From: a virus
Direction: 5' to 3' (one strand)
Length of the DNA: 40,634 nt
Virus record (IMG/VR): IMGVR_UViG_3300025949_000011
Coordinates: 1-40,634 of that record
Below, in pieces: positions 1 through 40,634 of this stretch (its first letter is position 1; each line of letters starts with the position of its first letter). The translations under genes and the position numbers were made by a program. The notes under the pieces are model-generated. The model was not told the DNA's origin. It did not search any database and worked only from the letters and a program-made list of their open reading frames with translations.

Positions 1-127
1 AATATTAGTTTTGCAGTCGAACCCAGCAGGTGTTCCGGTGGTCGTCGTATATAGCAGAATTCCGTATGCTCTCTTTGCAATAACAACATTATCACATACG
101 TTGTTTCCTATCGGCTGCTTACCAACG
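1..127. repeat. Terminal direct repeat (left copy)
   Basis: These 127 bases are identical to the last 127 bases of the window. The overlap falls inside the tailspike gene and keeps its reading frame, so joining the ends restores one long gene. A length of exactly 127 equals a common maximum assembly k-mer, so I infer an assembly overlap of a circular map and not the physical phage ends. Confidence 0.95.
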
Positions 128-1089
128 AGGTAGTAATCGTGTATCGCAATTCCATTGGCGGCGTTTGCGCCAAGGCATAAATTGTTTGATACAATATTAT
201 ATGTGCACGCCCCCATCAAAAAAATATTTGATGCATCATCGTTTGTTGTTCCAGTTGTAAACCAGTCCCCGAAATAATTTCCAGTAATGGTATTGTTGGA
301 TGAGTCCAGCCCAAAAATACCATGATTGTAAATATTGAATATAAAGCAATCTCTAATCTTGCATTGAGAAGAGCCGGACATGTAAATGGCTGCTTTTCCA
401 TTCACACCGCCCAGCGTCCCAGTTAGCGTCTTGCATGATAGTTTAAGCCCCCTTACCTCAACGCCAGTCAGGCCAGTAAGATCAATGCCAGTTGTATCCC
501 CGTCCTTGATGATAATTTGTGCCTTTCTAGTAAGCCCATATATTATGGAATTATTCTGTGGAGTTACTGACCCTGAAATATAAAAGTCATCATCAGGAAT
601 AAATACTGATGTGTTAGAATTAAGCGCATTTTGTAGCGCTGTCCTCATATCAGTTGTGCCGGGAGTTGTGTTAGTCCCATAGCGCAACAAGTGTCCGGGA
701 GGATAATACAAATTAACCGGCGTTACGCTCGCAGCAAGTTCGGCGGCGGTTTGGGGGTATTTAATAACCGTATTAGTTAATGTCCCCGTGCCTACAACCT
801 GTGAGCCTTGGATTTGTAATAACCCAGATGTGCCATTAAGGAACGCAAGCGTTACTGCATCTTGCGGCAAAGTAGGATCAGCAAGGTTTTTAATCTTGTG
901 AGTATTCCAATCTATGTCAGCAATTGGCTTGCCTTGACCGTCTCTGGTGATGCAGTTAGAAAGAGCTGTCGCAAAGCCGTTATGCTCTGTATCAAATCGA
1001 GACGCAGTAATAGGCACGCCATTCGCGGCGTCTTGTGTCCAGTTGTAGTAACGGACATAATTTCCATTTCCATCAAAGCCGCCGCTCAT
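1..1089 (-). CDS. Tailspike, N-terminal part (gene continues at 39545-40507)
   Basis: This is the first 363 codons of a 683-residue protein that crosses the cut point of the circular map. The start ATG overlaps the stop of the upstream tail fibre gene as ATGA. Residues 1-85 are a particle-anchor domain closely similar to the start of the neighbouring fibre (shared RYYNWT, NGFATAL and NCITRDGQG). After a linker come repeated short strands typical of a right-handed parallel beta-helix, for example NNTITGNYF and NIVSNN. Family knowledge: such podovirus tailspikes bind and often cleave surface polysaccharide. I cannot identify catalytic residues or the substrate. The frame is open through base 1 and continues in frame at base 40507. 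Confidence 0.9.
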   Translation of the reverse strand, partial: MSGGFDGNGNYVRYYNWTQDAANGVPITASRFDTEHNGFATALSNCITRDGQGKPIADIDWNTHKIKNLADPTLPQDAVTLAFLNGTSGLLQIQGSQVVGTGTLTNTVIKYPQTAAELAASVTPVNLYYPPGHLLRYGTNTTPGTTDMRTALQNALNSNTSVFIPDDDFYISGSVTPQNNSIIYGLTRKAQIIIKDGDTTGIDLTGLTGVEVRGLKLSCKTLTGTLGGVNGKAAIYMSGSSQCKIRDCFIFNIYNHGIFGLDSSNNTITGNYFGDWFTTGTTNDDASNIFLMGACTYNIVSNNLCLGANAANGIAIHDYYLVGKQPIGNNVCDNVVIAKRAYGILLYTTTTGTPAGFDCKTNI

Positions 1090-1808
1090 GGAATCTTCTC
1101 CACTATCATGTATGACCCTTTGCGAACATTGGTATTATTTGCATTAGAGGTTTGCTGCGACCATTGGAATGAAATTGTTCCAGATGTACTAATTGTCATC
1201 TGTCCATTTATTAAAACCCAATCTGTGTTAATGGCTGAGCCTGAACCATTTATGTTTGAAAATGAAAATGAAGATGTAGAGGGCGTTATTCCATAAGAAT
1301 TAGAGACAGAGTTAACAATGCCATTAGCCACAAAAGAAGAATCTGTTATGGTCGCACTAGAATTAACAATCCATTTCAATCCAGTAACCGCCCCAGCGCC
1401 CGTATCTGCATAAAACATAATCAAACCACTTACTTTATATGTCCCCGCGATTAGCGTCGGAGTAATTAGATCAGGGTCATTTGCTAAAATAATAGTTGTG
1501 TTTCTGGATGTAGTCGAAGCCTTTACAGATTTATAGGACAACGCATTATAACGAGCATCACCAGAACGCTGGTTTAAAGCGTCCTGCGGGTCTACTGCAT
1601 CAGAAAGGCTTGTTAACTTGTGATTGTTCCAGCTGATATTTGCAGAAGGAACGCCCTGACCATCACGGGTAATGCAATTCGTTAAAGCGGTTGCAAAACC
1701 GTTATCTTCAGTATCCATGCGTGACGCCATAATAGGGATCGCATTGGATGCATCAGCAGTCCAGTTGTAGTATCTTACATATGTGCCGGAACCGTTAAAG
1801 CCGCCCAT
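1086..1808 (-). CDS. Tail fibre / receptor-binding protein sharing the tailspike anchor
   Basis: The product is 240 residues. Residues 1-88 closely match the N-terminus of the downstream tailspike, so both probably attach to the same site on the tail. The remainder, from about residue 100, is Ser/Thr/Asn/Gly-rich and predicted all-beta, ending in SYMIVEKI; it resembles small C1q/TNF-like trimeric tip domains seen on phage fibres, but this is inference. It starts just after the 547-residue internal protein (TAATG overlap) and its stop overlaps the tailspike start. No enzymatic motif is visible. Confidence 0.8.
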   Translation of the reverse strand: MGGFNGSGTYVRYYNWTADASNAIPIMASRMDTEDNGFATALTNCITRDGQGVPSANISWNNHKLTSLSDAVDPQDALNQRSGDARYNALSYKSVKASTTSRNTTIILANDPDLITPTLIAGTYKVSGLIMFYADTGAGAVTGLKWIVNSSATITDSSFVANGIVNSVSNSYGITPSTSSFSFSNINGSGSAINTDWVLINGQMTISTSGTISFQWSQQTSNANNTNVRKGSYMIVEKIP

Positions 1809-3451
1809 TATTGAGCACCTAATGCTTGAGTTAGTTTTCTACGTTGCTCAGGGGTTAATTGAGACGCTTGTGTCGTTAGATATTGCAAGGTTCTTGTATC
1901 GCTTAACGGGACGGTTGGAGATGATAGATAATCAATAGCCTTTGCTCCTGGTTTGCTGAAATAAGCGCGGCTGCCAATAAATCCGGGGATTGCCAAAGCT
2001 AAATCGCTCATTGACATAGAGCGTGTTGCGGTACCGGAATTGCCAACAATAGGTTTAAATGCCTGTGCAAACTTGGTTGCGTCATAGGCATCAGAATTCT
2101 TGCGGCCTAAAAGAAATCCGTTTTGATCTGACTTTTGCAATGCATTAGCAATGGTTGCGCCATTCACGTTCCCTGTATTGGGGTTAACATTGTTAACTCT
2201 TGACGTAAGCTGTTTAAAAGCCCTCCATTGCTGGCGGGTAGCTTCATAGGCTTTTTTGTCTGCGGGAGAAAGACTCGCGCCAAGCATGTCGTCAACATGG
2301 TCTTTTACTTCATACAAAGCCTGTCCGTAATCTCGATCACCTTGCGGTGTAGACATTTGTTTATAGGCGGCTTTGCCAAGCTTGCTGCTAAGCTTCCCTA
2401 GTTGCTCGCCATTAATCGCGCCTTTTTGGGCCAGTTCTTCCACTTGCTTGACAAGCGGATTCTCTCTAATGCTTCCCGGATATAATCCTTGAAGGTCAGA
2501 ATCGATTTGTGTTAACGCGGCATCAGTTTTCGTAGGATCAATAATTACGTTTGTGTTCTTGCTTCTAAAGCGTTCAAAATTGTTCCCCAGCCTCTCAACG
2601 GCATTATCTAGAACGGTTGAATCTAATGATTTGCCTGTCTCTCCAATTGCTTTGGCCCATGCCGAATTAAGCGCCTCTTGGTTCCCTTTCTTTATTTGAG
2701 AGATAGGTCCAGAGGTATAAGGCTGTGATTCAAGCTTGGCCTCTAATTGCTGAAGAGCTTCACTCCCTGTTTTCTGTCCTGGGGTGAGCTTCATTCCCAG
2801 CTTTTCGCCTTGAGAGGCTGCATTTTCTTGAGCTGGCGTAAGGCCAGAATCGCCAATTAAAGACTGGCCTATTTTCTTGGAAATACTAGAAACCGCACTC
2901 GGCGCGGCTTGCGTCAACAATGATGCAAGTATCGGCGCTGAGTTCTCGAATTGAGTACCCCGTGTCGCTTCTGCGGTTTTTTGTGCTGCGAGTGCTGGTA
3001 ATACGTTTTGCGTAACAGCAGTGGCGGCCTGCCCCATTGTGGAAGGCTGAGCCATTAATGCCGATGGCAATGCAGAGCCAGCAACGTGCAAATAACGATT
3101 AGCGGTATCTTCAGGATGAATTGCGCGAGTATCTGTAATTGCGCTTTTGTTCATCACATTACGAAGATACTCACTAGAAAGTGCATATTTTGAACGGTCA
3201 GCAGGATCGAATATTTCCGATGGGGCTTTGCCAGTAATCGCACCTTGAACTGTCCCAACTCCGGCCTTTACCAAGTCCCAAACATTTAATGCGGTATCAA
3301 CAGGAAGGCCGAGCAGACCAGCAATGCCAGCATTCGCGCCTGTTCCAACATTGGCAACTCGATCTGTTGCAGTTGCTTTGTAAGCAGGAGCGGCCTTTAC
3401 CTCAGGTGCTTTCTGCCAATCTGGCACCACTGGGGCGTCTTGCCATCCCAT
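1808..3451 (-). CDS. Internal virion / DNA ejection protein candidate (547 aa)
   Basis: The N-terminus has a duplicated W-Q-x-A-P motif (residues 3-7 and 12-16) of the kind found on podovirus internal proteins. Residues about 30-60 contain a Gly/Ala-rich hydrophobic segment (GTGANAGIAGLLGL) that could interact with membrane. The rest is largely alpha-helical and Ala/Gln/Lys-rich. Its place between the hub/S74 block and the fibres matches the ejection-protein slot of P22-like and BPP-1-like phages. No transglycosylase signature is visible. Function is assigned from position and composition, not from a catalytic motif. Confidence 0.65.
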   Translation of the reverse strand: MGWQDAPVVPDWQKAPEVKAAPAYKATATDRVANVGTGANAGIAGLLGLPVDTALNVWDLVKAGVGTVQGAITGKAPSEIFDPADRSKYALSSEYLRNVMNKSAITDTRAIHPEDTANRYLHVAGSALPSALMAQPSTMGQAATAVTQNVLPALAAQKTAEATRGTQFENSAPILASLLTQAAPSAVSSISKKIGQSLIGDSGLTPAQENAASQGEKLGMKLTPGQKTGSEALQQLEAKLESQPYTSGPISQIKKGNQEALNSAWAKAIGETGKSLDSTVLDNAVERLGNNFERFRSKNTNVIIDPTKTDAALTQIDSDLQGLYPGSIRENPLVKQVEELAQKGAINGEQLGKLSSKLGKAAYKQMSTPQGDRDYGQALYEVKDHVDDMLGASLSPADKKAYEATRQQWRAFKQLTSRVNNVNPNTGNVNGATIANALQKSDQNGFLLGRKNSDAYDATKFAQAFKPIVGNSGTATRSMSMSDLALAIPGFIGSRAYFSKPGAKAIDYLSSPTVPLSDTRTLQYLTTQASQLTPEQRRKLTQALGAQ

Positions 3452-4917
3452 TATGGCTTTTTCCTATGAACGCCATCAGGGCCGATAAATTCAGCCCCAG
3501 ATGGAAGTTTACTATAGTCATCATCCGAATTGATTTTGACTGGACCTTTACCAGTATTTGAATTACCTGTCCCTTCCTTTGTGTTCAGGTAAGGCTTGGA
3601 ATCCTCACTCAATAGGCGCTCAAAATCCTTCCGCCCTGTCGATTGTTCGTACTGGCGTTTCAACCCGCCTAACTGACCGCCCATTAACTTTTGGGCTGTT
3701 TCGATTGCGCCTTTGAGCTGAGCCGGAGAGCTAGCTTTATCAATACCAGCAAGAGCCTTTTCACGATCAGCCACACCACCGCCAGCACCAGATACAGCCT
3801 TGACGATTTCCCCCTTGATGACTTCTTTAGCCGTATCAAGGTTCGTCGGTGCTTCAGAACCGGTTTCTTCTGCCCATTTGTTTGCAATGCGGTTTAATAT
3901 CCTAGTGTCAGTATTTCCAAGCGCATCGGCTAATTCTTGAGCTGTATGCAAGTGGGAAATACCGACGTTAAACGATCTAACTTGATCGCCTTGCTTGCCA
4001 GAGGAAAAGCTCTTGTAAGCAGAAACCCTAGAGCCGTACTCTTCTGCCTGATAGTCAGGGTTATTCTTGAGCACTTTTGCGAGCAATGCCTGTCCTTGCG
4101 GCGTTTGCATTCTCATTGGCGATGGAGGCGCAATCTGATAATTAGCAATCATTTTTGCTACGTCATCGCCATTGCCCTGATCGCCTAAATCGCTATACAT
4201 ATTCGGTGCGCGAGTCGTAATTAGCTCTTTGCGCTTGTTGTAGTCGCTGATACTAATACGGCCTTTCTCAAGGTCAGCGTTGAGCTTGGCTACTTCATCC
4301 ATAGGTCCAGCGGTTTTAATATCCAATTCTCTTTGTTTGACTTGTTCGTCAGTCAACGCCTGTCCATTAAAGTCTTGAGCTTTCCCGGTTCGAGGATTAA
4401 AGATATACCCGCCATTTTGTGAATGTTGATAATCAACAGGCGCAAACTGTTTCTTGGCCTGATCAATGTAAGCGTCTACTACTTCCTTCGGAACGCCAGC
4501 AGCTAATGCTGCATTGGCCTTTGCAAGGGCTGCTTTCATACCATCTTCAGGCTGTGCAGCTGGTTGAGGAGCTACAGATTGCTGAGGCGCAGTACTAGGC
4601 TGCACAGACGGCTGATCCTGTCCTAATAGTCCTTTAAGTGCGTCCTGCTGTCTCTGTCGTGACTGCTGGGAGATATTGCCAATTTGCTGATTAATGGCAT
4701 TTTGCTGTTTGCCCGCAACATATCCTGCAAGGGCTTGCACAAGCGGCGTAATGAACGACTGACTGGGAACGATAGCGCCAGCATTCTGCATAGGCGCAGG
4801 GTTTAATGCTTGCTGCCTCAATGCATCAACTAACTGTTGCTTTTTCTCAATTTCATAGGCATTGCCGCCGTCAATATTCGGATTAAGCACATATTGGAAT
4901 GGGTTTAAAGTAGCCAT
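3451..4917 (-). CDS. Internal virion / ejection protein candidate (488 aa)
   Basis: The protein starts MATLNPFQYVLNP, is Gln/Ala/Pro-rich up to about residue 160 (low-complexity stretches near residues 95-125) and then becomes helical and charged. It resembles structural proteins encoded just before tail fibres in other podophages and likely belongs to the core or ejection apparatus. The start codon overlaps the stop of the S74 protein gene (TAATG), and its own stop abuts the next gene, indicating translational coupling. No enzyme motif is recognised. Confidence 0.65.
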   Translation of the reverse strand: MATLNPFQYVLNPNIDGGNAYEIEKKQQLVDALRQQALNPAPMQNAGAIVPSQSFITPLVQALAGYVAGKQQNAINQQIGNISQQSRQRQQDALKGLLGQDQPSVQPSTAPQQSVAPQPAAQPEDGMKAALAKANAALAAGVPKEVVDAYIDQAKKQFAPVDYQHSQNGGYIFNPRTGKAQDFNGQALTDEQVKQRELDIKTAGPMDEVAKLNADLEKGRISISDYNKRKELITTRAPNMYSDLGDQGNGDDVAKMIANYQIAPPSPMRMQTPQGQALLAKVLKNNPDYQAEEYGSRVSAYKSFSSGKQGDQVRSFNVGISHLHTAQELADALGNTDTRILNRIANKWAEETGSEAPTNLDTAKEVIKGEIVKAVSGAGGGVADREKALAGIDKASSPAQLKGAIETAQKLMGGQLGGLKRQYEQSTGRKDFERLLSEDSKPYLNTKEGTGNSNTGKGPVKINSDDDYSKLPSGAEFIGPDGVHRKKP

Positions 4918-5921
4918 TACTTCACTTTCCCATAATCAACATACTTGTAGCCTGTCCAGTGAGTATGAACAGCATCTGGATTGATCTGCTCAAGCTCTTG
5001 CGCCATGACGCCAATCTGAGGATTATTGTCGCCTTTGTAGTTCCATAGATGCACTGGAACGCCTTCTTGCGTCTCGCCAATAACCCCATAATCGTCTTTA
5101 AGACGACTATCACTAAATGCCATCAATGCAGTCCCAAGCAAAGAACCAACAGTGGAAGTGGTTTGATTGTTAGACGCATTGGCGGCATTGGCGGCGTTTA
5201 GATTTTGACTATAATTGTTTGCAAAAGCGCCCTGCACATCAGCGGGTTGCGTTTGCTGAACATTCGCACCAGAAAACTGCGGGACAGTTCCCTGTGATCC
5301 GCTCATTAATGCGTTGTAGTAATTCAACGGCTGGTTCTGTAAAGCAATTCCCTGTTGAATCTGCTGGCCCGTTTGTCCCGTTGCTCCGGTGATCGCATTC
5401 ATCTGTGCGTTGGAATAAGCTTTTTGCTTCTCCTCACTAAACTGATCATGGGCATTTTTATATGCCTCACTGCCGGGAGTAATACCTTGTGCAGCAAGCT
5501 TGGCATCTAATCCTGATTCTTGACGCGAGAATTGAGGGTCTAGATATTGCGCCTGACTCTTATATAGATTGTCCTGATTAGCTTGTAAATTACCTTGATA
5601 ATCAGTATTGATAGGTTGATAGGCCGATCTCGCAGAGTCCAAAGCATTACCAGCAAAGGCAGAGGAATTTAACTGATTTGTCGTGTTCGAGTTATATAAG
5701 GCTTGCTGTTCTGGAGAAAGCGTAGTCTGCTCTGTATAGATTGGCGCACCAGTAGTAGGATCGTTACCTTGATTCGTATAAGTATGGCTTCCTGTTGGGG
5801 TATAGGAGTTCGTGCGGGTTAATGCCGCGTTATAGGCAGCGGTATTTTGATTCGCTGCTGTAGCTGCGCCTGCGACCTGATAGGGGTCTTGTGGTGCAAC
5901 TGTAGTATTCTTACCGCCCAT
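4917..5921 (-). CDS. Structural protein with C-terminal S74 (endosialidase-type) chaperone domain
   Basis: The product is 334 residues. Residues 1-265 are Asn/Gln/Ala/Thr-rich and look helical or disordered. From about residue 270 there is a recognisable S74 intramolecular chaperone/peptidase: SDSRLKDD, then LWNYKG, GVMAQELEQINPDAV and GYKYVDYGKV. In the family, the Ser and Lys of SDxRLK form the catalytic dyad that releases the chaperone; here these are S270 and K275, both present. S74 domains normally trimerise fibres or spikes, yet this N-terminal part has no fibre-like repeats. It sits between the GNAT-like gene (11-nt overlap) and the internal virion proteins. It is probably a tail or ejection component; its exact role is unknown. 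Confidence 0.8.
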   Translation of the reverse strand: MGGKNTTVAPQDPYQVAGAATAANQNTAAYNAALTRTNSYTPTGSHTYTNQGNDPTTGAPIYTEQTTLSPEQQALYNSNTTNQLNSSAFAGNALDSARSAYQPINTDYQGNLQANQDNLYKSQAQYLDPQFSRQESGLDAKLAAQGITPGSEAYKNAHDQFSEEKQKAYSNAQMNAITGATGQTGQQIQQGIALQNQPLNYYNALMSGSQGTVPQFSGANVQQTQPADVQGAFANNYSQNLNAANAANASNNQTTSTVGSLLGTALMAFSDSRLKDDYGVIGETQEGVPVHLWNYKGDNNPQIGVMAQELEQINPDAVHTHWTGYKYVDYGKVK

Positions 5922-6339
5922 GCTTTAACTCCAAGAAACGACATTCTTCACGCAACATTCCATACAGGATTACATCGTCGTCCGGCAACATGTGCCTTAA
6001 ATAACCCTCGCGCTTAAAACCTAGATGCTCGTCTAGTCTCTGAGCTTCTAGGTTCTTACTGGCAACATAGCCAGTCAAACGTCGAAACTTCAATTGATTA
6101 AACGGATAATCGAAAGCAGCGAACAATAAGTCTTTCGTTAGCCAGCGCCTACCGGGTGATCCGGCGATGTGAATAGCGCAGCCTGCTTCGTGAAAGTCAT
6201 TATATATTACAACCGCTAAAATCTGTACCTCATCAATTAACCCTATCGCCGTATAATTTCCCCAGTGGTCACAATACGGAATACGATCCTTCGCCCATTG
6301 TCCTAAAATATCCTGATGATCAGTGGTTACCCACCTCAT
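5911..6339 (-). CDS. GNAT-like acetyltransferase-fold protein
   Basis: The product is 142 residues. The order of elements fits a GNAT fold: a central strand (AVVIYNDF), a helix after GSPGRRWLTKDLLFAAFDYPF, then the strand RRLTGYVASKN followed by LEAQRLDEHLGFKREGYLR, which matches the family's C-terminal 'N..A...y.klGF..eG..R' signature. The acetyl-CoA loop Q/R-x-x-G-x-G/A is degenerate (GSPGRR). GNAT-like proteins in the tail module are common in podophages; the substrate is unknown and a purely structural role is possible. The start overlaps the preceding stop as ATGA. Confidence 0.7.
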   Translation of the reverse strand: MRWVTTDHQDILGQWAKDRIPYCDHWGNYTAIGLIDEVQILAVVIYNDFHEAGCAIHIAGSPGRRWLTKDLLFAAFDYPFNQLKFRRLTGYVASKNLEAQRLDEHLGFKREGYLRHMLPDDDVILYGMLREECRFLELKHGR

Positions 6340-6854
6340 ACTCTAAATCGTGGTCCCACTGGCATTCCTTGGCCGGTTGTTTGTTTCGCCGGACCTTGCA
6401 ATGCTTTGGCAATAATAGAGCTCCAATCAGGCCCACTGCCTTGCATACCAAAGTTAGGCGTTCCGCCTTGTGGATTGAAATAACCTTGAGGCTGTTGCAA
6501 TCCATTTGTTGATACGCCATTCGTCGGCACGCCAAGAGAGCTATTCAGTGGCTGTAATTGTCCATTGCCCATATTGAAAATTGACCCGGGAGCATTAGGG
6601 TTACCAGCAGTCAGCACAGTAGGCTTGCCTGTTAATGGATCGGACGACCCTTTAACGCCCGTAGTTTGTTCACGCTGAATTCCGCCTGGGTCAAGTGTGT
6701 TATGGATATTAATCGCCTTATTTTGCTGCTGAGCTTCTAGCTGTCCAATCTTTCCACCGGCATTGGGGTTTCTTTGTGCAACGCCCACGCGAGTAATAGA
6801 CCCAGCAGGGTCCCATAATCCACCAGCGTTAACCCATCTTTTAACGTCGCCCAT
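6336..6854 (-). CDS. Gly/Asn/Pro-rich protein of unknown function (172 aa)
   Basis: Not recognised. The chain is rich in Gly, Asn, Pro and Gln, with little predicted secondary structure after residue 40 and a PVGPRFRV C-terminus. It lies in the tail module between the hub and the GNAT-like protein and overlaps the latter by 4 nt. A linker or disordered virion component is plausible but unproven. Confidence 0.6.
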   Translation of the reverse strand: MGDVKRWVNAGGLWDPAGSITRVGVAQRNPNAGGKIGQLEAQQQNKAINIHNTLDPGGIQREQTTGVKGSSDPLTGKPTVLTAGNPNAPGSIFNMGNGQLQPLNSSLGVPTNGVSTNGLQQPQGYFNPQGGTPNFGMQGSGPDWSSIIAKALQGPAKQTTGQGMPVGPRFRV

Positions 6855-8635
6855 TAGACTGGCCCTCCCATCTCAAACATATAGTCAGTTGAAAACCACA
6901 ACATAGATATTCCGCTAATCTGTAGAGATAAGCGCCCAGTTGCCCAAAATCCTAGGCCGGTAATGCCTTGCCAGTCTTTTGACAGATACAAAGCACCGCC
7001 CCAGCTTGTGACGTCCCATAAAGAAGTATCCCAAGGAGCTGTCCCCGCAGAGCTTAAAAGCAGCGATTGATTCTGCACGTCCTGAAAATCAACATTCAGT
7101 GTCAAGATCGGAGTGGTAACTTGGGCGCTTGCCTGAAAAATGGGTCTAGCCATCGTGAAGCGCTTTTGTTGATTTTGTACGTCAAACGTACTGAAAGCAG
7201 GTTTTACATCGACTGTGATCGGGATGCCTGCATCACTGGTGCCTGAATCAGCTAAATAGACTTTGGTCGATCCGCCGTAATAAATGTTATCGGCTTGTAC
7301 TTCCCAGCAGTTCGCGTTCCATGATCTAAAACGTGACCACGCATTAGAAACCCCATTCATCACCCATTGATGCGCGCTTGAATCTTCAATCTCTGGCACA
7401 TTGATGATTAGTTTGTTTCCAAGCGGGAAGTAGATAGCCTGCCAACCAAAGTTAGCTTGATAGGCTTGGACATCGCTATTGATCGCATTACTGATCTTAT
7501 ATGTTAGGTTTGCACCGGGTTGGGTTCGATCTGTGAGCAATAATTTACTTAAGGGTGAAAGCCCATCGGTGCAAAGAAGGAGTACGTCTGAGGCATATTT
7601 ACAAATACAACGGCGTCCAACAGGGCGGCCAGTATGAAACATGCCAACAAGTGACCATGTAGAGGCAGAGGAAGGATCATAGCCTTGATATAAGGCAATC
7701 TCTCCTTCGCTCGATATAAATGCCGCGTAATCGTTAATTCCTGCGGCGTTATCAATTGTCCAAGTCGCCATCTGCATTAGGTAACCGCCCATCTTGAACA
7801 ATTGGCCTAATGGTAATTTGGTAAGCGATCCTTGAAATGCGGAAGGTCCTGAATACCAGACGTTAAAAGTATTGTTTTCGATATACCAACAACGTTGTTG
7901 ATGGACAGTAACAGTAATTAATGTAGTGGCGTTTAGTCCTGAACCTGAAATGGTCGTTGTAGACCAACCGCCAATGGTTTCAACCTTGATGGAAAACCCA
8001 CTACCCGCGCCGCCCAAGTTTGTATTACTGGCTGATAATGTATTGCCAACGACATAGCCACTCCCAGCAGAAGTGATCGTGACGGACGTTACAGCGCCAC
8101 CAGACACAACAATCGTTGCTTGTGCGCCTGTTCCAGCGCCGCCAGTTAAGGGAACGACGGTATAAGTACCATTCACATATAACGATCCTCCGGTGAGGGT
8201 GTTATAGGTCAATAGTCCGCCTTGTGTGCCGCCATCATAACGAAGCGGGGCGTCGATTCCATTCACGGCTAAAAGAACATTTCCGCCACCAGCATTAAAC
8301 ATCGCATGCTGCCAACGATTAGAGCCTAGTCCTGTTACCGATGCCCCGCCTACTGCGCCCTGTGTGGTGATGTCATAAATCGAGTTATTACTAATCGCGA
8401 ACAGCTTTTTAGTGACGAAGCCGTTATAGGCCATCACTGTTTCAACGTTAGACGGGAGCCCCGATGCCCATACGGCTGACCCATTGCGAACCTGAACATA
8501 GGATGGGGTGCAAAACACGTTATCCGCAATGATCGCGTCAGTTTCTGGCATGCCTGCCAAAGGGTCACGCGCATTCACGCCGCCAACCGGTGCGCCGACT
8601 GTGCGAACTTGAATGTTTTGGCCCATATTAATCAT
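6854..8635 (-). CDS. Tail hub / packaged-DNA stabilisation protein (P22 gp10 position)
   Basis: The product is 593 residues from the ATG at 8635, which overlaps the stop of the adaptor gene as ATGA. It begins with GAPVGGVNARDPLAGMPETDAIIADNVF, a start seen on podovirus hub proteins, and continues as an all-beta chain rich in Gly, Ser, Thr and aromatic residues. Repeated YNG, YDGG and VYLAD strand motifs suggest beta-propeller blades. Position directly after the adaptor supports the gp10-type hub that closes the portal vertex. An insertion around residues 150-230 is unusually Gly/Thr/Ser-rich. Confidence 0.75.
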   Translation of the reverse strand: MINMGQNIQVRTVGAPVGGVNARDPLAGMPETDAIIADNVFCTPSYVQVRNGSAVWASGLPSNVETVMAYNGFVTKKLFAISNNSIYDITTQGAVGGASVTGLGSNRWQHAMFNAGGGNVLLAVNGIDAPLRYDGGTQGGLLTYNTLTGGSLYVNGTYTVVPLTGGAGTGAQATIVVSGGAVTSVTITSAGSGYVVGNTLSASNTNLGGAGSGFSIKVETIGGWSTTTISGSGLNATTLITVTVHQQRCWYIENNTFNVWYSGPSAFQGSLTKLPLGQLFKMGGYLMQMATWTIDNAAGINDYAAFISSEGEIALYQGYDPSSASTWSLVGMFHTGRPVGRRCICKYASDVLLLCTDGLSPLSKLLLTDRTQPGANLTYKISNAINSDVQAYQANFGWQAIYFPLGNKLIINVPEIEDSSAHQWVMNGVSNAWSRFRSWNANCWEVQADNIYYGGSTKVYLADSGTSDAGIPITVDVKPAFSTFDVQNQQKRFTMARPIFQASAQVTTPILTLNVDFQDVQNQSLLLSSAGTAPWDTSLWDVTSWGGALYLSKDWQGITGLGFWATGRLSLQISGISMLWFSTDYMFEMGGPV

Positions 8636-9342
8636 GCAGGCCAATTCCCTGCAGGCACAATCACGCCCGGATAAATGTCACTTTGCGCGCCAATCAGATT
8701 CAGTCTAGCCTTGCTTCCGTCTCTGCCTGCGGCGGTGTCGATAGCCTGCATATAGGTGTCATAGTCGCCGCCATAATCGAGCTTATTAGCTTTCTTAAAG
8801 CGCCAAATGCCGCCCAATACTAAAAGACGCTCGTCCAGTACGCCAATATCCGTATCTACTGTCATTGCAGTCTTCCCCGTTACGCCAGTAGAATCGGTGC
8901 ACCAGTACTTGCTACACCATTCAAAGTAAATTTGATCACCGGCGGTTGGTGTAGGGAGGAAAATTACTTCATTTCCACGTAGCCGATATTGAATCCATGG
9001 CCCCTGCATGAACTGAGCCTTAAGCTGCTGCCATTCTTGAGTGGATTTAGGGCCAAATACAGGGCGGCGCTGAGAACGATTCCACATCGTTTCATTAACG
9101 ATAAAATTAAAATCAGGGCCGGTTAAAGTGGTAATCGTGCCCTGAACTTCAGTGGCTACAGCGGAGAAGGAAGATTCATGCGTCAGAGACTGCCAGTCAT
9201 ATTTGTCTGACAGCTCTTGGCCTTCTTCATTGATCAACTCAATGATTTGCACAATGCGCGGATCAGTCGAGGTTGCGGCAACAGTGATATTTTGTGCCAT
9301 CACCCTAACGGAAACTGACCTTGCGATTGTGAGTAGGCTCAT
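8632..9342 (-). CDS. Head-to-tail adaptor protein (P22 gp4-like)
   Basis: The product is 236 residues. The N-terminal helices (SLLTIARSVSVRVM ... IIELINEEGQELSDKYDWQSLT) followed by a beta domain with FLPTPTAGDQIYFEWCSKYW and a C-terminal helical segment (WRFKKANKLDYGGDYDTYMQAID) match podovirus adaptor proteins that sit under the portal. The start overlaps the preceding stop by 4 nt, and the stop overlaps the hub start by 4 nt. Confidence 0.75.
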   Translation of the reverse strand: MSLLTIARSVSVRVMAQNITVAATSTDPRIVQIIELINEEGQELSDKYDWQSLTHESSFSAVATEVQGTITTLTGPDFNFIVNETMWNRSQRRPVFGPKSTQEWQQLKAQFMQGPWIQYRLRGNEVIFLPTPTAGDQIYFEWCSKYWCTDSTGVTGKTAMTVDTDIGVLDERLLVLGGIWRFKKANKLDYGGDYDTYMQAIDTAAGRDGSKARLNLIGAQSDIYPGVIVPAGNWPA

Positions 9343-9956
9343 GCTGCCTCAGACCTAGGACGACCAGGGCCGCGCTTTTCACTTAACTGAGATTTAAGCT
9401 GATCGATCTGAGATTGCAAATTATCAATCGTTGCTTGCTGATTGTCGATTTTCACAGCCTGTTCGGCGATTAACTGCGCATTAATACCTTTGTCCTTACC
9501 TTCATTCAACCATGCGCGGGCCATATCACGCAGAGAGCGTCCATCTAACCCAATATTGCCCAAGGCGTTATCAGGAACAGCGGCCAAGTCTTCAATAACG
9601 GTATAGCCCATTGCACGAAGTCGTGCATTTTGTTCGGGGCTAATGGCTTGCCAGGTCAGAATCGGCGTGCCTTCACGAGGGATTTCATGGCCCTTTTTCC
9701 AGCCTTCATACTGCTTCTCAAAATGTTCAACCCATGCCAGATTGTAATTACCGCGGCTAGCCTCTTCTCGCTTACGGGGAAGCCATTCCTCTACGATATG
9801 TTCGCTGGAATCTTTCGATCCGTGCGAAGTGATAATAATAAAGGTAGAACGATTAGGGATGTGAATACCAGCTTTCTTGCTGGCTTCTTCATTGCGACCC
9901 CAGTCTTTTTGTTCAAAACGAACATGGGGCATGACTTCTTGACGAATACCAATCAT
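9339..9956 (-). CDS. Conserved phage protein with coiled coil and basic tail
   Basis: The product is 205 residues. I chose the ATG at 9956 because a GAGGA ribosome-binding site precedes it; a longer frame would read through the intrinsic terminator just upstream. Residues about 100-150 (TPILTWQAISPEQNARLRAMGYTVIEDLAAV ... IGLDGRSLRDMARAWL) form a conserved helical motif seen in phage head-gene neighbourhoods. Then comes a coiled coil (about 160-193) and a KRGPGRPR tail resembling an AT-hook. DNA binding is possible; the function is not established. Confidence 0.65.
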   Translation of the reverse strand: MIGIRQEVMPHVRFEQKDWGRNEEASKKAGIHIPNRSTFIIITSHGSKDSSEHIVEEWLPRKREEASRGNYNLAWVEHFEKQYEGWKKGHEIPREGTPILTWQAISPEQNARLRAMGYTVIEDLAAVPDNALGNIGLDGRSLRDMARAWLNEGKDKGINAQLIAEQAVKIDNQQATIDNLQSQIDQLKSQLSEKRGPGRPRSEAA

Positions 9957-9970
9957 AAAGGGGTGTCCTC

Positions 9971-9997
9971 TTAAAGAAAGGGGAGCCGAAGCTCCCC
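9971..9997 (-). terminator. Intrinsic terminator with UUCG tetraloop
   Basis: On the minus strand a perfect 7-bp stem (GGGGAGC / GCTCCCC) closed by a TTCG tetraloop is followed by TTTCTTT. It starts 7 nt after the stop of the decoration-protein gene. It would lower transcription of the adaptor and tail genes relative to capsid and decoration proteins. Confidence 0.85.
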
Positions 9998-10003
9998 GGT
10001 TAG

Positions 10004-10723
10004 TTAGGTCACAATCTGCATGCAAGACGGACGATTCAGGATGCCTGAACTGTAGCCCGTATAAGTACCAGTCAGCGTAATAGAACCCGTTGCGGTAGAG
10101 TTCTTGTCGCCAAACGTACCGATAGCAGAACCGGTATAAATGCGCTTACCATCGGGGTCCAAACCTGCTACGACTGTAGAGGCTGGAATACCTGTACCAG
10201 ACAGGGCCATGCCTAGGAACGCGCCGTCATAGCCCTGGGGGACTAATAGGACGTTGGTTCCGTTAACGGTTTGCGTATTGGCAAATGTCTTCGTGCCCGT
10301 TGCCGAGATGCGATGACGAATACCCAATACTTGCTTACCAGTTGCTGTAGCGCCCAAAATACCCGCAGCAGCGACAGCGAGAACGCCATCAGCCGTTACA
10401 GTAGCGTTGGTCTTATAAACCGCGCGGCCTGTATGTTGTGCCCAAAAGTAAGTCCCAGATGCAGCAGGGGCCATTGCTACAGCGAATGGGAAGCCCTGAG
10501 TAACCGCAGAAGGCAGCAACGCAGCGTTGAAAGTTTCATCCCACATCACAACAGAGCCTTTTAAAATGGCATCATTGGATTTGAGATAAACGAATACACC
10601 AGTACCCCAAAATGGATCGACTGCGGTCACTTCCATTCCAAGAGGCTGGCGTTGTGTGGTGTCAGGCGCAAACCAGTCATTAAACGGTTGCGTACCGACT
10701 GTAGGGGAAATTGCAGCAAACAT
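10004..10723 (-). CDS. Probable capsid decoration / cement protein
   Basis: The product is 239 residues, mostly beta, Ala/Thr/Gly-rich and without enzymatic motifs. It is encoded directly after the major capsid protein and before a strong terminator, so it belongs to the most highly expressed pair of genes, as expected for a capsid-abundant protein. A strong Shine-Dalgarno (AGAGGTG) precedes the ATG. The segment KSNDAILKGSVVMWDETF resembles the barrel start of phage cement proteins. Function is inferred from position and composition. Confidence 0.6.
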   Translation of the reverse strand: MFAAISPTVGTQPFNDWFAPDTTQRQPLGMEVTAVDPFWGTGVFVYLKSNDAILKGSVVMWDETFNAALLPSAVTQGFPFAVAMAPAASGTYFWAQHTGRAVYKTNATVTADGVLAVAAAGILGATATGKQVLGIRHRISATGTKTFANTQTVNGTNVLLVPQGYDGAFLGMALSGTGIPASTVVAGLDPDGKRIYTGSAIGTFGDKNSTATGSITLTGTYTGYSSGILNRPSCMQIVT

Positions 10724-10786
10724 AGAGCACCTCTAAAGTTAAATTACTCCGCGCATCTTCGCTGGGGGAGCTATCGAAAAGGCTAA

Positions 10787-10851
10787 GTGAAGTCAGACGC
10801 TTGAGTCCTAATCCAACTTCACCCAGTTGCATTAAAGGCTTACGCCTTCAA
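10787..10851 (-). other. RNA hairpins at the 3' end of the capsid gene
   Basis: On the minus strand an 8-bp stem with a GTAA (GNRA) tetraloop spans 10851-10832; the capsid stop codon TAA lies in the loop. A second stem, GTGAAGT / ACTTCAC (10822-10816 with 10793-10787, 22-nt loop), follows. No U-tract directly follows the first stem. These may protect the capsid mRNA 3' end or act as a weak attenuator. Confidence 0.45.
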
Positions 10852-11838
10852 AACCCCTTGCAGGGAACGGTTTGAACACAGAAGATTTCCCATCCACAAG
10901 CATGGGATCACGACTGCATCTTGGTTAACGGATTTCAGCTCATCCATGATGGTCATATTCGCATCACGATGTACGCCCAGCTCCAGATAATCAGTGTTAA
11001 TGAAATAGCCGTGAGCAGTAGGAATGCCACCAGATGAATCAAAGAACACGTCTGCATTCTTGTATTTCAGGGTGACAAAGCCAGCATTAGCATCCATTTC
11101 TGGATCGCCTCCGGTGCCTACGTAACGCTTCAAGCTGGTCTGTGATTGCTCGAAGAACGTGTAGTAGTCATCCGAGAACACAATCATGTCAGGCTGATCG
11201 CTACCACGAGTCAAACGGATGTACAAAGGCAGCATCAAGCTTTCAATGGTCGTTGCACTTGGGGTAATACCTGCGCCACCTTGCAGCGGTGAAGCAGCTG
11301 ACTGAACGACGTTCTGCCAGAATGGGAAAGTGCTTGAATTGATCTGGCCAACCGTGCCCGTGCCAGCATCGGCAATCATCGCTTGCAGACCATTGATCTG
11401 ATTGGATGCGGTGCCGTCTGAGTAAAGGTCGGTAGAAAGGCCATTCTTAAACGAGTTCATCGCATTGCGAATCTTGGCCTTAGTGAAATTGATAATACGG
11501 GACTCGCCCATATTCGTACGCAATTCCAAACCAGAAGCGGCCACATTCACAGCGACCTGACGCCATGGAAATTCAGCAGCTGTCAGCACGTCAACCGCAT
11601 TGATGTTCAATGTGTCGAAGCCTGAATAACGCTGATAGGTGGAGTTAGATGCATATTCCAGCGGTTCTACAAGAGAAAGGCCGCCATCTTCCATACGAAT
11701 GCGACCCTTTTTGGTCAATCGACGGAACAATGCATTGTGTTTAGAAACGTTGTCAGCAACGTCAGATGAATGTTTACGATAAGTGGTAGAAGCAAGTTCA
11801 GTCCACGCGGTGAAAATAGATGTAATGCCTGCGGGCAT
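10840..11838 (-). CDS. Major capsid protein
   Basis: The product is 332 residues, within the normal range for HK97-fold coat proteins of BPP-1-like podophages. Supporting features are the N-terminal helix region (TYRKHSSDVADNVSKHNALFRRLTKKGRI), the strand set around AAEFPWRQVAVNVAASGLELRTNMGE, and PDMIVFSDDYYTFFEQSQTSLKRYVG followed by KNADVFFDSSGGIPTAHGYFINTDYLEL, a recurrent capsid P-domain pattern. It follows the scaffold gene and precedes the decoration-like gene. The start has GGAG 8 nt upstream. Confidence 0.85.
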   Translation of the reverse strand: MPAGITSIFTAWTELASTTYRKHSSDVADNVSKHNALFRRLTKKGRIRMEDGGLSLVEPLEYASNSTYQRYSGFDTLNINAVDVLTAAEFPWRQVAVNVAASGLELRTNMGESRIINFTKAKIRNAMNSFKNGLSTDLYSDGTASNQINGLQAMIADAGTGTVGQINSSTFPFWQNVVQSAASPLQGGAGITPSATTIESLMLPLYIRLTRGSDQPDMIVFSDDYYTFFEQSQTSLKRYVGTGGDPEMDANAGFVTLKYKNADVFFDSSGGIPTAHGYFINTDYLELGVHRDANMTIMDELKSVNQDAVVIPCLWMGNLLCSNRSLQGVLKA

Positions 11839-11856
11839 GGTAATACTCCAATAAAG

Positions 11857-13008
11857 TTACGTGATAAGACCCAGTTCACGTGCTGTATCGGTAATTGTTT
11901 CTGCCATTGATCCTGGTTTTGCAGGGGATGGAACGGAAGCTCTACGCGGTACATTCACGCTCGCGGCTCTCTTAGCACTGGCAACTCGGTTCTGGCTCTC
12001 AGCCAGTTGCTTCGCTTGGAGTTCCGATTGCTGCTGTCCTTGCAGCGCCGCACGAGTGTCGGGGTTAGCCCAGACGGCGCGGTCATATGCTTGCTCTAAA
12101 ATCTGTGCATGTGAAAAATGAGGATTGGCTTGCTTGATCTGTGGGATCAATAAAGTCATTTCATTCACCACATCGCCGATGTAGGGACGTAAGGGGTTGC
12201 CTGATGCGTCTTTCTCGGCCATCCAGCTATCAGCTACACCTGAAAGCTGTTGCAGCTCTTGCTGTTGGCGCTGTTGTTCTTGTTGCCGCATTTGAGCTAG
12301 CAATTGATCAACACGCGGGTCAGTAGACTGCTGCGGCTGTTGCTGCTGGGGCTGACCCTGCTGTGACAGTGGTGATAAATCTATACCAAACTGTTGCGAA
12401 AGTCCAATAAGGGTTTGCAACTTCTGCTGCGGCGATCCCATTTGCAAAGCGGTAGCAGTTTGCAAGAAAGCAGACATCGCTTTTTCAGGGCTGCCGTAAT
12501 TCGATTCAATCACCATGCGATAAGGCTCTGTCACCTTACGCATTTCTGAACCTAGGCGTGCATCAGGAAGCAGTTGAGCTTGCCCGTTCTGGAAATCAGC
12601 CTCGCGGCGATGGATTTCAGCGCGAACAGAAGGTGTTAATTTGTCCCATTCTTGCCGGACAAGGGGCTTCCATGTTGAAGGGGGGCGATTGATGTCGCGT
12701 TGAATGGCATTGGTCTCGGCCTGTTGTTCGACCTCTCTAACGGCATTTTGGCTGGCTTGTACGGGTTCTTTAGGAGCGGCATTCTGAACACTACCTTTGG
12801 TGAATTTTCCCGACTCATCACGCGGCCTCTCTGTTTCACGTGGAACTTCTGCCGTGCCATTATCTGCTTTTACTGTTTCAGTCTCAGCGGTTTCAGCCTC
12901 GGCAGTAATAGGGGCCAAATTATCAGGCTCTTCCTTTACTGCGAACTTTTCCTGAATGGCTTTCCAGTCTTCGCCGATCTCTTCATCAATCGTCTTTTCA
13001 GCTAGCAT
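11857..13008 (-). CDS. Capsid scaffolding protein
   Basis: The product is 383 residues from the ATG at 13008, which has AGGAAAA upstream; the longer frame overlaps the previous gene without need. The chain is highly charged, Gln/Glu-rich and coiled-coil prone (residues about 215-265 are nearly all Q, E, R and L), with an acidic Glu/Thr/Ala-rich N-terminal third and a conserved central region (PPSTWKPLVRQEWDKLTPSVRAEIHRREADF). This is the usual profile of a podovirus scaffold encoded immediately before the coat protein. The C-terminal basic helix (SAKRAASVNVPRRASV) probably contacts coat subunits, as in P22; that last point is inference. Confidence 0.8.
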   Translation of the reverse strand: MLAEKTIDEEIGEDWKAIQEKFAVKEEPDNLAPITAEAETAETETVKADNGTAEVPRETERPRDESGKFTKGSVQNAAPKEPVQASQNAVREVEQQAETNAIQRDINRPPSTWKPLVRQEWDKLTPSVRAEIHRREADFQNGQAQLLPDARLGSEMRKVTEPYRMVIESNYGSPEKAMSAFLQTATALQMGSPQQKLQTLIGLSQQFGIDLSPLSQQGQPQQQQPQQSTDPRVDQLLAQMRQQEQQRQQQELQQLSGVADSWMAEKDASGNPLRPYIGDVVNEMTLLIPQIKQANPHFSHAQILEQAYDRAVWANPDTRAALQGQQQSELQAKQLAESQNRVASAKRAASVNVPRRASVPSPAKPGSMAETITDTARELGLIT

Positions 13009-13018
13009 GAGGGTTTTC

Positions 13019-13348
13019 CTATTTAAATTGCCTACGAATTCGTTCCGGGGAGTGCTGCCATACGTCAACGACATGGCGCTCTATTCTTTGATCTTGCTTG
13101 CGCTCTTGTTCTTGCCAATGCTGCGCAGCGATCTTTTTCTCTTGTTCTCTGCCCTCATAAGGGCGACAACCTGAGCGCTTAAGGTCTTCACGGCGCGAAC
13201 TACGGCTAGAGATGACTTTCCCTGTTACAGGAGAGACGTACTCAGGGATATCAAAGTGAATATCAGGGGCGGCCCGTTCTTGGGTATATTGGGTTGGAAC
13301 TTCTACTAAACGGCCTTCTTCAGGCGACCAGACGTATTTTCGTCTCAT
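13019..13348 (-). CDS. Conserved small head-region protein
   Basis: The product is 109 residues and very basic and charged. The central part, EYVSPVTGKVISSRSSRRED followed by LKRSGCRPYEG and REQEKK, is a sequence I recognise as recurring in podophage proteins encoded just upstream of scaffold and capsid genes. The function is unknown; an assembly or scaffold-associated role is suggested by position. Confidence 0.7.
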   Translation of the reverse strand: MRRKYVWSPEEGRLVEVPTQYTQERAAPDIHFDIPEYVSPVTGKVISSRSSRREDLKRSGCRPYEGREQEKKIAAQHWQEQERKQDQRIERHVVDVWQHSPERIRRQFK

Positions 13349-13354
13349 AACTTC

Positions 13355-15373
13355 TCATAAGAGTAAAAGGATAGCTTCTTCATCGTCATCGTCTGATTTA
13401 ATCAGAACGTCGGCTAATTCCTTAGAAAGTTCGGCTCTTTCGCTGACAGACAGTGTATCTGATTTGACAGCAATTGCTATAGCAGGCTCTTCAATTTCTA
13501 CCTGACGCTTCTTGAACTCGAATTTAGATGACCAGCCCCCGCCAGCGGGCTGGGCAGGATTAGAGCCAGATATAGGCGGGGAGCCTGAATATGAAATAAC
13601 CGCATTTTGTCCAGCGTAGTTATAACTCCCTGGTTGACAGGCCAGTACATATGACTTAAGCAGCGATGTGCTCTGTCCTGTTACGGCGTAACTGCCTGCT
13701 TGAGCAGTTAGTGTGTAGCCAGTAGCGGCAGGCGTATAGGTAATGGTGGCGCTCTGGCCAGTTATTGAGTATGTCCCATTTTGTGCTGTGAGTAGCTTCG
13801 ACCTCAGCAAGGTCGCCGATTGCCCCGCATACGAATACGTTCCATTGAGTGCGGTTAATACGCGGCCTGTAACTAGATTCGCGGACTGCCCGGTATAAGT
13901 GTAAGTCCCATTACTAGCAACAATAACCTTTGATCTGGTTAATGTTGCCGATTGACCGGTATAAGCATAAGAACCAGCTAGTGCGGTCAGTGTGTATGCA
14001 TTTACTTGAGCCGCAGAAACGCCCGTAACCTGTATTTTATTAGGTGGTGGTTGGTATCCGGGCTTTCTCCCTGGTGGAGGACTCTTTAAAGCCGCAACAG
14101 GAAATGGATTGGCGTCAAATATCCCGGCAACATTCACTACGCCGGTGACACTTTGAGCGACTGAGTTGCCGACTATCTGCGCCGCAAAGCACGCGCTAGA
14201 CTGGCCGAAGCCAACCATAGTGATAATGTCAGCGATAGCTGTGCCATTAATGTTAATCGTCCATGCGCCTTGCGTATTGTCGTAATAGGCGAAGCGATTA
14301 ACAGGGTTTAATGATCCTGAGACTCCCTCAGTATTAAATATCGCCTGAATGTTATTGCTAGCATCGACAGTAAGTGCGCCAAACCCACCACGATTTGCTG
14401 TACTTAGCGGACTGGCTGAAATCGTATTCAGTGCCCCAGCCGAATCTAAATAGGAGATTTTGACGCCATTAGCAGGGCTGGTGTACATCACATAGGCGCG
14501 CGATGTGCCTGTGAATACGCCCATTACACAAGGTACGGTGGTGCCATTATCCGTAGCGAATGCTGTGCCTGCTACGGTAGCTGTAGGGGCCGTCCAGCCG
14601 CTAGCCCCCTTGGTAAGTTGCTTGTACCAACAATCATTAAGCGTTCCTGTAGTGGTGACAGCAAGCGTATCGCCTGAGTAAACATGCCCTGCAATAAGAA
14701 AGAGGTTTTCTGTAGAGGTCTCTTGAGCTAACCATGCTTGAAACGTATGGTTTGTGCGAATGCCTGTTAAATCTGTGAGATTAATTGCAAGTGTGTCGCT
14801 ACCTGATCCATCAATCCCTGTAAAACTGGCGCTGCTTGACGGGGTAAGTGTAGAAGACTCAGCGCAGTAATAAACAAAATCCGTAGTGGGCCCGGAAGTG
14901 GTGGCATAACCGTAAATATAAGCAAGCCGTTCCGCCCCTCCGAACTTGAATACATAAATACTACCGCGCGGATCAAAGTCACTATTGGTATGGGTAGTGA
15001 GGTCAAATGAGGTCGTTACAGAGAAGCCGGTAACATGGCCGCCGCTTCTAGTTAGCGCCCAGCGCGCATACCGGCGGGCATTGGTTATGCCGGTGCTATC
15101 GAATAGAAGCGCATGCACAGCCCCGTTTGTAATGTCCTGACAAACGCCCAATAGGCCGTTTTGTACGCCAACATTAACCGTGGCTTTCTTTAGCCAAACA
15201 TTGCTATTTGCAGCACAAACATACAGAAGGACATTGGTATTGGCAGTGCTATAGACGAATAAGCACCGATCCCCGGTGACACTATCTACAATGCCGTGGT
15301 TCTGACCTGCTGACCATGAAAGAGCATCAGAGGCTGGCTTATCAAGCGCTAGAAACTTTTGTACGGTGATCAT
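13355..15373 (-). CDS. Large beta-rich structural protein with six 20-residue repeats
   Basis: The product is 672 residues. The first ~430 residues are all-beta, Thr/Ser/Gly/Ala-rich and resemble a propeller-like or lectin-like module. Then come six repeats of about 20-27 residues with the consensus G-[ST]-Y-x-[YIV]-x-G-Q, and finally a short helical C-terminus ending in SDDDDEEAILLLL. The gene sits between the portal group and the scaffold, where podophages often insert accessory virion proteins. A capsid fibre or receptor-contact role is possible; nothing catalytic is visible. Confidence 0.65.
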   Translation of the reverse strand: MITVQKFLALDKPASDALSWSAGQNHGIVDSVTGDRCLFVYSTANTNVLLYVCAANSNVWLKKATVNVGVQNGLLGVCQDITNGAVHALLFDSTGITNARRYARWALTRSGGHVTGFSVTTSFDLTTHTNSDFDPRGSIYVFKFGGAERLAYIYGYATTSGPTTDFVYYCAESSTLTPSSSASFTGIDGSGSDTLAINLTDLTGIRTNHTFQAWLAQETSTENLFLIAGHVYSGDTLAVTTTGTLNDCWYKQLTKGASGWTAPTATVAGTAFATDNGTTVPCVMGVFTGTSRAYVMYTSPANGVKISYLDSAGALNTISASPLSTANRGGFGALTVDASNNIQAIFNTEGVSGSLNPVNRFAYYDNTQGAWTININGTAIADIITMVGFGQSSACFAAQIVGNSVAQSVTGVVNVAGIFDANPFPVAALKSPPPGRKPGYQPPPNKIQVTGVSAAQVNAYTLTALAGSYAYTGQSATLTRSKVIVASNGTYTYTGQSANLVTGRVLTALNGTYSYAGQSATLLRSKLLTAQNGTYSITGQSATITYTPAATGYTLTAQAGSYAVTGQSTSLLKSYVLACQPGSYNYAGQNAVISYSGSPPISGSNPAQPAGGGWSSKFEFKKRQVEIEEPAIAIAVKSDTLSVSERAELSKELADVLIKSDDDDEEAILLLL
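13601..13990 (-). repeat. Coding repeats (six G-S/T-Y...GQ units)
   Basis: Within the 672-residue protein, six imperfect units each carry G-[ST]-Y-x-[YIV]-x-G-Q-[SN]-A followed by a variable stretch. The fourth unit is longer by several residues (TYTPAATGY). DNA identity between units is moderate, so they are diverged duplications and not a recent expansion. Confidence 0.75.
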
Positions 15374-15412
15374 GTATCACCGCCAAGTTTTACATATAGT
15401 TTGGCCACATTC

Positions 15413-16006
15413 TTATGGCCCTACGTTGCCGCGGATGTCTACTGTGTACCCGCGTAACTGAAATCCATTACTTGCGCTGCTCGTACCCATGGCAAGTAGC
15501 AAGTCAAGCGTATTTGCTACCGTACTATCGAATCCTGTCGAAGCAGCTGGGGCGCTATCAGGACCCATTGCAACGCCCGAACCAGCAGAATAATCAGCGC
15601 CTGCCGTAGCGCCAGCGGGAACAATCATACGGCCCCAATAAGTGCCCAGTCCGTACATAGTGGCCAAGGTTCCATTGCCTACAGTATCAACGCGCAATAG
15701 GATTGAACCACGCAAGGGGATTAATGTGCCGCCAGTAGTGGTTACCTTCATTGCGCCCGAGCTATAAACAGAAGTTGAGCCGACATTAACCGAGAATGTC
15801 ATGGTATTTCCTGATGCCCAGCTACAGCCGCCCCAGAAATTAATTTCTATCTCGGTCCCTAACTGCAATGAACCCGCTGGCAAAGAGATATATCCGGCAG
15901 AGGCCCCGGTAGAGGTCGCGCTCGTTAGTAATGACTTTGCGGTCGTGTAGGTGTTATAGAGCGTGCCACTTGTGGCAATGCTGGCAATGCGTTGGTTAAA
16001 GCTCAT
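15413..16006 (-). CDS. Putative virion protein (197 aa), all-beta
   Basis: Not recognised by function. It begins MSFNQRIASIATSGTLYNTYTTAKSLLTSA and continues as a Gly/Ser/Thr-rich beta protein ending in LRGYTVDIRGNVGP, a layout common among accessory phage head or fibre proteins. It has its own ribosome-binding site (AGGA) and lies between two other beta-rich virion candidates. Confidence 0.6.
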   Translation of the reverse strand: MSFNQRIASIATSGTLYNTYTTAKSLLTSATSTGASAGYISLPAGSLQLGTEIEINFWGGCSWASGNTMTFSVNVGSTSVYSSGAMKVTTTGGTLIPLRGSILLRVDTVGNGTLATMYGLGTYWGRMIVPAGATAGADYSAGSGVAMGPDSAPAASTGFDSTVANTLDLLLAMGTSSASNGFQLRGYTVDIRGNVGP

Positions 16007-16019
16007 GACAATATCCTAA

Positions 16020-16424
16020 TTAAGTTGCCTGGAATACGCCGTTAGTGCCATCAAGCGTTACAGTAAATGTCTCACCAGCTGCTACAGATTGTGATGAACC
16101 GTAATCCCAATATCCTACGTTCGTGCTAGTAGTAGTATCGACTAAAACAGCATATTGAGCGCTGAACCCTCCACCTGATCCGGTCCACGCGGTAGGGCTT
16201 GTTAATACCAGCTTGTATGTACCGCCTGATTGAGTGGCAGAGCTTACCGCCGCTGCATTACCACCAGTCGTATAGCCGCCGCCATTAGCTACCTCAGTGA
16301 ATGTCCCAGCAGCCTGATTAACTGCGGTAGCGAGCTTTATCACCCATGTGTCAGAGCCTGCGTTAATGCCTTCAAATAGGTTTTCAATGGCTGGAGTGAA
16401 CTTGTTATATGAAGCTGTGGGCAT
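16020..16424 (-). CDS. Putative virion protein (134 aa)
   Basis: A small beta-rich protein starting MPTASYNKFTPAIENLFEGINAGSDTWVIKLATAV, followed by GGGYTTGGNAAAVSSA; this N-terminal pattern is frequent in phage structural proteins of unknown function. Its start overlaps the portal stop, so it is translationally coupled to the portal. No motif identifies its role. Confidence 0.6.
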   Translation of the reverse strand: MPTASYNKFTPAIENLFEGINAGSDTWVIKLATAVNQAAGTFTEVANGGGYTTGGNAAAVSSATQSGGTYKLVLTSPTAWTGSGGGFSAQYAVLVDTTTSTNVGYWDYGSSQSVAAGETFTVTLDGTNGVFQAT

Positions 16425-18796
16425 TACTGAACTCCTACAATCTTACCTGAGTCGTCACGCATAACGCGTTTAGGCTTGTTTAAACTTGAAATCAATTCTT
16501 TCATGACTGGAACCAAGTTACTCTCAACCTGCTCATAAGCCGCCACTGTTGGCGCTTCAACCTGTGATTTCTCATGCTGCTGTTGCTTCTCTTGCTTCTG
16601 CATTTCCTGTTCGCCCTTGACTTGGGTCATTTGTTGATCATGGGCCTGTTGTTGTTTTTGCATTTCAGCCTGAGCATTAGCCTGAATCTGGGCGACTAAA
16701 ACCTTTGTCTGGTTATTGGCATCCGCAATCATCTTTTGGACTTCCAACTCAATGGTCTTGATACGTTCTTCAGATTCCATCTTTAATTGCTCTAACTGTG
16801 CGGCATGCTCTTTCTCAGCCATGTCTAACTGGGCCTTAGTTTGCAATTCCATGTTGTGACGTTGAGCTTCGAGCTGCTGCTTACTTTGTTCTGTCGCTGC
16901 AATAGCTTGATGTTCTGTGACAGAGTTTTGAGCCTCGGCCTGAATCTTCATTGCTGCGATCTTTTCATCAGACTGCGCCTTAATCTGGGCAACTTCCAAA
17001 CTATGATCAGGCGGGGGCGGGGCAGGTTGAGGCGCTTGCATCTTGTCGAACGCATCTTCTACCGCATTGCCGAGGCGCGCACGACGTATTACCGCCATGA
17101 CTAGTTCTTTAGCTGCATCAACGGGAAGTGCGCCTGATTGAACAATAGGGCCTAATCCGGTAAGCATTTCAGTGACGCCGCTCATGACCTGAGTCATGCC
17201 TGACGCATCACTATCCAGCATGCCTGCAATCGTTGAATCGGTTTCGATATCTACGCGGTACTGTCGTAATACAGGCGAGCGTAAAAGCTGCATCACCTCC
17301 TCCCATGCGGGAACCTTCAATATGGAAGGGTCGAAGGGCGGAGGCTGGCCTGATTGTTGTGCCATCTGCATTTGCTGCTGCATGGCTTGCTTTTGTTCCA
17401 TTGTGGGGAACTTCAAATCAGTCATCTGGGCCAGCGTGTCCTGGTTGAACTTGGATGCAATGACTTGAGCAGCAAGTCGCATCAAATCACGCATGTAACG
17501 CTGAACTTCCTTCTGCATGCGCTGTAATCTTACCGAGGCGTATTGAGACTTTAACTCCTGCGCACCATAGGTCTCATTAGCATCCGTAACGCCGCGAATA
17601 ATGTCCGAAATGCCGGTAAGTTCGTCGATAATCTGCTTTTGCTTGTCTCTTGCTTCGTTGAGCGCAATCAGTACTTTCCCAGCTTGTTCAACAGGCATCC
17701 AGCTAATTGCTTTGTCCAATCCGCCAGCATTGGCATATTGTGCTGCGTTCTGTACTGGGATGAGTTCATTATCATCACCCGTAAGTAGAGATGACATTTC
17801 AGACAGCTTGCCATCATAGAACCCACGCAATTTAAGGGCGGCTACGATCTTATCGATTCTTGCGGTCAGTCTATCGAGTTCATTAGCCTGTTCTTCATAC
17901 AGGCGGAACATTGGGATAGGGAGTGTTGACCCGGTATTCTCAATGATCTTGAGCGGCTCAGGACAGGGGAAAAAGCCATCAAAATCTATTGGCGGTGCTC
18001 CATCAGGATTATCAATCGGGAATAACAGATGGTCACAAGTATCATTCGTAAAGAACACCTTTGATCCATCTTTATCCCAGAACTCCCAGAACTCAGCGAC
18101 TTTAGCTGTTTCTTGAGTCGGTTCGCCGGGGCGATTCTCATCACCTTGAGTCGGGGTAGTGAATTTGATTTGTGCTATGGATTCATCGCCAAACTTGGCG
18201 GCTGAATCTTTACGGGTCAGTTTATGCCTGAATGCTACCCAAGGAACTTCAGCCCATGTTCTGCCATATCCATGTCTAAAGTCTTCCCAGTCTACGTGCT
18301 CAACAATGACCTGTTCATATTCAAGCTTTTCCTCTTTGATCGGCTCTTGGCCTTCCTCAGCCTCCATATCCTGCTGTGCAATCTGGGGGATATAGCGAAT
18401 ACGCGATACGCCACGACCAGGGAGAAGGGTATCTAATACATCATTCTTTGCTGCACAATCGAACTCATAACCGTCCTTGAATACGAATAAGGCCCGCTCC
18501 AGAACCTCGCTAACCGCCTTCCCTACAGGATCGCTATCTCTAAACCTGCGCCTAACATCAGGCATTGGGCTAGTATTATAAATAGCAGGGCGGAGTATCT
18601 CGGTATTAGACCAGAGAATATTAAATCGGTTACGCTTACGATTCTCACCGGTATAGCGTTCATAAATCTTTTTGGCTTCTTGTCGCCAATTCTTTTCACG
18701 CTTATCAGCGATTTGTAACTCACGTTTCCATGTGGAAGCTTCTAGCTTGGCCTTGTTATCGGCCTGCTCAGCTTCTTTGATAGGCCGCTTAGCCAT
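16424..18796 (-). CDS. Portal protein
   Basis: The product is 790 residues, similar in size to the P22 portal. The N-terminal region (ENRKRNRFNILWSNTEILRPAIYNTSPMPDVRRRF) is the typical podovirus portal opening. Central helices with LTGISDIIRGVTDANETYGAQ and LKSQYASVRLQRMQKEVQRYM correspond to the stem and tunnel region. From about residue 590 to 750 there is a Gln/Glu/Ala/Lys-rich continuous helix that matches the long barrel at the C-terminus of P22-type portals. It lies two genes after the large terminase and starts at the stop codon of the preceding 79-residue gene. Confidence 0.9.
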   Translation of the reverse strand: MAKRPIKEAEQADNKAKLEASTWKRELQIADKREKNWRQEAKKIYERYTGENRKRNRFNILWSNTEILRPAIYNTSPMPDVRRRFRDSDPVGKAVSEVLERALFVFKDGYEFDCAAKNDVLDTLLPGRGVSRIRYIPQIAQQDMEAEEGQEPIKEEKLEYEQVIVEHVDWEDFRHGYGRTWAEVPWVAFRHKLTRKDSAAKFGDESIAQIKFTTPTQGDENRPGEPTQETAKVAEFWEFWDKDGSKVFFTNDTCDHLLFPIDNPDGAPPIDFDGFFPCPEPLKIIENTGSTLPIPMFRLYEEQANELDRLTARIDKIVAALKLRGFYDGKLSEMSSLLTGDDNELIPVQNAAQYANAGGLDKAISWMPVEQAGKVLIALNEARDKQKQIIDELTGISDIIRGVTDANETYGAQELKSQYASVRLQRMQKEVQRYMRDLMRLAAQVIASKFNQDTLAQMTDLKFPTMEQKQAMQQQMQMAQQSGQPPPFDPSILKVPAWEEVMQLLRSPVLRQYRVDIETDSTIAGMLDSDASGMTQVMSGVTEMLTGLGPIVQSGALPVDAAKELVMAVIRRARLGNAVEDAFDKMQAPQPAPPPPDHSLEVAQIKAQSDEKIAAMKIQAEAQNSVTEHQAIAATEQSKQQLEAQRHNMELQTKAQLDMAEKEHAAQLEQLKMESEERIKTIELEVQKMIADANNQTKVLVAQIQANAQAEMQKQQQAHDQQMTQVKGEQEMQKQEKQQQHEKSQVEAPTVAAYEQVESNLVPVMKELISSLNKPKRVMRDDSGKIVGVQ

Positions 18797-19035
18797 TATG
18801 ACAATGCAACAACGACAGCTGCTGTGGCAGCATTAATAGTGCCGCCATTCAGCTCAATCGGCAGGATAGTTCCTGCTGGCATAGTCGTCTTGAAATCTAC
18901 TGGCGTTCCGCCAAGCGTCTTAGCAATGGTGAGCTGCCCAGCTGTGACGATGAGAATCGCTCTACATGTTACTAACGTGGTGTCAGACGGGGTAACTGCG
19001 GCGAAATTGGGATAAGTCGCGAAATTAAGTTGCAT
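18796..19035 (-). CDS. Small beta-rich conserved phage protein (79 aa)
   Basis: The segment AVTPSDTTLVTCRAILIVTAGQLTIAKTLGGTPVDFKTTMPAGTILPIELNGG and the Ala/Val-rich end match a widespread small phage family that is encoded near terminase and portal. The function is unknown; an accessory head component is likely. Start and stop overlap both neighbours. Confidence 0.7.
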   Translation of the reverse strand: MQLNFATYPNFAAVTPSDTTLVTCRAILIVTAGQLTIAKTLGGTPVDFKTTMPAGTILPIELNGGTINAATAAVVVALS

Positions 19036-20552
19036 TATTCCTCCGCCATACGTCTGGCAGTTTGACGCTTGATTAATTCAGCTACGGTTAGCTGATGCTC
19101 AAAGCGCGGAGGGCTATCCTTCGGCTTATCTCTAGTGATCGGACGTGACATACAGCCATAACGAAGCGCATCAGCTGCATGGTCTTCGCTGTCTGTATCA
19201 ACATCCTCAGGCATATTAGGATCGTGCTGCAACGCAGGCAACGTACGAATCAAATTAGTACAGGTGCTAAATACATATAGCTGTGGAATGCCATCATCCC
19301 CGACCAGCCGCTGTCTAACTTGATCCCAGCCGCCCATTGCTCCGACCTTAGCCGTGCGCTTATTATCAGCCCTTCTCCAGTTATTGTCTAGCCTCTCTGC
19401 TATTGAAGGACCTCCGTCTTCCGTAAATGCAGCCGGGTCTAGTACTGCATCAGTCATTTTCTCTTCAGGCTTCGATAAATCCATCTCAGGCCATGTCTCT
19501 GGCTTGGTTAAATCTTTAGGTGATTGGCCACGCTCTACTAGCCTTATTCCCCTTCCTACTGTCACCGAATCCATCTTTAAACCAGTATTGGGAGTGCCGT
19601 TCCATCCATACCATTCACGGTAAACAACCAAAGCCCCGCGTGGGATATCGGTATTGTCTCCATCGCTAACCGCAAACCACAGCACACAGAACGGCTTTGC
19701 AGAGCCCCAGTCCATCGCCCTAAACCGTGCCCAATGCTCTGGAATCTCAAATGGCCTCAATATATGCCGTTCAGTAAACTCAGGGAAATAAGCCCCTTCA
19801 ATAACAGACCAATCGCCCTCTTTAATCGCTCGTACAAACTGTTTTGATCCCGCCCCTTCTAGTCTTGCTTCATAGGTTGGATCGTTGGCAATTCCGATTT
19901 TGTTATCTCTAAGTCTGGCTTTAATAAAGACTCGCCGCATATTCGAGCCATCCTCTGCATGGAATATATGGCTCCCCATTGGATACTCGTCGATTTTGAA
20001 ATGAGCACGAACCCATTGGTGCCCTGGTCCTCCAGGGTTCGCTGACGCGCGTATTCGCTTATTTGGTATTGCAACTGCGGCTCCTCTTAATCGTGCTTTC
20101 ATGCGATTGTAAGGCGTAGGAGACGCCCATAGCGCGAGTTCGTCCCATCCTATCCATGTATAGGCGTGCCCCCAGTAAAGCATCCAATCATCGTCAGAGT
20201 CCATATGACGCATTTTAAGCGTCGCCCCATTGGGCCATGTCCATGTCTTGGTTTGATTAGACCAATGCACCCCGGGGAACCAAGGCGGATAGACCTCTTT
20301 ACTACGGCTGATCAGGTCCTCTAATTCTGGGTAGGACTTACGAAATAAAATGCCATGCCAATGCTTACCATACGATCTTGGTACATCTTGAGCAAAGTCG
20401 CCCAATAGATAATCTGATTTACCGCCATAGACGGCACCGCCATAAAGCAGTTCGTCAATGAGGTCGTGCTGTATCGCCGTTAGTTGCGGCCCCGGCTGCG
20501 CTCTCCAAGGAGTCACTTTGCCGCTGCTCGACGGGGATTGGCTGGGCTGCAT
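19035..20552 (-). CDS. terL: Terminase large subunit (DNA packaging ATPase/nuclease)
   Basis: The product is 505 residues from the ATG at 20552. Visible motifs are: Walker A GGAVYGGKS (residues about 38-46); Walker B and catalytic pair WIGWDE (D137, E138); coupling motif ASANPGG (about 169-175); and the RNase H-like nuclease acidic residues in RAMDWG (D281), VLDPAAF (D372) and DSEDHAADALRYG (D457, H458). It powers DNA translocation through the portal and cuts the concatemer. The start overlaps the small-subunit gene by 98 nt, longer than other overlaps here, and no strong ribosome-binding site precedes it, suggesting coupled translation. Confidence 0.95.
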   Translation of the reverse strand: MQPSQSPSSSGKVTPWRAQPGPQLTAIQHDLIDELLYGGAVYGGKSDYLLGDFAQDVPRSYGKHWHGILFRKSYPELEDLISRSKEVYPPWFPGVHWSNQTKTWTWPNGATLKMRHMDSDDDWMLYWGHAYTWIGWDELALWASPTPYNRMKARLRGAAVAIPNKRIRASANPGGPGHQWVRAHFKIDEYPMGSHIFHAEDGSNMRRVFIKARLRDNKIGIANDPTYEARLEGAGSKQFVRAIKEGDWSVIEGAYFPEFTERHILRPFEIPEHWARFRAMDWGSAKPFCVLWFAVSDGDNTDIPRGALVVYREWYGWNGTPNTGLKMDSVTVGRGIRLVERGQSPKDLTKPETWPEMDLSKPEEKMTDAVLDPAAFTEDGGPSIAERLDNNWRRADNKRTAKVGAMGGWDQVRQRLVGDDGIPQLYVFSTCTNLIRTLPALQHDPNMPEDVDTDSEDHAADALRYGCMSRPITRDKPKDSPPRFEHQLTVAELIKRQTARRMAEE

Positions 20553-20757
20553 ATTGTCCAATGGTGCCTTGTACGGTCATGTCAGTTGCTGCTAAATCAG
20601 GCAAGCGCTTCTTAATCAGTCCAAGCGCAGCTGTCACTTGAGCTGGTGATAGTTCAATTTCTCCCATTACAAATGAATTCAACCGGTTAATGAGCTGACT
20701 TGTCCTTATTTTGGCCTTTACTTCTTCCTCATGGAAAAGGCGTTTTCTAGCTGCCAC
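20455..20757 (-). CDS. terS: Probable terminase small subunit
   Basis: The product is 100 residues. I chose the GTG at 20757, preceded by GAGGA, over a TTG five codons upstream. The helical core KIRTSQLINRLNSFVMGEIELSPAQVTAALGLIKKRLPDL matches a small-terminase-like family found directly before TerL in many podophages; a disordered, Gln/Ala/Ser-rich tail follows. The expected role is recognition of the viral packaging site. The DNA-binding element is inferred, not seen as a canonical helix-turn-helix. Confidence 0.7.
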   Translation of the reverse strand: MAARKRLFHEEEVKAKIRTSQLINRLNSFVMGEIELSPAQVTAALGLIKKRLPDLAATDMTVQGTIGQYAAQPIPVEQRQSDSLESAAGAATNGDTARPH

Positions 20758-20944
20758 GTCGATTCCTCGCAAATGCTTCTCTATCTATCTTTGGTGCACC
20801 ACAGCCATAACATTTATCACGCTTGTCTGGTGAGCCTGAATCGCCACAATATCTGCAAATGGTCTTACGTACAGTGATGGATTCTAGGATTCTGTCTTCT
20901 TTGAGATATCCAAGAGCTCCAATATTCGCTGCGGCCTTACTCAT
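20747..20944 (-). CDS. Small zinc-finger protein (65 aa)
   Basis: Residues 30-50 carry C-R-Y-C ... C-Y-G-C (two CxxC pairs about 12 residues apart), a zinc-ribbon arrangement, followed by a basic tail. It is encoded just upstream of the packaging genes and overlaps the small terminase start. The function is unknown. Confidence 0.6.
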   Translation of the reverse strand: MSKAAANIGALGYLKEDRILESITVRKTICRYCGDSGSPDKRDKCYGCGAPKIDREAFARNRRGS

Positions 20945-21125
20945 CTTGATAAGCCTCTAACTCTATTCGCTGTATAGGCAGCTTATATTTGTTGTTCTGC
21001 TGGATGCAGTCGTTATTGACGCAATGCACAATAATATGCTCGGCTTCAAAGAAATGCTGTTCGCCTATCATGCCATGTCCGCAGGTGCCGCATCTTACTA
21101 CTGGGTAATCAATTATTACTTTCAC
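20937..21125 (-). CDS. Small zinc-binding protein (62 aa), GTG start
   Basis: Residues 12-15 (CGTC) and the later pair in HCVNNDC form a CxxC...CxxxxC arrangement. It starts with GTG inside a GTGA overlap with the upstream gene's stop. Not recognised further. Confidence 0.55.
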   Translation of the reverse strand: MKVIIDYPVVRCGTCGHGMIGEQHFFEAEHIIVHCVNNDCIQQNNKYKLPIQRIELEAYQDE

Positions 21126-21298
21126 TGAGCCTCTACGACTGTTCCAGCTTTAATAGCTGCCTGTAGGCGTGATTTTACGCGCTTATAAGGTGGGCGTCCA
21201 GTTTTGTAGTCTTCCCAGCTATGGTAAAGGATTCCATTAATCCTAGTGGTAACCCAGACGCATTTAGCCTTACCGAAATTAACTATTTTCTGCTTCAT
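21122..21298 (-). CDS. Small basic protein (58 aa), start uncertain
   Basis: The frame encodes MKQKIVNFGKAK, then GILYHSWEDYKTGRPPYKRV and a Lys/Ala-rich helix. Its stop overlaps the next gene's GTG, which supports translation. However, the ATG directly follows the T-run of a terminator-like hairpin and has no usable ribosome-binding site, so expression may be weak, leaderless or regulated by the structure. Confidence 0.5.
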   Translation of the reverse strand: MKQKIVNFGKAKCVWVTTRINGILYHSWEDYKTGRPPYKRVKSRLQAAIKAGTVVEAQ

Positions 21299-21323
21299 AA
21301 AAAGACCCGGCTGTTACACCGGG
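21299..21323 (-). terminator. Terminator-like hairpin abutting a start codon
   Basis: On the minus strand CCCGG-TGTAACAG-CCGGG is followed by TCTTTTT and then immediately by ATG. The stem is only 5 bp but all G/C. It would separate the accessory block and the structured region from the packaging genes. Confidence 0.5.
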
Positions 21324-21602
21324 CTAAGTCATCCTGCCATATTCGGGAGAGGGTTCTTATGGCAAGGCGCGCCGACCGGTAACAACCAATCCAAAGCGCT
21401 AAAAATGGTTGCTCTATGCGCAAAATAGAGCGAATTTGGGCTGCGTTTACTCAGTCTCTCCCGATGTCACTAGTTGAACTGTTTCAGCATGCATTTGGGC
21501 CGCCCGTCTAGTCACTGCCCTAGGTCGCAAAAGTCCCGATGGTTAACCGCCGCGGCGCGAGGGAGATTCATTTTTACCAAAATGCTCATGTAAAGGCAAG
21601 GA
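21324..21602. other. Non-coding region with nested inverted repeats upstream of packaging genes
   Basis: No gene is seen here. CGGGAGAG (21344-21351) pairs with CTCTCCCG (21456-21463) and encloses CAACCA/TGGTTG and the perfect hairpin GCTCTAT-gcgcaaa-ATAGAGC. The octamer TCCCGATG occurs twice (near 21460 and 21535), and the GC-rich palindrome CCGCCGCGGCG lies near 21550. Candidates are a packaging site (cos/pac) for the terminase encoded just downstream, a structured RNA, or a regulatory leader. All base pairs are Watson-Crick, so the strand cannot be decided. Confidence 0.6.
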
Positions 21603-21800
21603 TTATCCTACGCTATATGGCTGGATAGAAAGCGGGATTTCATACCATTTGAAGCCACAATTATTACAAGTTCTTTCCATTTTATCTGGAATCTCTATAG
21701 GAAGACGACCATGACCGCCATATTCCTTTGGTAGCCATCTGGTTGCACACATCCCGCAGCCGCATTTCTCGCACTTTGATTCTGAATCATATTTTTTCAT
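21603..21800 (-). CDS. Small zinc-ribbon protein (65 aa)
   Basis: From the ATG at 21800 the protein has a cysteine set CEKCGCGMC near the start and CNNCGFKWYE near the end, which together look like one zinc ribbon around a Gly/Pro-rich middle. It starts 1 nt after the previous stop. The role is unknown. Confidence 0.6.
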   Translation of the reverse strand: MKKYDSESKCEKCGCGMCATRWLPKEYGGHGRLPIEIPDKMERTCNNCGFKWYEIPLSIQPYSVG

Positions 21801-21801
21801 T

Positions 21802-22071
21802 TTAGGTCTCTCCGTTATCTGGTGGTGCTGGTATCCAATGAGTTGGCATAGGGTCATCGTCCCAACCTAAAAACCCGTCTTCATGCCCCATACAAAAGCA
21901 GTCATTTTTTGTCACCCATCCATACATGTAGACTAGCTCATCGTTTCCATCTTCAACCGGGTTGCCGGGATACTCTCCCCACCTAGCAATGGGAGCATGG
22001 TCCCACCCATCTCGGTAAATAAATATGTCAGTCCCATCTCTCGGCGCTGTCTCTATTTTTTGCCACATCAC
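21802..22071 (-). CDS. DUF551-like phage protein (89 aa)
   Basis: The opening WQKIETAPRDGTDIFIY and the closing PTHWIPAPP are the two hallmark segments of a widespread small phage family often labelled DUF551-like. The middle carries a WGEYPGNP and YGWVTKNDCFC stretch. The function of the family is unknown. GAGGGG lies about 11 nt upstream of the start. Confidence 0.65.
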   Translation of the reverse strand: MMWQKIETAPRDGTDIFIYRDGWDHAPIARWGEYPGNPVEDGNDELVYMYGWVTKNDCFCMGHEDGFLGWDDDPMPTHWIPAPPDNGET

Positions 22072-22183
22072 TTCATTCCCCTCACTGTTAAAAAGCTGGA
22101 GCCTGCAAAACCTATATACTCGTGCCGCGCTTAACTAGTATGGCGATCACTGCAAAGGATACAGATTTCACAGGCTCACAAAC

Positions 22184-22306
22184 CTAATTCATTGCATCTA
22201 CCGCACTCCATGCGCAAAACGCCTCTTTACGTGATTTGTAAGCTACACCAGCGAGAATATAGTACATCTCACCACGGATGATCTTAAAGGTGATTTTTGG
22301 TTTCAT
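22184..22306 (-). CDS. Very small protein (40 aa)
   Basis: The frame MKPKITFKIIRGEMYYILAG continues to WSAVDAMN and starts within an ATGA overlap of the preceding gene. It is plausible as a coupled small gene; nothing else is recognised. The 112 bases downstream to 22071 hold no convincing feature. Confidence 0.5.
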   Translation of the reverse strand: MKPKITFKIIRGEMYYILAGVAYKSRKEAFCAWSAVDAMN

Positions 22307-22485
22307 AAATTCTCCGAGTTAAGCTTTTCGATGAATGCTTTGCGATCTTTATGCCATTTTTCGATGGCGCGACCATCATGCTCTGTATCTAGCAACGCCT
22401 TTGCATAGGCTAATCGGGCTTCGAGTGATTTAATGCGCATTTCTCCATTTTGCTGGAACATCTCTGGCAGGTCTTCTAGTTTCAT
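22303..22485 (-). CDS. Small helical protein (60 aa)
   Basis: Charged and predicted helical throughout (MKLEDLPEMFQQNGEMRIKS...). It shares ATGA overlaps with genes on both sides. The function is unknown. Confidence 0.55.
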   Translation of the reverse strand: MKLEDLPEMFQQNGEMRIKSLEARLAYAKALLDTEHDGRAIEKWHKDRKAFIEKLNSENL

Positions 22486-22715
22486 TTTACACCCGGCCGC
22501 TTAACATTAATAAACTGATTCATGCAGCGGTCAAACTTTACATCGGCATGACTCTTTTCAGCTTTAAGCTGGGATTGCAGCTCTGTGATCTGGTTCATAT
22601 TTGTTTCCCGATCTTCACGCATTCTTATATGTGCGGCTATCGCTAGTAATAGTGCTGCGGCAGCAACAACAAATAAGAAAAACTCCCCTATATCATGATC
22701 TGTATCATTGCTCAT
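22482..22715 (-). CDS. Single-pass membrane protein with coiled coil (77 aa)
   Basis: Residues about 11-28 (EFFLFVVAAAALLLAIAA) form one transmembrane helix, followed by a charged coiled coil (about 32-58). The shape resembles an i-spanin, but the real Rz is in the lysis cassette, so I do not assign that function. Confidence 0.55.
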   Translation of the reverse strand: MSNDTDHDIGEFFLFVVAAAALLLAIAAHIRMREDRETNMNQITELQSQLKAEKSHADVKFDRCMNQFINVKRPGVK

Positions 22716-22909
22716 TTTGTTAGAGCCTCGTATTTTCCAACTAATTCCATGCCTCTTTTGTAATAATCGGTATTTACGCGTATCTCATGATACAAAACGT
22801 CTGCCAAAAGCTTTGACATGTCTTTGCACAGCTCGCGAAGCTGGTCTAGTTCTGAAACCGAAACGTCAGTCATTGGTAACTTTGAATAAAATGCTTGTAC
22901 TGGGCTCAT
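22712..22909 (-). CDS. Small helical protein (65 aa)
   Basis: Predicted to be two helices (SVSELDQLRELCKDMSKLLADVLYHEI and DYYKRGMELVGKYEALTK). Not recognised. It ends in an ATGA overlap with the next gene. Confidence 0.55.
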   Translation of the reverse strand: MSPVQAFYSKLPMTDVSVSELDQLRELCKDMSKLLADVLYHEIRVNTDYYKRGMELVGKYEALTK

Positions 22910-22924
22910 ATGCTTTGTTTCTCT

Positions 22925-23308
22925 CTATTGGGCTTTGCCGATCTTTTTAAGCTCTTTCCATGAAGACGCCCTTAGCTTTTTAAGAAAATCGAAATCATCT
23001 TTAGATTGCGGCTGAACGTTACCGTATCGCATACAAACGATACGAGGCTGAATAACCAGAAAAGTTACAGATGGATTATCATCTTTCTCCGCCTCTTCGA
23101 TAGTCCCGTATGATCCATGAATTCCAGAAGTGCTAAACAGGCATAGATTATATTCGTTTGCCTCTCCATCGGGGAAAAGCTGCCTAAGGCCCTTCATTGA
23201 AAGGTCGTCATCCTTAGTGCCGAAAATATTGTAATGCGCTCCTGACTTATTATAAGAAGACTTCCATACCTCTGTTTCTGATGGCTCAAACATTGGTCCG
23301 CTTAACAT
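22925..23308 (-). CDS. Unknown protein (127 aa)
   Basis: A mixed alpha/beta protein with an acidic middle and a basic end (FLKKLRASSWKELKKIGKAQ). GGGAGAGA precedes the ATG. I do not recognise a family. Confidence 0.55.
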   Translation of the reverse strand: MLSGPMFEPSETEVWKSSYNKSGAHYNIFGTKDDDLSMKGLRQLFPDGEANEYNLCLFSTSGIHGSYGTIEEAEKDDNPSVTFLVIQPRIVCMRYGNVQPQSKDDFDFLKKLRASSWKELKKIGKAQ

Positions 23309-23329
23309 ACATTCTCTCCCAGAGTGGTT

Positions 23330-23524
23330 TTAGTGTTCTATTGGTGCAAATCTTTTATAAGCTTTCAACAAATACTTCTTGGTGATAAACCCAGCAGACA
23401 ATATTGTTTCTTGCCTAAACTTATCACGCCGATAATAAAACCTTGCCATCTTTGCATCTGCATAATCCGTATCGATCTTTATCACCGATTCATCATCCCT
23501 GATCCAATATCCCGCCATACTCAT
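23330..23524 (-). CDS. Small basic protein (64 aa)
   Basis: The start at 23524 (MSMAGYWIRDDE) gives an ATGA overlap with the upstream gene, so it is preferred to a longer frame. The protein is rich in Tyr, Lys and Arg. The function is unknown. Confidence 0.55.
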   Translation of the reverse strand: MSMAGYWIRDDESVIKIDTDYADAKMARFYYRRDKFRQETILSAGFITKKYLLKAYKRFAPIEH

Positions 23525-23730
23525 GCGGCTTTCCGTGTGAAATACATTTTCCACTTCTTAGCTTGCCTGGTTGCAATTGCACGGCTTGAAGCGCTGCCAC
23601 TATGTACCAATGTTGTATCGCAATAATGACCGCGGCTATCAGGAGTTTCGCGATTAGTTAATTTATGGATGGTGTATGCAAAGCCGGTTTCGGTCTTTGT
23701 GGTATGCCAAGAATAAATTACGTTGCTCAT
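23521..23730 (-). CDS. Small protein (69 aa)
   Basis: The start is supported by GGAGACGG 4 nt before the ATG. The N-terminus MSNVIYSWHTTKTETGFAYTI is beta-like and the C-terminus is a basic helix (SRAIATRQAKKWKMYFTRKA). Not recognised. Confidence 0.55.
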   Translation of the reverse strand: MSNVIYSWHTTKTETGFAYTIHKLTNRETPDSRGHYCDTTLVHSGSASSRAIATRQAKKWKMYFTRKAA

Positions 23731-23753
23731 TTCCGTCTCCAGTTATTTAGTGG

Positions 23754-23942
23754 TTATGCTTGCGCTTCAAAACCGTTTAACTTTGCAATATTCACAATCT
23801 CAATTGCCGCACTATCCGCATTCCATTTCTTTGGAGCATGCATTACGGCATATTTAACAGGATGCCTGATTGCGTCAGAATGAGACATGCCACGCTTTAA
23901 ATAAAGCACGTATTCTTGTGCGGCTCTCTCTATTCTGTTCAT
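23754..23942 (-). CDS. Small helical protein (62 aa)
   Basis: GGGAGCGG precedes the ATG. The helical N-terminus AAQEYVLYLKRGMSHSDAIRHP suggests a compact domain. The function is unknown. Confidence 0.55.
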   Translation of the reverse strand: MNRIERAAQEYVLYLKRGMSHSDAIRHPVKYAVMHAPKKWNADSAAIEIVNIAKLNGFEAQA

Positions 23943-24002
23943 GTTCCGCTCCCGCGCTGTTACTGTGGGTGATACTTTAACGAAGGCAAGGCGGTTTGTC
24001 TA

Positions 24003-24185
24003 CTAGGTACTAACCGAAATATTGCGAACTGCTTCACGTTTTGCACGTCTGGCCTCACCTGACTTAATCCCGGCCTGTTTGTAATGCTCGCTGGATCGGC
24101 GTTTCTGTTGCCCCTTCTTGCTGCCGCCAATCTTCCCGCCTTCGCTCCACTTTCTTTGCAATTCTTCGATGTTTATCTGTTTCAT
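24003..24185 (-). CDS. Small very basic protein (60 aa)
   Basis: Lys/Arg-rich, with GGKIGGSKKGQQKRR and EARRAKREAVR; nucleic-acid binding is possible but unproven. A perfect TATAAT lies 6 nt before the ATG, so if that box is used the mRNA would be leaderless. Confidence 0.5.
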   Translation of the reverse strand: MKQINIEELQRKWSEGGKIGGSKKGQQKRRSSEHYKQAGIKSGEARRAKREAVRNISVST

Positions 24186-24191
24186 TGCTCA

Positions 24192-24197
24192 ATTATA
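24192..24197 (-). promoter_or_regulatory. Candidate -10 box (TATAAT) in a 113-nt intergenic gap
   Basis: A consensus TATAAT lies 6 nt upstream of the ATG at 24185, the same spacing as for the HTH gene at 32017. No convincing -35 hexamer is found 15-18 nt upstream, so this could be chance or an activator-dependent promoter. Confidence 0.35.
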
Positions 24198-24298
24198 CAC
24201 GAACGGGGTTGTGTTCTGTTGGGAATTATGGATAATAGCTGCCATTACAGCGAATCTTTCTGCCGAAGTTTGTAGACTGATTCCAGAGACAAGCGCAT

Positions 24299-24490
24299 TT
24301 AAGAGCTTCCGGACTTACTTGCGCTTTCTTTTAAGAGATAAGTTTCTGATATTGGAATAATCCTAACGCCAGGATAGTTTTCCTTAAATGCCTCGACCAT
24401 ATTGTCAGGCACAATGAAGGTATGAGGGTAATCTGGTGCCGCCGCATAGGTATCTACCAATCTTTGAATAATCGCGTTCATGTCAACCAT
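24299..24490 (-). CDS. Small protein (63 aa)
   Basis: The ATG at 24490 has AGGAG 8 nt upstream and overlaps the preceding stop. The sequence HTFIVPDNMVEAFKENYPGVRIIPI is a compact alpha/beta pattern. The function is unknown. Confidence 0.55.
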   Translation of the reverse strand: MVDMNAIIQRLVDTYAAAPDYPHTFIVPDNMVEAFKENYPGVRIIPISETYLLKESASKSGSS

Positions 24491-24809
24491 TTACCGGCTC
24501 CTGTAGTGCGTTTAAAGCCTCTTTAACCCAGCCTATAGCCTCTCCAGACTCAATATGCTGCGCTGTAACGCGAAATGGCCTATACCCTGCCAGTATGAGC
24601 AGATTAGCCTTTACGCAGTCCCTAGTGATTCCTATGCCGGTAGAATGACCTCCCTTAACCCATACTGCGCCTTCACAATCAACTGTGATATCTGGCTTGA
24701 TGAAAAAGTCTACCCGGAACTTACGTCCGGGAATCAAGGTAGCTTCACGCACAAACTCGATCTTTTCAGCGCGCAGGTGGAGGGCGAGCAGTTCTTCAAG
24801 CTTGCTCAT
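24483..24809 (-). CDS. Vsr/DUF559-like PD-(D/E)XK nuclease
   Basis: The product is 108 residues. The pattern LLALHLRAEKIEFVREATLIPGRKFRVDFFIKPDITVDCEGAVWVKGGHSTGIGITRDCVKANLLILAGYRPFRVT fits small Vsr/DUF559-type endonucleases: an acidic residue in RVDF, then D-x-x-V-D-C-E-G-A-V-W, the His of GGHS, and a C-terminal D-x-x-K-x-N with L-x-G-Y-x-x-x-R. In the family these act on branched or damaged DNA. A role in recombination or host DNA degradation is inferred. Confidence 0.7.
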   Translation of the reverse strand: MSKLEELLALHLRAEKIEFVREATLIPGRKFRVDFFIKPDITVDCEGAVWVKGGHSTGIGITRDCVKANLLILAGYRPFRVTAQHIESGEAIGWVKEALNALQEPVNG

Positions 24810-25042
24810 GCTGGGTTAAGATCTTCTGGGCTCCAGCCATCCGCCCCGCCATCCTCCCAGTTATCAGCAATTGTTACATTGATAATCTGCCGACAATTAT
24901 CCCAATTTATTCCAGTAACTATATATTCCTCTGGCCAATCGCCAGCATATTCGTGTGAAGAATCAACCTTCACCATCATACCGACCTCTAAGGGTCTGCC
25001 ATGCACGAATACAAACATTTTTAATTCATCTGTGCCATTCAT
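24806..25042 (-). CDS. Small conserved phage protein (78 aa)
   Basis: The ATG at 25042 has GGAG 6 nt upstream and overlaps the stop of the zinc-finger gene before it. The chain has a beta-barrel-like core (VHGRPLEVGMMVKVDSSHEY) and ends DGWSPEDLNPA. The function is unknown. Confidence 0.55.
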   Translation of the reverse strand: MNGTDELKMFVFVHGRPLEVGMMVKVDSSHEYAGDWPEEYIVTGINWDNCRQIINVTIADNWEDGGADGWSPEDLNPA

Positions 25043-25212
25043 TTTCGGCTCCAAACATGTGACTTGTCTCTCTTCCATCCTTGGCTTTTGAGTTCGTTTT
25101 CGGTGAGGCACATTCGAAGCGTTGGCGTTGCTTGCGTGCGATGTAGGTGAAATTGATCAACTGCATAGAACGATTTGCAAAAGGGACAGAACGTACACTG
25201 AGCTGGCTTCAT
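25039..25212 (-). CDS. Small zinc-finger protein (57 aa)
   Basis: The frame starts MKPAQCTFCPFCKSFYAVDQFHLHRTQ, with CxxCxxC and two nearby histidines that could complete a zinc site, and ends RDKSHVWSRK. Both ends share ATGA overlaps with neighbours, which fixes the start and stop. Confidence 0.6.
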   Translation of the reverse strand: MKPAQCTFCPFCKSFYAVDQFHLHRTQATPTLRMCLTENELKSQGWKRDKSHVWSRK

Positions 25213-25544
25213 TCTGATTTCTTAAAGTCTTCAGATGGGCAAAACCAATCGTCTTTAATTATATGGCCGATTGAATGAACGCCATTATGCTCTGCTCTAA
25301 CACGGATGGATTTCCCAGGTAAATCACTCCACTCGGTAACGCCTGCTATCTCCATGCAGCGCCAAATAAAATGTCCTGCTGGTGATTCTAATGTGTGATG
25401 CTTAAAGCTCTTTGGCAAATATAGAGAATACCCGCCGAATCCTTGACCACTACCACCATAGTCTAAAGTTAGCCATGCAGATAAAAGTCCGTGATCATCT
25501 GATGTAATTCTAGCAGATTCAATAATTGCGTTTTGCTCTTTCAT
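25209..25544 (-). CDS. Conserved phage protein (111 aa)
   Basis: The stretch SAWLTLDYGGSGQGFGGYSLYLP and the end GHIIKDDWFCPSEDF are characteristic of a conserved small family of phage accessory proteins whose function is not known to me. The start at 25544 (MKEQNAII) gives an ATGA overlap. Confidence 0.65.
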   Translation of the reverse strand: MKEQNAIIESARITSDDHGLLSAWLTLDYGGSGQGFGGYSLYLPKSFKHHTLESPAGHFIWRCMEIAGVTEWSDLPGKSIRVRAEHNGVHSIGHIIKDDWFCPSEDFKKSE

Positions 25545-25714
25545 TTCGTTCTCCAAACTATATGTTTCGGCTCTTCCACTATCGCTAAAGGCGGCTCTGT
25601 TGAGATTTCAATCTCTTCCCAAATAGAGCCGTATTCGTTACGTACTTTTCTGATAACAGCATAATCGCCTAGGTGAGAGGACTTAATTGTTTCTTTTAGA
25701 ATCTCTTCACTCAT
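25541..25714 (-). CDS. Small acidic protein (57 aa)
   Basis: The start at 25714 (MSEEILKE) gives an ATGA overlap. Glu-rich and unrecognised. Confidence 0.5.
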   Translation of the reverse strand: MSEEILKETIKSSHLGDYAVIRKVRNEYGSIWEEIEISTEPPLAIVEEPKHIVWRTK

Positions 25715-25992
25715 TTTTTTGTTTTCTTCCCACAAGTACATTCAAATGCAACTAATTCAATTTTATGAGCACTAGAGAGCTTGGCTATTTTGCCGCAGTT
25801 AGTGCAGGTTAATGTCTGTTCCGTTTCATCTCTCTCACCGGGTGGAGGGATTATAATTGATTCAATTGCATCAGCCCATTCATCCCTATCCATGCCATCG
25901 GGGCTAATTTCATCATATGGTGGCTTATGCCGTAAAAACTTAACGCACTCCGCCAGACGCTGTGAAAGCTCTATTGTTTCTACTGTTTTCAT
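25711..25992 (-). CDS. Zinc-ribbon protein (93 aa)
   Basis: The helical N-terminus (SQRLAECVKFLRHKPPYDEI) is followed by a C-terminal zinc ribbon with CTNCGKIAK and CTCGKKTKK. Overlaps both neighbours by 4 nt. The function is unknown. Confidence 0.6.
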   Translation of the reverse strand: MKTVETIELSQRLAECVKFLRHKPPYDEISPDGMDRDEWADAIESIIIPPPGERDETEQTLTCTNCGKIAKLSSAHKIELVAFECTCGKKTKK

Positions 25993-26171
25993 CGAATCAC
26001 CAATTCTGCACTGTCGACAGTGCCATACTGCTCAATAAATTCTACTGCCTTCATGGTTGCCTCTGATGGAGTTTCTCCAGTAAAGAACTGCTGCGTATCG
26101 TTGAATATAAACTCACACACCCATGTGTTGTTATCAGTTCTTCTAACGTCTAGTTTGAGCTTATTGCTCAT
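25989..26171 (-). CDS. Small protein (60 aa)
   Basis: Reads as a beta-beta-alpha fold (VRRTDNNTWVCEFIFND then PSEATMKAVEFIEQYG). Not recognised. Coupled to neighbours by ATGA overlaps. Confidence 0.55.
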   Translation of the reverse strand: MSNKLKLDVRRTDNNTWVCEFIFNDTQQFFTGETPSEATMKAVEFIEQYGTVDSAELVIR

Positions 26172-26389
26172 TTCAATTCCTCCAGATATTTACGTGCTTG
26201 CTCTATCATCCACTCAGCGTCGCAAACTCGGTCGAGCTTTTCATCGTATGACTGCCCCTTCTCGGCAATCTCTACCAGCAGCTCTATTGCTTTTATTGCC
26301 TTCCTAATTGGCACCGTATCATCACCAGTAAGGGCTATTTCATCGCTAATATGCGTCAACTCAGCTATCAGCGCTTGTGCTTTTTTCAT
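26168..26389 (-). CDS. Small helical protein (73 aa)
   Basis: An all-helical charged protein with a possible coiled coil (IRKAIKAIELLVEIAEKG). The function is unknown. Confidence 0.55.
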   Translation of the reverse strand: MKKAQALIAELTHISDEIALTGDDTVPIRKAIKAIELLVEIAEKGQSYDEKLDRVCDAEWMIEQARKYLEELK

Positions 26390-26391
26390 TT

Positions 26392-26586
26392 CTATTTACC
26401 TTCGTCTTGAATGTCTTTTAACTTGTCACACTTCGCAGTGCCGTCATTACCCCATTGTCCCGTATGTATTTCTAGAGTAATGGGAACATCACAAGCTCTT
26501 TGCAGCCCCTTTAATGCATTGGTAAATTCATCCCCGCGATTGCTACAGCCAGTAAGTAAAATCAAAATTACAAATAACCTTTTCAT
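26392..26586 (-). CDS. Small lipoprotein (64 aa)
   Basis: The N-terminus MKRLFVILILLTGCSNRGD is a short signal peptide with the lipobox L-T-G-C, so Cys14 would be lipidated after signal peptidase II cleavage. Two more cysteines follow. Such phage lipoproteins can act in superinfection exclusion or envelope modification; that is inference. Confidence 0.65.
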   Translation of the reverse strand: MKRLFVILILLTGCSNRGDEFTNALKGLQRACDVPITLEIHTGQWGNDGTAKCDKLKDIQDEGK

Positions 26587-26622
26587 CGCATTACCATCAA
26601 TTGAAAATATAACACCCTAGGC

Positions 26623-26946
26623 TTATCGTGTGTTTCCCACATCTTTATTTATGCTTGACTTGGCCTTCCTTTCTCGCCATTTATTTCTAAGCACGTCTGG
26701 AAATATAAATCTGTATTCTTTGACTTGATAAGCAATATCATTGATTAGTTCTGCTGTTTGTTTGTCTTCACAAAACCAATGTGCCGCCGTTTCTAGCGAA
26801 CCGGCAATGCGATCACTGCATTCTCCTGCGTATTTCTGCCTCAGCTTGTCATCAATTGTTTCATAGCCAACACGATAAAGGCCATACATTACAATCACCA
26901 ATATCAGTGCACAAATTATCAGCCCTAAATATTGAAAAAATATCAT
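26623..26946 (-). CDS. Single-pass membrane protein (107 aa)
   Basis: Residues about 4-26 form a hydrophobic helix (YLGLIICALILVIVMYGLYRVG), followed by a charged soluble domain containing one pair of cysteines. Not recognised. Confidence 0.55.
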   Translation of the reverse strand: MIFFQYLGLIICALILVIVMYGLYRVGYETIDDKLRQKYAGECSDRIAGSLETAAHWFCEDKQTAELINDIAYQVKEYRFIFPDVLRNKWRERKAKSSINKDVGNTR

Positions 26947-26969
26947 CTCCCGCTCCTGCTGTTAAATCG

Positions 26970-27422
26970 CTATGATTTTGCCATCTTCTTTAATGCGTCA
27001 AAGTCTATCACTCTAGTTGTTTTGACTGATGTAATCTCCCAGTTTTTGACGCGAGTCTTGAAAGATTCAACGCTATCAATAGATCGTCTTTCGATAGGGC
27101 AGCCAATTGCTTTTGCGTTTGCCAATGCTTCTTGCCAGCGAATATCAATCTCTTTCCCTTGTTTAGGAATCGCAATCGTAGACCACTTATTCACCATTTG
27201 AATGCGAACTACGTTACGGAATTTCATTTGCCATGAAAGACAAGTAAGCGGTTCACCATAAGTTGGAGAGCGTTTGTTGTTATCACGCTGGTTAGTAGCC
27301 CATTCAACAAAAGCATCAACTGTTCTTTGTTCGTCAAGCTGAGGATATTCTCTCTCTAGCCATGCTTTAGTGGATTCTGATAGAGAGAAGTTATCAGGGA
27401 TTGTATGAGGTAAGAGTTTCAT
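26970..27422 (-). CDS. DnaT-like replication protein (150 aa)
   Basis: Residues about 40-75 read VEWATNQRDNNKRSPTYGEPLTCLSWQMKFRN, close to the DnaT-type C-terminal signature (F..W......W..KFRN) of primosomal and phage replication proteins that bind single-stranded DNA. A basic C-terminal region follows. It overlaps the methyltransferase gene by 4 nt. Since no helicase or primase is seen in the genome, it may help load the host replisome; that is an inference. Confidence 0.55.
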   Translation of the reverse strand: MKLLPHTIPDNFSLSESTKAWLEREYPQLDEQRTVDAFVEWATNQRDNNKRSPTYGEPLTCLSWQMKFRNVVRIQMVNKWSTIAIPKQGKEIDIRWQEALANAKAIGCPIERRSIDSVESFKTRVKNWEITSVKTTRVIDFDALKKMAKS

Positions 27423-28153
27423 TTCTTTTTCTCAGCTATGCAGATAGTATCGTTATGCGCTCCACCATGGCAGCAAAGCATTATTTCAATCAATTCAAAT
27501 CCCCTTCCCTTGCCCATCCCTACAGTGTTCCAGCCGAATGAAAGCACAATTGCACCAGGAGCAAGTACCGGCATCAATGCATCGCGTACGCGCTTGTATA
27601 ATAGCGCTGACTGTGTTTCCTTCATGCCAACTTCCATGCCAATTGACTTGTAACATTCACTGATCTGGCGCGGGCTATAAGGCGGATCGAATAGCACTAA
27701 ATCGGCCTTAACTTTTGAATCAGCAAGCCCATGCAAAAACATTTCTGCATCCATATGGTACTGTGCGGTAGTTTCAGGGTTTAGATCATTGGTATAAGTA
27801 GCCCAATCCTTGTTACGCGCGAACGGATCAATTGAGCAAACTGATTTTTCCATGTATCGCTGCACAAATTCCCCAATTGGCTTAACGCTAAAAGTGTCAT
27901 GATTTGGCATTGCCCAAGTCCTGCTGAATTTCATTGCTTGCGCTGCGCATGCTTCGTAATACTCTGAAAGGTCTTTGTAATATTGCCTAAGCGCACGCTC
28001 GTAACCACGTTCATCAGTGCTTCCATAGTGTGCTTTTGGATATGAGGCTGGATAGCGGAAATCTTCTATATCAGGCATCTTTGGCTTGACCGCATTATCT
28101 GACTCTCCGCCACTTAAATCCGCCTCTTCCCACATTCCTGGTAATTCATTCAT
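27419..28153 (-). CDS. Putative DNA adenine methyltransferase
   Basis: The product is 244 residues. CSIDPFARNKDWATYTNDLNPE resembles the SAM-binding motif I and following acidic loop, and DLVLFDPPYSPRQISECYK contains the catalytic DPPY motif of N6-adenine methyltransferases. A C-terminal strand PGAIVLSFGWNTVGMG follows. No cognate restriction gene is nearby, so self-protection of phage DNA against host restriction is more likely than a restriction-modification system. The N-terminal ~110 residues are helical and may hold target recognition. GGAGACAATC precedes the ATG. Confidence 0.7.
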   Translation of the reverse strand: MNELPGMWEEADLSGGESDNAVKPKMPDIEDFRYPASYPKAHYGSTDERGYERALRQYYKDLSEYYEACAAQAMKFSRTWAMPNHDTFSVKPIGEFVQRYMEKSVCSIDPFARNKDWATYTNDLNPETTAQYHMDAEMFLHGLADSKVKADLVLFDPPYSPRQISECYKSIGMEVGMKETQSALLYKRVRDALMPVLAPGAIVLSFGWNTVGMGKGRGFELIEIMLCCHGGAHNDTICIAEKKK

Positions 28154-28191
28154 GATTGTCTCCAGATAGTTCGCATTTCGCTAACCTGTAA

Positions 28192-28434
28192 TCAGGATGC
28201 AAGCGGTAAGCTTTCTCGTCTGGTTACATTCGCAGGATGGCATTTATCTTCAAAATCGATATGGGCGACGTTGCAATTATGACGGCGGCACCAAATCTGT
28301 AACCCCTGCTTTGTGAAACCGACCTCGTTCATTCCCCAGTCTTTCGGAGAAATACCTTTCGGCCTTTCTTCTAAGCACTTCACACAATGCAGATAACTTG
28401 TAATCGATAGTTCATTTGAAATTTTTCTAGCCAT
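28192..28434 (-). CDS. Conserved phage protein with Cys/His residues (80 aa)
   Basis: The pattern LHCVKCLEERPKGISPKDWG ... LQIWCRRHNCNVAHIDF is a recurrent small phage family with a CxxC and a C-x-x-H-x-C group. The function is unknown. AAGGTGATTT precedes the ATG. Confidence 0.6.
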   Translation of the reverse strand: MARKISNELSITSYLHCVKCLEERPKGISPKDWGMNEVGFTKQGLQIWCRRHNCNVAHIDFEDKCHPANVTRRESLPLAS

Positions 28435-28463
28435 AAATCACCTTTATTTAGAGAATAAAACAT

Positions 28464-28532
28464 CTATGAGCCTTGGGACGCCCCACTATTCTGAATCTGT
28501 GCCGATGCATAGCTCTTGTCTGTTATCGTCAT
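28464..28532 (-). CDS. Possible 22-residue peptide with a very strong ribosome-binding site
   Basis: AGGAGGTGAAAGG immediately precedes an ATG followed by 22 sense codons and TAG. The ribosome-binding site is the strongest in the window, yet the frame lies fully inside the region proposed to encode a plus-strand RNA, so it may be coincidental. Confidence 0.25.
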   Translation of the reverse strand: MTITDKSYASAQIQNSGASQGS

Positions 28533-28875
28533 CCTTTCACCTCCTGGTACTAGGACAGTCCCCACCAGCAGTTCTGCACTACGGGCTTGCGTCTCAAAAA
28601 ACGTTTTTGACCCCCGTTTCGGCACAGGAATCAACCTACGGCTCACATAGGTGACAAAAGCAGCTACTTTTCTGGCGGACCCCGATAGCAAACGGGTACG
28701 ACTACGCGCGCCTTGGCGGGTTACAAGGCGTGCAGACTGATAGAAGGGGTTGCGGCTAGGGCAGGATGCCATTAGAATTTGGCTATCCGGGTGACTAGTG
28801 CTTTTAGTTACCTTCAGGGCAGTCGAGGTTAGCGCCTCGCAACACTGAGCCGCTTCAACAGCGGCTTTTTGTTTT
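28470..28875 (+). ncRNA. Candidate structured non-coding RNA, antisense to surrounding operon
   Basis: No supported gene lies in this region. On the plus strand I can pair 28594-28600/28604-28610, 28681-28684/28693-28696, 28706-28714/28725-28733 (9 bp, one G.U), 28764-28771/28780-28788 (8 bp, one bulge), 28790-28797/28805-28812 (8 bp, one G.U) and 28824-28828/28835-28839, ending in an intrinsic terminator. The G.U pairs would be A.C mismatches on the other strand, which points to plus-strand transcription. The 5' end is not defined. Known phage RNAs found near tRNA genes (GOLLD, ROOL) are possible relatives, but I cannot confirm this. Confidence 0.55.
28848..28875 (+). terminator. Intrinsic terminator on the plus strand
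   Basis: AGCCGC-TTCAACA-GCGGCT is followed by TTTTGTTTT on the plus strand. There is no U-run on the minus side, so it acts on plus-strand transcription although the flanking genes are on the minus strand. Confidence 0.8.
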
Positions 28876-28927
28876 ATATCACTGTCAGTTATTCCTGACA
28901 AGCGAAATGTGCGTTGGCTGATTGTCA

Positions 28928-29001
28928 TGGCTGGCGAATCAGGACTCGAACCTGAATTAGCGATGTCAAAGACCGCTGTCCTACCATTAGACGATTCGCC
29001 A
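28928..29001 (-). tRNA. tRNA-Gln (anticodon TTG), CCA encoded
   Basis: A full cloverleaf: acceptor TGGCGAA/TTCGCCA, D arm GTCT...AGGAC, anticodon stem GCGGT/ATCGC around loop CTTTGAC (anticodon TTG), T arm TCAGG-TTCGAGT-CCTGA, discriminator G and encoded CCA. It lies 4 nt after the tRNA-Gly. Confidence 0.93.
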
Positions 29002-29005
29002 ATAT

Positions 29006-29080
29006 TGGAGCGGCATGAGAGATTTGAACTCTCGACCCTATGGATGGAAGCCATATGCTCTACCACTGAGCTAATGCCGC
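29006..29080 (-). tRNA. tRNA-Gly (anticodon TCC), CCA encoded
   Basis: A full cloverleaf: acceptor GCGGCAT/ATGCCGC, D arm GCTC...GAGC, anticodon stem TATGG/CCATA around CTTCCAT (anticodon TCC), T arm GAGAG-TTCAAAT-CTCTC, discriminator T and encoded CCA. Its 5' part overlaps the end of a small membrane-protein gene. Confidence 0.93.
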
Positions 29081-29224
29081 GTAACCGACTCCCATAAACA
29101 GAACCGCAAATACTAGCATTCTGATTGCTGCTTGTTTATTTGACTCATTATCATCTGTGGCGATGAGAACAAACCAGATCATAAATAGGATTATTTCACA
29201 CACTACAAAATTAAACTTACTCAT
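29060..29224 (-). CDS. Small two-helix membrane protein (54 aa) overlapping tRNA-Gly
   Basis: AAGGTG precedes the ATG. Residues about 5-22 and 37-52 are hydrophobic helices around a charged loop (ATDDNESNKQAAIR). The last seven codons, including TAG, lie inside the 5' part of tRNA-Gly, so tRNA processing would cut this mRNA. The function is unknown. Confidence 0.55.
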   Translation of the reverse strand: MSKFNFVVCEIILFMIWFVLIATDDNESNKQAAIRMLVFAVLFMGVGYAALAQW

Positions 29225-29241
29225 CTCAACACCTTTTCTGG

Positions 29242-29412
29242 TTACAAGCTAAAGGGAGGGTTAGTTGGCTCTTCCATATCGTCATCTTCTACATCTGACC
29301 AGTAACCGCCTGCGCCTTCGCAATCGTCGCATATGTGCCACTGCTAAATAGTTACATTCCATCCGCATTCTCCATCGCAGGTTTTACAAACAATGAATTT
29401 CTTATCGCTCAT
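29242..29412 (-). pseudogene. Zinc-finger gene interrupted by an in-frame amber codon
   Basis: Twenty-two codons (MSDKKFIVCKTCDGECGWNVTI) are followed by TAG at 29346-29344, and the same frame then continues QWHICDDCEGAGGYWSDVEDDD to a TAA. CxxC...C before the stop and CxxCxGxG after it form one zinc motif, so this was or is one gene. A single GAG-to-TAG change would explain it. Neither tRNA here decodes UAG. Read-through, sequencing error and a recent nonsense mutation are all possible. Confidence 0.6.
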
Positions 29413-29434
29413 ATCAATACCTATTGGTGAAATC

Positions 29435-29620
29435 TTAGTTTGATGAATCTAATTTTTCCGCGATGTGCACCAGAAGTGCCTCAATAGAAGCTAATCTATA
29501 TACAGAGACAGCCTGCATACCGGCTTCCTGTCTTCCTCGATATCCCTCCCTTATGCGGTCTAAATTACTGTCCCATTCTTTTGGATCACATATCGGGCAA
29601 TTGCATTTGTTGTCGCTCAT
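29435..29620 (-). CDS. Small protein with N-terminal cysteines (61 aa)
   Basis: MSDNKCNCPICDPKEW carries a CxCxxC cluster, and the rest is helical. Not recognised. Confidence 0.5.
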   Translation of the reverse strand: MSDNKCNCPICDPKEWDSNLDRIREGYRGRQEAGMQAVSVYRLASIEALLVHIAEKLDSSN

Positions 29621-29635
29621 AATCTTCCTATAGTA

Positions 29636-29821
29636 TTATAGAGTTGAGGGTTTACGAATCCATTGATTCTCAACTTCATTAAATCTTATGCATTTTTCCT
29701 TATAATCATCATAGTAATATAGCTTTTCTGAATCATGAATAACGCCAGTTATTTCATGTAAAGAGCCATCAGTCGTTAGGCTGATAACATCGCCAATTTC
29801 AAAACTCATTTTATCGCTCAT
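29636..29821 (-). CDS. Small beta-rich protein (61 aa)
   Basis: FEIGDVISLTTDGSLHEITGVIHD reads as a small SH3-like barrel. It starts in an ATGA overlap with the previous gene. The function is unknown. Confidence 0.5.
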   Translation of the reverse strand: MSDKMSFEIGDVISLTTDGSLHEITGVIHDSEKLYYYDDYKEKCIRFNEVENQWIRKPSTL

Positions 29822-30018
29822 GATTTTCTCTTGTCTTGTGGGTTAAGTTCGGATAGGGCTTTGGTTAGCCAGTCACGCAGGGCAATAGCTTCATCACGAT
29901 TAGCTATGCAGATTTCTGTGTTGCTATCTTCAATATATAATGCGCCATTATCACCAACACATGCCGCCAATTTATTAATGATCAATTGGTCTACATAGTT
30001 AAAATATGACTCACTCAT
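29818..30018 (-). CDS. Small protein (66 aa)
   Basis: An alpha-beta-beta-alpha pattern (QLIINKLAACVG, ALYIEDS, EICIANRDEAIALRDWLTKALSEL). Unrecognised. Overlaps both neighbours by 4 nt. Confidence 0.55.
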   Translation of the reverse strand: MSESYFNYVDQLIINKLAACVGDNGALYIEDSNTEICIANRDEAIALRDWLTKALSELNPQDKRKS

Positions 30019-30254
30019 CCCCGCTCTCCTGTGTCGGTTGCAGCGATGTCGGCTAGGGCTTTACATGCAATCTCATGCGCTTGATCGTCGCAGTGGTTAT
30101 CTATCTCCTTCAACGCTTCAATCGCCCGCTCTGCTCGTGCTTCGTGATACTTAGAAAGAGCATCAAAATATTCTAATAGCTCCTGCTTGCGCGAGATTGA
30201 CGACTGAAACAGATACCCCTCTCTGAGCTTAGGCTTTGGTGGAATGTTACTCAT
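30015..30254 (-). CDS. Small helical protein (79 aa)
   Basis: I chose the ATG at 30254, preceded by GGGAGAAAG, over a much longer upstream frame that overlaps the preceding gene. Residues about 25-55 form a charged helix (YFDALSKYHEARAERAIEALKEI). Unknown function. Confidence 0.55.
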   Translation of the reverse strand: MSNIPPKPKLREGYLFQSSISRKQELLEYFDALSKYHEARAERAIEALKEIDNHCDDQAHEIACKALADIAATDTGERG

Positions 30255-30591
30255 GGCTTTCTCCCGAAGCGCCATATGGCGCAATTGCAGTCGAGGACTG
30301 CTGTTTAATGGCAGCGTCGAAATCATGAAGCCATTCTTCAAAGCGTCCGCCGGTTTGTAATTCTGACCACGGAGCAATATCGCCATTCAGATGTAATCCG
30401 CTTACTCCATAAGGTTCATTGATCAATGAAGCTACCGCGCCCAGTCCTTTCTGTTTTAGCGTCACATCTTGCTCCAGCTCTTTAACTCGCTGCTCTAGCT
30501 CTGCTATTTTTGCCCGCGCCTGTCTCAACGCTAATTCTTGCTGTTGTGCCGTTATGGCAAACGAGAATGTTGGCTCAATATCGTCACTCAT
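30247..30591 (-). CDS. Coiled-coil protein (114 aa)
   Basis: Residues about 15-50 are a heptad-rich coiled coil (QQELALRQARAKIAELEQRVKELEQ), followed by a mixed region. The type is common among small phage accessory proteins; the function is unknown. Confidence 0.6.
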   Translation of the reverse strand: MSDDIEPTFSFAITAQQQELALRQARAKIAELEQRVKELEQDVTLKQKGLGAVASLINEPYGVSGLHLNGDIAPWSELQTGGRFEEWLHDFDAAIKQQSSTAIAPYGASGESHE

Positions 30592-30824
30592 GGCGTATTC
30601 CTCGGGTCTATGTTTGGATCAGCAAAGAACACGTCTACTATCTCAGCGGCTTTGTTTAATGGCTGGCCGTGAGCGTCATGATTAGAGCACTCTTTACACG
30701 CATCTAGCGCTCTCTCAAACCAATACTTGTAATAACACAATAGATCACGCTGATAGTTGTAGTGATCTACAGGGACATGGAGTACAGCATCACGGCTGGT
30801 AGTTTCGGGTTGTGGCTTTTTCAT
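30588..30824 (-). CDS. Small protein (78 aa)
   Basis: Tyr- and Trp-rich helix (YNYQRDLLCYYKYWFERALDACKE) followed by an acidic end. Not recognised. ATGA-coupled to both neighbours. Confidence 0.55.
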   Translation of the reverse strand: MKKPQPETTSRDAVLHVPVDHYNYQRDLLCYYKYWFERALDACKECSNHDAHGQPLNKAAEIVDVFFADPNIDPRNTP

Positions 30825-31051
30825 TTACTGCTCCAGCTAAAATATACACAATCTTCTTTCAGCTCTTCCCGGCGATTAATGAAGCCATGCGTAGGCATAG
30901 GAAGACTTCCAGATGTTGCCCAGCGCTTAGAGGCTGGCAATTTTGGAATTACAACCTCATATGTGCATCGGCCATCACCAGATGGGTGAAGCTTGCCAGC
31001 TGATGTCTTTTTCCATTCTGCATATTTGCAATATGTGCAGTTTTTCATCAT
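30821..31051 (-). CDS. Small cysteine-containing protein (76 aa)
   Basis: From the ATG at 31051 (MKNCTYCKYAEWKKT) there is a CxxC, a later Cys in GRCTYEVV and one in KEDCVYFSW, giving a possible four-Cys metal site typical of small phage proteins. ATGA overlap fixes the start. Confidence 0.6.
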   Translation of the reverse strand: MMKNCTYCKYAEWKKTSAGKLHPSGDGRCTYEVVIPKLPASKRWATSGSLPMPTHGFINRREELKEDCVYFSWSSK

Positions 31052-31371
31052 TCCCACCTTAAGCTTAGTCGAATGTCATTAATGCCTCTATCCTTACCTG
31101 TAGCAATGCTGCTTTCATGGCGAACAGCAATGCCTACCTTGTATCTATTTACATTCCATTGGTAACCCAACATGACGCTAGCATAGGGGTTTTTCGTATA
31201 GTTAACATCGTACATGCGCCACATATTGAGCTTATAAGGCTTATTATCAATAGTGATATCGCAGTCTGGAAGCTGTGACAGCTGTTGACGTGCGCTTAAT
31301 GCTACTTCAGCGAATGGCCCTGCATAGGCAGAGGCTGCCAGTAGGGATAGTAGAAGTATTCGTTTGATCAT
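31048..31371 (-). CDS. Secreted outer-membrane-like protein (107 aa)
   Basis: The N-terminus MIKRILLLSLLAASAYAGPF is a signal peptide with an AYA cleavage site near residue 17. The C-terminal half has alternating hydrophobic strands (SVMLGYQWNVNRYKVGIAVRHESS, INDIRLSLRWE) like a small beta-barrel or its fragment, ending in an aromatic-charged pair. It may alter the cell surface (for example to block other phages); that is inference from the signal peptide and position. Confidence 0.55.
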   Translation of the reverse strand: MIKRILLLSLLAASAYAGPFAEVALSARQQLSQLPDCDITIDNKPYKLNMWRMYDVNYTKNPYASVMLGYQWNVNRYKVGIAVRHESSIATGKDRGINDIRLSLRWE

Positions 31372-31847
31372 TTCTTTCTCCTTTTTAAATGTGGGTTATC
31401 ATCATAACCATGCTTAACTAGCGATATGAAAGGCTCTCCCCTGCCACGCTTCATATTGCATGGAACGCATACAGGATCAACAATTAAAGGCTGCCTATAA
31501 TCTCTATGGTCGTATTGCATAGCCTGATCGCCGCAATCGGCGCATTTTAATGTTTTGGCATTCGGCAACTCTCCGCGCCTAATGGCTAGGCCAACCTTCC
31601 CAGTAGCCCGACTAATAATCCTAGAATAATAAACATAGCATGTTGGGCATTTTCCGCCTGATTTCCTAGTTGCCGCCTTCTTGCTAATCCATCTCTTTTT
31701 CCCGCATAGTCCGCATGCAACATGGACCCTGCATTCGCTAGGAACATTCGTATATTGACAAAGTTCCATATATTCAATCCATGAATTGATCTCTCCCCAG
31801 CTCTTCGGAGGAGCTAACTCCATAAACCATTCATATATTGTTCTCAT
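31368..31847 (-). CDS. HNH-like zinc-binding protein (159 aa)
   Basis: Two CxxC pairs (CGLC, CPTC) precede a second module LKCADCGDQAMQYDHRDYRQPLIVDPVCVPCNMKRG, which has the CxxC...DH...CxxCN layout of HNH-type zinc-finger nucleases in phages. The second catalytic His is not obvious, so nuclease activity is uncertain. Its start overlaps the HTH gene stop as ATGA, placing it second in the minus-strand transcript. Confidence 0.65.
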   Translation of the reverse strand: MRTIYEWFMELAPPKSWGEINSWIEYMELCQYTNVPSECRVHVACGLCGKKRWISKKAATRKSGGKCPTCYVYYSRIISRATGKVGLAIRRGELPNAKTLKCADCGDQAMQYDHRDYRQPLIVDPVCVPCNMKRGRGEPFISLVKHGYDDNPHLKRRKK

Positions 31848-32017
31848 CTCTTAACCTTTAACAGTTTTTCCAGTGTTGGAATGCTTGGCAGACTTTTCCC
31901 TTTACGGATACTCCATAAGGTGCGCTCGGCAACCTTTGATTTATATGCAATGGCAGCTATCTGCTTTGTGTTACACGATTCTAGCCACGTGCGAAGCTCT
32001 TGTATTTGTTTCAGCAT
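31844..32017 (-). CDS. Minimal helix-turn-helix regulator (57 aa)
   Basis: The frame MLKQIQELRTWLESCNTKQ continues with IAAIAYKSKVAERTLWSIRK and then GKSLPSIPTLEKLLKVKR. Residues 19-38 form the helix-turn-helix (QIAAIAYKSKVAERTLWSIR), with a Cro/XRE-like continuation. It is the first gene of the minus-strand unit, next to the divergent promoters, so it is the natural candidate to control them. The ATG starts exactly where transcription is predicted to begin, so no ribosome-binding site is present; lambda cI transcribed from PRM is a precedent for such leaderless mRNA. Confidence 0.7.
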   Translation of the reverse strand: MLKQIQELRTWLESCNTKQIAAIAYKSKVAERTLWSIRKGKSLPSIPTLEKLLKVKR

Positions 32018-32023
32018 GGGATA

Positions 32024-32052
32024 ACTCTAGCAGATCAAAATAGTTGTTGCAA
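32024..32052 (-). promoter_or_regulatory. Minus-strand promoter (HTH gene), sharing its -35 with the opposite promoter
   Basis: On the minus strand TTGCAA (32052-32047) is followed by a 17-nt spacer and TAGAGT (32029-32024). The predicted start is at 32017, the A of the HTH start codon. Confidence 0.6.
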
Positions 32053-32075
32053 GCTGTTTCAGTATGCAGTAGAGT
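32047..32075 (+). promoter_or_regulatory. Plus-strand promoter (early operon), sharing its -35 with the opposite promoter
   Basis: TTGCAA (32047-32052), a 17-nt spacer and TAGAGT (32070-32075). The predicted start near 32082 leaves an 18-nt leader containing TAGGAGA before the ATG at 32100. Confidence 0.6.
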
Positions 32076-32099
32076 TCGCTAACCAACTAGGAGATAGTC

Positions 32100-32255
32100 A
32101 TGAAAGAAATAATTGGAATAGCAGCGATATTGGTAGTATTACTATTAGTTGTAATTTGCTTTGGATTTGGACGATCATCTGTTGTTCATGATTGTCAACA
32201 CTTGGGGCGATTCTATGAAGATCAAAAGGTGTATGAATGCAAGGAGCAGAAATGA
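32100..32255 (+). CDS. Small membrane protein (51 aa), first gene of plus operon
   Basis: Residues 4-24 are one hydrophobic helix (IIGIAAILVVLLLVVICFGFG), followed by a hydrophilic tail with two cysteines. TAGGAGATAGTC precedes the ATG, and the stop overlaps the next start. Not recognised; it resembles small phage inner-membrane proteins. Confidence 0.65.
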   Translation: MKEIIGIAAILVVLLLVVICFGFGRSSVVHDCQHLGRFYEDQKVYECKEQK

Positions 32256-32506
32256 ACGTATTTGAACAAGCACAAGTCCGCTTACTCATCAACCTGCGTG
32301 CTGTGGGAAGACCTAAATATGATAATAGACGGCTGGGTAATCAGATGGACTGGATCGTTGATAACTTCACTGCTGCAAAGCGTTACTATCATGCGCTCGG
32401 TGAAGTGCTAGATAATCAGTGGGACAAAGAGGCTACTGCATTCTGTAAATGTCAGTACGATCAACAAGTGTTAGCAAGAGAAAACAAGAGACTGGAGGCG
32501 GTATGA
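32252..32506 (+). CDS. Small helical protein (84 aa)
   Basis: The start at 32252 (MNVFEQAQ) is fixed by an ATGA overlap. Predicted all-helical, Gln/Arg-rich. Unknown function. Confidence 0.6.
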   Translation: MNVFEQAQVRLLINLRAVGRPKYDNRRLGNQMDWIVDNFTAAKRYYHALGEVLDNQWDKEATAFCKCQYDQQVLARENKRLEAV

Positions 32507-32646
32507 TCGTTTACAAAGATTGGGAATCATTGAAAAAGCGGAAGGGTAAATTCTCTGGGCATGATCGCTATTACTATCAAGGATTTTTCTTGCTTGGAAT
32601 ATTCCCGCTTTATATCCGCAGGTATTATAAAGGGCCAACAGAATGA
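32503..32646 (+). CDS. Small basic aromatic protein (47 aa)
   Basis: The start at 32503 (MIVYKDWESLKKRKGK) follows GGAGGCGGT and overlaps the previous stop. The C-terminal half is Tyr/Phe/Leu-rich (YYYQGFFLLGIFPLYIRRYY) and could dip into a membrane. Unknown. Confidence 0.55.
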   Translation: MIVYKDWESLKKRKGKFSGHDRYYYQGFFLLGIFPLYIRRYYKGPTE

Positions 32647-32894
32647 AAGATCGTAAAGACCACTCCCCCGACTTCACTGCTCCAGATGACGAACGCCCTC
32701 AGTTCAGTACGCTGCCATTTGAGAAGCAGCAAGAGATTATTTGTGATATTGCTAGGGAACGTCCTTTGCATTATCACTATTGCACTACCGAAGCCATCTC
32801 CCAAATGAAACCAGATAGCACTGTAAGCGACCTGCTCAATTACATTGCGAGATGCATAGCTAACAATTACGAGCAAGAGGAGTGGACAATATGA
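32643..32894 (+). CDS. Small acidic protein (83 aa)
   Basis: A helical protein with an acidic N-terminus (DRKDHSPDFTAPDDERPQF). ATGA-coupled to both neighbours. Unknown function. Confidence 0.55.
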   Translation: MKDRKDHSPDFTAPDDERPQFSTLPFEKQQEIICDIARERPLHYHYCTTEAISQMKPDSTVSDLLNYIARCIANNYEQEEWTI

Positions 32895-33181
32895 CAATTT
32901 CACAACATCACAAAAATATATTACAGGCCATGATTGATGATAAGTTTATAGAACTTCAATCAAGTAATGGAAAGTGGGTTACATCGCGTTATCAGGATGC
33001 ATATAAATTCCTTCAAGATGGGCTATTTGAAAGAATTCGCATCAAGCCAGAACCAAAGCGGTTGTATAGCAAAATGGGGGATGATCGCTATATTGCATTT
33101 GGCGCCCCCATGGAGGGCGATACGCATTACATCGACATCCTTGACGGCGATATCGTCGGGTTTGGCAAGGTGGAGAAATAA
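32891..33181 (+). CDS. Unknown protein (96 aa)
   Basis: The start at 32891 (MTISQHHKNIL) gives an ATGA overlap. It reads as a small winged-helix-like alpha/beta protein (ILQAMIDDKFIELQSSNGKWVTSRYQDAYKFLQDGLFERIRIKPEPKR). Function not known. Confidence 0.55.
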   Translation: MTISQHHKNILQAMIDDKFIELQSSNGKWVTSRYQDAYKFLQDGLFERIRIKPEPKRLYSKMGDDRYIAFGAPMEGDTHYIDILDGDIVGFGKVEK

Positions 33182-33182
33182 T

Positions 33183-33353
33183 ATGGAGCCAGAAATCCTT
33201 AACGACATCGACCTGCGAAACAAAGAGAACTACGAAGCATGGCGCAGGAAGTGGCTAGAGCATACTGAAACCAAGTGCGGGGAGTGGGTTCAGTATAAAG
33301 AGAATCCTGTTTTTGAAGTTCCAGCATACCTGCGTAATTTAGGTGCGTTATGA
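33183..33353 (+). CDS. Small protein (56 aa)
   Basis: MEPEILNDIDLRNKENYEAW continues RRKWLEHTETKCGEWVQYKE. It is coupled to the next gene by an ATGA overlap. Unknown. Confidence 0.55.
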   Translation: MEPEILNDIDLRNKENYEAWRRKWLEHTETKCGEWVQYKENPVFEVPAYLRNLGAL

Positions 33354-33523
33354 ACTGGTATCAACAGCAAGAACAGAGTAGACAGCAATTGGAAGAGATG
33401 CTTCGCAAAATGGAAGGCGAAGTCGAGCAAGGGCGAGTGATTAGGAAAAACGCTTTACAGCAAATTATTGAAACTGAAAAGGTAATGAAACATGAAATTC
33501 GGACAAATGAAACCTCCTTCTAA
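33350..33523 (+). CDS. Small Gln/Glu-rich helical protein (57 aa)
   Basis: MNWYQQQEQSRQQLEEMLRK followed by a charged helix; it overlaps the SSB-like gene by 32 nt. The overlap is unusually long for this operon, so the C-terminal end or the gene itself is less certain. Confidence 0.5.
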   Translation: MNWYQQQEQSRQQLEEMLRKMEGEVEQGRVIRKNALQQIIETEKVMKHEIRTNETSF

Positions 33524-33899
33524 ATACTTAACCAAAGAAGACGCAGACCCAAAGAAACTGGTAACGATTCGTAAGTTCGCGATGGAGACCATTGAAGGCC
33601 GCGGCAAGGCAGATGACAAATGGGTTGTTTATTTCAATGAATTTGAAAAAGGAATGGTACTAAATCCAACCAATCAAAAGCTAATGTTGATGGCACTTGG
33701 ACTTACTGCGGATTCAGACACTAATGATGCTATCGGTAAAAAGATCGTGATCTTCAATGATCCGTCCGTGCAAGACCTTAACGGCGAGTTGGTGGGGGGT
33801 ATTCGTATTCGCAAATATAACCCATCTCCAAATGCTCAGCCGACGCAATCCGCGCCGCCACCTACTGAGCCAACGTTTGACGATGATATTCCATTCTAA
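33492..33899 (+). CDS. SSB-like phage protein with DDDIPF tail (135 aa)
   Basis: The core YLTKEDADPKKLVTIRKFAM ... KWVVYFNEFEKGMVLNPTNQKLMLMALG ... IGKKIVIFNDPSVQDLNGELVGGIRIRKY is a phage family whose layout fits an OB-fold. A Pro/Thr/Gln-rich linker leads to the C-terminal DDDIPF. E. coli SSB ends in MDFDDDIPF, the hook that recruits host replication and repair enzymes, so the shared tail suggests that this protein recruits the same partners. Single-strand binding itself is inferred, not shown. Confidence 0.7.
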   Translation: MKFGQMKPPSKYLTKEDADPKKLVTIRKFAMETIEGRGKADDKWVVYFNEFEKGMVLNPTNQKLMLMALGLTADSDTNDAIGKKIVIFNDPSVQDLNGELVGGIRIRKYNPSPNAQPTQSAPPPTEPTFDDDIPF

Positions 33900-33908
33900 C
33901 TAACAATG

Positions 33909-33933
33909 GCCGGGGACTGATACCCGGCTTTCT
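33909..33933 (+). terminator. Possible attenuator hairpin
   Basis: GCCGGG-gactgata-CCCGGC is followed by TTTCT, and lies between the SSB-like and Gp157 genes. The U-tract is short, so partial termination is more likely than a full stop; the next gene has its own ribosome-binding site (TGGAGACAAC). Confidence 0.5.
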
Positions 33934-33942
33934 GGAGACAAC

Positions 33943-34440
33943 ATGCTTCCTTCACTTTACACCATTGCGACTGAATACCAGTCCCTTCAAGCGCTCGACA
34001 TTGAGAACATGGACGAGGAATCGTTTCAGGCCGCATTAGAAGCCCTGCAAGGCGATCTAACTGCCAAGGCCACTAATGTCATTGCCTACCAAAAGAACGT
34101 ACAGGCGTTCGCTGATGCGATTAGGACGGCAGCTGAGAACCTTGCAGATCGTGCCAAGATCGTACAGAACAAAGCCGATAGCCTACATGACTATATCAAG
34201 CGCTCTATGGACGCCGCTGGCATCACCAAGCTGGAGGGGGTTGAGTTTGTCGCCCGCATCCAAAACAACCCGCCAGCCGTCATTATAGACGCTGGTGCAG
34301 TGGTTCCTGACGAGTTCATGACAATCCCGCCACAGCCCGAACCTTACCCGAACAAAACCGCTTTGAAAGACGCACTAAAAGCTGGCAAGGTCATTGATGG
34401 GGTGCGGTTAGAGCAGAAAACAAGGCTCGTCATCAAATGA
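33943..34440 (+). CDS. Gp157-family phage protein (165 aa)
   Basis: The order of segments matches the siphovirus Gp157 family: LYTIATEYQSLQALD, then a long helical middle (KATNVIAYQKNVQAFADAIRTAAENLADRAKIVQNKADSLHDYIKRSMDAAG), then KLEGVEFVARIQNNPPAVIID and PNKTALKDALKAGKVIDGVRLEQKTRLVIK. The family is common in phages; its members are linked to nucleotide or DNA metabolism by position only. Confidence 0.75.
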   Translation: MLPSLYTIATEYQSLQALDIENMDEESFQAALEALQGDLTAKATNVIAYQKNVQAFADAIRTAAENLADRAKIVQNKADSLHDYIKRSMDAAGITKLEGVEFVARIQNNPPAVIIDAGAVVPDEFMTIPPQPEPYPNKTALKDALKAGKVIDGVRLEQKTRLVIK

Positions 34441-34916
34441 CCGAAATCTGCTTTATCCGACACCCGCGTTTCCTTCTGCCCGCCGATGACATGGCGCTGG
34501 ACGTGTTCAATACATGGAAGCTTGGAGCAGTGATTAATGCGGATTATAAGCAAATGCGCAATGGGGCGTATTTCCGTAAGTGGTGGGCAATGGTCAATTT
34601 CGCTTATGAATATTGGGCTGATACGTGCGAGCCGATAGAATACAAGGGCAAGCCTATCCAGCCGAACCTAGATCGATTCAGGCGAGACTTGACCATATTG
34701 GCAGGCCATTATGTACCCGTCTGGAACATCAAGGGAGAGATGCGTATAGAGCCTGAATCATTGAAGTGGTCGAGCATGTCAGAAGAACGATTTGACAAGC
34801 TTTATCAAAGTACATTTTTTTATCTATTGCGTGAAGTGTTTAACGGCAAGCGAGCGATAAAGATGTCAGAGTCACAGCTATCGCATGCGCTGGAATCATT
34901 GGAGCAATTTGGATGA
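34437..34916 (+). CDS. DUF1367-family protein (159 aa)
   Basis: FLLPADDMALDVFNTWKLGAVINADYKQMRNGAYFRKWWAMVNFAYEYW matches the opening of DUF1367 phage proteins, which occur in replication and recombination neighbourhoods. The middle (DRFRRDLTILAGHYVPVWNIKGEMRIEPESLKWSSMSEERF) is also typical. Function is not established. The stop is followed by an ATGA start of the Ref-like nuclease. Confidence 0.7.
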   Translation: MTEICFIRHPRFLLPADDMALDVFNTWKLGAVINADYKQMRNGAYFRKWWAMVNFAYEYWADTCEPIEYKGKPIQPNLDRFRRDLTILAGHYVPVWNIKGEMRIEPESLKWSSMSEERFDKLYQSTFFYLLREVFNGKRAIKMSESQLSHALESLEQFG

Positions 34917-35233
34917 GCTACACAAAGGCAGACGAGGCCCGCATTGATAAGTTTAGAAAGATAGGTTGCATTGTTAGTCATATCTATTTTGGCGAGTACG
35001 AAGATTATGATGTGCATCACATTACCAGTGGTGGTAGGCGCATGGGCAACCAATACACAATACCACTTTCGCCTTGGTTGCATCGTGGAGTGGTTAAAAC
35101 TGGACTGAGCGAAGATGAATGTAACGAGCTATTCGGCCCATCGCTGGCGCATAGCAAAAAGGCTTTCATCGCAAGATTTGGAACTGAGTTAGAGCTACTT
35201 GCCCGTGTAAATGAATTAATAGGTGAAAAATGA
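34913..35233 (+). CDS. Ref-like RecA-dependent nuclease (106 aa)
   Basis: CIVSHIYFGEYEDYDVHHITSGGRRMGNQYTIPLSPWLHRGV contains the HH-I-x-S-G-G-R-R and PL-x-P-x-x-H signature of phage Ref-type HNH nucleases, which in P1 cut DNA at RecA filaments. Catalytic histidines are visible (the HH pair and the His in WLHRG). It is likely to act in recombination or DNA degradation. Confidence 0.75.
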   Translation: MSYTKADEARIDKFRKIGCIVSHIYFGEYEDYDVHHITSGGRRMGNQYTIPLSPWLHRGVVKTGLSEDECNELFGPSLAHSKKAFIARFGTELELLARVNELIGEK

Positions 35234-35349
35234 AACTGCTCGAAATGACTTTATTGTTTCCGTTTATGGTTATTGGATTTATATGCCATCGTATTTATCA
35301 AGCTTGGCGTGTAGGTAAGGAATTTTCAAAATATTTGGAGCTGTTATGA
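35230..35349 (+). CDS. Small membrane protein (39 aa)
   Basis: MKLLEMTLLFPFMVIGFICH starts a short transmembrane protein with a basic tail (RIYQAWRVGKEF). ATGA overlaps at both ends. Unknown. Confidence 0.55.
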   Translation: MKLLEMTLLFPFMVIGFICHRIYQAWRVGKEFSKYLELL

Positions 35350-36083
35350 ACAAAGATAAATTTATAGAATATTCACTAGCCATTAAGGACTGCGTAAGAG
35401 CTGCGCCGGTACAACAGTTTGTTGCTGATATTGCAGACGAAGCCGCCGACTTCCTCGCATCCCTCTCCGACATGGGGGATGAGCCTGATGATCGGGAAAC
35501 AGACGCAGTGGTAATGAATGACGATGAAGAGCCTATTGTTGTTCGGTGTGTAGCGAGAGCAAACCGAGATTGGTACATTAAACAGCTAGCAGCAACGAAG
35601 CTTCAATTAGAAGAGGCTTGCGAGACTAGTTACAATGCAAGTGCCTCATGGCTTGAAGCAAAGCGACAGCTAGCAGCAACGAAGCTGGAGCTTGAGGAAT
35701 TGCATGCTGAAAATATGTGTGATGCCTGTGGCGGTAATGGGAATCCAGTTAGCGGATTTCCATGTATGTGCGGCGGCTCTGGAAAAGCCTCTGATGCCGT
35801 TCAGCACTTACGCAAAGAGCTAGACGAGGCGAAGCGCAGGATTGCTGATTTGAGCGATCAGGTTTATGTATCGAATAATGATCCAGCCTATAAGGTGACT
35901 ATTAGAGACAATGCTGGCACGTACGATTATGAGAAAGGCAGAGGCCAACCAAAGCAACCGGCGGTGCTTACGCCTGAGCAGTTTGATGAATTAGAAGGCG
36001 CTTTATGGGCGGCGCTCAGAAAAGATAGTGCTGCATTGGCTAGCTTTATTAAACGCCTTGAAAAGCTCTTGGTGAAGCCATGA
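35346..36083 (+). CDS. Coiled-coil protein with DnaJ-like zinc motif (245 aa)
   Basis: An acidic N-terminus leads into a coiled coil with an internal duplication (QLAATKLQLEE and QLAATKLELEE, 28 residues apart). Then comes CDACGGNGNPVSGFPCMCGGSG, a CxxCxGxG ... CxCGGSG pair like the zinc repeats of DnaJ or of phage zinc-ribbon proteins, followed by a second helix and a hydrophobic end. The function is unknown; a chaperone-like or scaffold role is possible. Confidence 0.6.
   Translation: MNKDKFIEYSLAIKDCVRAAPVQQFVADIADEAADFLASLSDMGDEPDDRETDAVVMNDDEEPIVVRCVARANRDWYIKQLAATKLQLEEACETSYNASASWLEAKRQLAATKLELEELHAENMCDACGGNGNPVSGFPCMCGGSGKASDAVQHLRKELDEAKRRIADLSDQVYVSNNDPAYKVTIRDNAGTYDYEKGRGQPKQPAVLTPEQFDELEGALWAALRKDSAALASFIKRLEKLLVKP
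35583..35686 (+). repeat. Internal direct repeat (20 bp, 84 bp apart)
   Basis: The 20-mer starting CAGCTAGCAGCAACGAAG occurs at 35583-35602 and 35667-35686. The period of 84 bp is 28 codons (four heptads), consistent with duplication of a coiled-coil segment. Confidence 0.85.
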
Positions 36084-36265
36084 CCCACTACCCTAACCAA
36101 GAATCTAGCTCTGATGAATGGCGACGTGAAATTGATCATCTAGACGATAGAGACCCTGATGGGTTTTATTATCTAGGTAAGTATAACCCTGACTGGGTTG
36201 GATGTTTAGAGCCAAAAGAGGTGAAAGATGAAAAGCGAGTCATCTGTTTGCCTATCGAAAGCTAG
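36080..36265 (+). CDS. Small protein (61 aa)
   Basis: Acidic and aromatic (REIDHLDDRDPDGFYYLGKYNPDWVGC). Starts in an ATGA overlap and overlaps the next gene by 38 nt. Unknown. Confidence 0.55.
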   Translation: MTHYPNQESSSDEWRREIDHLDDRDPDGFYYLGKYNPDWVGCLEPKEVKDEKRVICLPIES

Positions 36266-36392
36266 ATACTCAACAAAGATAGATGCCGCTGTCAGCGCCA
36301 TTAGATATGGCATAAGGGCTAGACGTAATCTGTATTATTACAAGTGCCCTAGGTGTGGCGGGTATCATTTAACAAAGAAAGTAAGGTATTAA
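36228..36392 (+). CDS. Small zinc-ribbon protein (54 aa)
   Basis: The C-terminal segment NLYYYKCPRCGGYHLT is a typical phage one-pair zinc knuckle, preceded by a basic helix (SAIRYGIRARR). The role is unknown. Confidence 0.6.
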   Translation: MKSESSVCLSKARYSTKIDAAVSAIRYGIRARRNLYYYKCPRCGGYHLTKKVRY

Positions 36393-36393
36393 A

Positions 36394-36654
36394 ATGAAAT
36401 GTACTGCGTGCGGTAAGAAAGCTGGATGTATTGACTCAAGAGAGCGAGAGCATTCACGATGGAGAAGATATTCTTGTGAATGCGGATTCAGGTTCAATAC
36501 ACTAGAGATGGTTGAGAATATTGATAACTTGGATGACATATCTGATCTAGCAAAAAATGCAAGAATGGATAAGACGAGGCGTAAATGGATTGAAGTTGGA
36601 AAAACTCTTGCCAAGAAAGAAATTAGAGATTTACTGAATATTGGAGACAACTAA
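36394..36654 (+). CDS. NrdR-like zinc-ribbon protein (86 aa)
   Basis: MKCTACGKKAGCIDSREREH followed by RRYSCECGFRFNTLEMVE is close to the N-terminal zinc ribbon of NrdR (CxxC...DSR...RRR..C..C..RFTT.E). The ATP-cone of NrdR is missing; a short helical tail replaces it. NrdR represses ribonucleotide reductase genes in bacteria, so interference with or mimicry of that regulator is possible but untested. Confidence 0.6.
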   Translation: MKCTACGKKAGCIDSREREHSRWRRYSCECGFRFNTLEMVENIDNLDDISDLAKNARMDKTRRKWIEVGKTLAKKEIRDLLNIGDN

Positions 36655-36655
36655 T

Positions 36656-36796
36656 ATGATTGAGCAAAAGTTCAATGAAGAAAAGCAGAGTATTGCAGCA
36701 GAGCGTGCAAGGGAATTACGGGAGTGTGCTCACAAGAAAAAAGTGAAGCCGAAAAAGAATAGTCGTAACTGGTGTAATCAGGGGTTTAGAAAATGA
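36656..36796 (+). CDS. Small basic protein (46 aa)
   Basis: MIEQKFNEEKQSIAAERARE continues with a Lys/Arg-rich end containing two Cys (ECAHKKKVKPKKNSRNWCNQ). ATGA overlap with the HNH gene. Unknown. Confidence 0.5.
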   Translation: MIEQKFNEEKQSIAAERARELRECAHKKKVKPKKNSRNWCNQGFRK

Positions 36797-37293
36797 GTAA
36801 GTTCAAAAGGCCAAGGGTTTCGATTGAAAAGCTTAAGGAGCTTCTCTCATATGATCCTGATACTGGGCTTTTTATTTGGAAAATATCCAAGGGGAAAGGA
36901 TACGCAGGAAATGTCGCTGGTAATCAGAACTCTCTCGGCTATCTTGAGACCTCCATAGGAGGAACTCATTATCTTTTGCATCGGTTGGCATGGTTTTATG
37001 TGTATGAAAAATGGCCGGATCAAGATATTGATCACATCAACGGCATTAAATCTGATAATCGCATTTCCAATTTAAGAGACGTTAGCAAAAGCGTTAACAG
37101 GCAAAATCTTAAAAAACCGGTTGCTGGAAATTCTTCAGGAATGCTTGGGGTAATGGCTATTGGAAATAAATTTAGAGCGCAGATTGGCATTGATGGGAAA
37201 CCTACATATTTAGGTCATTTCAATACGCCAGATGAAGCGCATCAAGTCTATCTTGAAGCTAAACGCAAACACCATGAGGGAAATACCCTATGA
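36793..37293 (+). CDS. HNH homing endonuclease with AP2-like domain (166 aa)
   Basis: YDPDTGLFIWKISKGKGYAG opens the HNH part, HRLAWFYVYEKWPDQDIDHINGIKSDNRISNLRDVSKSVNRQN gives the HNH core (H-R-L-A-W ... DHINGIKSDNRISNLR), and the C-terminal region GVMAIGNKFRAQIGIDGKPTYLGHFNTPDEAHQVYLEAKR is an AP2 DNA-binding domain. Free-standing phage homing endonuclease; it is the last gene of the plus operon. Confidence 0.85.
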   Translation: MSKFKRPRVSIEKLKELLSYDPDTGLFIWKISKGKGYAGNVAGNQNSLGYLETSIGGTHYLLHRLAWFYVYEKWPDQDIDHINGIKSDNRISNLRDVSKSVNRQNLKKPVAGNSSGMLGVMAIGNKFRAQIGIDGKPTYLGHFNTPDEAHQVYLEAKRKHHEGNTL

Positions 37294-37566
37294 CTACTTG
37301 GGCTGAAGATCGCGAATCGCCTGTAACCGCGACTCTAAGCAGGGGGCATATAGAATCTGATACTGAAGGGCTGTGTCGTGAACTATTCCACTTTTTGGCA
37401 AGTCAGGAAGTTGGTCAGGCTTACCGGCACAAGGCTCGAAGTAAGAAGCAGGTATCTGGATATAGACTTCCTTCACTACAGGAGTTGGGACTTGATGCTC
37501 TACAACTTGACGCTCTGCGCAAGCAGCTAATACTAAACAAGCTGGGATAATCAATGCGTAGCGCAT
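37294..37566 (-). CDS. Rz1: Rz1 outer-membrane spanin lipoprotein (90 aa)
   Basis: The start at 37566 (MRYALIIPACLVLAACAERQ) gives a signal peptide with lipobox L-A-A-C; Cys16 would be lipidated. The mature part is Pro-rich at first (HQVPTPVVKEVYIQIPASYFEP). It begins inside the Rz gene, with a 16-nt overlap and AGAGGA upstream, the usual Rz/Rz1 arrangement. It links with Rz to fuse the membranes at lysis. Its end meets the plus operon head-on. Confidence 0.8.
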   Translation of the reverse strand: MRYALIIPACLVLAACAERQVVEHQVPTPVVKEVYIQIPASYFEPCAGKPDQLPDLPKSGIVHDTALQYQILYAPCLESRLQAIRDLQPK

Positions 37567-37961
37567 GGGTCTATTTCCTCTCTCCACTTCTGGCACGACG
37601 GAGTATTCTGGTGAGACATTATCTTAAGAAGATCGGCATTATGCTGCTTAACGGCTTTGGCTATTTGGTCGGCATATTCATTGGCCTGTGCCTCGGCCCT
37701 TTCCTTGGCCTCTTTGTTCTGGCGTGCAGCTTCCTCCTGTGCCTCTATAGTTGCCTTCGCGGCCTTATTCGCTTCGTCAGTAATACGAAGGGCGCATTTA
37801 GAGCCGACTAGACAATTTACTTCTGCGTCTAGTTCGGCGGTAAGCAAGGCTACTTGTTTCTTAGCCTCCTGCCCTGTGCGGTATTGATAAATCAAATACC
37901 CCATAATCGCAGCTATTACGACATAAGCACCGATACGAAAATAACTCAATCCGAATATCAT
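37551..37961 (-). CDS. Rz: Rz inner-membrane spanin (136 aa)
   Basis: Residues about 8-26 form an N-terminal signal-anchor helix (FRIGAYVVIAAIMGYLIYQY), followed by a periplasmic coiled coil rich in Ala/Lys/Glu/Gln (residues 30-115). It is encoded with Rz1 overlapping its 3' end. Confidence 0.8.
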   Translation of the reverse strand: MIFGLSYFRIGAYVVIAAIMGYLIYQYRTGQEAKKQVALLTAELDAEVNCLVGSKCALRITDEANKAAKATIEAQEEAARQNKEAKERAEAQANEYADQIAKAVKQHNADLLKIMSHQNTPSCQKWREEIDPCATH

Positions 37962-38086
37962 TGCTCACCAGCCGGTTTATGGGTTTCACTATCGTTATCG
38001 ATCATATTAATCCAGCACAACAACAGATAGAGCAGTAGCAAGAATGCTCCTACTGATATGCAAATAATTTTAACCATGTGCCACAT
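37958..38086 (-). CDS. Small membrane protein in the lysis cassette (42 aa)
   Basis: From the ATG at 38086 (MWHMVKIICISVGAFLLLLYL) there is one long hydrophobic helix, then a charged tail (DNDSETHKPAGEQ). It lies between the holin candidate and Rz. A pinholin, antiholin or accessory role is possible; nothing distinguishes these. Confidence 0.55.
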   Translation of the reverse strand: MWHMVKIICISVGAFLLLLYLLLCWINMIDNDSETHKPAGEQ

Positions 38087-38088
38087 TG

Positions 38089-38388
38089 TCAACCTTTGAT
38101 CAGTTTTGCCACAGTTGGAGTAACCCAAGCAAGCATATATGCTCCGAAAAACCCTTCTGTGAGCTTGTCCATTAGCGTCAGGTGTATAATAACCCAAGTG
38201 GTCATTAGAAATGCGCCTAACATCACTACAGCGGCTTTTGAGACCTTACCATCTTCGCCTATTAACAGGTCATCTAGGTTAACCTTGCTGTCTGGGTCTT
38301 TGTCACGTTTGAACATGACGCGAACAATGAACAGCAGAATAGATAGCAGAGCTACTGTCATCACGACTTTAAAATAAGGATGAGTCAT
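38089..38388 (-). CDS. Holin candidate (99 aa)
   Basis: Three hydrophobic segments: residues about 6-24, 52-70 and 79-95, separated by KRDKDPDSKVNLDDLLIGEDGKVSK. It sits directly after the endolysin, where a holin is expected. Assigned from topology and context. Confidence 0.6.
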   Translation of the reverse strand: MTHPYFKVVMTVALLSILLFIVRVMFKRDKDPDSKVNLDDLLIGEDGKVSKAAVVMLGAFLMTTWVIIHLTLMDKLTEGFFGAYMLAWVTPTVAKLIKG

Positions 38389-38813
38389 GATTCAAATAGC
38401 TCCCGCTCTTGTGCGCGACGCTTTACTAGTCCAAGCAATACTTTCCCTTTCTGATAGATAAATCTGTCAAACTCAGCCGCCGCAGCCTTGAAATCACCCG
38501 CATTCAGATATTTCAATAAGTGTGACGTGGAAAGGTTTCCGACCCCTTCGTTATACGTGAAGCTAACGAGGGCATCGTACATGTTTTGATTGATCCCAGC
38601 AGTGACATAGTGATTGACACCATTAGCAGCCTCTTGAGTGTCCTCAATGAGCCATTCATCAGCCTTTTGAATCGTGCAGGTGTCAAATTCCTTTACTCCT
38701 TTTGTGTGTCCCCAGCCAATTGTCCAGACATCATTAGGGGTGGGTTTAAACGCGGTTAGGCGCAGCTTCTCCCACTCCTTGATTAGATTGTAACAGTTCT
38801 CGCCAGGGGTCAT
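38385..38813 (-). CDS. Endolysin, T4/P22-type lysozyme (GH24)
   Basis: The product is 142 residues. The segment EWEKLRLTAFKPTPNDVWTIGWGHT carries the catalytic Glu (E15) and Thr (T31) of the GH24 E-x8-D/C-x5-T motif, but the canonical Asp position is replaced by a Pro-Thr-Pro-Asn-Asp insertion; D28 may take that role. Then AGINQNMYDALVSFTYNEGVGNLSTSHLLKYLNAGDF is the typical C-terminal lobe. No signal peptide is present, so release through the holin is expected. Confidence 0.85.
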   Translation of the reverse strand: MTPGENCYNLIKEWEKLRLTAFKPTPNDVWTIGWGHTKGVKEFDTCTIQKADEWLIEDTQEAANGVNHYVTAGINQNMYDALVSFTYNEGVGNLSTSHLLKYLNAGDFKAAAAEFDRFIYQKGKVLLGLVKRRAQERELFES

Positions 38814-38893
38814 TTCATGCCCAGCTTCGACTTAATCCAGTTCCAAGCCTTACTTGCCATTGATTTGATGATAATTACTCCGCCGCCTGGCAT
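38810..38893 (-). CDS. Very small amphipathic peptide (27 aa) before the endolysin
   Basis: MPGGGVIIIKSMASKAWNWIKSKLGMK has an AAGAGGTGA ribosome-binding site and its stop overlaps the endolysin start as ATGA. The C-terminal half is amphipathic and basic. It may be a leader for translational coupling or a membrane-active peptide. Confidence 0.5.
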   Translation of the reverse strand: MPGGGVIIIKSMASKAWNWIKSKLGMK

Positions 38894-38896
38894 AAG

Positions 38897-39235
38897 TCAC
38901 CTCTTACAGTTGGATAGAGAGTTTTGAAGCCCATACGCTTGAATGAGGTCATGATCCGACTTCACTTGTGCAGCTAATGGGGCGAATGTCAATGTTTCAA
39001 AGTCATGCAGATTTGACATTGCCAAATCTGATTGCTGCTCTTTGTGGTGCCATTGTGTCCATAATGCAGCGCCTTCAATCACAGCCAATGCCATGAATAA
39101 CCCTAGCAGGAAGTCGGTATGCTCCTTGACGAACTTCTTGATAACAGTAACCGAACTTCCATTGTCTGCGTTAACACTATCATCAACATTAACGCCGGGA
39201 TTCTCTGACCAATCAATACGCTTGCGATTGTTCAT
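38897..39235 (-). CDS. Membrane protein of the lysis cassette (112 aa)
   Basis: The start at 39235 gives an ATGA overlap. One hydrophobic helix (residues about 45-63, FLLGLFMALAVIEGAALW) follows an Asn/Asp/Val-rich N-terminus; the C-terminal half is soluble with one Cys. Not recognised; possibly a holin-associated protein. Confidence 0.55.
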   Translation of the reverse strand: MNNRKRIDWSENPGVNVDDSVNADNGSSVTVIKKFVKEHTDFLLGLFMALAVIEGAALWTQWHHKEQQSDLAMSNLHDFETLTFAPLAAQVKSDHDLIQAYGLQNSLSNCKR

Positions 39236-39513
39236 TTGTGGAACCACGCTATTAACCAGCTTCCTATCATTGCGAGAAATCCAGCTATTCCAACCAGTAC
39301 AGTTTTGGCTCCTACTACTTTATCTCGATCACCAGTAATTCCGCTTACCACAGATTTTTGATTGTTAAGGTCTATCTTCAGCTCTGTAACCTGATCTTTT
39401 AAATTAGCCAGATTCGCATTGATACTCGCAAGACTAATAGTGGTTTCTCTCATGAACTCGTATTGATCACGAGGCATTTTCACCATATCAGGATCGCGCG
39501 TGTCCGGCATCAT
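39232..39513 (-). CDS. XhlA-like coiled-coil membrane protein (93 aa)
   Basis: The ATG at 39513 follows CAGAGA and lies just after the tailspike stop. Residues about 20-48 form a short coiled coil (LASINANLANLKDQVTELKIDL) and residues about 72-90 a C-terminal transmembrane helix (VLVGIAGFLAMIGSWLIAW), the layout of XhlA-type holin-associated proteins. Assignment by topology. Confidence 0.55.
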   Translation of the reverse strand: MMPDTRDPDMVKMPRDQYEFMRETTISLASINANLANLKDQVTELKIDLNNQKSVVSGITGDRDKVVGAKTVLVGIAGFLAMIGSWLIAWFHK

Positions 39514-39544
39514 TTGCTTATCTCTGCAAGGGATATAGGCTCGC

Positions 39545-40634
39545 TCATAGATTGCCTTCGCTAGTCCATGTGCCGGGTGTTCCAGCTGTTGTACATCTCC
39601 ATCCTTTTGCGCCGCCAATGGTAGCAGTCCGACGGATAACCGCATCTCCTACTGCCCATGTTCCACTTGCTGGCGCTGCGTCTAATAAATGGAAAGTAAT
39701 AAAACCTCCACTATTATTCATCGTTGCGCCAAAGTAATTCGTCTCATCAAGTGTGCAGTCTGTTCCAGAAAGCGTTATTGATCCGGTTGAATTCGATCTG
39801 AATACATTCCCAGCGCCTCTTAGTTTGGTGATATTAGAGGCGTATAAAGGGTCTGATAGATTGCTTACGAATGTATTTCCAGTCATTGCCACATGTGTCA
39901 TGTAATTTATTGCAGCAGCTCTCTTGCTTGCTGCGCTGACATACACATTATTTCCAGTAATAGTATATTCTTCGTGAGCGCCAGTTGATGTTCTGTCAAT
40001 TGTAATACCGTCGCCTGCGGTTGACTCTATTGTGTTCCCAATAACTGCAATTCTTAGCATTGTTGGGATAGTTCCGAACACAGCTGTGGATAGGAAATAT
40101 ATCGCCGTTCCAGGTCCTGAGTGGCGGCAAGTATTATGAGATACGGAGCTATATCGGCAATCTGTCATCACAATGCAAGAATCATTGCTTGCAGACGTTT
40201 GATCGTTCTGACAGTCGTTATTTTCAATCTTTATTCCAAAGTAACCGCTAGACGTACCCCTAATGCATGGCCCTTTTAGAGAGTGAACTTGGTTATTTGA
40301 AACCGTAATAGGAGCAGTGCTAACTCCTTGAGTAATACTTGCAGTCAAGCAAGACATCGCCAAGGTAGAAAAGTCAGTGGTGTTGACGCAACAATTGTAA
40401 ATCTGATTGTTGGTGCATATTGCACCACCAGCACCTTGCAGATATATGCCAGCACCAGAAGCGCCGCCAATAGCAGAGCCTAGAATTCCACTAACAACAT
40501 TGCCGGAAATATTAGTTTTGCAGTCGAACCCAGCAGGTGTTCCGGTGGTCGTCGTATATAGCAGAATTCCGTATGCTCTCTTTGCAATAACAACATTATC
40601 ACATACGTTGTTTCCTATCGGCTGCTTACCAACG
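39545..40634 (-). CDS. Tailspike, C-terminal part (continues from 1-1089)
   Basis: The in-frame continuation of the tailspike. It consists of beta-helix rungs (for example NNQVHSLKGPCI, GNTIESTAGDGITID, TITGNNVYVS, MTGNTFVS, GAGNVFRSN), then a C-terminal domain AAPASGTWAVGDAVIRRTATIGGAKGWRCTTAGTPGTWTSEGNL, common at the ends of phage tailspikes. The total length is 683 residues when joined at the 127-bp overlap. Confidence 0.9.
   Translation of the reverse strand, partial: VGKQPIGNNVCDNVVIAKRAYGILLYTTTTGTPAGFDCKTNISGNVVSGILGSAIGGASGAGIYLQGAGGAICTNNQIYNCCVNTTDFSTLAMSCLTASITQGVSTAPITVSNNQVHSLKGPCIRGTSSGYFGIKIENNDCQNDQTSASNDSCIVMTDCRYSSVSHNTCRHSGPGTAIYFLSTAVFGTIPTMLRIAVIGNTIESTAGDGITIDRTSTGAHEEYTITGNNVYVSAASKRAAAINYMTHVAMTGNTFVSNLSDPLYASNITKLRGAGNVFRSNSTGSITLSGTDCTLDETNYFGATMNNSGGFITFHLLDAAPASGTWAVGDAVIRRTATIGGAKGWRCTTAGTPGTWTSEGNL
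40508..40634. repeat. Terminal direct repeat (right copy)
   Basis: Exact copy of bases 1-127; see the left copy. Joining removes it and yields a 40,507-bp circle. Confidence 0.95.

Follow-up and report, generated by a model that had tools for sequence, protein, structure and literature searches.

The main divergent junction of this phage probably carries two back-to-back, sigma70-type promoters that share a single palindromic -35 hexamer, and the sequence favors reading the pair as a compact early control point built on a recurrent layout, not as a demonstrated bistable switch. The window, by which is meant the whole of the 40,634-base phage record analyzed here (46% G+C, no Ns), has a 127-bp terminal repeat and represents a ~40.5-kb phage. 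What is new is the recurrence of the shared -35 architecture across phages and bacteria, while overlapping divergent promoters as such were already known. The wider recurrence, especially beside small regulators that face selfish nucleases, is a more interesting result than the single element in which it was first seen.

The shared -35 element and its genomic setting

Leftward genes extend from 32017 to the left end of the record and then, on the circle, from 40.6 kb to 37.3 kb, and the rightward block occupies 32100-37293. Among the genes called, this two-block orientation is broken solely by a doubtful ORF of 65 aa on the plus strand (386-583). The junction itself is the gap at 32018-32099 (82 bp, ~0.2% of the window), which lies between tightly coupled operons on opposite strands (Table 1). 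The initial annotation placed every gene of the phage downstream of one or the other promoter; this is correct for orientation on the circle, bar the doubtful ORF, but separate late promoters are likely because of a terminator-like hairpin and intergenic gaps of 194-304 bp. The hairpin falls within a 304-bp gap ahead of the packaging and structural genes (21305-21603), and those genes are likely to depend on antitermination or on a late promoter of their own. Elsewhere in the leftward block, minus-strand genes for tRNA-Gln(ttg) and tRNA-Gly(tcc) at 28928-29080 overlap a predicted ORF (28464-29054).

Table 1. Features of the divergent junction and its surroundings (window coordinates)
Feature	Position	Strand	Basis
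Terminator-like hairpin between early leftward and packaging/structural genes	21305-21324	-	pattern match alone
159-aa HNH/endonuclease VII-like protein	31368-31847	-	PHROG 2340 endonuclease, E 3e-6; Pfam Endonuclease_7 sub-threshold
57-aa probable HTH (XRE/HTH_3-like) regulator, heads leftward operon	31844-32017	-	profiles, model
Predicted leftward start, A of ATG (leaderless)	32017	-	predicted, 6 nt from -10
Mirror-symmetric element AACTCTA-N17-TTGCAA-N17-TAGAGTT	32023-32076		dyad plot
Leftward -10, TAGAGT	32024-32029	-	spacer 17 (32030-32046); top matrix score in window
Extended -10, TGC (TGn), leftward promoter only	32030-32032	-	sequence
Palindromic -35, TTGCAA, common to both promoters	32047-32052 (centre 32049.5)		sequence
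Rightward -10, TAGAGT	32070-32075	+	spacer 17 (32053-32069), no TGn; matrix rank 8
Predicted rightward start (A), 18-19-nt leader	32081-32082	+	predicted, 5-6 nt from -10
Shine-Dalgarno AGGAG of first rightward gene	32089-32093	+	sequence
51-aa membrane-like protein (PHROG 4568), heads rightward operon	32100-32255	+	hydrophobic N-terminus in translation
Gp157/Gam-like and NinB/Orf recombination genes, rightward operon	33943-34916	+	profile matches

The element had been described as a palindromic TTGCAA with a 17-nt spacer and TAGAGT in either direction, symmetric about 32049.5, and with perfectly inverted arms. These particulars are exact in the sequence and in the dyad plot, where the arms AACTCTA (32023-32029) and TAGAGTT (32070-32076) pair perfectly about that centre. 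Symmetry between the halves is confined to the -35 and to the -10 with a single base flanking it, and there is no notable symmetry elsewhere, so that it belongs to the promoter boxes and not to one long operator. The boxes and spacing of the pair are identical, as the initial annotation had it, but the promoters are not equivalent: only the minus-strand -10 is preceded by TGn, which is why the leftward promoter is predicted to be the stronger. Each promoter matches a simple consensus at 8/12 positions, below a 9/12 filter, and that consensus is sigma70-type and may not be the host's. The layout as defined in this analysis comprises a palindromic -35 read both ways, spacers of 16-18 nt, two flanking -10s and a divergent intergenic gap, all of which are found here.

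Several measures were used to place this arrangement against chance. The pattern TTGCAA-N16-18-TAGAGT has two matches in the window, both in this gap and one on each strand, against 0.03 expected. When the gap was shuffled 20,000 times, a palindromic common -35 with boxes of at least 4/6 and 17/17 spacers arose in 5e-5 of the shuffles, and shuffling of the whole window yielded ~0.03 such pairs per shuffle; the criterion was fixed after the site had been seen. For that reason a scan free of any symmetry assumption was also run, in which all placements on both strands were scored by a sigma70-type matrix with hand-set base frequencies and penalties for spacer length. Among all placements in 40.6 kb the minus promoter ranked first and the plus promoter eighth. 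An equally good shared -35 pair appeared somewhere in 40.6 kb in 9/400 whole-window shuffles by the same matrix, a figure that leaves aside the location of the real pair in the 82-bp main divergent gap.

The leaderless message proposed for the HTH gene is what the position of the minus -10 predicts, this box ending 6 nt short of the A with which the ATG begins. Upstream of this ATG the reading frame is closed by a stop (TAG, 32027-32029), and nothing there makes a convincing Shine-Dalgarno. From these signals the leftward mRNA should be translated leaderlessly and the rightward mRNA normally. In phage PY54 both cI and cro are known to have leaderless mRNAs (PMC4488713).

The HTH identity of the 57-aa protein is supported as probable, through weak profile matches and a structural model. 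The protein scores 14.2 bits against Pfam HTH_3, under the curated cut-off of 23, and matches PHROG transcriptional regulators at E 0.006-0.03. The best single-sequence AlphaFold model (pLDDT 90.6) has four helices, the other four models scoring 57-71, and Foldseek pairs it with the XRE domains of SinR, C-proteins, the AcrIIA15 N-terminus and Aca11 (prob 0.9-1.0, E ~0.1 or more). The endonuclease-like gene follows the HTH gene with a 4-nt overlap, and the presence of both in one operon is reminiscent of controller-protein and regulator-nuclease pairs.

Relatives of this phage are recognizable by their packaging and structural genes, a module held in common with environmental phages (portal 43-60% identical, one gene 86%), and the early region has nearly nothing in common with these structural-gene relatives. 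Protein searches found no close relatives of the HTH, first rightward or endonuclease-like proteins in viral contigs, of the HTH protein in the bacterial genomes searched, or of the endonuclease-like protein in annotated phages, and a DNA search with 30-36 kb gave no match among phages. The relatives' sequence that was examined has no comparable shared -35 pair. At least one structural-gene relative, phage G003, has a CI-like/Cro-like divergent pair (locus L027, 9201-9886), which points to the early control module being swapped among these phages.

Recurrence of the layout in phages and bacteria

Because the early region is without close relatives, the geometry itself was searched for elsewhere. 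The exact double pattern has no second occurrence in the viral contigs by pattern search. The relaxed pattern ANNATA-N17-TTGCAA-N17-TATNNT was scanned over viral contigs, with 80 loci kept among the matches listed, and the identical scan with 22/22 spacers supplied 80 control loci. Divergent gaps, called with a simple gene caller, hold 17/80 of the 17/17 sites and 0/80 of the 22/22 sites among the matches listed (Fisher p=6e-6), or 14/77 versus 0/80 once obvious homologues are removed (p=2e-5, again among the matches listed). In the same phage loci the background share of divergent gaps is 4% for TTGCAA hexamers as a whole and 0.7% for positions. Both arms carry a perfect TATAAT 12 times at 17/17 and once at 22/22, among the matches listed. 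The TGn motif, which lies outside the search pattern, is present on 28/90 arms at divergent sites against 15/160 control arms (p=2e-5, among the matches listed). Owing to this enrichment in divergent gaps, TATAAT and TGn over the controls, the 17/17 shared-TTGCAA sites are judged, from sequence features, to behave like promoters.

Bacterial genomes point in the same direction, with the fractions there, as in phages, being sample values. With the strict pattern, 28/79 sites among the matches listed fall in divergent gaps, against 1.7% of background positions. Within the Clostridia a 17/17 site is found in 7/291 genomes and a 20/20 site in none, and when the spacer is varied over 391 Clostridia genomes, combinations of 16-18/16-18 make up 10/72 among the matches listed versus 2.5 expected, an enrichment that is modest and offers supportive but partial evidence. 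Six loci (L282, L284, L286, L310, L328 and L339) carry a perfect 17/17 shared-TTGCAA element between what is apparently one clostridial gene pair, read by eye as CCA-adding enzyme/poly(A) polymerase versus diacylglycerol kinase (6 of the 28 divergent sites, among the matches listed). This suggests that the layout is conserved between ordinary, apparently housekeeping, clostridial genes.

A different association is seen in phages, where a gene for a 44-54-aa ribbon-helix-helix (RHH) protein starts 17-24 nt past one of the -10s at 12/80 loci among the matches listed. Most of the RHH genes tested match Pfam RHH_3 or RHH_5, one of them under its cut-off. Genes detected with an RHH profile adjoin 11/80 of the 17/17 sites and 0/80 of the control loci among the matches listed, a comparison that is partly circular because the profile was built from the same proteins. 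A test independent of the pattern drew on five RHH_3 homologues from a protein search. The homologue on a Paraclostridium plasmid (L432) has a perfect element, and beside that of Alkalihalophilus (L433) 17/17 spacers separate TTGCAA from TATAAT and TAGTAT. A near-palindromic TTACAA, flanked at 17 nt on either side by TATAAT, was recognized by eye in Peptoclostridium (L431), the script having left it unflagged (forward hexamer 3/6). The two phage homologues (L429 and L430) are without the element.

The gene opposite the RHH gene carries, by Pfam, a GIY-YIG domain in L043 and L112, LAGLIDADG in L079 and HNH in L117 and L068; it is TnpB in L320, with an N-terminal piece of TnpB in L042, and HNH-like in L046 by eye only. 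The partners, homing endonucleases or TnpB, thus come from several unrelated families. Separately, in locus L038 (MW202489.1), a 180-bp CDS at 39992-40171 bears the label of an OXA-58 class D beta-lactamase, for which it is far too short, and this is probably a misannotation. It is possible that the RHH gene, the shared palindromic -35 and the nuclease form a common control module of mobile nucleases, a pairing for which no published description was found in the open-access literature. More broadly, we would tentatively advance, at slightly less than even confidence, that divergent promoters with a palindromic -35 (TTGCAA, 17/17) may be a distinct class that forces a choice of direction on the polymerase, and that mobile DNA has repeatedly coupled this class to a tiny regulator (HTH here, RHH elsewhere) controlling the gene on the other side, in many cases a selfish nuclease (GIY-YIG, HNH, LAGLIDADG or TnpB). 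Its repeated occurrence next to tiny regulators and such nucleases suggests that the layout serves mobile DNA as a control module that comes ready-made.

Control point, switch or coincidence

As a control point, the element would operate through sigma region 4 reading TTGCAA on either strand, such that one polymerase loads to the left or to the right. Leftward loading, dominant by default, would yield a leaderless mRNA for the small HTH protein and then the early left operon, and rightward loading would yield a leadered mRNA for the membrane-like protein and the recombination genes. The most likely place for the HTH protein to bind is the gap or its immediate flank, where it would repress one or both promoters and set the balance between left and right. 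The initial annotation held that the two promoters cannot both hold RNA polymerase; from the geometry, steric exclusion of simultaneous loading in both directions is probable, but the claim is kept at that strength and not as a certainty. Such exclusion would be relevant only when at least one promoter is strong. If the layout does enforce one-way loading, it would be about the smallest directional choice that can be encoded in DNA (52 bp).

The alternative that retains the most weight, though it is rather unlikely, is a bidirectional promoter through which the two early operons are expressed together in balance; the polymerase would alternate between directions, exclusion would be a by-product and the HTH protein would have some other role. 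The presence of the layout between apparent clostridial housekeeping genes fits this, as does the behaviour of E. coli promoters that share a -10, whose two directions begin to compete only on strong activation of one of them, basal activity being free of competition (PMC12825309). Balanced expression is harder to reconcile with the different strength motifs of the two promoters here and with the repeated adjacency of a small DNA-binding regulator to the layout (the 11/80 versus 0/80 among the matches listed).

The initial annotation went further and proposed a mutually exclusive switch, that is, a bistable decision of the lysis/lysogeny type in which the direction is locked jointly by the HTH protein and by exclusion of polymerase, as at lambda PRM/PR. 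Divergent promoters, a small probable HTH regulator, a predicted leaderless message and the CI-like/Cro-like pair of the related phage G003 speak for such a switch. Neither the tyrosine integrase domain (PF00589) nor the serine integrase/resolvase domain (PF00239) was detected in the phage, the positive controls being detected; a plasmid-like lysogen may be formed. The first rightward gene encodes the membrane-like PHROG 4568 protein and not a second repressor, and the HTH gene does not stand alone but is the first of many in an early operon. The best short operator palindromes in the gap are no better than those in shuffles, though a degenerate operator may be present. Exclusion at the binding step alone, moreover, amounts to competition and not to memory. 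The switch is therefore not accepted, on account of the E. coli shared -10 promoters, which compete only once one direction is activated, of the absence of an integrase, second repressor or operator in these searches, and of the use of an identical layout at apparent housekeeping genes, where switching would make little sense, and we regard it as improbable.

There is also little probability that the leftward extended -10 promoter alone is real and the rightward match accidental. The rightward promoter does lack TGn and reaches only 8/12, but it has an identical -10 at an exact 17-nt spacer, ranks eighth in the window and is correctly spaced to a good Shine-Dalgarno, in a gap that offers its operon no better-placed promoter; symmetric pairs also recur in other loci. 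That the 7-bp arms are operator half-sites for the HTH or another regulator, with promoter-like spacing by coincidence, is very improbable, for although AACTCTA/TAGAGTT is a perfect inverted repeat, a small HTH dimer would not usually span half-sites 40 bp apart, TAGAGTT is no commoner in the rest of the window than chance predicts and the arms fall exactly on -10 boxes at optimal spacing.

Comparison with known systems

No published account of a divergent promoter class sharing a -35 was found in the open-access subset of the literature, in which shared -10 or reciprocal boxes are described. The bidirectional promoters of E. coli and Salmonella share a -10 and have starts 7-25 bp apart, typically 18 bp (PMC12825309, PMC10268837). 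The phage element resembles these in its pseudo-symmetric core, to which polymerase would bind in either orientation, and differs in that the -35 is common, the -10s lie outside and the predicted starts are 64-65 bp apart. Assignment to the shared -10 class was accordingly rejected, the predicted starts at 32017 and 32081/32082 lying outside the 7-25 bp range.

A parallel in promoter strength is provided by Pr/Pc of pLS20, which overlap, are divergent and are of unequal strength, the strong one with an extended -10 and a 17-bp spacer (PMC4207663). The proposal for that locus is that one promoter's -10 doubles as the other's -35, and looping between operators has been shown (PMC4207663). Overlapping unequal divergent promoters, an extended -10, a 17-bp spacer and a regulator on one side (Rco in pLS20) are thus features of both systems. 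Here, unlike in pLS20, it is the -35s that coincide, and the regulator lies on the side predicted to be stronger, whereas in pLS20 it lies on the weak side.

Lambda PRM/PR and the cI/cro region of PY54 (PMC4488713) have divergent promoters, an HTH regulator and a leaderless repressor mRNA in common with this phage, for which the last two are predictions. In those regions the -35 boxes are separate, a pair of repressors act against each other and the operators have been identified, none of which was detected in the phage. Further counterparts are the RHH-gene loci of phages, plasmids and bacteria, in which the geometry is identical and one arm drives a DNA-binding protein of ~50 aa. These loci differ in that the regulator is RHH and not HTH, its mRNA is leadered with a Shine-Dalgarno, and its partner is often a selfish nuclease.
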